DNA from: Sulfurovum sp.
GTDB taxonomy: Bacteria; Campylobacterota; Campylobacteria; Campylobacterales; Sulfurovaceae
Direction: 5' to 3'
NCBI GenBank assembly: GCA_011391015.1
Contig: JAABRH010000010.1
Span: forward strand, 1-39,284
DNA length: 39,284 nucleotides
Under the pieces are notes generated by a model. The model ran no database searches and was not told where the DNA came from. It saw only the letters and a list, made by a program, of their open reading frames with translations. Made by a program: the position numbers and the translations under genes. Shown piece after piece: positions 1-39,284 of this stretch; the stretch's first letter is position 1, and every line of letters begins with the position of its first letter.

Positions 1-2762
1 AGACTATCGGCAAAAAAATGCACGATACGCTCAAAAGTGGAGACGAACTCTCTAAAAAAGAGATTATGTACCATGTTGGGCGCCCCAATGAAAGTGGATT
101 TGGACACAGAGTGCTTTACTCCATGGGTGTTGACGGACACAACTCTCACTCAAACGTATGTAGTTCGGGCGCAAGACAAGGATTGTCACAATGGTTTGGT
201 GATGACAGACCAAGTCCGGATTGGGCAAACAGTAAATTGATTTTCCTTCAGTCTTCTCACGCAGCAGATGCAGGACACTTTTTCCAACAGCATGCAGGAT
301 TTATCGCTGATGCAAGAAAAAAAGGTGCAAAACTGGTAGTTATGGATCCACGTATGTCAAACTCAGCCGGTATGGCAGACCTTTGGGTGCCGATCTGGCC
401 AGGAACAGAGGCTGCATTATATCTGTACCTTGTCAATAGAATTGTCAATGAAATAGATCCAAAAAGCCACAAAAGTTATATCAATCATGATGCTATTAAA
501 GATTGGATGAACTGGGATGTACTACTTAAAGACAAAGAATACCTAGAGTATATGGTTGCTCAAGGCTATATTTCTAAAGTGCCTACAGGTGAAACCTATG
601 AGGATTTCATCGCTTTGCTTCAAGAGATGTATAAACCCTACACGTTAGAGTTTGCAGCCAAAGAGTGTCGCGTAGACGCTAAGTCGCTAGAGAAACTTTT
701 TGAAATGTTCATCGAAGCTGAAGATAAAGTGACGACCTATTTCTGGAGAGCAGGAACAATCGGTAACCGTGGTGGTTGGATGAACGTAAGAGCGGGTGTT
801 TTGGCCTTGGCTCTTCGTGGATGTATGACAGGAGATGTCGGAAATGTAGGACAATATTATTTCCATGAAATTTTTGTAAACGCAAAAGGAGATGCTGCAA
901 CGCAGGCTGGCAAAAAACCGGGCGCAGTTGATGCATGGAATGAACTTTTGTGGCCACCAGATTTCCCACTCTCAACCAATGAGCCAAGTTATCTCTTGCC
1001 ACACCTCTTAGCGGATGAAGAGTGGCAACAAAACTGGAAAGCAAAAGGTGTCAATGTACCAACCAAATTGGCACTCTACATACCTAGAATGTATAACCCA
1101 GCGTGGATTAACCCGGATGGTTTCAGATGGATTGATATACTGAAAAATGAAAGCAAGATGGAGATGACAGTGAACCTCTCTCCAACATGGTCAGAGACAA
1201 ACTGGTACTGTGACTACATCTTGCCTACTGGTTTGGCGAGTGAAAGACATGACCAACACTCTGAAGCGACGATGCCGGCACAATGGCTATCATTCAGGCA
1301 GCCCGCACTTAGAGTGGCTTTGGAGAAAATGGGATGGGTAGCCGAGAATCCGACTCGTGCAACACTTGAAGCACATACAAAAGCAGGTCTTGGTGAAGTA
1401 TGGGAAGAGGTTGAATTTTGGGCAAATATCATGGTTCACCATGTTGACCCTGATGGTAGCCTTGGCGTGAGACAACATTGGGCAAGTAAAGAAGATCCAA
1501 GTAGACCGGTGACTATTCCTGAGTGGTATCAGGCTGTATTTGATAATGTACATCATTTGAGTGTTGAAGCAAAAAAGAACCCAAAATATGCAGGGAGCAA
1601 ATACCCTGCCTATGAAATGATGCGTGATATGGGTACATGGTTGGAAAAAGCAAATATCTATCGTCCTCAAGAAAGAGAACTTGTTGAAGAGCATGGTGCG
1701 ATTGAATCTATGGAGATCAAATTTGATCCATCTTCTATGTGGATAGATGAGAAGGGTATTGCCAGAGCAAAAGTGCTAGGTACGGACGATGAAAAAGCAA
1801 TGGGTATCAAAATGGGTGACAAAGTAGTTGCCGGATTTAATTCTCAAAGCCGTAAAATGGAGTTTTATGCATCGTGGATGAAAGACTGGAAGTGGCCTGA
1901 GTATGCGATACCGGTCTATCCAACAACTAAAGAACAACGTCAAAAAATGGTACATATCGTTTCTCAGGTACACCATGATCATATGGTAAACGAAAATGAT
2001 TTTGCACTCAATCCTATCTTTAGGTTGTCGTATAATATCCATACGCGTTCGGTGAACTCTAAACATTTGATGGAGATTTCACAAAACCATAACCCTATAT
2101 GGATAGCGACAGTTGATGCAGAAAGATTGGGTATCAAACGTGGTGACAGCATCAAAGTGACAATTTCAGATACCGTTTGTGGGCTTGAGTCTGGGTATTT
2201 TATCGCTATGGCTGTACCTACAGAGGCAGTATTGCCGGGTACTTTAGCATGTTCACACCACGCAGGTAGATGGAAACTTCAAAATGCAGTTGACATCCCT
2301 GGTTTTGATAAAAAATTGGGTGTCATGGGTGTGGGATCGCCATTGTATGAAATGACGATGGATGGCAAAATCGGTACACTCAAGCCAAAAGAGGGCATTG
2401 TATCTGGCATGATGGCAAGAAAAGACACGTGGCAGTTTAAAGAATACAACAGAGACCTTGATAATATTTGGTGGAACGGATTGAGCGGTTCATGGCAAAA
2501 TGCCGTTGCACCGGCACACCCGGATCCAATCGCATGTAACCATGCATGGCACCAAAAAGTATCGATCACGCTTGCAGGTAAAGATGAAGTGATAGGAGAT
2601 ATTTACGTCAACTATGAAAACAACTTTAAAATTTACAAAGCGTGGAGAGATGAGCTGGCTAGACCGCTTGACAGTACCAATACAACCAGAAGACCATCGC
2701 AGCTCAAACGACCAGTATGGCCGTTGACTAAAAATGCATGGTCTGTTGAGATCAAAGGGTAA
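1..2762 (+). CDS. Molybdopterin oxidoreductase catalytic subunit, 3' part (5' end outside window)
   Basis: The reading frame is open from base 3 with no start, so the N-terminal Fe-S region lies outside the window; about 919 residues are present. It belongs to the DMSO reductase superfamily of molybdo/tungsto-bis-pterin oxidoreductases. The segment with key residues NVCSSGAR (Cys48 counted from the ATG at 18) aligns with the position of the Mo-ligating Cys/Sec in formate dehydrogenase and polysulfide reductase types. It is followed by the typical stretch GAKLVVMDPRMSNSAGMADLW, and the C-terminal molydopterin-dinucleotide-binding domain includes CSHHAGRWKL. A TorD-like chaperone and a polyferredoxin follow. 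The substrate cannot be read from the sequence: formate dehydrogenase-, sulfite dehydrogenase-, polysulfide- or arsenate-type are all possible. No electron-transfer or membrane-anchor subunit lies downstream, so any partner would be upstream or encoded elsewhere. The family call is firm; the substrate is open. Confidence 0.9.
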   Translation, partial: TIGKKMHDTLKSGDELSKKEIMYHVGRPNESGFGHRVLYSMGVDGHNSHSNVCSSGARQGLSQWFGDDRPSPDWANSKLIFLQSSHAADAGHFFQQHAGFIADARKKGAKLVVMDPRMSNSAGMADLWVPIWPGTEAALYLYLVNRIVNEIDPKSHKSYINHDAIKDWMNWDVLLKDKEYLEYMVAQGYISKVPTGETYEDFIALLQEMYKPYTLEFAAKECRVDAKSLEKLFEMFIEAEDKVTTYFWRAGTIGNRGGWMNVRAGVLALALRGCMTGDVGNVGQYYFHEIFVNAKGDAATQAGKKPGAVDAWNELLWPPDFPLSTNEPSYLLPHLLADEEWQQNWKAKGVNVPTKLALYIPRMYNPAWINPDGFRWIDILKNESKMEMTVNLSPTWSETNWYCDYILPTGLASERHDQHSEATMPAQWLSFRQPALRVALEKMGWVAENPTRATLEAHTKAGLGEVWEEVEFWANIMVHHVDPDGSLGVRQHWASKEDPSRPVTIPEWYQAVFDNVHHLSVEAKKNPKYAGSKYPAYEMMRDMGTWLEKANIYRPQERELVEEHGAIESMEIKFDPSSMWIDEKGIARAKVLGTDDEKAMGIKMGDKVVAGFNSQSRKMEFYASWMKDWKWPEYAIPVYPTTKEQRQKMVHIVSQVHHDHMVNENDFALNPIFRLSYNIHTRSVNSKHLMEISQNHNPIWIATVDAERLGIKRGDSIKVTISDTVCGLESGYFIAMAVPTEAVLPGTLACSHHAGRWKLQNAVDIPGFDKKLGVMGVGSPLYEMTMDGKIGTLKPKEGIVSGMMARKDTWQFKEYNRDLDNIWWNGLSGSWQNAVAPAHPDPIACNHAWHQKVSITLAGKDEVIGDIYVNYENNFKIYKAWRDELARPLDSTNTTRRPSQLKRPVWPLTKNAWSVEIKG

Positions 2763-2773
2763 CACCTCCTTTT

Positions 2774-2800
2774 AACGCTTCTTTAAGATAAAGAAGCGTT
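2774..2800 (+). terminator. Strong hairpin after the molybdoenzyme gene
   Basis: An 11-bp perfect stem (2774-2784 with 2790-2800, arm AACGCTTCTTT) has a 5-nt loop and lies 12 bases after the stop codon. No T-run follows it, so it may be a weak terminator or an mRNA-stabilising 3' hairpin that lets the catalytic subunit be made in excess over the downstream chaperone genes. Confidence 0.55.
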
Positions 2801-2841
2801 ATTACACTGCTACAAAACTATACTATCATTAAAAGAGCACC

Positions 2842-3477
2842 ATGATAAAAGAAGAAATTGAAAATAGAATCACCTTATATGCCTTGATTTCTAGGCTGAT
2901 GATGACTGAGGTTGACAGTGCATTTTTGGATACCATTGAAAGCAATGAAGCCCTATTGTCCTTATTTCCTCACTATCAGACGTGGGAAAAACGCACCAAA
3001 TACTCGAACGAGACACTCATAGCCGAGCAGTATAATGTAGATTTTGCCAACCTATTTTTGCTAGATTTGATTCCGTATGAAAGTTTTTATACCAGAGATG
3101 ATCAAATGATCGAGAGTGGTGGAGACAATCCTGTGCTTGATCTGTATAATGAGTATGGATTTAGAGTGGAACTCGATAAAGCACGGGTAGTGAGTCCTGA
3201 TCACATTGGTGTAGAGCTTGAATTTATGTATATGCTCTGTATGGCACAACAAAGAGCCTTTGATGCCGATGATAAAGAGGGTATTTGTGAGTTGCTTGAT
3301 GTGCAAAAATCTTTTTTACAAGAACATCTTTTAGAGTGGGCACCCCTGTTTTTAATCAATGCAAAAAAAGAGTCGAGAACGCCTCTGTATCACGATGGTG
3401 CTGAGTTGACTTTAGAATTTTTATTGAGTGATTTTGAGTATATCACGCAAACACTACAAAGCCATTGTGAACATTGA
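2842..3477 (+). CDS. TorD/DmsD-family molybdoenzyme chaperone
   Basis: This 211-residue, mostly helical cytoplasmic protein belongs to the TorD family, whose members bind an apo-molybdoenzyme and assist cofactor insertion and export. Family signatures are visible: PYESFY near residue 79, the central SPDHIGVELEFMYML motif (about residues 119-133), and FLQEHLLEWAP in the C-terminal third. The length is normal for the family. The likely client is the large molybdoenzyme directly upstream. The stop codon overlaps the start of the next gene (TGATG), so it is translationally coupled to the polyferredoxin. The ATG at 2842 follows a modest purine-rich AAAAGAG. Confidence 0.88.
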   Translation: MIKEEIENRITLYALISRLMMTEVDSAFLDTIESNEALLSLFPHYQTWEKRTKYSNETLIAEQYNVDFANLFLLDLIPYESFYTRDDQMIESGGDNPVLDLYNEYGFRVELDKARVVSPDHIGVELEFMYMLCMAQQRAFDADDKEGICELLDVQKSFLQEHLLEWAPLFLINAKKESRTPLYHDGAELTLEFLLSDFEYITQTLQSHCEH

Positions 3478-4589
3478 TGCAATTAGAGTTTGATGTTAGT
3501 CTCTGCGTGAGAGCCAAAAGCAAGTTTTCGGAATGTACGAAGTGTATGGATGTGGCACCCTCAAGTATTCAGATGGTGGATAATCTTCCTACATTTGCAA
3601 ATGCTACAGGTATTGAAGCAGCCTCTTGTGTGGGGGTATGTCCTACCGAAGCCTTTTCTTTGTCCGGGTTTTCAACCACTGAGTTTTTCTTTACTTTTTT
3701 GGAATCTAAAGTAAGATACATCTCTCCAAAACTAAACGTACCGTGTTTATCGGTGTTGAGTGTGGAGCATTTGATCGCCTTGGCATTGGCAAGCGATGAA
3801 GAGATATCGTTGGATTTGAGCTCTTATGGAGAGGGAAGTGATTTGTTTGAGCATATACACGCGATGCTTGAAGAAGCCAACTTCATTCTTTCTTCCTTTT
3901 CTTCTAAACAGCTCTCAAGCAACTATGTCATAAAAACCAAATTAGGCGAGGAAGAAGACGAAACCGAAGAAGAGATTGCTTCAAGACGTGCTTTTTTAGA
4001 GACAGCCTCAATCAAGGGAGCTCTCAAGGTTAAAAAAACTTTTGATGAAGCCGTCAATGCGGATGAACTGAAACGATTTGGTTTGGATGCACAGACCATA
4101 GCAAAAATCAGAGAAAAACGCGTACCTGATAAACGTAAGATATTATTCACAGCACTCAAACGTGCAGGCCTGCCTGAAACATTTGAAATACTTCCCGAAG
4201 GAGAAGTCAGTTTTGTGTCCCAAAAATTTGTCACCGATGCCTGTACGAACTGTCAAATTTGTTACCGTATCTGTCCCAGCGGTGCTTTGAGTTCGGATGC
4301 AAAGTTTTCTCTGATTCATTTTGATGCTATGCTCTGTCTGAAGTGCCGTTTGTGTCATGATGCCTGTGAGCCCGATGCGATACAATTGCAAAGCGGTTTT
4401 GAGATCAAAGAGTTTTTTGAGCCTAGCCAGCGAACGCTTGCAACTTTTACTATCAAACGATGTATGGAGTGCGGGAACAGCTTTACCTATAGAGGCGGAG
4501 AGCAGATCTGTCCACGCTGTATGGTAGAGGAAGAAGAAGCTATGTTTCTACATGACAATGCAAAACGCATGAGAGGGGAGGAGAACTAA
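3477..4589 (+). CDS. Polyferredoxin-like 4Fe-4S protein with C-terminal zinc ribbon
   Basis: I place the start at the ATG at 3477, which overlaps the torD-like stop (TGATG), giving 370 residues. Cysteines cluster in three places. An N-terminal degenerate ferredoxin-like set comprises C10, C20, C23, C51 and C55 (the last within CVGVCP). A C-terminal classic double 4Fe-4S domain has C256-x2-C259-x2-C262-x3-C266 followed by C287-x2-C290-x2-C293-x3-C297. A CxxC...CxxC zinc-ribbon-like element has C329, C332, C345 and C348. A long acidic linker (about 155-170) joins them. No signal peptide or membrane helix is seen, so it is probably cytoplasmic. Its place next to a TorD-like gene suggests electron transfer or Fe-S/cofactor maturation for the molybdoenzyme; a dedicated redox partner is an alternative. 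Confidence 0.82.
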   Translation: MQLEFDVSLCVRAKSKFSECTKCMDVAPSSIQMVDNLPTFANATGIEAASCVGVCPTEAFSLSGFSTTEFFFTFLESKVRYISPKLNVPCLSVLSVEHLIALALASDEEISLDLSSYGEGSDLFEHIHAMLEEANFILSSFSSKQLSSNYVIKTKLGEEEDETEEEIASRRAFLETASIKGALKVKKTFDEAVNADELKRFGLDAQTIAKIREKRVPDKRKILFTALKRAGLPETFEILPEGEVSFVSQKFVTDACTNCQICYRICPSGALSSDAKFSLIHFDAMLCLKCRLCHDACEPDAIQLQSGFEIKEFFEPSQRTLATFTIKRCMECGNSFTYRGGEQICPRCMVEEEEAMFLHDNAKRMRGEEN

Positions 4590-4590
4590 A

Positions 4591-4677
4591 ATGGTACATT
4601 TTATTGAGCCTAAACGCGAAACTTCAGCGAGAGAAATTAAAGAGGGACTTTGCCCATCTTTAAGGAGAAGTCTATAA
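4591..4677 (+). CDS. 28-residue mini-ORF in the molybdoenzyme accessory operon
   Basis: A very short ORF begins at the ATG at 4591, one base after the polyferredoxin stop. It has a strong Shine-Dalgarno (GGGAGGAG, about 8 bases upstream), and its TAA stop overlaps the next gene's ATG (TAATG). It encodes a basic 28-residue peptide beginning MVHFIEPKRETSAREIKEG, with one Cys (residue 21) and no membrane segment. The good ribosome site and tight start/stop coupling argue that it is translated. It could be a genuine small protein or a coupling leader for the next gene. I recognise no family. Confidence 0.5.
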   Translation: MVHFIEPKRETSAREIKEGLCPSLRRSL

Positions 4678-5153
4678 TGTTACCGCATGAAATCAAACCC
4701 GATACAGGTCTGTGTACGATACTGGGATACAATGCACAAACAGGATACATGAGACGATACTTTAACAAAATAATGAAGCATCAGGGGCTTAATGCAACGG
4801 CAATTGCGCTTAACATCAAAGATGAGCATGTTGATTTTACCCTCTCAAGTGTCGGTAGTTCGAAAGTAACGCAGATGATGTTGGAAATAGAGTTTGCATC
4901 TAAAGCCTTGCCTTATTGTGCACAACTTAATACCTGCGCCAGCAGGGAAGGGCGTGTTGATTTTATTGAAGTGGTAGAGGGTCAAGTGTATGGCTATTGT
5001 TTGGATGATGAGGCGAAAGCCTTGTTTGAAAAACCCGAATTTTTGGATGAGCACATCATTTTTGTAGCAAAAATCATGCTCATTGCCAACAGGTGGTTCA
5101 GCGCACGTATAGATGTGGATATGATACCTGTACTCATAGGAGAAAAGGAGTGA
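4677..5153 (+). CDS. Hypothetical protein in the molybdoenzyme accessory operon (158 aa)
   Basis: The start is set at the ATG at 4677 because AAGGAG lies just upstream (about 4661-4666) and the codon overlaps the mini-ORF stop; an upstream in-frame start at 4650 would overlap that ORF and lacks a site. The 158-residue product is soluble, with no signal peptide or membrane helix. The N-terminal pattern (D-T-G-L, then ILGYNAQTG, then a helix and GLNATAIALNI) is faintly like the substrate-binding half of shikimate dehydrogenase, but the SxS motif of that enzyme is absent, so I do not assign it. The context suggests a role in maturation or use of the upstream molybdoenzyme. Confidence 0.75.
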   Translation: MLPHEIKPDTGLCTILGYNAQTGYMRRYFNKIMKHQGLNATAIALNIKDEHVDFTLSSVGSSKVTQMMLEIEFASKALPYCAQLNTCASREGRVDFIEVVEGQVYGYCLDDEAKALFEKPEFLDEHIIFVAKIMLIANRWFSARIDVDMIPVLIGEKE

Positions 5154-5158
5154 AAGAA

Positions 5159-5623
5159 ATGGACGATTTTAGAAAAGAATTTGAAAATATGAGCGCAAAA
5201 AATTTTGTTGCGCCTTCAGAAGTATGTATGGACGGTTCGTGTGAATCAGATGAGGCGGTTGATTTAAAGGATTACCCTTCTTACACTGAAGCGTTGTATG
5301 CAAAATTGGTGGCACCTTATGTAAGCGGTATTTATATCTCAAAATGGGATATCAAAAATATTGCATTAGATGCTGGCGATTCTATGGCTATTCATCCCAG
5401 AAAACGCATGTTTGAGTTGTTGATGAAGTTTGCAACCACGAAAGAAAATATGCAGTCGGTATTGGATGCATTAGAAGAGCATATGGAAGATAAGATAGAC
5501 ATCTATTCAGAATGCATAACAAAATTTCCCAGTACAGCAGTGGTATTTGAGCCCAAGATTGCTAAAGCAAGAAGAACGATTAAACTTTTTCCTCAGATTG
5601 TTGAAGAGTATTTTGAAGACTGA
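5159..5623 (+). CDS. Hypothetical protein, last gene of the molybdoenzyme accessory operon (154 aa)
   Basis: The chosen ATG at 5159 has AAAAGGAG about 8 bases upstream, at the end of the preceding gene. A GTG at 5150 is in frame but sits on top of that ribosome site. The product is a 154-residue, acidic, soluble protein with a short Cys pair in its N-terminal region (VCMDGSC) and a mainly helical remainder. No recognised domain or membrane segment is seen. The 5-base gap from the previous stop puts it in the same operon as the TorD-like chaperone and polyferredoxin. It might be an assembly factor or a small partner subunit, by position only. Confidence 0.75.
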   Translation: MDDFRKEFENMSAKNFVAPSEVCMDGSCESDEAVDLKDYPSYTEALYAKLVAPYVSGIYISKWDIKNIALDAGDSMAIHPRKRMFELLMKFATTKENMQSVLDALEEHMEDKIDIYSECITKFPSTAVVFEPKIAKARRTIKLFPQIVEEYFED

Positions 5624-5678
5624 TACGAGGCGACCTTAGCATACTTTGAGTATACTTATGATTATAACATAAAGGCAA

Positions 5679-6950
5679 ATGATGCTGAACATAAGTAAAG
5701 AAGAAGTATTGACCTACCACAAGCAAGGTAAAATTGCTATTGAACTTACCAAGCCTTGCGACACTCAGTATGAACTCTCTTTGGCCTATACGCCAGGCGT
5801 TGCCATACCCTGTCTAGAAATCCATAAAAACCCCGCTCTTTCTTTTGAATATACCAATCGTTCCAACCTTGTAGCCGTCATCTCTGATGGGTCAGCCGTA
5901 CTTGGTTTGGGAAACATAGGACCTTTGGCATCGAAGCCTGTCATGGAAGGCAAGGCGGTACTTTTTAAAAAATTTGCCCATGTGGATGCGTTTGATATTG
6001 AACTGGATGTACATAGTGTGGAGGAGATAGTCGCTGCCTGCAAAGCGATAGCGCCTACATTTGGCGGTATTAACCTTGAAGATATCGCTGCGCCGCAGTG
6101 TTTTGAGATAGAACGCTTACTGCAAGAAGCACTTGATATCCCTGTATTTCATGACGATCAGCATGGTACCGCTATCATCACCACTGCGGGACTTATCAAT
6201 GTACTTGAGCTATCAGGTAAAAAAGCAGAAGAGATAAAAATCGTCATCAACGGTGCAGGCGCAGCAGGTATCGCGTGCGCGAGGATGTACCGTGCTTTTG
6301 GAGTGAAACATATTGTGATGTGTGATTCCAAGGGAGTGGTTTCATTGGCGCGTCAAGATTTAAATACCTATAAGCAGGCTTTTGCGGTGCAAACCGATGC
6401 ACGTACATTAGAGGATGCCATAGACAATGCCGATATGTTTTTGGGCCTTTCCAAAGCAGGTACACTCAGCAAAGCAATGGTAGCCAAGATGGCACCTAAT
6501 CCTGTGATCTTTGCTTTGGCAAATCCGCTTCCTGAAATACTGCCCGAAGAGGTTGCAGAAGTAAGGGATGATGTGATTATGGCGACAGGTCGTTCGGACT
6601 ATCCCAATCAGATTAACAATGTATTGGGGTTTCCCGCTCTTTTTAGGGGTGCGCTTGATGTACGTGCACGAAAGATCACTGAAGGTATGAAGCTGGCAGC
6701 CGCATATGCCTTGGCAGCCTTGGCAAAAGAGCCTGTGCCTGCGTATGTCAAAGCTGCGTATGGTGATGATACTATTGCATATGGTCATGCACATATCATC
6801 CCACTTCCTTTCAACAAAGAAGTACTTGTTTGGGTCGCATCAGCTGTAGCCAACGCTGCATTTGAAGAGGGTGTGGCACGTATCGAGGAGTTTGATGTGG
6901 AGGTTTATAAAGAACATTTAAAGTCCAGTCTCTATACAGAGGATGTCTGA
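5679..6950 (+). CDS. NAD(P)-dependent malic enzyme
   Basis: This enzyme oxidatively decarboxylates malate to pyruvate and CO2, or runs in reverse, linking the TCA cycle to pyruvate and NAD(P)H. The 423-residue length matches the short bacterial malic enzyme without the phosphotransacetylase domain. Visible motifs are YTPGVAIPC near the N-terminus, SDGSAVLGLGNIGP, VFHDDQHGTAI (metal/substrate site), the nucleotide-binding VINGAGAAGIA, and FALANPLPEI. The start is ambiguous between adjacent ATGs at 5679 and 5682. It is separated by 55 bases from the previous operon, and the DUF2868 gene follows after 3 bases, so co-transcription with that gene is likely. In a reductive-TCA organism it may balance C3/C4 pools. 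Confidence 0.93.
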   Translation: MMLNISKEEVLTYHKQGKIAIELTKPCDTQYELSLAYTPGVAIPCLEIHKNPALSFEYTNRSNLVAVISDGSAVLGLGNIGPLASKPVMEGKAVLFKKFAHVDAFDIELDVHSVEEIVAACKAIAPTFGGINLEDIAAPQCFEIERLLQEALDIPVFHDDQHGTAIITTAGLINVLELSGKKAEEIKIVINGAGAAGIACARMYRAFGVKHIVMCDSKGVVSLARQDLNTYKQAFAVQTDARTLEDAIDNADMFLGLSKAGTLSKAMVAKMAPNPVIFALANPLPEILPEEVAEVRDDVIMATGRSDYPNQINNVLGFPALFRGALDVRARKITEGMKLAAAYALAALAKEPVPAYVKAAYGDDTIAYGHAHIIPLPFNKEVLVWVASAVANAAFEEGVARIEEFDVEVYKEHLKSSLYTEDV

Positions 6951-6953
6951 GAT

Positions 6954-8336
6954 ATGACGCTTGAATCGTATCTGGATTTTCAAAGTGTAGTAAAGGAGCA
7001 TCATTCTTCAAAAGAAGAGAGACGTGCATTTGGCATACAGCATGCAGACCTAAAAACACGACCTCTTGAGCAGATTTTATCATGGTTTGATGCCCATAAA
7101 AAAAGTGTTAAAAAACCGCTTGTGGGTAAAATCATCACTTCAGCTTTGTACAAAATCAGCCTTATACTTGGATTGGTAGCATTTTTTTTGGGATTATTTT
7201 CGGGGATCGGACTGCTCTCTTATAGCGGCAAAGAGCCTGTGAATGTGCTATATTTTATGGCTATGGTCATTATTTTGCCTCTTCTTAGCATGCTGCTGAG
7301 TCTTATTGCTATGCTAAGAGTAAAGCACTCAAGCGAGGTTTTGGTGCATCTCTCACCCGCTTTTTGGATGGAGCAGATCCTCTCTGTGTTGTTGAAAAAG
7401 AGAGGAAAGAAAGTACAAGAGATGGTCATCGATCCCCTGCTTGCAAACTGGGTAGTTATAAAGCGTTCCCAGTTGCTTGCTTTGTTGTTCTCTTTTGGTT
7501 TACTGTTGGCTCTAGTGGCAACGGTGGTTACCAAAGATATCGCTTTTTCATGGAGTACCACACTGCATATTGATGCAAAAACCTTCTATGATTTTTTGTA
7601 TGCCGTTGCCCTGCCTTGGAGAGATCTCTTTTCTTCAGGTGTGCCCTCACTTGAGCTGATTGAGCAGAGTCACTATTTTAGGCTGGGAAATAGTTTGGAT
7701 AAAACCATGATTCAGCATCCTGCCTTGCTGGGGGAGTGGTGGAAGTTTTTGGCATTGGCTACGATTTTTTATGCACTTTTTTTGCGTTTATTGCTCTTTA
7801 TGACAGCTTTTTTAGGACTGCGTGTAGCGCTAAAACAAGCTATTTTGAGTCTTGAAGAGGCAAAAATACTGCTTGAGGAGATGAATGAGCCTATCATCAC
7901 AAGCCATGCGATAGAGCCTGAGGCAGGTTTGTCTACAGCTGAAGGTAAGTATGAAAAAACTGTTCTTACTTTAGTGCCTTCTTATGATGCGGTGTATGGC
8001 TGGTACATATCCCAAGAGCAGCTCTTGTTGCTCTGTGAGAGTGTTGGTGTGAGGGCATCACACTGCATTGAGGCGGGTGCTCTGATGCCTTTAGCCAAAG
8101 AGGGTGAAATCCAAGATAAAAGTAAAGTAGAGGTACTTTGTTTTGTGAGAGCTTGGGAGCCTCCGACGATGGAAATAGTGGATTTTCTTACTGAACTTTC
8201 TTGCAGAGCAGACAAAGTCATCGTTGTTCCCGTTGGAACGCTTGAAAATCAGTATCGTGCTACGCCCAAAGAACTAGATGTGTGGGATAGAAAACTCACT
8301 GTGTTGAACCATGATAAGATATGGCTGAAACGATGA
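6954..8336 (+). CDS. DUF2868 family inner-membrane protein
   Basis: This 460-residue protein has about four predicted membrane segments (near residues 66-90, 98-122, 172-194 and 263-288) and a soluble C-terminal domain. Its pattern and its overlap with a DUF3482 GTPase fit the DUF2868 family, which in many Proteobacteria is encoded directly before such a GTPase. Its biochemical role is unknown. The last 16 bases overlap the GTPase start, implying coupled translation, and the two products probably act together at the inner membrane. It starts 3 bases after the malic enzyme stop. Confidence 0.8.
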   Translation: MTLESYLDFQSVVKEHHSSKEERRAFGIQHADLKTRPLEQILSWFDAHKKSVKKPLVGKIITSALYKISLILGLVAFFLGLFSGIGLLSYSGKEPVNVLYFMAMVIILPLLSMLLSLIAMLRVKHSSEVLVHLSPAFWMEQILSVLLKKRGKKVQEMVIDPLLANWVVIKRSQLLALLFSFGLLLALVATVVTKDIAFSWSTTLHIDAKTFYDFLYAVALPWRDLFSSGVPSLELIEQSHYFRLGNSLDKTMIQHPALLGEWWKFLALATIFYALFLRLLLFMTAFLGLRVALKQAILSLEEAKILLEEMNEPIITSHAIEPEAGLSTAEGKYEKTVLTLVPSYDAVYGWYISQEQLLLLCESVGVRASHCIEAGALMPLAKEGEIQDKSKVEVLCFVRAWEPPTMEIVDFLTELSCRADKVIVVPVGTLENQYRATPKELDVWDRKLTVLNHDKIWLKR

Positions 8337-9730
8337 TGCTGTCTCACCCCCGATTTGCAGTTGTAGGGCATCCCAACAAGGGTAAAAGCTCGATTGTTTC
8401 AGCGCTTTGTTTGGATGATACGGTGCAGATATCTGATACACCCGGAACCACGATCAATACACGCAGTTTTCCTTTGCGTGTGGATGGTAAAGTGCTGTAT
8501 GAACTTTTTGACACTCCCGGTTTTCAAAGACCCACAAAGGTACTCGCATGGCTGCAGCAGTATCGCGTCTCAGCCGATAAAAAACATGAAGTTATACAGG
8601 CATTTATCGATGAACATCGACATGATGCTATTTTTCATGATGAGATAGAACTTCTAGAGCCCATCATGGAGGGCGCAGGTATCGTGTATGTGGTAGATGG
8701 CTCGAAGCCCTATAGCCAAGAGTATGAAGCAGAGATGGAGATACTACGTTACACCGGTCAACCCTCTATGGCACTGATCAATCCTATCGATATATCAGAC
8801 TATACCCAAGAATGGAAGCGCGCGTTGGAGCAGTACTTTAAGATAGTCCGTGTTTTTAATCCGATGACAGCACATTTTGAGGAACATATGGCACTTTTGG
8901 AGAGTATCGCACAGCTGAAGCAGGAGTGGACGGCGCCGATGAAACACTCTATAGCACTTTTTAAAGCACATCAGGAGCATCTGTTTGAGCAGACTGCTAC
9001 AGCCATCGCAAGATTGGTGCATGAAGCACTGAGCAGCGTAGAAAGAGTACCGCTTCGTGGCAAAGAAGCAAGTAAAGCGGAAAAAGAAGAGCTAGAACAG
9101 CGCTACAAAAACAGACTCAGAGCCTTGGAAATGGCTGCGCAGAAGAAGGTGGAACACATTTGGAGTCATGATCATCTTCAAAAGGAGCAACAGCTCTTGA
9201 CTTTTGAAGGGATGGATCTTTTTTCCCAAGAGACTGCTTCGGTATTTGGATTGACACGTAACGAGCTTTTAGTCGCGGCAGCAACATCAGGAGCAAGTGT
9301 AGGTGCCGGGATCGATCTGCTGTTTGTAGGACACACCTTGCTTTTGGGTGCAGCCATTGGTGCCATTGGTGGAGCAGCAAGTGCCTTTTTGGGTTTTAAT
9401 GAACTCTCAGAAATCAAAGTACTGGGACAGACACTGGGCAGACGTTCCATCGAAATGGGACCGATGGTGAACAAAAACTTCCCGTATATCTTGCTTGGTC
9501 GGGCACTATACCATGCAAACACCGTGATAGGGTACTCTCATGCGATGCGAAGCAAGGTAGATATGGTGATGGATAGCTCCTTTAAAAGCAAATGGCTTCT
9601 GGATGAAATGAAAAAATCTTTAGAAAAATTTCATACGCTGTTTCGCGCAAAAGAAGTCGTACAGGGCGATGTACTTGAGCAGTATGCTGCACTGATTCAA
9701 ACTATTTTAAAGCGTCTGACAGATGCCTAA
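8321..9730 (+). CDS. DUF3482 family membrane-associated GTPase
   Basis: This 469-residue protein has an N-terminal Era/TrmE-like G domain: P-loop GHPNKGKS (16-23), G2 region with PGTT (41-44) and G3 DTPG (64-67). The usual G4 NKxD appears as NPID (154-157), an unusual substitution that could relax guanine specificity. A long helical, charged middle region (about 205-300) precedes a glycine/alanine-rich hydrophobic hairpin (about 318-360), which suggests membrane insertion as in the DUF3482 family. It overlaps the DUF2868 gene by 16 bases and the next gene by 8. The ATG at 8321 is used; ATGs at 8333 and 8336 are possible alternatives. Function is unknown, perhaps membrane remodelling or stress response. 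Confidence 0.83.
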   Translation: MAETMMLSHPRFAVVGHPNKGKSSIVSALCLDDTVQISDTPGTTINTRSFPLRVDGKVLYELFDTPGFQRPTKVLAWLQQYRVSADKKHEVIQAFIDEHRHDAIFHDEIELLEPIMEGAGIVYVVDGSKPYSQEYEAEMEILRYTGQPSMALINPIDISDYTQEWKRALEQYFKIVRVFNPMTAHFEEHMALLESIAQLKQEWTAPMKHSIALFKAHQEHLFEQTATAIARLVHEALSSVERVPLRGKEASKAEKEELEQRYKNRLRALEMAAQKKVEHIWSHDHLQKEQQLLTFEGMDLFSQETASVFGLTRNELLVAAATSGASVGAGIDLLFVGHTLLLGAAIGAIGGAASAFLGFNELSEIKVLGQTLGRRSIEMGPMVNKNFPYILLGRALYHANTVIGYSHAMRSKVDMVMDSSFKSKWLLDEMKKSLEKFHTLFRAKEVVQGDVLEQYAALIQTILKRLTDA

Positions 9731-10382
9731 AATCAACCCTTTTAGCCATTTTCACCGGGATGCACGACAAGAGAATCAAGTAGGGATGACACCTTTTGTA
9801 AAAAAAGTATTGGCACTTCTTTTTGCCATTTTTTTACTGCTTTTCCCCCGCTATGCACCGTGGGCACCCCATTCTATGCAGGATGACACTTTGGTGTATC
9901 AGATATTTACACTCTATTTTTTTGTCATTTCTCAGACTTTGGGTATCGTGCACGAGGCAGGGCATGGAGTGTGCTATATTTTGCCTTGCCCAGAGTTTAT
10001 GATGGTTGCCAACGGGTCACTGTTTCAGTTGTTGTTTCCTGGTCTTATTGCTTATTATTACTACAAAAAAGGCAAGCGCTTTGCTGCAAGGATAGGACTT
10101 TTTTTTCTGGGACTTTCGCTTTCCTACACTGCATGGTACCTCTCCACGGCACATGAAGGGGCTGTTCTTCCCGCACACAAATCTTTTTTAGGCGTGGATG
10201 CTTTGCATGATTTTCATTATATGCTCAGTGCAATGGGACTTTTGGCGTATGAGTCTTTACTCGCATCTCTTACGCGATTGGTCGCTTATCTTTTGATGAG
10301 CATTTCTGTGCTGGGGATGTTTTTGGATGCTTTTTCCAATGAAGAGACGGCAAAAAAGCTCAAAAAGAGAAACCTAAAGTAG
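9723..10382 (+). CDS. Polytopic membrane protein with HEAGH zinc-protease motif
   Basis: This 219-residue protein has about five hydrophobic segments. The HEXXH motif HEAGH (77-81) lies at the end of a membrane helix (IFTLYFFVISQTLGIV), as in membrane-embedded M50 site-2-type metalloproteases. A later His/Asp-rich stretch LHDFHYML (161-168) could supply a third metal ligand, although the classic NPDG motif is not seen. The ATG overlaps the GTPase stop by 8 bases, tying it to the DUF2868/DUF3482 pair. Its 3' end overlaps convergent pgpA by 9 bases. The protease call is an inference from one motif; it could be a metal-binding membrane protein of another kind. Confidence 0.7.
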   Translation: MPKINPFSHFHRDARQENQVGMTPFVKKVLALLFAIFLLLFPRYAPWAPHSMQDDTLVYQIFTLYFFVISQTLGIVHEAGHGVCYILPCPEFMMVANGSLFQLLFPGLIAYYYYKKGKRFAARIGLFFLGLSLSYTAWYLSTAHEGAVLPAHKSFLGVDALHDFHYMLSAMGLLAYESLLASLTRLVAYLLMSISVLGMFLDAFSNEETAKKLKKRNLK

Positions 10383-10865
10383 TCTGTCTATGCCCATGAG
10401 TAGCACGACACTCAGAAGCCCGCCCGCTATACCTGCTAACACATCATCGAGCATGACACCAAGACCGCCTTTAAGTTCTCTGTCTATCCAGCCAATCGTC
10501 GAAGGTTTCCAGATATCAAAAAGACGAAATGCACCAAAACTCAATACAATAGCCAATATATCAGCATAGGCATACTCTAGGGTGATGGCGGTCGAGTAGG
10601 CTATCATCAGGCTCAGCCACATACCCGCTGCTTCATCGATAACGATATGCTGCTGATCGTGGATACCTGTGGTTTTCTCGTACTTGTTGATCTCAAAAAT
10701 ACCGATGATGGTAATGGCAAGCGTGAGCATAAACAGGGTTTCCATCCCTAAAGTATAAAGCACAAGTACTCCTACAGGAAGTGAAGCCAGTGTGCCAACG
10801 GTACCGGGCGCTTTTGGAGAGAGTCCTGCGCCACCAAAGGTGAGAAAAAGTTTTTGAACTGTCAT
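10374..10865 (-). CDS. pgpA: Phosphatidylglycerophosphatase A
   Basis: The enzyme dephosphorylates phosphatidylglycerol phosphate to phosphatidylglycerol at the inner membrane. The 163-residue length is typical. The N-terminal GAGLSPKAPGTVGTLASLP motif and the acidic metal-binding motif VIDEAAGMW are characteristic, and the C-terminal GGLGVMLDDVLAG is also typical. Membrane helices fill the rest. AAGGA lies about 7 bases before the ATG. It is the last gene of the minus-strand group ispDF / response regulator / ATP-sulfurylase-like / pgpA, 15 bases after the preceding stop. Confidence 0.94.
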   Translation of the reverse strand: MTVQKLFLTFGGAGLSPKAPGTVGTLASLPVGVLVLYTLGMETLFMLTLAITIIGIFEINKYEKTTGIHDQQHIVIDEAAGMWLSLMIAYSTAITLEYAYADILAIVLSFGAFRLFDIWKPSTIGWIDRELKGGLGVMLDDVLAGIAGGLLSVVLLMGIDRLL

Positions 10866-10880
10866 AAAAGATTCCTTGGC

Positions 10881-12062
10881 TTAAGTCAGTGAAGAGGTTT
10901 GATAGAGTGATACAAGATTGAGATAGAACTGCTCTTCGCTTTGCTGCTCCAAGAGCCCTGAACTTGGGATAAGCGCGTAGTGCATCTCCTGAAGATTTTT
11001 AAACCTATCGGGGAAGAGTGCGGCCAAAATATTGGCAGAGACCTCTTTGCGCACCAATATAGAAGGAGGGATGAGTCCTGCTTGCATGAGCTGCATGATG
11101 GATGCTGAATGGTAATGCACATGATGATGCTGCCCATGAGGACAGGTACGGGCGTTGACCAAGGTTTTACAAGTGTCACAGTAGACAAACTCATCGATAG
11201 TCTGAATCTCTATGTCTATGTTTTTACAATGGTCAAACACGGTATTGAGACGGTTTTGATCATAATAAAGCCCCAATCCTCCATGGTTTCTACCTACGAT
11301 AAGCTGATTGCATCCATAGTTTTTTGCCAAAAGAGCATCCAAGATCAGTTCATTGTAGCCCGCAAAAATGTAGGAGTTCTCAAAAGGGATCACCAGTACT
11401 TTATTTTGCGGCAGGAAATTGTCAATAAAAGTGGACAATGCATTGTAACGGATGTCATAGCGTAGCCCTTCTGAAGTAAAGGGTTTGCGTAAAAAAATAA
11501 TGAGCAGATCCACTGAACTAAGCGCTTGGCGTATCATTCTTTCATGGGCGCGGTTGAGAGGGTTGGCGGCGAGCATGATGGAGCTGATCGAAGTGGCACC
11601 CGTTTTTTCAACCATAGACTGAATGCGTTTGAAGTTGTCAGTGATAAGCGGATACTCTACGGTGTATTCGCCGCTGACAGCTATCTTTCCCAGCCGCATA
11701 CTGGTGTTTTTGACTCCGGGATGTGTGGTGTCGGTGGTGCCGTAGATATGCATAAGACGTTGTTGAACGTCCACAGGGAAGGTCTCTTCAACGACGAGTT
11801 CACCTACTTTTTTCTCATCACAGATCAGATTGAGGGTTTCACCGCGTTCTGCATTTTTAAGCACTTTGTTGTTTCTTTCACCTTTAGGAGCAAGGATAAA
11901 AGCAAAAGGGAAGGGAACACCTTGGTAGAATTTAGTCTGGTCCACCTCTTGGGCTTCTTTTTTATTCATGAGTTTTGTAACAGGCGCGATCAGCCCTGCT
12001 TTCACCAATGCCAAAGTGGAGAGGGCTTCTGTGTCGATAAAAAGTGATTTGTTTTTTTGCAT
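10881..12062 (-). CDS. ATP-sulfurylase (Sat) homologue with altered active site
   Basis: At 393 residues it has the full PUA-like plus catalytic architecture of sulfate adenylyltransferase. However, key motifs are changed. The canonical QxRNPxHxxHE reads LAANPLNRAHE (164-174), so the Gln, Arg and first His are replaced while the second His and Glu remain. GRDHAG reads GRNHGG (257-262). The late SGT-x-x-R substrate loop reads HSASIMQL, and RPEV reads RKEV. The Cys/His zinc-type element is kept (C295, C298, C307, H309, H312). Annotation as a working ATP sulfurylase would therefore be unsafe. It sits between the orphan response regulator and pgpA; C. jejuni Cj1609 is, as I recall, in the same position. 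The role may be regulatory or may act on a different nucleotide substrate. Confidence 0.8.
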   Translation of the reverse strand: MQKNKSLFIDTEALSTLALVKAGLIAPVTKLMNKKEAQEVDQTKFYQGVPFPFAFILAPKGERNNKVLKNAERGETLNLICDEKKVGELVVEETFPVDVQQRLMHIYGTTDTTHPGVKNTSMRLGKIAVSGEYTVEYPLITDNFKRIQSMVEKTGATSISSIMLAANPLNRAHERMIRQALSSVDLLIIFLRKPFTSEGLRYDIRYNALSTFIDNFLPQNKVLVIPFENSYIFAGYNELILDALLAKNYGCNQLIVGRNHGGLGLYYDQNRLNTVFDHCKNIDIEIQTIDEFVYCDTCKTLVNARTCPHGQHHHVHYHSASIMQLMQAGLIPPSILVRKEVSANILAALFPDRFKNLQEMHYALIPSSGLLEQQSEEQFYLNLVSLYQTSSLT

Positions 12063-12089
12063 GGCGCAACCTTACTGTTTGTGTGTGAT

Positions 12090-12971
12090 TTATTTCTTTT
12101 TAAACAAATTGTATTTTTTCCGTTTTTCCCATAGGCTTTTTCGTGAAATACCTAATTTTTTAGAGAGTTCGGTATCGGGGAATTTATACTGAAAACTATT
12201 GACAATAAATTTCACATAATCATCAATCGTCAAGATTTCATTTTGATCATAGAGTTTGGAGTCTGTGTTGAGTGTAATGGTTCTAAATTCAGATTCGATG
12301 TTTGAAGTGGTACTCAAGATAAAATTGTATGCCTTGAGTAGCTCCAGAAGAAGCTCTTTGTCGGTTTTTTTCAGTTCGTGAATTTCTGTGATGTAGAGCA
12401 CGGCACTAGAACTGCTTTTCTCTATTTTCTCTTTCCAGTTTTTGTCACTCAGCGGGATAAATGTCAAGAGTATATTGTTTTGTTGGGCATGTTCAAAAAC
12501 GATTTTATCGACCAGTCTTTGGTAATTGGTTTCTATGATAAGCGGGGTAGTGATACTCTCTATGTCAAAGTCTGTTTCAATGCCATGCAGAAGATTTTGC
12601 ATATACTCCTGATAAAGTGATGTTTGCTGTCTAAGCGTTTGATATTCGTTATAGTGCTTGATTTTACGCATCAAATCTTCGAGCATAAAAGGTTTGACGA
12701 TGTAGTCTTTTGCCCCAAGTTTTAAAGGCTCTCCTACCGTGTCGTTGTTGATGTAGTTCACCATGAGGATGATGATTTTGTCTTTAAACTCTTTAATCAG
12801 CGGTGCAGTACTTTGTCCGGGAAGATTGGTCGAGAGTAGATAGACATCACCATGACTCTTCATCGCTTCTTTTGTAGAGGAGTATATCTCAGTGTCATAT
12901 CCGTTTCCGCTTAGTTTGGAAGCGATACTTTGCGCCAGATAGAGTTCATTTTCTACAATGATTATTTTCAT
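12090..12971 (-). CDS. Atypical orphan response regulator, HP1021/Cj1608 type
   Basis: The start is set at the ATG at 12971, which overlaps the ispDF stop as ATGA; a TTG at 12983 would lengthen it. The product has 293 residues. The N-terminal receiver-like domain (1-110) keeps the fold and the LGAKDYIVKPF motif. The phospho-acceptor Asp is replaced by Ser47 (YLLSTNLPG), and the acidic pair is E7-N8, so phosphorylation is unlikely. A central domain of unknown type follows, and the C-terminus carries a helix-turn-helix (LSKKLGISRKSLWEKRKKY). Helicobacter HP1021 and Campylobacter Cj1608, also next to ispDF, are essential or near-essential regulators linked to oxidative stress and replication control. 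The same role is inferred here. Confidence 0.87.
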   Translation of the reverse strand: MKIIIVENELYLAQSIASKLSGNGYDTEIYSSTKEAMKSHGDVYLLSTNLPGQSTAPLIKEFKDKIIILMVNYINNDTVGEPLKLGAKDYIVKPFMLEDLMRKIKHYNEYQTLRQQTSLYQEYMQNLLHGIETDFDIESITTPLIIETNYQRLVDKIVFEHAQQNNILLTFIPLSDKNWKEKIEKSSSSAVLYITEIHELKKTDKELLLELLKAYNFILSTTSNIESEFRTITLNTDSKLYDQNEILTIDDYVKFIVNSFQYKFPDTELSKKLGISRKSLWEKRKKYNLFKKK

Positions 12972-14089
12972 ATTTTTTTCCAATCAAAATAAGTTAAATT
13001 TGCAACGGCATGTACACTCACACCCTCTTTCCGTCCTACAAAACCGAGTTTTTCAGCCGTTGTGGCTTTGATGTTCACCAAGTTGGTTCGTATGCCAAGC
13101 AGCTCTGCCATCTTTTGACGCATCGCTTCTTTGTAGGGCAGCAGCTTGGGTTCTTGTGCCACGATACAGAGATCAACATTTCCTATGGTGTATCCATAAG
13201 AGGTGATTTTACGGACAGTGTCTGCGAGCAGTGTTTTCGAGTCGATACCGTTGTAGCTGGCATCGGTGTCGGGATACAGTTCCCCAATGTCTCCCATGCC
13301 TGCTGCTCCCAAGAGTGCGTCTATAAGAGCATGGATAGCCACGTCACCGTCACTGTGAGCCTGAAATCCATAAGGGGCATCTATCTCTATACCACACAGA
13401 AACATAGGCTTACCTGTTTCAAAAGGATGGATGTCCAATCCAAAACCTGTCACTGTTTTAGCGCAAGGTGCCTTAAGGCAAGGCAGTTTTTGCAAGTCGG
13501 CCAGTGTAGTAAGCTTATGGGCATCGGGTGAGCCTTCCACAAAATGGATTGTTTCTCCCAACGCAGCGATGGCTGAACTCTCATCTGTGAAAAGGGTTTG
13601 GGTCTGAAGTGCTTTTTTAAGTGTCTGTGTATGTGAAAGCTGCGGGGTTTGGACGATGCGCACTTTTTCCCTGTCTATAGCTGTGCCGTCAAGATAGAGT
13701 GTATCGGTAACAGGCAGTACGGGTACGATGCAGGAAGCCGCTTCTTTAGCTGCAAGAATACGCGTTATCATCTCTGAAGGCACGCAGCATCTGGCAATAT
13801 CTGAAACAAGTACATAGGGTGTAGTGACGGATTTGAGTGCATTGTCCAGTGATGCCTGTCTGCTGTTGCCGCCTTCTATGTAGGTGTAGGACGCAAAGTG
13901 TTTCATCAGGCGTATCTCATCTGCAGTGGATACAATGATAATCTTATCAAAGTGTGCAGTTGCTTCAAAGTGCTCTACAACATGCAACCATAAAGGTATA
14001 TCACCTGTGTAGAGCCACTGTTTTTTTGCAGCGCAATCAAATCTGCTTGAACTGCCGGCTCCCAAAAGAATCAAAGTGGTACGAGACAA
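12968..14089 (-). CDS. ispDF: Bifunctional IspD-IspF isoprenoid synthesis enzyme
   Basis: This is a fusion of 2-C-methyl-D-erythritol 4-phosphate cytidylyltransferase (IspD, about 1-205) and 2-C-methyl-D-erythritol 2,4-cyclodiphosphate synthase (IspF, about 213-373) in the MEP pathway. IspD shows LLGAGSSSRF (8-17) and a Lys-rich loop. IspF shows DIHPF (219-223) and HSDGD (245-249), the zinc-binding region. The start is a TTG at 14089 with GAGGAA about 5 bases upstream. A minus-strand TATAAT lies upstream (14128-14133). The fused form is typical of Campylobacterota and a few other groups. It is the first gene of the operon with the response regulator, which overlaps it by 4 bases. Confidence 0.95.
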   Translation of the reverse strand: MSRTTLILLGAGSSSRFDCAAKKQWLYTGDIPLWLHVVEHFEATAHFDKIIIVSTADEIRLMKHFASYTYIEGGNSRQASLDNALKSVTTPYVLVSDIARCCVPSEMITRILAAKEAASCIVPVLPVTDTLYLDGTAIDREKVRIVQTPQLSHTQTLKKALQTQTLFTDESSAIAALGETIHFVEGSPDAHKLTTLADLQKLPCLKAPCAKTVTGFGLDIHPFETGKPMFLCGIEIDAPYGFQAHSDGDVAIHALIDALLGAAGMGDIGELYPDTDASYNGIDSKTLLADTVRKITSYGYTIGNVDLCIVAQEPKLLPYKEAMRQKMAELLGIRTNLVNIKATTAEKLGFVGRKEGVSVHAVANLTYFDWKKI

Positions 14090-14127
14090 GACTATTCCTC
14101 TAATTTTTGTGTATCAAATTGTAACGG

Positions 14128-14133
14128 ATTATA
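14128..14133 (-). promoter_or_regulatory. -10 element for the ispDF operon
   Basis: A perfect TATAAT on the minus strand is preceded by TTG (TTGTATAAT) and lies about 39 bases upstream of the TTG start of ispDF. No clear -35 is seen, which is normal for Campylobacterota sigma-70 promoters. The mrp side of the same intergenic region has a weaker TATAAC at 14228-14233 on the plus strand. Confidence 0.5.
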
Positions 14134-14264
14134 CAAGATTTGGCTTTAGTAATTCTTTAATTAAGAGTAAATGACTCCTATTTCAATGAGAGGGCAAAAA
14201 TTTCAATCTAATTTAAGATTTTGTCGGTATAACTCCTTAAAGTTTATACACGAAGGAGTACCCT

Positions 14265-15452
14265 ATGACAGAAGAAAATGTATTGGAAGCATTGAAAAAT
14301 GTTACCTATCCCGGATTTACGAAAGATATCGTAACGTTTGGTTTTGTAAAAGATATTCAAATTATTGATGAGAAAAATATCACACTCACGATAGATATTA
14401 CCTCTTCAGCCGATGAGGTCAAAAACCAAATCAACACCGAAGCAACGGCACAGATGAACACACTTGGTTTCGAGCATGTGGGTATCAACATCGTTGCTCC
14501 AACACCTCCAAAACAAGTCTCTAACTCAGTAAGCGGTAAAAACATTGCACCACACGTCAAAAGTTTTGTGATGGTCAGTTCAGGTAAAGGCGGTGTGGGT
14601 AAATCAACGACATCGGTAAACCTTGCTGTAGCGATGGCGATGCAGGGTAAAAAAGTGGGTCTTTTGGATGCCGATATCTATGGACCGAACATTCCTCGTA
14701 TGATGGGTGTAGACGGTATCAAACCAGAGATACAAGGTAATAAACTCCAACCACTTAAAGCCTATGGTGTGGAGATCATGTCTATGGGATCCATCATGGA
14801 AGAGGGTGCAGCACTTTTGTGGAGAGGTTCGATGATCATGAAAGCCATCGAGCAGTTTTTAAGAGATATTTTGTGGTCAGATCTGGATGTATTGGTCATC
14901 GATATGCCTCCGGGAACGGGTGATGCACAACTTACATTGGCACAGTCTGTACCGGTAACTGCGGGTATCACCGTTACCACCCCACAAGAAGTCTCTTTGG
15001 ATGACTCAAGACGTTCGCTCAGCATGTTCCAGAAACTGCATATCCCAACGGCAGGTATCATCGAAAACATGTCAGGGTTTATCTGTCCAAGTTGTGATAC
15101 AGAGTCAGATATTTTTGGTATGGGTACCACTGAAGCAGTGGCTAAAGAGTATGACACAGAAGTGGTTGCACGCATCCCGATAGAACCTGCGATTCGTATA
15201 GGTGGAGATACAGGTATGCCTGTAACCTACCATAAACCAGACTCTGAGACGGCAAAACGTTATCAGGAGGCAGCAAGAAACCTTCTTGTATTCATCGATA
15301 AAGTGAACGCAGAAGGCAGAGCGGACAACTCAGCCGTACAGCCTACAACCCCTCCGGGTGTAAGCGCATGCAGTACTTCTGCAGCGGCTGCAAAACCAGC
15401 TCCAGCAAAAACCGAAGGCGAAAGCTGCGGCACAGGCTGTGGTTGCCACTAA
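14265..15452 (+). CDS. mrp: Mrp/ApbC family Fe-S cluster carrier ATPase
   Basis: This 395-residue P-loop ATPase of the Mrp/NBP35 family carries or inserts 4Fe-4S clusters in the cytoplasm. An N-terminal MIP18/DUF59 domain (about 1-80) precedes the ParA-like ATPase domain with the deviant Walker A SGKGGVGKST (106-115). DIDMPPGTGD marks the switch region. The bridging CxxC of the dimer is in GFICPSC. The C-terminus has an unusual Ala/Pro/Lys linker and a cysteine-rich end (CGTGCGCH) that could hold metal. AAGGAG lies 6 bases before the ATG. It is divergent from ispDF, as in Campylobacter. Confidence 0.95.
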   Translation: MTEENVLEALKNVTYPGFTKDIVTFGFVKDIQIIDEKNITLTIDITSSADEVKNQINTEATAQMNTLGFEHVGINIVAPTPPKQVSNSVSGKNIAPHVKSFVMVSSGKGGVGKSTTSVNLAVAMAMQGKKVGLLDADIYGPNIPRMMGVDGIKPEIQGNKLQPLKAYGVEIMSMGSIMEEGAALLWRGSMIMKAIEQFLRDILWSDLDVLVIDMPPGTGDAQLTLAQSVPVTAGITVTTPQEVSLDDSRRSLSMFQKLHIPTAGIIENMSGFICPSCDTESDIFGMGTTEAVAKEYDTEVVARIPIEPAIRIGGDTGMPVTYHKPDSETAKRYQEAARNLLVFIDKVNAEGRADNSAVQPTTPPGVSACSTSAAAAKPAPAKTEGESCGTGCGCH

Positions 15453-15463
15453 AACTTAGTTTG

Positions 15464-15492
15464 ACATCTCTCCTTGCACGAAGGAGAGATGT
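15464..15492 (+). terminator. Hairpin after mrp
   Basis: A perfect 12-bp stem (15464-15475 with 15481-15492, arm ACATCTCTCCTT) with a 5-nt loop (GCACG) lies 11 bases after the mrp stop. Only a short T-poor tail follows, so it is a probable but not textbook intrinsic terminator. Confidence 0.6.
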
Positions 15493-15833
15493 TATACTTA
15501 CTTCCTTACCCAAATCAATCTAACTACACAGCCCACACTCCACTATAAAAATCTTAAAAATTCTCTTAGCATTAAATCCTAAGGCTGGCTTACCCATAAA
15601 ACATTTTAAAACAGTTTATAAGTATAAATATATAAAGTTGCAAAAAAGTAGTCGAAGTTATTCTCACTGGTCAAAATTCGATTTATATTTCAGGACCAGA
15701 ATATAACTGGGATCAAATTAATCCAAGATGTACACCAAAAAAATAATAAATTAAGAAGTTCTTTTGCTCCAAGAATCTCGTTTTAAACGTATCAATGCTT
15801 CACTATTTGCAGTTCAAGATGCTCTATACATAG
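15493..15833. other. AT-rich stretch without intact gene; possible decayed coding fragments
   Basis: No full ORF or known RNA is visible. Two short stop-free plus-strand fragments without start codons read like protein. One (15636-15746) has residues VVEVILTGQNSIYISGPEY; the other, in a different frame (15755 to about 15847), has LLQESRFKRINASLFAVQD. They could be the wreck of one gene broken by a frameshift and truncated by the adjacent toxin-antitoxin pair. This is uncertain and may be chance. Confidence 0.3.
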
Positions 15834-16091
15834 TTAATAATGATATCTGCACTGCGCAATCAAGATCATCTGATCAGTCACTTTGTAAACCAATCTGTGT
15901 TCAAGTGTGATCCTTCTAGACCAGTATCCAGACCAATTGTATTTTAAGGGTTCAGGCTCACCAATGCCAGAAAATGGCTCTCTTTTAATGTCTTTGATCA
16001 GTAGATTTATTCTTTTTACTATTTTTTGATCATTGGTCTGCCAGTGCAAATAGTCATCCCAAGCCTGATCTGCGAAAATAAGCCGATTCAC
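15834..16091 (-). CDS. yoeB: YoeB-family mRNA-interferase toxin
   Basis: This 85-residue RelE/YoeB-fold toxin cleaves mRNA on the ribosome. The family ending CRYHY is exact, with His84-Tyr85 corresponding to the catalytic C-terminal pair of E. coli YoeB. The catalytic Glu lies in GIGEPEPLK (45 or 47), and Arg66 in EHRLVY matches E. coli Arg65. The length matches the family. Its start overlaps the stop of yefM by 4 bases, the usual antitoxin-first coupled arrangement. All residues expected for activity are present, so it looks functional. Confidence 0.93.
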   Translation of the reverse strand: MNRLIFADQAWDDYLHWQTNDQKIVKRINLLIKDIKREPFSGIGEPEPLKYNWSGYWSRRITLEHRLVYKVTDQMILIAQCRYHY

Positions 16092-16339
16092 TCGAAAAGT
16101 TCTCTTTGCGTTCCAAGTCCTGCCTCTAATTGCTGTATGGCATCATTTAAACGTGAAGCATTGTTGATGCTTTGCATAAGATAGGCTGTTTCTTCCATAG
16201 ATTTAAAATCACTAAGGGATACCATTACGACAGGTTCTTTATTCTGTCGTGTTATAACGATAGGGGTATGGTTGTTAACAACCAAATCCATTGTTGATGC
16301 CAAATTTTGTCTTGTATTGGAAAATGTTGTTGTTTGCAA
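16088..16339 (-). CDS. yefM: YefM-family antitoxin
   Basis: This antitoxin of the Phd/YefM family neutralises YoeB and represses the operon. I choose the TTG at 16339 (protein begins LQTTTFSNTRQNLAS) because AGGAGA lies about 5 bases upstream and the N-terminus then matches the family. An ATG at 16369 would add ten residues that run through the operator. The product is 83 residues, with the N-terminal DNA-binding region and PIVITRQNKEPVVMVS typical of YefM, and an acidic helical C-terminal tail that wraps the toxin. Confidence 0.9.
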   Translation of the reverse strand: MQTTTFSNTRQNLASTMDLVVNNHTPIVITRQNKEPVVMVSLSDFKSMEETAYLMQSINNASRLNDAIQQLEAGLGTQRELFE

Positions 16340-16360
16340 GTTTTCTCTCCTGTAATTATA

Positions 16361-16378
16361 TGTACACATATTAGTACA
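16361..16378 (-). promoter_or_regulatory. YefM-type operator, tandem TGTACA cores
   Basis: A perfect TGTACA palindrome (16361-16366) and a 5-of-6 copy AGTACA (16373-16378) are spaced 12 bases centre to centre, just upstream of the antitoxin start. E. coli yefM operators use TGTACA cores at this kind of spacing. A minus-strand TAATAT at 16367-16372 could be the -10, placed between the cores, so binding would block RNA polymerase. Confidence 0.6.
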
Positions 16379-16424
16379 TAATGTTTTAATGAAAACTTAA
16401 ATTGCGCATCATGCATGATTAAAA

Positions 16425-16748
16425 TTATTTCTTTGCAATGGCTTCTTTGGCTTTTGCGATGAACTGATCAAAATTTTCAACATAGTTATTGAAGTTTTCT
16501 TCAAGCATATAGGTGTATTGCATTGTAAAAAATGAGATAATTTCTTCTTTTGAAGCTTGCATCTCTTCAGCATTTTTAAATCCCATGGCGGCAATCCACG
16601 CGTTGAAGCGTGAAGAGGCAAACATCAGAGAGTTTGTGGCATCGGCTGGGGGTGTTTGTTCGTTGATATGACTGTTAGTCAGTGCAATGATCGCATCGGC
16701 ACGCTTGTAGAAGTTTGCATCTATGGGTGTTTTGTGTGTATCTGACAT
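16425..16748 (-). CDS. DUF3144 domain protein
   Basis: The ATG at 16748 with AAGGA upstream gives 107 residues; an upstream extension has no ribosome site. The sequence is helical and soluble, with the conserved DUF3144 pattern: FYKRADAIIALTN, then NSLMFASSRFNAWIA, then EEIISFFTMQYTYMLEENFNNYVENF. Function is unknown for the family. It has a divergent promoter region with the acidic protein at 16866 and is upstream of yefM on the same strand, but the antitoxin has its own operator. A 12-bp perfect palindrome ATCATGCATGAT (16408-16419) lies just past the stop. Confidence 0.82.
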   Translation of the reverse strand: MSDTHKTPIDANFYKRADAIIALTNSHINEQTPPADATNSLMFASSRFNAWIAAMGFKNAEEMQASKEEIISFFTMQYTYMLEENFNNYVENFDQFIAKAKEAIAKK

Positions 16749-16830
16749 AGTGTATCCTTGAGTTTTTTCGCATTTTACACTATTTTTCTGTAAGCCACTG
16801 CACGAAGAATCATCCCTCTTTATTTTTAGA

Positions 16831-16836
16831 TACAAT
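16831..16836 (+). promoter_or_regulatory. -10 element for the small acidic protein gene
   Basis: GATACAAT (-10 TACAAT) lies about 30 bases before the ATG at 16866, preceded by a T-rich stretch (CTTTATTTTTA), the usual look of Campylobacterota promoters. Confidence 0.4.
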
Positions 16837-16865
16837 ACAAACAAATAAAATTGAAGGAAAACACA

Positions 16866-17123
16866 ATGACCAATGCAGAAAAACTTAAAAACCTTTTAGA
16901 ACTTGAAATTATTCCAGACCTTGAAGCAGCGATTGATGAACTATTTGAAGCCATTGACAAGGCAAAAACGGCTTCAAAAGAGCAAAAAGAAGATCTTGAA
17001 GAGATGCGTGAGATGCGTACAGAATGTTTTGCTATCATTGAAGAGCTGGGGCGCGATGAGCTTGAAGAAGACGAGATAGATGAGCTTTTGGCTGAACTGA
17101 TGGATATGAAGACAGAAGAATAA
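16866..17123 (+). CDS. Small acidic coiled-coil protein
   Basis: The ATG at 16866 has GAAGGAAA about 7 bases upstream and gives 85 residues. The protein is strongly acidic and almost wholly helical with heptad-like Leu/Ile spacing (KLKNLLELEIIPDLEAAIDEL), which fits a coiled coil or helical bundle. One Cys lies in the middle. No family is recognised. It is divergent from the DUF3144 gene and convergent with the NicO gene, so it is a single-gene unit. Such small acidic proteins are often conserved within Campylobacterota without known function. Confidence 0.75.
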   Translation: MTNAEKLKNLLELEIIPDLEAAIDELFEAIDKAKTASKEQKEDLEEMREMRTECFAIIEELGRDELEEDEIDELLAELMDMKTEE

Positions 17124-17164
17124 GCGTGTTTGTACCCATGTCATACGAAGCAAAACGGGTTACT

Positions 17165-18583
17165 CTAAAATAAAAGTAGAAGTATCCCCAAAACCAAAAT
17201 AATCCCTAAACTTATAAGTTCTAAATATTTTTTGAGCGCGTGATGAGTATTGAGTGTTTTTTTACGAATCATAGTACTAATGAGAGCTGAGAAAAATATA
17301 ACACTAGACATACCAAGACTCATGACAAAAGCAGAAATAAATCCTGCATAAAAAAGACCTGAAGAGAGCGCGAAAATAAAGAGTGTTGTTGTCCCGGCAC
17401 AAGGGACAATACTTGCAGAGAGTATCAATCCAATGTCTGTAGCACGTTCATCGACTTTGCATGATGCACAGCAACAGGAAGAAAGGTGTGAAGGATTTGT
17501 GCTAAATGTGAATTGTGGCACACTTGTTTTTTGTTGATTGGTTGTATAAAAATGGTATTTTTTGTTTAAGAGGTAGAGTGCTATGGCAATAATAATCAGT
17601 GCCGATATTTTGGTGGTATAAAAAACAGCATCATCTACAAACTGTGATAAAAAAGTGCTAACCATAAAGTAAATGATGAAGGTAAGCACAAAGGCAGAAA
17701 AAGTATGCGCAACGCCTATAGCCAATGAGATAAACATCGCTTTTGTATATGATTTGTCTGTGGTGAGAAAGTAGCTTGCCACAAGTGTTTTGCCGTGTCC
17801 AGGACCCAAAGCGTGTATCACGCCATAAAGATAGGCAAAAAAGAGTAAAGAGAGATAGGTTATGGGATTCTTTTCATCTTTAATCTGTTGAAAAAGAGAT
17901 TTTATTTTCTCTATGGTTGATTGCAGAAGGCTCTTTTGCTCATTTTTAGTGTAGTCAGTCTGAACAGTTACATTCATTTTTTCAATCGCTTGAGATGGTA
18001 TTTTTTGCTTTAGTGTATGGCTAAGCAATTTGTCTTGAAAATGAACAGATGCAATACCCATATAGAGGTTTGTTTCGTAGGCAAATTGATCTGTGTTCAG
18101 GGTCAGCTGCTTCATGTTGAAGGTAAAATACGCTTCGTCATCTACAAGTGCAATGGATAAAATGGCGTTATCAAAAATCTCTTTGTGTAGGTTTGCGTCA
18201 TAGGTTAAAATCAAAAAATTATTGATGATTTTAAGAACAAAGTTTTGATAATCAGGATGTAAATCAGTAGCTTCTGAAGCATTTTCATCAGAATACTGAA
18301 CAGTAGTTACCATATTTTTGGGTTGTAGATACTCAAGAAATGCTTGACGTACATTCTCGATTTCCCCGCTCTCAAGGCTTGAGTTTCTGTTTTTATCATA
18401 TTGCACTATCACTTCATTGGTAAATATCTCTGAAAAATGCCAAGTAAAATGCAGGGAATTGAGTTTTTTTTCTTTTAGATTGAGCGTCACATCGACCTCG
18501 ACACTTGGAACCATGAGCATACATGCTGCACAACCATAGCCAAATTGAAAGAGTAATGAAAGTAAAAAAATGACTTTAACCAT
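17165..18583 (-). CDS. DUF1007-NicO fusion, probable nickel/cobalt exporter
   Basis: The 472-residue product has an N-terminal signal-like helix, a periplasmic DUF1007 domain (to about residue 230) and a C-terminal NicO (RcnA-like) membrane domain. The signature HALGPGHGKTLVASYFL marks the first transporter helix, and about six helices follow. Where RcnA has a His-rich loop, this protein has a Cys-rich one (SSCCCASCK) that may bind a thiophilic metal. The start is the ATG at 18583; a TTG at 18598 is possible, and neither has a clear ribosome site. The family exports Ni/Co; the exact metal here is unknown. It faces away from the thiC leader. Confidence 0.8.
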   Translation of the reverse strand: MVKVIFLLSLLFQFGYGCAACMLMVPSVEVDVTLNLKEKKLNSLHFTWHFSEIFTNEVIVQYDKNRNSSLESGEIENVRQAFLEYLQPKNMVTTVQYSDENASEATDLHPDYQNFVLKIINNFLILTYDANLHKEIFDNAILSIALVDDEAYFTFNMKQLTLNTDQFAYETNLYMGIASVHFQDKLLSHTLKQKIPSQAIEKMNVTVQTDYTKNEQKSLLQSTIEKIKSLFQQIKDEKNPITYLSLLFFAYLYGVIHALGPGHGKTLVASYFLTTDKSYTKAMFISLAIGVAHTFSAFVLTFIIYFMVSTFLSQFVDDAVFYTTKISALIIIAIALYLLNKKYHFYTTNQQKTSVPQFTFSTNPSHLSSCCCASCKVDERATDIGLILSASIVPCAGTTTLFIFALSSGLFYAGFISAFVMSLGMSSVIFFSALISTMIRKKTLNTHHALKKYLELISLGIILVLGILLLLF

Positions 18584-18626
18584 TGTGTGTTGCACCAAGA
18601 CTTGTTTGTTTTAACAATCATAGTTT

Positions 18627-18659
18627 AAGTTGTGTAAAGTGCAACTTAGTTGCATGCAA
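18627..18659. promoter_or_regulatory. Inverted repeats between the NicO gene and the thiC leader
   Basis: A 7-bp dyad (TAAGTTG at 18626-18632 and CAACTTA at 18642-18648, 9-base spacer) is followed at once by a 10-bp perfect palindrome TTGCATGCAA (18650-18659). They lie 44-76 bases upstream of the NicO ATG and could be operators for a metal-responsive repressor. No named regulator is assigned. Confidence 0.35.
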
Positions 18660-18745
18660 TTATTTTTGTTGAAGTGTACAGCAAGAATCAAGTGGCACTT
18701 TTTTTTAAGAATATATTTAGCGTTATTAGATTATATTTCGTTGTC

Positions 18746-20859
<2,114 letters not shown>

Positions 20860-20876
20860 TATATGTTTATGATTTT

Positions 20877-21012
20877 ATCAAGCTACCTTTTGGCTTGATT
20901 GTGATGGTGTTGCTTTCTTCATTTTTTTAGAAAAAACGAAGCAAAAAAGCGTTGTGGCTCTCGAATCCCTTCGCTTTCAAGGGCGTTCGCCACAACAGGC
21001 ACGCTTCGCGTG
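20877..21012 (+). other. Highly structured thiC-thiO intergenic region
   Basis: Four hairpins lie in 136 bases. The first is ATCAAGC/GCTTGAT (20877-20883, 20893-20899). The second is an AT-rich CTTC...GAAG stem around 20917-20941. The third is a nested stem GTTGTGGC/GCCACAAC (20951-20958, 20989-20996) enclosing CCCTT/AAGGG (20967-20971, 20979-20983). The fourth is CACGC/GCGTG with a 3-base loop (21000-21012). They may attenuate or process the message between thiC and thiO, or be a small repeat element. No classic T-run terminator follows the GC-rich stems. Confidence 0.45.
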
Positions 21013-21037
21013 ATTAATATAGAACAAGGAAAATATA

Positions 21038-22114
21038 ATGCATATAGGTATAGCAGGTACAGGTCTGGTCGGAAAGGTTTTGGCTTTAAATCTCTTGCGG
21101 TTGGGGCATACGCTGACACTGTTTGATGAAGATATTGCCTATGGTGATAAAGCTGCCGGTATGGCAGCAGCGGGGATGCTCGCTGTATTTGCAGAGCTGG
21201 AGAGTGCGGAGTCGAGCATTTTTGAGCATGGCAAACGTTCTATAAAACTCTGGCCTGACTTGTTGGATCAGATCGGTATTTTGGATGCGTATCAGCAAAT
21301 AGGGAGCATCATCACCGCGCATCCGCAGGATTATGGGGAGTTGGAGCATTTTATCGCAACGCTTCAGTCAAAGGTCAATGAGGCATCACAGATAATGTTG
21401 TTGGACAAAGAAGGCATCTTGGCACTCGAACCTGATCTAGAGCAACACAGTAAAGCCTTTTTTATCCCGCAAGAGGGGCAGGTGGATGCCCAGCGTTTTA
21501 TGAAGGCTTCAAGCGATTATCTGTTGGGTCACCCTGATGTGATGTGGCATCAGCAGACAAGAGTGGATGGGGTGCAAGAGGGAAGTATCTCGTATGAAGA
21601 GAAAACGGAGGTCTTTGACTGGGTCTTTGATGCGCGAGGTTTGGGTGCACAGACACAGGTAGAAAACCTTAGAGGTGTCAGAGGTGAAGTGTTTTGGCTG
21701 GATGCACCCGAAGTGAAGATAAGCAGGCCTACAAGGATGCTGCATCCGCGTTACAAGATCTATATTGTCCCCCGCCCCAATCATCGTTATATCATCGGTG
21801 CGACAGAGATAGAAAGCGAAGATAAAAGTCCGATGTCGGTACGTTCAAGTTTGGAGCTACTCTCGGCTGTCTATAGTATGCACTCAGGATTTGCTGAGGC
21901 ACGCATTGTCAATACGGTGACCAATTGTAGACCTGCCATGAGAGACAATCTGCCCATGATAGAACAATGTAACAAACTAACACGCATCAATGGGCTCTAC
22001 AGACATGGATACCTTTTGGCCCCTGCCATTGTGGAAGAGGCATTGGCTAAAGGGTTTTTGGAAGCACATCCGCCACAGTGGATGGGACGTGCATTAGAAG
22101 AAACAAGGGTTTAG
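21038..22114 (+). CDS. thiO: FAD-dependent glycine oxidase ThiO
   Basis: ThiO oxidises glycine to the imine (dehydroglycine) used for the thiazole ring. The 358-residue product begins with an FAD-binding GxGxxG fold (IGIAGTGLVGKVLALNLLRLGH). It has the D-amino-acid-oxidase-type features YIVPRPNHRYIIGATE and, near the C-terminus, NGLYRHGYLLAPA, plus the NCRPAMRDNLPMI arginine region that binds the substrate carboxylate. ThiS follows after one base and thiG after that. Campylobacterota more often use ThiH; the presence of ThiO suggests an oxygen-using route, as in Bacillus. ATG 21038 has AAGGAAA just upstream. Confidence 0.92.
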   Translation: MHIGIAGTGLVGKVLALNLLRLGHTLTLFDEDIAYGDKAAGMAAAGMLAVFAELESAESSIFEHGKRSIKLWPDLLDQIGILDAYQQIGSIITAHPQDYGELEHFIATLQSKVNEASQIMLLDKEGILALEPDLEQHSKAFFIPQEGQVDAQRFMKASSDYLLGHPDVMWHQQTRVDGVQEGSISYEEKTEVFDWVFDARGLGAQTQVENLRGVRGEVFWLDAPEVKISRPTRMLHPRYKIYIVPRPNHRYIIGATEIESEDKSPMSVRSSLELLSAVYSMHSGFAEARIVNTVTNCRPAMRDNLPMIEQCNKLTRINGLYRHGYLLAPAIVEEALAKGFLEAHPPQWMGRALEETRV

Positions 22115-22115
22115 G

Positions 22116-22319
22116 ATGATAGAGATAATCGTAAATGGGGAAAGAAAAACAATTCCCGCAGGGCTCAGTGTTAATGAGGCGATTCGAGCATTAGAGTATA
22201 AAACAGAGGGGTTTGCACTGGCACTAAACGGTACGTTTGTTGCAATAAATGCCTATGGGACAACATTCATACAAGCCAATGACAGTATGGAAATCCTCTC
22301 TCCTGTTCAAGGAGGATGA
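22116..22319 (+). CDS. thiS: Thiamine sulfur-carrier protein ThiS
   Basis: This 67-residue ubiquitin-fold protein carries the sulfur for the thiazole ring as a C-terminal thiocarboxylate. The sequence begins [16 protein letters not shown] and ends in the required Gly-Gly (SPVQGG). Size and ending match the family exactly. It starts one base after thiO and ends 4 bases before thiG. The adenylating ThiF-type enzyme is not in this window. Confidence 0.96.
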
Positions 22320-22323
22320 AAGA

Positions 22324-23133
22324 ATGCAAGCTCTTAAAACAAAAAATCAAACGTGGCAAATAGGCGGTAAAACCCTGAATAGTCGGTTGCTGATAGGCTC
22401 AGCCTTGTATCCAAGCCCTGCCAATATGGAAGATGCCATCAAAATATCGGGCGCACAGATCGTTACTGTGGCACTGAGACGTCAAGCAGCAGGTGAGGGT
22501 GGAGGCAATGCATTTTGGAACATCATCAAGTCGCTAAACATCGAAGTGCTGCCCAACACAGCAGGCTCACACTCTGCGAAAGAAGCCATCACCACGGCTC
22601 AAATGGCAAGAGAAGTGTTCGGTACCAACTGGATAAAACTGGAAGTCATAGGTGACCAGTATAACTTGCAACCTGATCCGTTTGAGACGGTTAAAGCGGC
22701 GGAAGTGCTCATCAAAGAAGGCTTTGAGGTCTTTCCCTATACGACAGATGATCTGGTCGTAGCCAAGCGTTTGGCGGATGTGGGATGTAAGATCATTATG
22801 CCATGGGGTTCGATGATAGGTTCAGGCAAAGGGTTAATGAATCCTGATAATCTGTTAGCCATCAGAAAGCAGTTTCCTGAACTCAAACTCATCATCGATG
22901 CAGGCATCGGAAAACCTTCACATGCCACCCAAGCCATGGAGCTTGGTTATGATGGGGTACTGTTGAACTCAGCCATCGCTTTGGCACAGGATCCTGTACA
23001 GATGGCAGATGCGTTTAGATGTGCTGTAGAAGCAGGACGACTGGGGTATGAAGCTGGTGTAATGCAAAAGCGTGAGTTTGCCTCACCTTCTACCCCTACC
23101 GTGGGCACACCATTTTGGCATCAGTTTGCATAA
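22324..23133 (+). CDS. thiG: Thiazole synthase ThiG
   Basis: ThiG forms the thiazole phosphate from 1-deoxyxylulose-5-phosphate, dehydroglycine and ThiS thiocarboxylate. The start is set at the ATG at 22324 (GGAGG about 9 bases upstream); an ATG at 22249 would overlap thiS. The 269-residue TIM-barrel protein shows [13 protein letters not shown], a substrate-binding [18 protein letters not shown], and [10 protein letters not shown] near the phosphate site. It is the last gene of the riboswitch-controlled biosynthesis group. Confidence 0.96.
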
Positions 23134-23180
23134 ATAGCACTAGGCTTAGAGGCTTTAAGGATAACCATAGGCTATTTTTT
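23132..23180 (+). terminator. Possible terminator after thiG
   Basis: AAATAGC (23132-23138) can pair with GCTATTT (23171-23177), and the T-run at 23175-23180 follows directly. The loop is long (about 32 bases), so the call is weak. It would separate the biosynthesis operon from the uptake operon, whose own -10 (TATAAG, 23182-23187) lies next to it. Confidence 0.4.
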
Positions 23181-23196
23181 GTATAAGTACATATCA

Positions 23197-23272
23197 ATCT
23201 CTCGGGGTGCCTTTATAGGCTGAGAAAACCCGTCGAACTTGAACTGGATAATACCAGCGTAGGGAAGAGGCT
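23197..23272 (+). promoter_or_regulatory. TPP riboswitch upstream of the thiamine-uptake operon
   Basis: A compact thiamin pyrophosphate aptamer: CTCGGGGTGCC (23201-23211), GGCTGAGA (about 23218-23225), AACCCG, and GAACTTGAACTGGATAATACCAGCG followed by TAGGGAAGAGG. TATAAG at 23182-23187 would start transcription right before it. AGGGAA at 23261-23266 in the riboswitch 3' strand can pair with TTCCCT (23320-23325), which can also pair with the Shine-Dalgarno AGGGAA (23343-23348). This fits translational OFF control by TPP. Confidence 0.96.
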
Positions 23273-23352
23273 TGTATATAAACAACGATAACTTTTTATC
23301 ACTTTTATTTACTTCTTTTTTCCCTGCATTTATCACTATTAAAGGGAATACC

Positions 23353-25422
23353 ATGAAATCCAACATTTTAACCGGCTCGATCATTGCAGCATATGCACTA
23401 CTGAACACCGCAACCTTTGCACAAGAGGTCAATCTTGATCCTATCGTCGTAGGTGCTGATTTTAGAGAGCAAAATCTCTCAAAAACAACCAGCAGTGTCA
23501 CGGTGATAGGTGAAGATGAAATCTATGATAAATCTACACAGTCATTTGTAGAAACGTTGGCATCTGCACCAAATGTCAATTTTACTGCAGGGGCGTCGAA
23601 GGCAAAATATATTCAAATCAGAGGTATAGGTGAACGAAGTCAGTTTGGAACGACCATGAATCCTTCGGTGGGTGTGATACTTGATGGTATCGATCTGTCT
23701 CAAAGTCCCCTTGGAATGACGCTATTTGATGTGAAGCAGATAGAAGTACTCAGAGGACCACAGGGAACAACATTTGGTGCAAATGCTTTGGCTGGTATGG
23801 TCATCGCACAGAGCAATGAACCAACCGCAGAGGCTTCTGGACATGCTGAAGTGACCATGGGCAATTATAATACCAAAGCATTTGGGGCAGCAGTGGGCGG
23901 AACGATCATTGAAGATACGTTGCTTGGGCGTGTATCGGTCTATAAAAACAGCAGTGACGGGTATATGGATAACAGTTATCTGGGTAGAGAAGATACCAAC
24001 GGCATCGATGAACTCAGTGTAAAAGGTGCGCTCAAGTGGCTTGTAAGCGACAATCATACAATAGATTTTAACCTTTTGCATGCCGATATAGACAATGGCT
24101 ATGATGCCTTTACTCTGGATAACTCTTGGGTGTCTCACTCTGATATGCCGGGCAAAGATACACAGCTCACAGATGCTTTTTCACTCAAATCCACCTATCA
24201 GATAAAAGAGTCGATGCATTTGGTGACAGCTATCAGCCACTCTGTTTCAGATACACTCTACAGTTATGATGAAGATTGGTCTTATGTGGGTGAGTTTGAT
24301 GCTTCTTTGTGGCCGTATCAGGGCTTTGATTCGTATGCAAGAGATAAAAAACAGACGGATTTTGATATGCGTCTGGTCTCCGATGAAGAAGGAAAGCTAC
24401 TTAATAGCACTACAGCGTGGACAGTGGGCGCATATTATAAAGACTATAGCGAGAATCTGACAAGAAATACGCTCGATTATGTTGACCCTAGTATTTATAA
24501 TCTTTTCACACATGACTATAGCACCATCAGTAAAGCGGTTTATGCTCAAACAGACAGTGACATAACCGATAAATTGATACTCACGCTTGGTCTTAGAGCT
24601 GAAAGCTGGGAAGTGGAGTATGCTGACTCTGATGCTTTTGAGCAAAATGCAGATGAAAATCTCTATGGTGCTAAAATCGGACTTACCTATGAGGCGCAAA
24701 GCAATGTAGTGTACTATACTACACTTTCCAAAGGCTACAAACCCGGTGGTATCAATGCTGACAATACAATACCTGTAGACGATAGAATCTATCAAACCGA
24801 AACACTCTGGAATCTTGATGTCGGTGTCAATTCAAACTATTTTGACAATACCCTCATCAACCGTTTTAACCTCTTCTATGGCAAACGACAAGATCAGCAG
24901 GTTAAAACGTATATTGAGCAAGACAGAAGTTTTTCGGACTATCTAAGCAATGCAGCCAAAGGAAGCTATTATGGGCTTGAGTCGGAGCTTGACTATTATC
25001 CGCTTGAGACGCTACATCTTTACACGAAACTGGGACTCTTGCAAGCAGAGTTTGATGAATACACACTTGAGATGACAGGTAGAGCACCAGCACAATCTCC
25101 AGCGTATCAGTATAATGTAGGGTTTGATTATGACTTTATCGAAAACTGGAGATTTAGAACCAATGTGATCGGTATGGGAAGTTATTATTTCTCCGATACC
25201 CACAACAGTAAATCAGATCCTTATGCCTTGCTAAACAGCAGCTTTGAGTATATGCATGGGGATTTTACTGTGATACTATGGGGCAGAAACTTAACAGATA
25301 CAGAGTATGATGTGAGAGGTTTTTACTTTGGAAACAATCCGGCAAACGGGTATGCGTCTGAAGTCTATACCCAAAAAGGCACACCGCTCACTGCAGGTGT
25401 AACACTTAGTTATGATTTTTAA
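23353..25422 (+). CDS. TonB-dependent outer-membrane receptor, probably for thiamine
   Basis: The 689-residue protein from the ATG at 23353 has a cleavable signal peptide ending TFAQE, a plug domain (about residues 30-160: SSVTVIGEDEI, RGIGERSQFG, VLRGPQGTTFGANALAG) and a beta-barrel ending in the aromatic SYDF. It imports a ligand across the outer membrane using TonB energy. A TPP riboswitch immediately upstream and the thiamine ABC transporter downstream point to thiamine or a thiamine precursor as ligand. The fold call is firm; the ligand is inferred from context. The next gene begins 10 bases after its stop. Confidence 0.9.
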   Translation: MKSNILTGSIIAAYALLNTATFAQEVNLDPIVVGADFREQNLSKTTSSVTVIGEDEIYDKSTQSFVETLASAPNVNFTAGASKAKYIQIRGIGERSQFGTTMNPSVGVILDGIDLSQSPLGMTLFDVKQIEVLRGPQGTTFGANALAGMVIAQSNEPTAEASGHAEVTMGNYNTKAFGAAVGGTIIEDTLLGRVSVYKNSSDGYMDNSYLGREDTNGIDELSVKGALKWLVSDNHTIDFNLLHADIDNGYDAFTLDNSWVSHSDMPGKDTQLTDAFSLKSTYQIKESMHLVTAISHSVSDTLYSYDEDWSYVGEFDASLWPYQGFDSYARDKKQTDFDMRLVSDEEGKLLNSTTAWTVGAYYKDYSENLTRNTLDYVDPSIYNLFTHDYSTISKAVYAQTDSDITDKLILTLGLRAESWEVEYADSDAFEQNADENLYGAKIGLTYEAQSNVVYYTTLSKGYKPGGINADNTIPVDDRIYQTETLWNLDVGVNSNYFDNTLINRFNLFYGKRQDQQVKTYIEQDRSFSDYLSNAAKGSYYGLESELDYYPLETLHLYTKLGLLQAEFDEYTLEMTGRAPAQSPAYQYNVGFDYDFIENWRFRTNVIGMGSYYFSDTHNSKSDPYALLNSSFEYMHGDFTVILWGRNLTDTEYDVRGFYFGNNPANGYASEVYTQKGTPLTAGVTLSYDF

Positions 25423-25432
25423 AGGATAAAAG

Positions 25433-25693
25433 ATGGAAATCTCTGTAGATATCAGCATGTATCCGCTGCAAAAAGAGTTTGAAGCACCTATTTTAGCGTT
25501 CATTGCCCAGCTTGAAAAAGAGCCAGGCGTTGAGGTTGTGCGTAATGAACTCAGTACACAGGTGCATGGAGAATATGCCATCATCATGATACTGTTGGAA
25601 AAAGAGATGTTTTCGGTGTTTACGCAAATTCCCGATTCCATCTTTGTACTCAAACTGGTAGGCAATAACAGGCAAGGGAAACTTGGGATATAA
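25433..25693 (+). CDS. Small thiamine-binding protein (MTH1187/YkoF family)
   Basis: An 86-residue protein with the MTH1187/YkoF (thiamine_BP) pattern: EISVDISMYPL at the start, a helical middle, EKEPGVEVVRNELSTQVHGEY, and a C-terminal strand and helix. YkoF homologues bind thiamine or hydroxymethylpyrimidine in the cytoplasm. The length equals a single domain of YkoF. No signal peptide is present. Its position between the TonB receptor and ThiB supports thiamine binding, perhaps as a cytoplasmic buffer or handoff protein. Confidence 0.8.
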   Translation: MEISVDISMYPLQKEFEAPILAFIAQLEKEPGVEVVRNELSTQVHGEYAIIMILLEKEMFSVFTQIPDSIFVLKLVGNNRQGKLGI

Positions 25694-25699
25694 TCTTAC

Positions 25700-26689
25700 A
25701 TGATTAAAATACTTTCTATTTTTGTGTTGCTAGTTTGTCTTGCGTCTGCAAGCGATAAACCCACACTCACCATCTACACCTATGACTCTTTTGCTGCTTC
25801 ATGGGGCGCGGCACCCAAGCTCAAGAGTGCATTTGAAGCTGAGCACAACTGCACCGTTATGTTTGTGGGCATCTCAAGCTCTTTGGGTGCACTGCGCAAG
25901 ATACAGCTTGAAGGCAAAAATACCAAAGCAGACATTTTGTTGGGGCTGGATACGAGCATTGCTCAGGTAGCCAAAGAGACAGGTCTGTTTGCACCCCATA
26001 CCTTCGATACCTCTTCTCTGGATTTACCTCTTGCATACACTGACGATACTTTTGTGCCGTTTGATTACAGCTATTTTGCTTTTGTGTATGATGCAGACAG
26101 ACTTGAAAAAGTGCCTGATTCGTTTGAAGCCTTGGCTTCTATGCCCAAAGAGTTTAAAATCGTCATACAAGACCCCCGCTCCGATACAGCGGGTTTAGGG
26201 CTTTTGCTCTGGGTGAAGTCAGTTTATGGTGAGAAAGCAGGGGCGTACTGGAAACGCTTGGCACCGCATATACTTACCATCACCAAAGGCTGGTCGGAGG
26301 CGTATGGACTTTTTTTAAAAGGTGAAGCCGATATGGTGCTCTCGTACACCACTTCACCGGCTTATCACATCGTGGAAGAAAACAAAACCACCATCAAATC
26401 TGCAACCTTTAAAGAGGGGCACTACGGACAGATAGAAGTGGCAGCTGTACTCAAAAGCTCCACACAGCAAGCTCTGGCACAAGCCTTTTTGGCATTTATG
26501 CATTCAAAAACGTTTGCAAACATCATCCCGACAACAAACTGGGCATACCCTGTTGTAAAAGATACCCCCTTGCATGCTGCCTTTGAGACCTTGCATAAAC
26601 CAAAGCAGATGATGCTCATGGACGGCAAAACAGTTCAAGAGAGCAGAAAAGCCATTATCGATGAATGGCTCGAAGCGATGCAATTTTAA
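25700..26689 (+). CDS. thiB: Thiamine ABC transporter substrate-binding protein ThiB
   Basis: This is the periplasmic receptor that delivers thiamine (and phosphates) to ThiPQ. The 329-residue product has a signal peptide (MIKILSIFVLLVCLASASD) and the ThiB-like opening TLTIYTYDSFAASWG. The motif KADILLGLDTSIAQVAKETGLF and TTNWAYPVV near the C-terminus are also ThiB-like. The length matches the family. ThiP follows after one base. The riboswitch-controlled promoter lies about 2.5 kb upstream with no good internal promoter. Confidence 0.92.
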   Translation: MIKILSIFVLLVCLASASDKPTLTIYTYDSFAASWGAAPKLKSAFEAEHNCTVMFVGISSSLGALRKIQLEGKNTKADILLGLDTSIAQVAKETGLFAPHTFDTSSLDLPLAYTDDTFVPFDYSYFAFVYDADRLEKVPDSFEALASMPKEFKIVIQDPRSDTAGLGLLLWVKSVYGEKAGAYWKRLAPHILTITKGWSEAYGLFLKGEADMVLSYTTSPAYHIVEENKTTIKSATFKEGHYGQIEVAAVLKSSTQQALAQAFLAFMHSKTFANIIPTTNWAYPVVKDTPLHAAFETLHKPKQMMLMDGKTVQESRKAIIDEWLEAMQF

Positions 26690-26690
26690 G

Positions 26691-28313
26691 ATGTTTAAAG
26701 GCTTGAGACGATTTAAAGGTGCAGTACTTGCCGGCAGTCTCATCTCGCTTGGCTTATTCAGCTTTGCGTTTATGCTCTTTTATACACTTTACAGCGCGCA
26801 AAACGAAGGAGGATTCTCTGGGCTAGATAGCCGTGTCTACAGCCTTTTAGGGTTCACCCTTTTTCAAGCCTTTCTTTCTACGCTGCTCTCTTTGGGTGTA
26901 GGTGTTTTGATCGCCTGGGCTTTGGCGCATCAGCCGGACTTTAGAGGGCGGGGGCTTTTGGTGGCACTTTTTTCTTCTTCTTTGGTGTTGCCTACGCTCA
27001 TCGTCGTCTTTGGACTTATAGGCATCTTTGGACGCAATGGCTACCTCAATCAACTCACTCTTTTTTTGTTTGATACCTCTTTTGGCTCGTATCTGTACGG
27101 GTTGACGGGCATCTTGCTGGCACATACCTATCTCAATGCTTCGTTTGCGAGTAGAGCCTTGCTGCATAGCTTTGAGTCCATTCCCAAAGAGAAGTATAAG
27201 CTGGCAAAAAGTTTGAACTTTTCTGTGTTTGAACGCTTTTGGTATGTAGAGTATCCGGCGTTACGTTCCACACTGCTTGGCATTGCGTCTACCATCTTCT
27301 TACTCTGTTTTACTTCCTTTGCCGTGGTGTTGCTGTTAGGAGGCTCACCGCGTTATAACACACTTGAAGTGGCTATCTATGAAGCCGTGAAGCTTGACTT
27401 TGACATCGCTTTGGCACTCAAACTTGCACTTGTGCAACTGGGTATCTCTGCACTGCTTGTTGGAGTCACCTCACAGCACAGAGCAGCCCTGTCCAATCTC
27501 AAGACAAGCACAACACGCATACCATGGAAAGAATCAAAGAGCATACAAAGCATCCAATGGTTCATCATCATTTTTTTTGCATTGTTTTTTATCTCTCCTT
27601 TGGTGGTGATAGTGTCTGAAGGTATGGGTGCAGACTTTGGGCATATTTTTCGTGAACCATTGTTTGTAAGCTCTTTGCTGACATCGTTGGTTTTGGCTAC
27701 GGTTTCAAGTATATTGGTGGTGATTATTGCTTTGTTACTTGGGGGTGCAAGACGAAACTTTACCCTGCAGAGCCGTTTGGCAGGCAAACCTTTTGCTCCA
27801 CTGTTCAATGCCCTGCTGGCATTTTCAGGCAATCTGTATTTGGCGATACCTTCTTTGGTCCTTGGTTTAGGTTTTTTTCTCCTGTCTAAAGAGTACGAAG
27901 CCTCACCCCATGTTTGGACAACGGCAGCACTCTTGAGTGCCAATGTACTGATGTCGCTTCCTTTTGCCCTTTCGGTGCTTGTACCGGCGATGCAAAAGAC
28001 AGCCTCACGTTATGACAGACTGGTATTTTCACTGGGGTTGACACCTCTGCAGCGATGGATATGTGTCGAGTATCCCTACCTCAAATCCTCATTGGGCTAT
28101 GTCTTTGCTTTGGCGTTTTGTTTTTCTCTTGGAGATTTGGGTATCATAGCACTTTTTGGATCTGATGCATTCACCACACTGCCTTGGTATCTCTACCAAC
28201 TGATGGGTTCATACCGCAGCACTGACGCATCGGGGGTAGCAGTCATTTTGTTGGTACTGGTACTGGGTGTATTTATGGGAGTGCCGCGACTGGTAAGGAG
28301 TAGGGTTGTTTAG
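26691..28313 (+). CDS. thiP: Thiamine ABC transporter permease ThiP
   Basis: The ATG at 26691, one base after the thiB stop, gives 540 residues. This is the typical size of ThiP, in which two permease halves of about six helices each are fused. EAA-loop signatures, which contact the ATPase, are visible in both halves (first, KEKYKLAKSLNFSVFERFWYVEYP; second, ASRYDRLVFSLGLTPLQRW...EYP). It acts in the inner membrane. The end overlaps the thiQ start by 8 bases. Confidence 0.92.
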   Translation: MFKGLRRFKGAVLAGSLISLGLFSFAFMLFYTLYSAQNEGGFSGLDSRVYSLLGFTLFQAFLSTLLSLGVGVLIAWALAHQPDFRGRGLLVALFSSSLVLPTLIVVFGLIGIFGRNGYLNQLTLFLFDTSFGSYLYGLTGILLAHTYLNASFASRALLHSFESIPKEKYKLAKSLNFSVFERFWYVEYPALRSTLLGIASTIFLLCFTSFAVVLLLGGSPRYNTLEVAIYEAVKLDFDIALALKLALVQLGISALLVGVTSQHRAALSNLKTSTTRIPWKESKSIQSIQWFIIIFFALFFISPLVVIVSEGMGADFGHIFREPLFVSSLLTSLVLATVSSILVVIIALLLGGARRNFTLQSRLAGKPFAPLFNALLAFSGNLYLAIPSLVLGLGFFLLSKEYEASPHVWTTAALLSANVLMSLPFALSVLVPAMQKTASRYDRLVFSLGLTPLQRWICVEYPYLKSSLGYVFALAFCFSLGDLGIIALFGSDAFTTLPWYLYQLMGSYRSTDASGVAVILLVLVLGVFMGVPRLVRSRVV

Positions 28314-28947
28314 TGTTTTAGATGTAGCGTACAGTCATAAAGATGCGGATGAGATCTACCATTATGCCCTGCAAGCCCACCCCAAAGAAGTAGTGGCGAT
28401 ACTCGGAGAGAGCGGAAGCGGAAAGTCCACTCTGCTTGACATCATCGCAGGATTTGTAGAGTCAAATGCTGGTAGTATCATGTTGGATGACAAAGAGCTG
28501 TTAGGGCTTAGTGTGGAAAAAAGACCTGTCTCCATCCTTTTTCAGTCACACAATCTTTTTGAACATCTTAGTGTACGCAAAAATATCTTGTTGGGTGTGA
28601 GCAAAACCCTCAAAGAGAGTAAAGAGGATGTGGCAAAGGTGCAAGACATCCTAAAAGAAGTCGGTTTGGAAGCCTTTGAACATACCCTTGCTTCAAGGCT
28701 CTCAGGCGGACAGCAGCAGCGTGTGGCTTTGGCACGTGTGTTGATGCGAAGAGAGGCGATTTTGCTTTTGGATGAGCCGTTTACAGGATTGGATGAAAAA
28801 AGCAGAGCAGAGATGCTTGATCTGGTCAAAATGATCACCCAAGCACATAACCTGCATACTATTATGGTAACGCACGAGGTACAAGACTGCAAGCGCATCG
28901 CAGACAAAGTTTACACCATGCAAAACCATACACTTGTAGCCTCATGA
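28306..28947 (+). CDS. thiQ: Thiamine ABC transporter ATP-binding protein ThiQ
   Basis: A 213-residue ABC ATPase with Walker A GESGSGKST (34-42), Q-loop, signature LSGGQ (132-136) and Walker B ILLLDEP (152-158). It powers ThiP. The start is a TTG at 28306 with AAGGAG 5 bases upstream; no ATG is available before the Walker A motif. It overlaps thiP by 8 bases, and the next gene overlaps its stop by 4. The short length is normal for ThiQ. Confidence 0.92.
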   Translation: MFSVLDVAYSHKDADEIYHYALQAHPKEVVAILGESGSGKSTLLDIIAGFVESNAGSIMLDDKELLGLSVEKRPVSILFQSHNLFEHLSVRKNILLGVSKTLKESKEDVAKVQDILKEVGLEAFEHTLASRLSGGQQQRVALARVLMRREAILLLDEPFTGLDEKSRAEMLDLVKMITQAHNLHTIMVTHEVQDCKRIADKVYTMQNHTLVAS

Positions 28948-29660
28948 CAGAGCTGCTCAGACATCATCCTTTTTTTGAAAACAAATCGATAGACTCTTGT
29001 GTTTACCTTGAGCAGCAGGGATATTGCAATGCCAACTACCTGATTATTGCTGAAGGCAAAAAATACATCGTGCGCAAACTCCTCCAAGCAGACATAGACA
29101 GAGCATTTGAGTTTAGGGTGCAGCAGCTTGCATTTGCCCAAGGTATCGCTGCAGAGCCTTTAGTACTTGATGAAGTAAAGAGTTTGATGATTTTTGCGTT
29201 TGTAGAGGGGGTGCATCGCGAAACTTTGCCGCAAGCTGACTTGGAGCAGTTAGCCTTTATCTTAACAAAACTCCACGCCATCAGGGTAGAGAGCACACCC
29301 ATCCCCGTGCATATCGAAAATCCAAACGATGCAGTTGCTGAAGCGTGTGCGTACATTGCCCAAACACCCAAAGAGTATGTTCTATGCCACAATGACTTAA
29401 ATCCCAAAAATATACTTTTTGGTGAAAGTATCAAACTGATAGATTTTGAATATGCAGGGGTGAATGACAGGTATTTTGACTTGGCATGTGTGTGTGTGGA
29501 GTTTGCACTGACTTCAGAAGAAGAACAGACTTTTTTAAGTCACTACACCAAAGCGTACAATGAAAAAAAATTTGACGCCTACAAGACCGTCTATACCACT
29601 TTATGCAAAGAGTGGTTTGAAAATCACTGCACAACTGATATAATACAAAATATCTTGTAG
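28944..29660 (+). CDS. Aminoglycoside/choline-kinase-fold kinase, probable thiamine kinase
   Basis: This 238-residue kinase-fold protein has the catalytic-loop motif HNDLNPKN (149-156) and the metal-binding DFE (167-169). These are characteristic of choline/aminoglycoside phosphotransferases, including thiamine kinase ThiK. The ATG overlaps the thiQ stop as ATGA, so it is co-translated with the transporter. This operon context, under a TPP riboswitch, makes phosphorylation of imported thiamine to thiamine monophosphate the best reading. Direct substrate evidence is not visible in the sequence. Confidence 0.85.
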   Translation: MTELLRHHPFFENKSIDSCVYLEQQGYCNANYLIIAEGKKYIVRKLLQADIDRAFEFRVQQLAFAQGIAAEPLVLDEVKSLMIFAFVEGVHRETLPQADLEQLAFILTKLHAIRVESTPIPVHIENPNDAVAEACAYIAQTPKEYVLCHNDLNPKNILFGESIKLIDFEYAGVNDRYFDLACVCVEFALTSEEEQTFLSHYTKAYNEKKFDAYKTVYTTLCKEWFENHCTTDIIQNIL

Positions 29661-29799
29661 AAAGTCATCAAAAACTCTATCTCATCTATCCTAAGTCCAC
29701 AGATAATCAACCAAATACTTGCGTACCGATATGAAAATGGACTTGATTTGAAAGTCTATTATTTTGATTTAAAAAAGAAAATAGTGGCTGCAGGTGGCG

Positions 29800-31608
29800 T
29801 CACTCCACCGTCACAGATTTAGCCAAGTTTCTAGGCATATCGACATCATTGCCTAATCGTACAGAAATTTCAAGGGCAAATAACTGCGTGATGACCATCA
29901 TCTCAAAAAACTCCAGCATCGGATGGGTAGCATACTGCGTTTGGATGAAATCATCCGCCAAGGCAAACGGTTCGGGTGAGATTGCCAAGATGGTCGCATC
30001 TCTGGCACTTAGCTCTTCAACGTTGGATTTGATCTTGTCGTAGTGCATGGTTTTGGGCATGAGTGCAACCGTAAAGAGTTCGCTATCAGCCAAAGCTATA
30101 GGCCCGTGTTTCATCTCACCTGCTGGGTAGCCTTCTGCGTGCAGGTAGCTGATCTCTTTGAGTTTGAGTGCGCCTTCGAGTGCCAAAGGGTAAAAAATGT
30201 CTCTGCCGATGAAGAAAAATCCATGCCCATGCAAGTAACGCTTGGAGAGCCGGTGCAGTTTGGCATGAAGTTCATCACCAACGATGAGTGCTTTTGGGGT
30301 GTGCAGCATGGCATCTATCTCTGTCTTAGCCAAAACCGAGGAGAGTGTTTTTCTTGTTTGACCGAGGTACACGGCTAGCATCCAAAGCACCATGGTTTGT
30401 GTCGCAAAAGCTTTGGTGCTGGCAACCCCTTTTTCGATTCCAGCTCTAGTCAGGATGGCTGCATCGCTCTGGCGTACGATGGACGAGTTATCGACATTGC
30501 AGATGCTGAGGCTTTTGAGTCCTGCTTTTTTTGCCATCTTGAGTGCTTCGAGTGTATCAGCCGTTTCGCCGCTTTGTGAGATGGTGACAAAGAGGGTGTC
30601 TTTAAGAAGCAGTGGCTCTTTGTATCTAAACTCTGATGCTATCTCCACCTCACAGCGTACTTTTGCCAAGCGTTCAAAAAGGTACGCTGCACAGAGTGCA
30701 GAGTGGTAACTTGTACCGCAGGCACAGATTTTAATCGAAGTGATGCCATCAAAAAAATCTTCACCGAGCTCCTCAAAGTAGATACTCTCATCACGCACCC
30801 GTCCTATCATCGTCTCGCTCATCACGCGGCTTTGTTCGTAGATCTCTTTTTCCATAAAGAAGCGGTATCCATCTTTTTGTGCCGAGATTTTGTCGCTCGT
30901 GAGTGTTTGTTTGGTAAAACTTTTTTCACCTTCAGTGTTAAAGAGTTTGACTACACCTGCTTTGGCATACCCGTACTCGCCGTCTTCGAGGTAATACACT
31001 TCATTGGCTTTTCCGATAATCGGTGTATCTGATGAAGCAAAATAGACATCATCCTTGCTAAAGCCTATGAGCATCGGTGAGCCTTGTTTGGCAAAAAAGA
31101 TGGTATCTGGGGCTGCTTCAGTGATGAGAAGCGTGGCATACGCACCTTCTAGTCTAGCAATGGTTTTCTCAAACGCCAAAAAAGCATCAGGTGTTGTTTT
31201 GTGGTTTTTCTCAAAAAGATGCACGATGGTTTCTGTGTCAGTTTGACTCAAGAAGGTGACACCGTCTGCTTGCAACTCATGCTTGAGTTCCTGATAGTTC
31301 TCGATGATGCCATTATGTACCACATACGAGTACGCACCCAAGTGTGGATGGGCGTTAAGTTCTGTTGGTTTGCCGTGTGTTGCCCAACGTGTGTGTCCGA
31401 TGGAGATACCAAAGCCTTCAGAGTGGTAGCTTTTGGTTTTTTCTCTGAGGTTTTCAAGTTTGCCGATGGCTTTGAAGTTGTGGAGTTTACTGCCTTCTAT
31501 GACTGCGATGCCAGCTGAGTCATAGCCTCTATACTCTAGCTCCTGCAAGCCATCTAGCAGTATCTCTTTTTTTTCATTCAGACCCAAATAGCCTACGATT
31601 CCACACAT
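29800..31608 (-). CDS. glmS: Glutamine-fructose-6-phosphate aminotransferase (isomerizing)
   Basis: GlmS makes glucosamine-6-phosphate from fructose-6-phosphate and glutamine, the entry to peptidoglycan and lipid A sugars. The 602-residue product starts MCGIVGY with the nucleophilic Cys2, followed by the glutaminase domain and two SIS domains (CGTSYHSA, SQSGETADT). It ends with the typical AKSVTVE. The start overlaps the glnD stop by 16 bases, so the two genes are coupled. No glmS ribozyme is seen upstream, as expected outside Gram-positives. Confidence 0.97.
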   Translation of the reverse strand: MCGIVGYLGLNEKKEILLDGLQELEYRGYDSAGIAVIEGSKLHNFKAIGKLENLREKTKSYHSEGFGISIGHTRWATHGKPTELNAHPHLGAYSYVVHNGIIENYQELKHELQADGVTFLSQTDTETIVHLFEKNHKTTPDAFLAFEKTIARLEGAYATLLITEAAPDTIFFAKQGSPMLIGFSKDDVYFASSDTPIIGKANEVYYLEDGEYGYAKAGVVKLFNTEGEKSFTKQTLTSDKISAQKDGYRFFMEKEIYEQSRVMSETMIGRVRDESIYFEELGEDFFDGITSIKICACGTSYHSALCAAYLFERLAKVRCEVEIASEFRYKEPLLLKDTLFVTISQSGETADTLEALKMAKKAGLKSLSICNVDNSSIVRQSDAAILTRAGIEKGVASTKAFATQTMVLWMLAVYLGQTRKTLSSVLAKTEIDAMLHTPKALIVGDELHAKLHRLSKRYLHGHGFFFIGRDIFYPLALEGALKLKEISYLHAEGYPAGEMKHGPIALADSELFTVALMPKTMHYDKIKSNVEELSARDATILAISPEPFALADDFIQTQYATHPMLEFFEMMVITQLFALEISVRLGNDVDMPRNLAKSVTVE

Positions 31609-34079
31609 ACTGTACCTTTAGTTAGTTTTTCAATTACTTCTTGTGTATTATGGCAAAAGTTTCCATTCTTTTCAATGAGGAACATATCTTTGGCACGGTT
31701 TTTGATAGTGTGTATCTTCGCTGTAGCGATGTCTATGCCCATCGCATCAAAGATGTTAATCATATAGGCAAGCAGTCCTTTTTGGTTTTTACACTCCAGT
31801 TTCATCAAAGCATAAGACTTGGAGTACTCACAGTCGATGTGTAGCTCATCCTCCTTTATCTCGGGGACGCTTAATGTGCTTTTTTTGCTGTCATCAAAGG
31901 AGTCGTGCAGTATCTGCTCTACTCTGTGCATGTCTTCTGCATGAAGCATGTCTGAAAACTCTATTTTAAAGTATTTCAGTCCATCAAAGAGTTTACAGAT
32001 GTCCATATTGACCACTTCTAGCATCGAGAGTTTGCTCAGCAGATAGGAGATGTTGAAGGATGTAGCGCGAATCACTTCGATCGTCAAATAGCCTTCATTG
32101 TGTATCTCAAAATGGTATGTTTTAGCCTGAAAAGCTTTTTTTGCAAGTTCAACAATGCTCAAAGGTGTGTATCGTAAAAAGAGCAAATCTGAAGGAATTT
32201 GCAGTATTTTCTTTTGTTCTGCACTTGTAAGTGCAGTAAATGCACTGTTTTTCTTGAGCGTCTCCTCTTTTTTATACCGCTTGGCAGCTTCATCGAGCAT
32301 CTCGGTCTGATCTAAGATCGCTACAGATTCATCATAGAGCGTTTTGATGAGTTTGGCGTTGAAGGCATTATATATACCTTCACCTACACCGTTCATATCG
32401 GCATAGGTAAGGATATAGATCAGATCAAGCAGTTTTTTGCTGGCAAAGTGGGAGGCAAAATGCAAAATTGTTTTTTCACTGTAGAGATCTTCACGCTGGG
32501 CTGTTTTACTCATGAGCGTGTGGTATAGTATGAGTGTTTCACCCTGAGCAATCAACTCTTTTTTTATTTTTAGCTTTTCGGCAAAGATTTTAAACAAAGA
32601 GCTACCGACGAAGTGATGATCGCTTCTGCGTCCTTTGCCTGCATCATGCAAAAAGGTAACGATTTTGAGCATCGCCTTTTCATCGGCACTCAAAGCATCA
32701 TACAGCCCGGCGATAAAAGGGTCATCTATATGTTCCAAATAATAGACACAGCGTATAGAATGGATATCGACAGCGTACTCATGATAGCCGTCAAATTGAG
32801 GCAGATCGATGATTTTTTTCATGGCAGGGATGGTATATCCAAGCAGTCTTGCATCCGAGAGTGCATTAAAAATCGAGTAGGAGTAGGGTAGGTAAAAGAT
32901 CTCTTTAATGCTTTTGTAGAGTTCAGTACCCAGACGCTGTGGTTTCTTAGCACCAATGAGTGCCTGTAAAAAAGTGGGATGGGCATAAAAAGGTTTCTGC
33001 GCATGTTCAATAAGTTGTTTGAGCAGAGCATAAAAAGTGTTTCCGCCCTCATCAGGATAAATAAAAAGTTTCTCTTGTAGAGCAACAGCGTAGTCCCGTG
33101 TTAAAATAGTAACCCAAATCCGACTGTAAAGTCTGATAATTTTCAGGCTTTCGGTCACTTTTTTGGCACAAAGTATCTGTCCTCTTGCGCCTTCTTTGTA
33201 GCCAAGTAACAGCGAGATATCTGGGATGAGGTCAAGCCGGAGTTTATCCTCTTTTTTTCCTGTAACCAGATGCAAAGCAGAGCGAACACGAAACAAAAAC
33301 TCCAATGCGATGCGAAACTCACGATACTCCTGCTCCTCTATGATATGGGCGGGTATATTTTTGATATTATTCACATTGAAGAGTATTTTGCCTATCCAAA
33401 ACACCAGGTTGGCATCACGAAAACCGCCTACACCGTCCTTGAGATTGGGCTCCATGGTAAGTGGGAATTTTTTGTGTTTAAGCGTCTGTTCGTCCAGTTT
33501 GCTTTGGATAAATCCTTGAATGTCATCATGGCGTATCTGGTTGATGACATTTTGCGTTTCCATCCAGACAAAGCTGGAGCCTTCTATGAAACGCGATTCG
33601 ATGAGTGCAGTTTTGATGGTGATGTCGGTCCTCGAGACTGCCATGAGTTCTTCGACAGTATGGACTCTGTGTCCAAGCTTAAGCCCTATATCCCACAGCA
33701 AATAGAGCATTTTTTCAATCATAGCCTGCAGGTTGTAGCCTGGGATTTCTTTATACACGATCATCAGATCAATATCTGAATGCACGCATAGCTGTTCCCG
33801 TCCGTAACTGCCCAGTGCGACCAATGAAAGAGGAATAGCGTTTTTCATAGGTGCATAGTTTTGAAACATCTCCCTCTGGGCAACTTTGTAAACGGTTTTA
33901 AGGATATCGTCTATTTTTTTGGTATGTTTAACTAAAAAATCTTTGCCTCCTGAGGTGGCAAACGTCTCACCCAGTGTTTCAAAGTAGTTTTTGATATCTT
34001 GTTTAAGCACTTTGGCTATCTGAGTATGGGGTGCATTTTCATACAGTAATGCTTCTATTTGTATCTTAACATCATCCAC
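31593..34079 (-). CDS. glnD: Protein-PII uridylyltransferase/uridylyl-removing enzyme
   Basis: GlnD senses glutamine and uridylylates PII to control nitrogen metabolism. At 828 residues it carries the nucleotidyltransferase motif GSYGREQLCVHSDID (90-104, with D102 and D104), the HD-domain motif HDAGKGRRSDHH in the middle, and two C-terminal ACT-like regions ending near LLAYMINIFDAMGI. The start is a GTG at 34079 with AGGGAG about 8 bases upstream. It is divergent from mqnE. Coupling to glmS links two glutamine-related functions. Confidence 0.94.
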   Translation of the reverse strand: MDDVKIQIEALLYENAPHTQIAKVLKQDIKNYFETLGETFATSGGKDFLVKHTKKIDDILKTVYKVAQREMFQNYAPMKNAIPLSLVALGSYGREQLCVHSDIDLMIVYKEIPGYNLQAMIEKMLYLLWDIGLKLGHRVHTVEELMAVSRTDITIKTALIESRFIEGSSFVWMETQNVINQIRHDDIQGFIQSKLDEQTLKHKKFPLTMEPNLKDGVGGFRDANLVFWIGKILFNVNNIKNIPAHIIEEQEYREFRIALEFLFRVRSALHLVTGKKEDKLRLDLIPDISLLLGYKEGARGQILCAKKVTESLKIIRLYSRIWVTILTRDYAVALQEKLFIYPDEGGNTFYALLKQLIEHAQKPFYAHPTFLQALIGAKKPQRLGTELYKSIKEIFYLPYSYSIFNALSDARLLGYTIPAMKKIIDLPQFDGYHEYAVDIHSIRCVYYLEHIDDPFIAGLYDALSADEKAMLKIVTFLHDAGKGRRSDHHFVGSSLFKIFAEKLKIKKELIAQGETLILYHTLMSKTAQREDLYSEKTILHFASHFASKKLLDLIYILTYADMNGVGEGIYNAFNAKLIKTLYDESVAILDQTEMLDEAAKRYKKEETLKKNSAFTALTSAEQKKILQIPSDLLFLRYTPLSIVELAKKAFQAKTYHFEIHNEGYLTIEVIRATSFNISYLLSKLSMLEVVNMDICKLFDGLKYFKIEFSDMLHAEDMHRVEQILHDSFDDSKKSTLSVPEIKEDELHIDCEYSKSYALMKLECKNQKGLLAYMINIFDAMGIDIATAKIHTIKNRAKDMFLIEKNGNFCHNTQEVIEKLTKGTVCVES

Positions 34080-34104
34080 GCCATACTCCCTAATGTTTTA
34101 GTGC

Positions 34105-34110
34105 TATAAT
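34105..34110 (+). promoter_or_regulatory. Extended -10 promoter for mqnE
   Basis: TGCTATAAT (an extended -10, TGnTATAAT) lies 28 bases before the mqnE ATG in the 59-base gap shared with divergent glnD. The predicted start of transcription is near 34117. No -35 is needed for this type. Confidence 0.6.
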
Positions 34111-34138
34111 ACCCAAAAACAACTATGGATAGACTCAA

Positions 34139-35200
34139 ATGGATTTGATACAAAAGGTACAAAATAAACAAAGACTGACTCAAGAAGAGGGTGAAGCACT
34201 GTATGATTTGGACCTCTATACGCTCGGTGAATTGGCCGATACCATTCGTAAAGAGAAGTATGGTAACAAAAGCTATTTTAACATCAATCGTCACCTCAAT
34301 CCTACCAATGTATGTGCTGATATTTGTAAATTTTGTGCCTATAGCGCAAGCAGAAAAAACCCCAACCAATACACCATGAATCATGATGAGATATTGGAAA
34401 TAGTCAAGCGTTCAAACGAATTGGGAGCCAAAGAGATACACATTGTCTCAGCACACAATCCTCATGATGGTGTCGAATGGTATATGGGTGCTTTTAGAAA
34501 AATCAAAGAGCAGTTTCCTGCTTTGCATATCAAAGCCATGACAGCCGCAGAGATAGACTTTTTGACTCGCCAATACGGACTCTCTTATGATGAGGTGCTA
34601 GACCTTATGATAGAAAGCGGTGTGGACTCTATGCCGGGTGGGGGTGCGGAGATCTTTGATGAAGTGGTACGCGAGTATTTGTGCAAAGGCAAAGTCACTT
34701 CCGACCAATGGCTAGAGATACACCAAAAATGGCATGAACGCGGCAGACAGAGTAATGCAACGATGTTGTTTGGACATGTAGAAACTAGAGCCCACCGCAT
34801 TGACCACATGTTAAGACTGCGTGAACTGCAAGACAAAACAGGCGGTTTTAACGCGTTTATCCCGCTGGTGTATCAAAGAGAAAACAACTTCCTGAAAGTA
34901 ACAGACTATCCTTCAGGGCAGGAGATACTCAAAACCTATGCGATTTCGCGTATACTGCTTGATAATATCCCTCACATTAAAGCCTACTGGGTCACTGCAT
35001 CGGTTAACTTGGCACTGATTGCCCAAGAGTTTGGCTGTGATGACCTCGACGGCACCATAGAGAAAGAGTCCATCCAATCGGCTGCCGGTGCAAAAAGCAG
35101 TCAGGGTATGAATCTAGATGATTTTGTGTCACTGATTAAAAATGCTGGATTCCAGCCCATAGAAAGAGACAGTCTGTATAACGAGCTCAAAGTTTACTAG
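34139..35200 (+). CDS. mqnE: Aminofutalosine synthase MqnE
   Basis: This radical-SAM enzyme of the futalosine route to menaquinone joins a SAM-derived radical to the chorismate-derived side-chain precursor. The 353-residue product has the cluster motif C59-x3-C63-x2-C66 (NVCADICKFC) within NINRHLNPTN, and the family signatures HIVSAHNPHDGVEWY and SMPGGGAEIF. MqnC is the related alternative, but these motifs favour MqnE. Menaquinone is the main quinone of Campylobacterota, which supports the host assignment. The next gene starts one base after its stop. Confidence 0.92.
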   Translation: MDLIQKVQNKQRLTQEEGEALYDLDLYTLGELADTIRKEKYGNKSYFNINRHLNPTNVCADICKFCAYSASRKNPNQYTMNHDEILEIVKRSNELGAKEIHIVSAHNPHDGVEWYMGAFRKIKEQFPALHIKAMTAAEIDFLTRQYGLSYDEVLDLMIESGVDSMPGGGAEIFDEVVREYLCKGKVTSDQWLEIHQKWHERGRQSNATMLFGHVETRAHRIDHMLRLRELQDKTGGFNAFIPLVYQRENNFLKVTDYPSGQEILKTYAISRILLDNIPHIKAYWVTASVNLALIAQEFGCDDLDGTIEKESIQSAAGAKSSQGMNLDDFVSLIKNAGFQPIERDSLYNELKVY

Positions 35201-35201
35201 A

Positions 35202-35654
35202 ATGGATAAGCAGTATTATAGCTATGAAGATTTTTTAGCTGATGCAAAAGTGCTCACACAAAAGATAGATTGGCAGTTTGACTGCATCATCGCCATCGCA
35301 AGAGGCGGACTCTGTTTGTCACAGCTTCTTGGAGAGTATTATAGTATCAGAGAAGTTTATAGTATCAATACCATAGGATATGATGAGAGTACAAAGCTTG
35401 AAGGTGTGACAGTCTTTAATGTGCCGGAGTTAAGAAGCGTAAAAAGTGCACTTATTGTAGATGATATTGTAGATAGCGGAGATACACTGGCTGAAGTTCT
35501 AAATGTTTTAGGCAAAATCTATCCGGATATCACATTTAAAACAGCTTCGCTTTTTTATAAGAAAGGTGCTAAAATAGCTCCAGATTGGTCCGTGCAAGAG
35601 GCACAAAAGTGGATTGCATTTTTTTGGACTGAAGATATGAAGAGGAATATATAA
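35202..35654 (+). CDS. Purine/xanthine-type phosphoribosyltransferase
   Basis: A 150-residue type I phosphoribosyltransferase. The PRPP-binding motif ALIVDDIVDSGDTL is clear, and the upstream loop IAIARGGLCLSQLLGEY binds pyrophosphate. It resembles xanthine-guanine or hypoxanthine salvage enzymes, which convert a free purine base plus PRPP to a nucleotide. The exact base is not determinable. Its position next to mqnE is interesting because the futalosine pathway releases purine bases (adenine or hypoxanthine) that such an enzyme could recycle. Confidence 0.85.
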   Translation: MDKQYYSYEDFLADAKVLTQKIDWQFDCIIAIARGGLCLSQLLGEYYSIREVYSINTIGYDESTKLEGVTVFNVPELRSVKSALIVDDIVDSGDTLAEVLNVLGKIYPDITFKTASLFYKKGAKIAPDWSVQEAQKWIAFFWTEDMKRNI

Positions 35655-35656
35655 AT

Positions 35657-36226
35657 ATGGTATTGATGATAGACAATTATGACAGTTTTACCTACAACAT
35701 CGTTCAGTATTGCAGAGAATTGGGCGCGGATCTGAAAATCATACGCAATGATGAATTAACGATCGATGAGATTAAAGCACTTAATCCTGAAAAAATCATC
35801 CTCTCTCCTGGTCCAGCTACACCTGATGATGCAGGCGTTACACTGGATGTTATCAAAACCTTTGCGGACACTACACCTATTTTTGGCATCTGTTTGGGCC
35901 ATCAGAGCATCGCACAGGCATTTGGAGGCGATGTCGTGAGAGCCAAACACATGATGCATGGCAAAACGTCGCAAATCATTGTAGATGCGCCTACACCGAT
36001 TTTCAATACCTTGCCGCATGAGTTTAGGGCTACACGGTATCATTCGCTTATTGTCAAAAAAGAGACTTTGCCAGCGTGTATTGTCGCAACATCCCATAGC
36101 AAGGATGATGGTGAGATTATGTCACTTCAGATCAAAGATAAACCTATCTACGGTGTGCAGTTTCATCCTGAGTCCATTATGAGCGAATACGGCCATGAGA
36201 TGTTAGACAACTTTCTTAAACTCTAA
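35657..36226 (+). CDS. pabA: Glutamine amidotransferase of anthranilate/aminodeoxychorismate synthase
   Basis: A 189-residue class I amidotransferase that supplies ammonia to chorismate-using synthases for tryptophan or folate. The motifs are MIDNYDSFTYNIVQY at the start, SPGPATPDDAG, the nucleophile motif FGICLGHQSIAQAFGG, and the catalytic HPES near the end. PabA and TrpG cannot be separated by sequence alone and one protein often serves both. The absence of trp genes next to it favours PabA. It starts 2 bases after the phosphoribosyltransferase stop. Confidence 0.9.
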   Translation: MVLMIDNYDSFTYNIVQYCRELGADLKIIRNDELTIDEIKALNPEKIILSPGPATPDDAGVTLDVIKTFADTTPIFGICLGHQSIAQAFGGDVVRAKHMMHGKTSQIIVDAPTPIFNTLPHEFRATRYHSLIVKKETLPACIVATSHSKDDGEIMSLQIKDKPIYGVQFHPESIMSEYGHEMLDNFLKL

Positions 36227-36234
36227 CGCTTTTT

Positions 36235-37323
36235 ATGAAAAAACAGCATTTCATCGTCGCACTTTTCTTTTATAGCATAGCTGTTTTTTACCTGGCATCG
36301 ACTACGCCCATCAGCCCCCATGAGGCAAAGTTACTCTATAACTCACAAGATGTCGTAAGTATGTTTATGCAATGGGGACAGCACTTTGTTCCTGGATTTC
36401 TAGGCTTAAGACTCTTTTATCTTTTGTTCGGTTTTTTGACCATAGGACTTTTTTATCATCTTGGCAAACACTATTTTCCTAGGAACGATGATGCCTATCT
36501 GGCTACTTTTATCTTCATGTTCTTACCGGGCATACTCACCGCAAGTGTGTTGGCCAATGCGGCTATTGTTGTCTTACCGCTTGTACTTTTGTTTGTCATA
36601 CTCTATGAAAAAGGACATTTTGTTCCTCTTTTGTTTATTATGCTTCTGCTCTTTTTTGTTCATGAAAGTTCTATGGTCTTTTTTATTGCTGTTTTTCTGT
36701 ATGGTGTGATGTATCAAGACAAAAAACTTGTCTTTTCCTCTTTCTTGTTTTTTACTGCATTTATCTATTTTTCCAAAGGTATCGCAATAGGCGGTCGCCC
36801 AGCAGGGCATTTTGCTGAAATATTCGGGCTCTATGCCACGATTTTTTCTCCTTTGTTGTTTTTGTATTTTGTCTATGCGATGTACCGCACCCTGCTAAGA
36901 GGCAAACAGACACTCTTGTGGTATATCTCCTTTACGGCTTTGGCATTTTCATTATTGCTTTCTATCAGGCAGCGTGTGGCTATTGCCGATTTCGCACCCT
37001 ATGTTATGATTGCAGTGATTGTGATGCTCGATGTGTATAATCATAGCATCAGAGTGCGTTTGCCTGAGTTTCAAAAAATGTATAAACGCGGTTTTTATGT
37101 GGTTGTTCTGTTCTTGTCTTTGACGGTCAGTGCGATTGTGTTTCATCAACTGTTGTATTATGTTACACCTTATCCCAAAAAACATTTTGCACACCGACTC
37201 TATGCTCCTTATTTGATGGCAGAAAAATTAAAATCAGAAGGTAAAAATTGCTATGAAGGCGGCAAAGGGCGCTACTATTACCAGTTGAAGTACTATGAAA
37301 TGCTTCCTTGTCCAAACCCATAA
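36235..37323 (+). CDS. Polytopic membrane protein, GT-C glycosyltransferase-like
   Basis: This 362-residue protein has about nine or ten membrane helices. An acidic first periplasmic loop (TPISPHEAKLLYNS) follows helix 1, as in GT-39/ArnT-type GT-C glycosyltransferases, which carry a catalytic acidic residue there. The short C-terminal soluble tail has two Cys residues. The family assignment is tentative; a lipid-linked sugar transfer role would fit but cannot be proven. It starts 8 bases after the amidotransferase stop and is the last gene of that operon. Confidence 0.65.
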   Translation: MKKQHFIVALFFYSIAVFYLASTTPISPHEAKLLYNSQDVVSMFMQWGQHFVPGFLGLRLFYLLFGFLTIGLFYHLGKHYFPRNDDAYLATFIFMFLPGILTASVLANAAIVVLPLVLLFVILYEKGHFVPLLFIMLLLFFVHESSMVFFIAVFLYGVMYQDKKLVFSSFLFFTAFIYFSKGIAIGGRPAGHFAEIFGLYATIFSPLLFLYFVYAMYRTLLRGKQTLLWYISFTALAFSLLLSIRQRVAIADFAPYVMIAVIVMLDVYNHSIRVRLPEFQKMYKRGFYVVVLFLSLTVSAIVFHQLLYYVTPYPKKHFAHRLYAPYLMAEKLKSEGKNCYEGGKGRYYYQLKYYEMLPCPNP

Positions 37324-37344
37324 GAAAATATATTCCACATTGTT

Positions 37345-37400
37345 TCTAAAATACACAATACTTATTTTAGACTTATCGTTTGCATTAGATAAACGAAAGT
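37345..37400. promoter_or_regulatory. Two tandem inverted repeats upstream of aclB
   Basis: The first dyad is a 9-bp perfect repeat: TCTAAAATA (37345-37353) and TATTTTAGA (37363-37371), with a 9-base spacer. The second is ACTT(A)TCGTTT (37371-37381) and AAACGAAAGT (37391-37400), also with a 9-base spacer and one unpaired base. They abut each other 51-106 bases before the aclB ATG. They could be tandem operators for a regulator of the reductive TCA cycle, or paired hairpins ending the upstream gene. Confidence 0.45.
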
Positions 37401-37450
37401 CAAATCTTACACATGCTAAACTAATATGAACTAAATTAAAGGAGAACTCA

Positions 37451-38788
37451 ATGGCTCAAAAGGCGATTAGAGAGTATGACGCAAAGTCAATTCTGGCAAA
37501 GCACTGGGGTAAATATTTCCCGGACTTCACGTATGCATATGAAACCGTAATGGTCCAAAACGGATCAGAACTTTCAGAAGCTGCCAAAACACACACATGG
37601 CTCAATCAAAAAACACTGGTTGCCAAACCGGATATGCTTTTTGGAAAAAGAGGTAAAAACAATTTGGTATTGTTCAAAGATGCCAAACCGGGTGATGTTT
37701 CGTTGGCAAAAGCAACAAGCTGGATTGATGAAAAGTCAAGCACAAAACAATCCGTTTACTTTTCCTTTGACGGTGATACACCAACGGGTGAGCCTTCTGT
37801 GGATATGTTGACCCATTTTATCGTCGAACCGTTTACACCGCATGCACAAGAAGAAGAGTACTACATTTCAGCAACTGTTGTGGGTGATGATGATGTACTC
37901 TATATGTCGGCTGAGGGTGGTATGGAAGTAGAAGAGGGATGGGAAGAGAAGGTAACTGAAGTTGCATTCAAGATTACGGACACAGAAGAAGAGATAGCTT
38001 CTAAGATTAGAGCCAATGTCCCTGCAGATGTAGCCGAAAAAGATAAAGCTGCGTTTGCTGAATTTGCAATCGGTTTCTTTAAAGCATACAGAGAATTAAA
38101 CTTCGCTTACCTTGAAATCAACCCATTTGTGATGCAAGGCAACAAAATCGAACTGCTTGATATGGTTGCAAAACTCGATGATACTGCCGGATTTATGATG
38201 GTAGATGCGTGGGGTGATGTTGAGTACCCCACTGCATTCGGTATGGAAGAAAAGTCTCCAGAAGTACTTGCTATCGAGGAAGCAGATTCAAAAACAGGTG
38301 CTTCACTTAAATTAACACTGCTTAAACCTGAAGCACGTATCTGGACAATGGTAGCCGGTGGTGGTGCATCAGTGGTATATGCAGATACGATTGCTGACCT
38401 TGCAGGCATCGAAGACCTTGCCAACTATGGTGAGTACTCAGGTGGACCGACAACGGGTGAGACTAAATTTTATGCAGAAACACTGCTTGATTTGATGACA
38501 AGAGAAAAAGATGCGCAAGGCAGAGAAAAGATCCTGATTATCGGTGGAGCGATTGCGAACTTTACAGATGTTGCCAAAACCTTTACGGGTATTATCCAGG
38601 CATTTGAAGCATATGCGGACAAAATGAAAAATGTAGGCATCAAAATATATGTTAGACGTGGCGGACCAAACTACGAAAAAGGTCTTAAAGACATTAAAGA
38701 AGCAGCAGATAGACTTGGTCTTTGGATAGATGTATACGGACCAGAGACACATGTAACTGATATCGTTAGAATGGCAGTAGAGGCATAA
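37451..38788 (+). CDS. aclB: ATP-citrate lyase, ATP-grasp subunit AclB
   Basis: This is the smaller subunit of ATP-citrate lyase, which with AclA splits citrate to acetyl-CoA and oxaloacetate in the reductive TCA cycle, the carbon-fixation route of these bacteria. The 445-residue product resembles the succinyl-CoA synthetase beta fold: an ATP-grasp N-terminal half (LEINPFVMQGNKIELLDMVAKLDD) and a citrate-binding half with MVAGGGASVVYADTIADL, YGEYSGGPT and RRGGPNYEKGLK. GGAGAA lies 8 bases before the ATG. AclA follows after 9 bases. Presence of both genes is strong evidence for autotrophy by this cycle. Confidence 0.96.
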   Translation: MAQKAIREYDAKSILAKHWGKYFPDFTYAYETVMVQNGSELSEAAKTHTWLNQKTLVAKPDMLFGKRGKNNLVLFKDAKPGDVSLAKATSWIDEKSSTKQSVYFSFDGDTPTGEPSVDMLTHFIVEPFTPHAQEEEYYISATVVGDDDVLYMSAEGGMEVEEGWEEKVTEVAFKITDTEEEIASKIRANVPADVAEKDKAAFAEFAIGFFKAYRELNFAYLEINPFVMQGNKIELLDMVAKLDDTAGFMMVDAWGDVEYPTAFGMEEKSPEVLAIEEADSKTGASLKLTLLKPEARIWTMVAGGGASVVYADTIADLAGIEDLANYGEYSGGPTTGETKFYAETLLDLMTREKDAQGREKILIIGGAIANFTDVAKTFTGIIQAFEAYADKMKNVGIKIYVRRGGPNYEKGLKDIKEAADRLGLWIDVYGPETHVTDIVRMAVEA

Positions 38789-38797
38789 GGAGAGAAG

Positions 38798-39284
38798 ATG
38801 GCACAATTATTTACGAGAAATACACAGGCTATTTTTTGGAACAACAACACAACAGCAATCCAAAGAATGTTAGACTATGACTACACGATCAAAAGAGAAA
38901 AACCTTCAGTAGCGGGTATTGTAGCGCCTACAAGCGGAAACAAGTTTGAGAAATTTTTCTGGGGTGGTGATGAAATCATGATTCCCCTTTATAAAAATAC
39001 TGCAGAAGCAAAAGCGGCACAGCCACAAGCTGATGTTCTTTTGAACTTTGCATCATTTAGAACAGCGTATGATGTAACCATGGAAGCATTGCAAATCGGC
39101 GGATTTTCTTCTATTATGATTACAGCGGAAGGTATCCCTGAAAGACTTGCACGTAAAATGAACCAAGCTGCTCGTGATGCAGGTGTGATTGTCATCGGAC
39201 CTGCTACTGTTGGGGGCATTGTTCCTGGCGCATTTAAGATTGCAAACGTTGGTGGTACGATTGAAAACATTATCAATTCTAAAT
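38798..39284 (+). CDS. aclA: ATP-citrate lyase large subunit AclA, 5' part (runs off window)
   Basis: The frame is open from the ATG at 38798 to the end of the window (about 162 codons). AAGGAGAG lies about 6 bases upstream. The N-terminus (LFTRNTQAIFWNNNTTAIQRMLDYDY, then EKPSVAGIVAP and FFWGGDEIMIPLY) matches the CoA-ligase-like start of AclA. The later AEGIPERLARKM and IVIGPATVGGIVPG fit its CoA-binding/phosphohistidine region. The citrate-synthase-like C-terminal half must lie beyond the window. It is co-transcribed with aclB. Confidence 0.94.
   Translation, partial: MAQLFTRNTQAIFWNNNTTAIQRMLDYDYTIKREKPSVAGIVAPTSGNKFEKFFWGGDEIMIPLYKNTAEAKAAQPQADVLLNFASFRTAYDVTMEALQIGGFSSIMITAEGIPERLARKMNQAARDAGVIVIGPATVGGIVPGAFKIANVGGTIENIINSK

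Follow-up and report, generated by a model that had tools for sequence, protein, structure and literature searches.

The SatL protein encoded in the window, by which we mean the whole stretch of 39,284 nucleotides of Sulfurovum sp. DNA analysed, is very probably not an ATP sulfurylase, and the same holds for its family; the residues that are invariant in Sat are gone, NCBI's curated cut-offs are missed, and users of APS are mostly absent. SatL is the name given here to this campylobacterial family of Sat-like proteins without the Sat residues. Our best explanation, to which we give roughly even chances, is that SatL is non-catalytic, with its function in domain III, and is kept in the cemR operon. 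The first-pass annotation had suggested that ATP-sulfurylase function was lost and that the protein now catalysed another reaction or had become regulatory. The loss is strongly supported by the residues, the cut-offs, the lack of sulfate genes next to satL and the scarcity of APS users, whereas a different reaction is disfavoured because the pocket decays repeatedly while the zinc domain III does not.

The gene order in the window is ispDF-HP1021-satL-pgpA, and Table 1 lists these genes together with the parts of SatL. The Pfam ATP-sulfurylase family PF01747 matched residues 146-346 with 184.9 bits against a cut-off of 24.3 (1.7e-54), and there was an N-terminal PUA_2 match (1.1e-14). An AF2 model made from a 63-row alignment had a pLDDT of 88.7 and a pTM of 0.85; in Foldseek it matched 8a8d and 1v47 over its full length (TM 0.75-0.85) as a complete three-domain fold. 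When one genome per species was searched, the closest named genome was Sulfurovum sp. 16-42-52, whose SatL is 98% identical, and no second PF01747 gene was present in the window's own genome (1.74 Mb, 85% complete). Elsewhere in the window, positions 6954-10382 hold genes for a DUF2868 protein and a DUF3482 GTPase, followed by a 219-aa protein without a Pfam match, and at 15834-16369 a YoeB-type toxin gene is paired with one for a YefM/Phd antitoxin.

Table 1. Genes of the satL operon and features of SatL in the window.
Feature	Position	Strand	Remarks
ispDF	12968..14089	minus	First gene of the operon
HP1021/CemR-type orphan response regulator	12090..12983	minus	Likely start ATG 12971; directly upstream of satL, gap 27 nt
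satL	10881..12062	minus	393 aa, ATG at 12062, stop 10881-10883; ATP-sulfurylase fold; homologue of annotated Sat/Cj1609
Domain I, PUA-like (residues 1-135)	11658..12062	minus	Lowest conservation; eroded in relatives such as L054 and L058
Domain II, former nucleotidyltransferase core (136-275)	11238..11657	minus	From Pfam, Foldseek and entropy
LAANPLNRAHE (164-174), in place of QTRNPxHRAHE	11541..11573	minus	Sulfate-binding Gln and Arg lost
GRNHGG (257-262), in place of GRDHAG	11277..11294	minus	Many relatives degenerate, e.g., ASLGSSD-type
Zinc/histidine element (295-317), C295xxC298...C307-P-H309-G-x-H312-H-H314-x-x-Y317	11112..11180	minus	Four putative ligands and Y317 invariant (63/63)
SGTxxR loop position (317-323)	11094..11114	minus	YHSASIM in the window; motif lost across the family
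SatL-specific C-terminal region (329-393)	10884..11078	minus	PP, R338, S342, R353, G369, F379-Y380, end YQTSSLT
pgpA	10374..10865	minus	Downstream of satL, gap 15 nt

Two alignments were made, the first of 94 SatL sequences with five campylobacterial Sats, and the second, numbered by the residues of the window protein, of 63 SatL sequences (<80% identity) and 14 Sats, the latter drawn from Campylobacterota, Bacillota, Cyanobacteriota and Deinococcota and including a bifunctional Serratia enzyme. All 14 Sats have Q164, T165, R166, N167, H170, H173, R258, D259, T320 and R323. Neither Gln164 nor Arg166 of QTRN occurs in any of the 63 SatL proteins; the former is usually Leu or Met, and the latter is Ala in 53, while N167 is retained in 27. 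Position 170, the first His of HxxH, is His in 45, Asn in 14 (including the window protein) and Thr in four; H173 is present in 60/63 and E174 in all. Arg258 survives in only six, the window protein among them, most relatives having Gln, and Asp259 of GRDH is found in one, with Asn in 48, such that the GRDH site mostly reads G-Q-N-H. At the SGTxxR position, Thr320 is found once and Arg323 four times, and SGT is found in none. The motifs read in the first-pass annotation thus all stood up to the alignment: LAANPLNRAHE at residues 164-174 for QxRNPxHxxHE, GRNHGG at 257-262 for GRDHAG, a substrate loop (SGT-R) that is gone and reads YHSASIM at 317-323, and a retained Cys/His zinc-type element at C295/C298/C307/H309. 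Variation of these residues among proven Sats would have spoken against that reading; the aligned Sats with solved structures, as well as the 14 further ones, keep them all. Chance or an alignment artefact as the source of motif loss was excluded by this comparison with bona fide Sats.

Scores against curated models point the same way. The window protein reached 186 bits against a cut-off of 387 and 123 bits against one of 323 for the two NCBIfam Sat models, and no member of the 63 attained NCBI's curated Sat cut-offs, the best E-values being 1e-62 and 7e-47. Enzymes that would consume APS are likewise scarce. AprA reached its cut-off in 0/61 genomes, and strong PF01507 matches, i.e., CysD or CysH with about 125 bits or more (a threshold chosen by eye from the score table), were found in 19/61, one of which is G122, a genome with a true Sat and no SatL; hence about 42 of 60 SatL genomes are without a clear APS-reducing enzyme. 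In the window's own genome, 85% complete, none of APS reductase, APS kinase and AprA was clearly present, the matches to PF01507, APS kinase and AprA being weak and unspecific, and no sulfate-assimilation gene is adjacent to satL.

That SatL might still work as an ATP sulfurylase despite its unusual residues, in sulfate assimilation or in the oxidation of sulfur, we regard as highly improbable. Its PF01747 membership and published annotations favour it, as does a frameshifted Sat-like gene in NZ_CP081281 (L219, ~6700-7950) that has lost the Arg, in ANPLHRAHE, yet retains GRDHAG and ISGTxIR; loss of the Arg alone is therefore no proof of inactivity. Like SatL, the NZ_CP081281 protein has the Arg replaced and a loop one residue longer, but unlike SatL it keeps GRDHAG and ISGTxIR and lacks HHH; in the tree, a fragment of it groups with the Sats, as their first branch. 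The record is labelled a Phaeobacter inhibens plasmid, looks error-rich and is perhaps misassigned. Against a surviving Sat activity stand the family-wide loss of the Gln, the Arg and SGTxxR, the degenerate pockets of some genera, the absence of AprA, the few CysH-type genes and the lack of linkage to sulfur genes; moreover, some genomes encode a distinct true Sat in addition to SatL.

A PF01747 gene was found in 239/298 Campylobacterota genomes, and nearly all of the sequences read are SatL. Five genomes (L002-L006) carry a high-scoring PF01747 gene (249-281 bits) with all Sat motifs intact; four of them, from one genus, also hold SatL, and the fifth is G122. Three of the four with both genes have no strong CysH/CysD match. 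Searching one genome per species for CPHGxHHH[IVT] turned up 422 stretches, of which 413 are relatives, and the best 80 listed are all from Campylobacterota. Among plasmids, one SatL was found, in Sulfurovum mangrovi, the record's reading frame being disrupted near domain III; the signature was not found in the phages searched, nor outside Sulfurovum in plasmids and phages. SatL is monophyletic (support 100/100) with a long stem separating it from the Sats, and the family is best read as a vertically inherited Campylobacterota paralogue or descendant of the homo-oligomeric Sat. Its mean pairwise identity is 0.51, against 0.53 for IspDF. A pseudogene in decay was excluded, as the evolutionary rate is like that of IspDF and the ORF is open in about 240 genomes.

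Conservation within SatL is not evenly spread. Domain I has a mean entropy of 2.02 bits, domain II one of 1.86 and residues 276-393 one of 1.52, with values falling to 1.00 over 291-317, 0.24 for H312-314/Y317 and 0.00 at the zinc-ligand positions; the QTRN positions, at 1.99 bits, are no better than the domain II background. CxxC...C-x-H is present in 63/63 SatL proteins at all four positions, and P308, G310, Y317, G329, P332, P333, R338, S342 and Y380 are also invariant. The HHH triplet is complete in 54/63, with single members varying, and the C-terminal tail beyond about residue 350 (G369, F379, Y380 and the YQTxSLT end) is nearly invariant and has no counterpart in Sats. Compared clade by clade, some genera keep MMAANPLHRAHE and GQNHAG, whereas others have LDGQIFHKAHE, PITRIHE, ASLGSSD or GQNTPN pockets; CPHGxHHH or something close to it is kept in all. 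Parts of the family can therefore do without the pocket, whereas none does without domain III. On the SatL tree, the equivalent of the GRDH His changed about five times, the D/N position about 12 times and G262 eight times, but the zinc ligands never. Two relatives (L054 and L058) have much of domain I deleted; two ORFs of about 600 aa (L051, 445-2250; L055, 1357-3207) carry long, unusual N-terminal extensions. As judged from conservation, the contrast between pocket and domain III is our main argument that the role of SatL may be a non-catalytic one.

The strongest competitor to a non-catalytic SatL is a repurposed nucleotidyltransferase, in which nucleotide is bound via H-x-x-H-E and GxNHxG, the nucleotidyl group is moved to some other, probably non-sulfate acceptor, and the zinc/His element belongs to the new active site; we think this possible though doubtful. 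H173 and E174 are near-invariant, H or T170 is found in 49/63, and G257 and N259 are common. Because H173, E174, a small residue at 166 and, as a rule, H/N/T170 are kept, most lineages could still bind a nucleotide or carry out some chemistry. Weak matches were seen to citrate lyase ligase (27/63) and to a general cytidylyl/adenylyltransferase model (4/63), and the full nucleotidyltransferase fold appears to be retained in the AF2 model. There is also a precedent, since in Campylobacter an APS-kinase-like protein has been repurposed for capsule phosphoramidate synthesis. However, GxNHxG is destroyed in several genera where the zinc motif stays, the tree shows repeated changes in the pocket, and the SGTxxR loop is lost everywhere; no adjoining gene hints at a substrate, and the gene is cleanly missing from at least two lineages.

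The place of the gene is nearly constant, too. The regulator HP1021 adjoins satL in 171/173 loci (118 of 120 long loci have it directly upstream, and 53 of 53 short ones have it alongside), mostly overlapping it or within about 60 nt, with ispDF and pgpA usually present; the position between an HP1021-type regulator and pgpA, pointed out in the first-pass annotation, is thus typical of the family. In two genomes of family f6 (L091, 3695-5274; L096, 3871-5479), satL lies outside the cemR operon and away from HP1021. There it sits before a lipoprotein gene of 134-141 aa without a Pfam match and divergent from queH; as a route to function, these neighbours gave no clear lead. Where satL is missing from the operon (Helicobacter-like genera, family f6 and G228), the order is ispDF-HP1021-pgpA or similar. 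HP1021 is present in 54 of 59 satL-less genomes and lacking in five, but no satL genome examined lacks it (Fisher p=0.003, kinship ignored). In G141 (L228), near-complete in two contigs, and G117 (L227), ispDF is kept, but HP1021, satL and an adjacent pgpA were not found.

This linkage raises the alternative that SatL serves CemR/HP1021 as a dedicated partner or sensor, its zinc/His domain responding to metal or redox and tuning the regulator. Besides the shared loci and the nested occurrence, down to the joint absence of both genes from G141, the mirror-tree partial correlation between HP1021 and SatL is the highest of six pairs at 0.51 (0.37-0.65), although this range overlaps with the 0.23-0.57 of ispDF-HP1021. 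How CemR perceives its signal is described as enigmatic, and a text search of the same paper found no discussion of the satL neighbour (PMC11334517). HP1021 does not need SatL, since it is kept in most satL-less genomes, the Helicobacter-like and f6 ones included, with its conserved positions little changed, and in the two f6 genomes satL is found away from it. Furthermore, a CemR deletion has been made in C. jejuni (PMC11334517), whereas Cj1609 is reported as essential, and service to CemR could therefore not be the whole role of SatL. Taken together, a dedicated partner seems unlikely, and more so the specific form in which SatL is a metal- or redox-responsive pseudoenzyme that gives CemR, an oxygen/energy regulator, its signal input and is dispensable only where CemR gained another (Helicobacter-like genera and f6). 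A functional tie of some kind between SatL and CemR is nevertheless plausible from the linkage, the nested occurrence and the weak mirror-tree signal.

Two further candidates were tried on the regulator and rejected. HP1021 residues did not mark the presence of SatL, as eight of 52 conserved columns change in at least one of the satL-less lineages, with a single column (E to D) changing in both. Nor did a redox Cys of CemR appear to replace SatL: it is Cys in 100% of satL-less genomes, but this is explained by loss of the Cys mainly in Sulfurovaceae. In the window CemR, Thr takes the place of the Cys (C27/C31) reported as common to H. pylori, C. jejuni and A. butzleri; this Cys is absent from nearly all Sulfurovaceae read, while present in almost all other families; with the Cys missing, CemR of Sulfurovaceae cannot sense redox by that residue.

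Returning to the non-catalytic reading, its steps may be put as follows. SatL would no longer make APS; the sequences show the sulfate half of the active site lost family-wide and the nucleotide half eroding, with selection now acting on domain III (the putative Cys3His zinc site, the His-rich segment that follows and the new C-terminal tail) and on the place behind HP1021/cemR. In the Methanothermococcus enzyme, domain III holds the zinc site and makes most of the dimer interface (PMC10322725), and the most conserved part of SatL is thus the equivalent of that interface. SatL would then have the ATP-sulfurylase fold, dimerise through domain III like the Methanothermococcus and Thermus enzymes, and bind zinc; it may act without catalysis through domain III, by metal- or redox-dependent partner binding, and in the same physiological programme as CemR.

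Published work bears on the family under other names. Cj1609 is listed among the essential genes of C. jejuni and C. coli, but as core and non-essential in C. lari and C. hyointestinalis, and was read as sulfur metabolism (PMC10077673); its essentiality may reflect polarity on pgpA. Cj1607-1609 jointly respond to epinephrine (PMC4435418), and sat A290V is among about ten changes in an aerotolerant C. coli passage line (PMC5366326). A Sulfurimonas review noted a Sat-type enzyme without AprBA in four sequenced species and assigned it to assimilation (PMC4584964), a Nautilia study counted a Sat-type gene as sulfur respiration (PMC10092268), and an aquifer Epsilonproteobacteria genome study cited one for sulfate activation (PMC4674564); from the phylum-wide pattern we infer that these genes are SatL. 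In the literature searched, of partial coverage, there was neither a description of catalytic-residue loss in SatL nor an assay of any SatL. A gene that is reported as essential in two Campylobacter species and is found in most of the phylum thus carries the name of a reaction that is very probably beyond it, and its database annotation as a sulfate-activating enzyme is very probably in error, as is the metabolism deduced from that annotation. Recognising SatL as a distinct family removes the review's puzzle of a Sat without AprBA, cautions against scoring SatL as sat in metagenomes, and directs attention to a zinc/His domain III encoded beside the global regulator gene cemR.

Among known proteins, Cj1609, the annotated sulfate adenylyltransferase of C. 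jejuni, stands behind ispDF (Cj1607) and the HP1021 homologue (Cj1608) just as satL does here, and it is expected to be a SatL. Citrate lyase ligase and the HIGH-type nucleotidyltransferases have the core fold and H-x-x-H in common with SatL, as well as the weak profile match, but SatL is without an ISSTxxR-like motif and the accessory domains are different. The homo-oligomeric Sats of Thermus thermophilus (1v47) and Methanothermococcus thermolithotrophicus (8a8d) resemble SatL in the three-domain fold over the full length, the Cys/His zinc element of domain III, E174, P168, R338 and many core positions. At ~22-28% identity, however, SatL has lost their sulfate-binding Gln and Arg, the GRDH Asp and SGTxxR; its QTRN loop is one residue longer, and it has the CPHGxHHHxxY segment and a tail ending in YQTxSLT.
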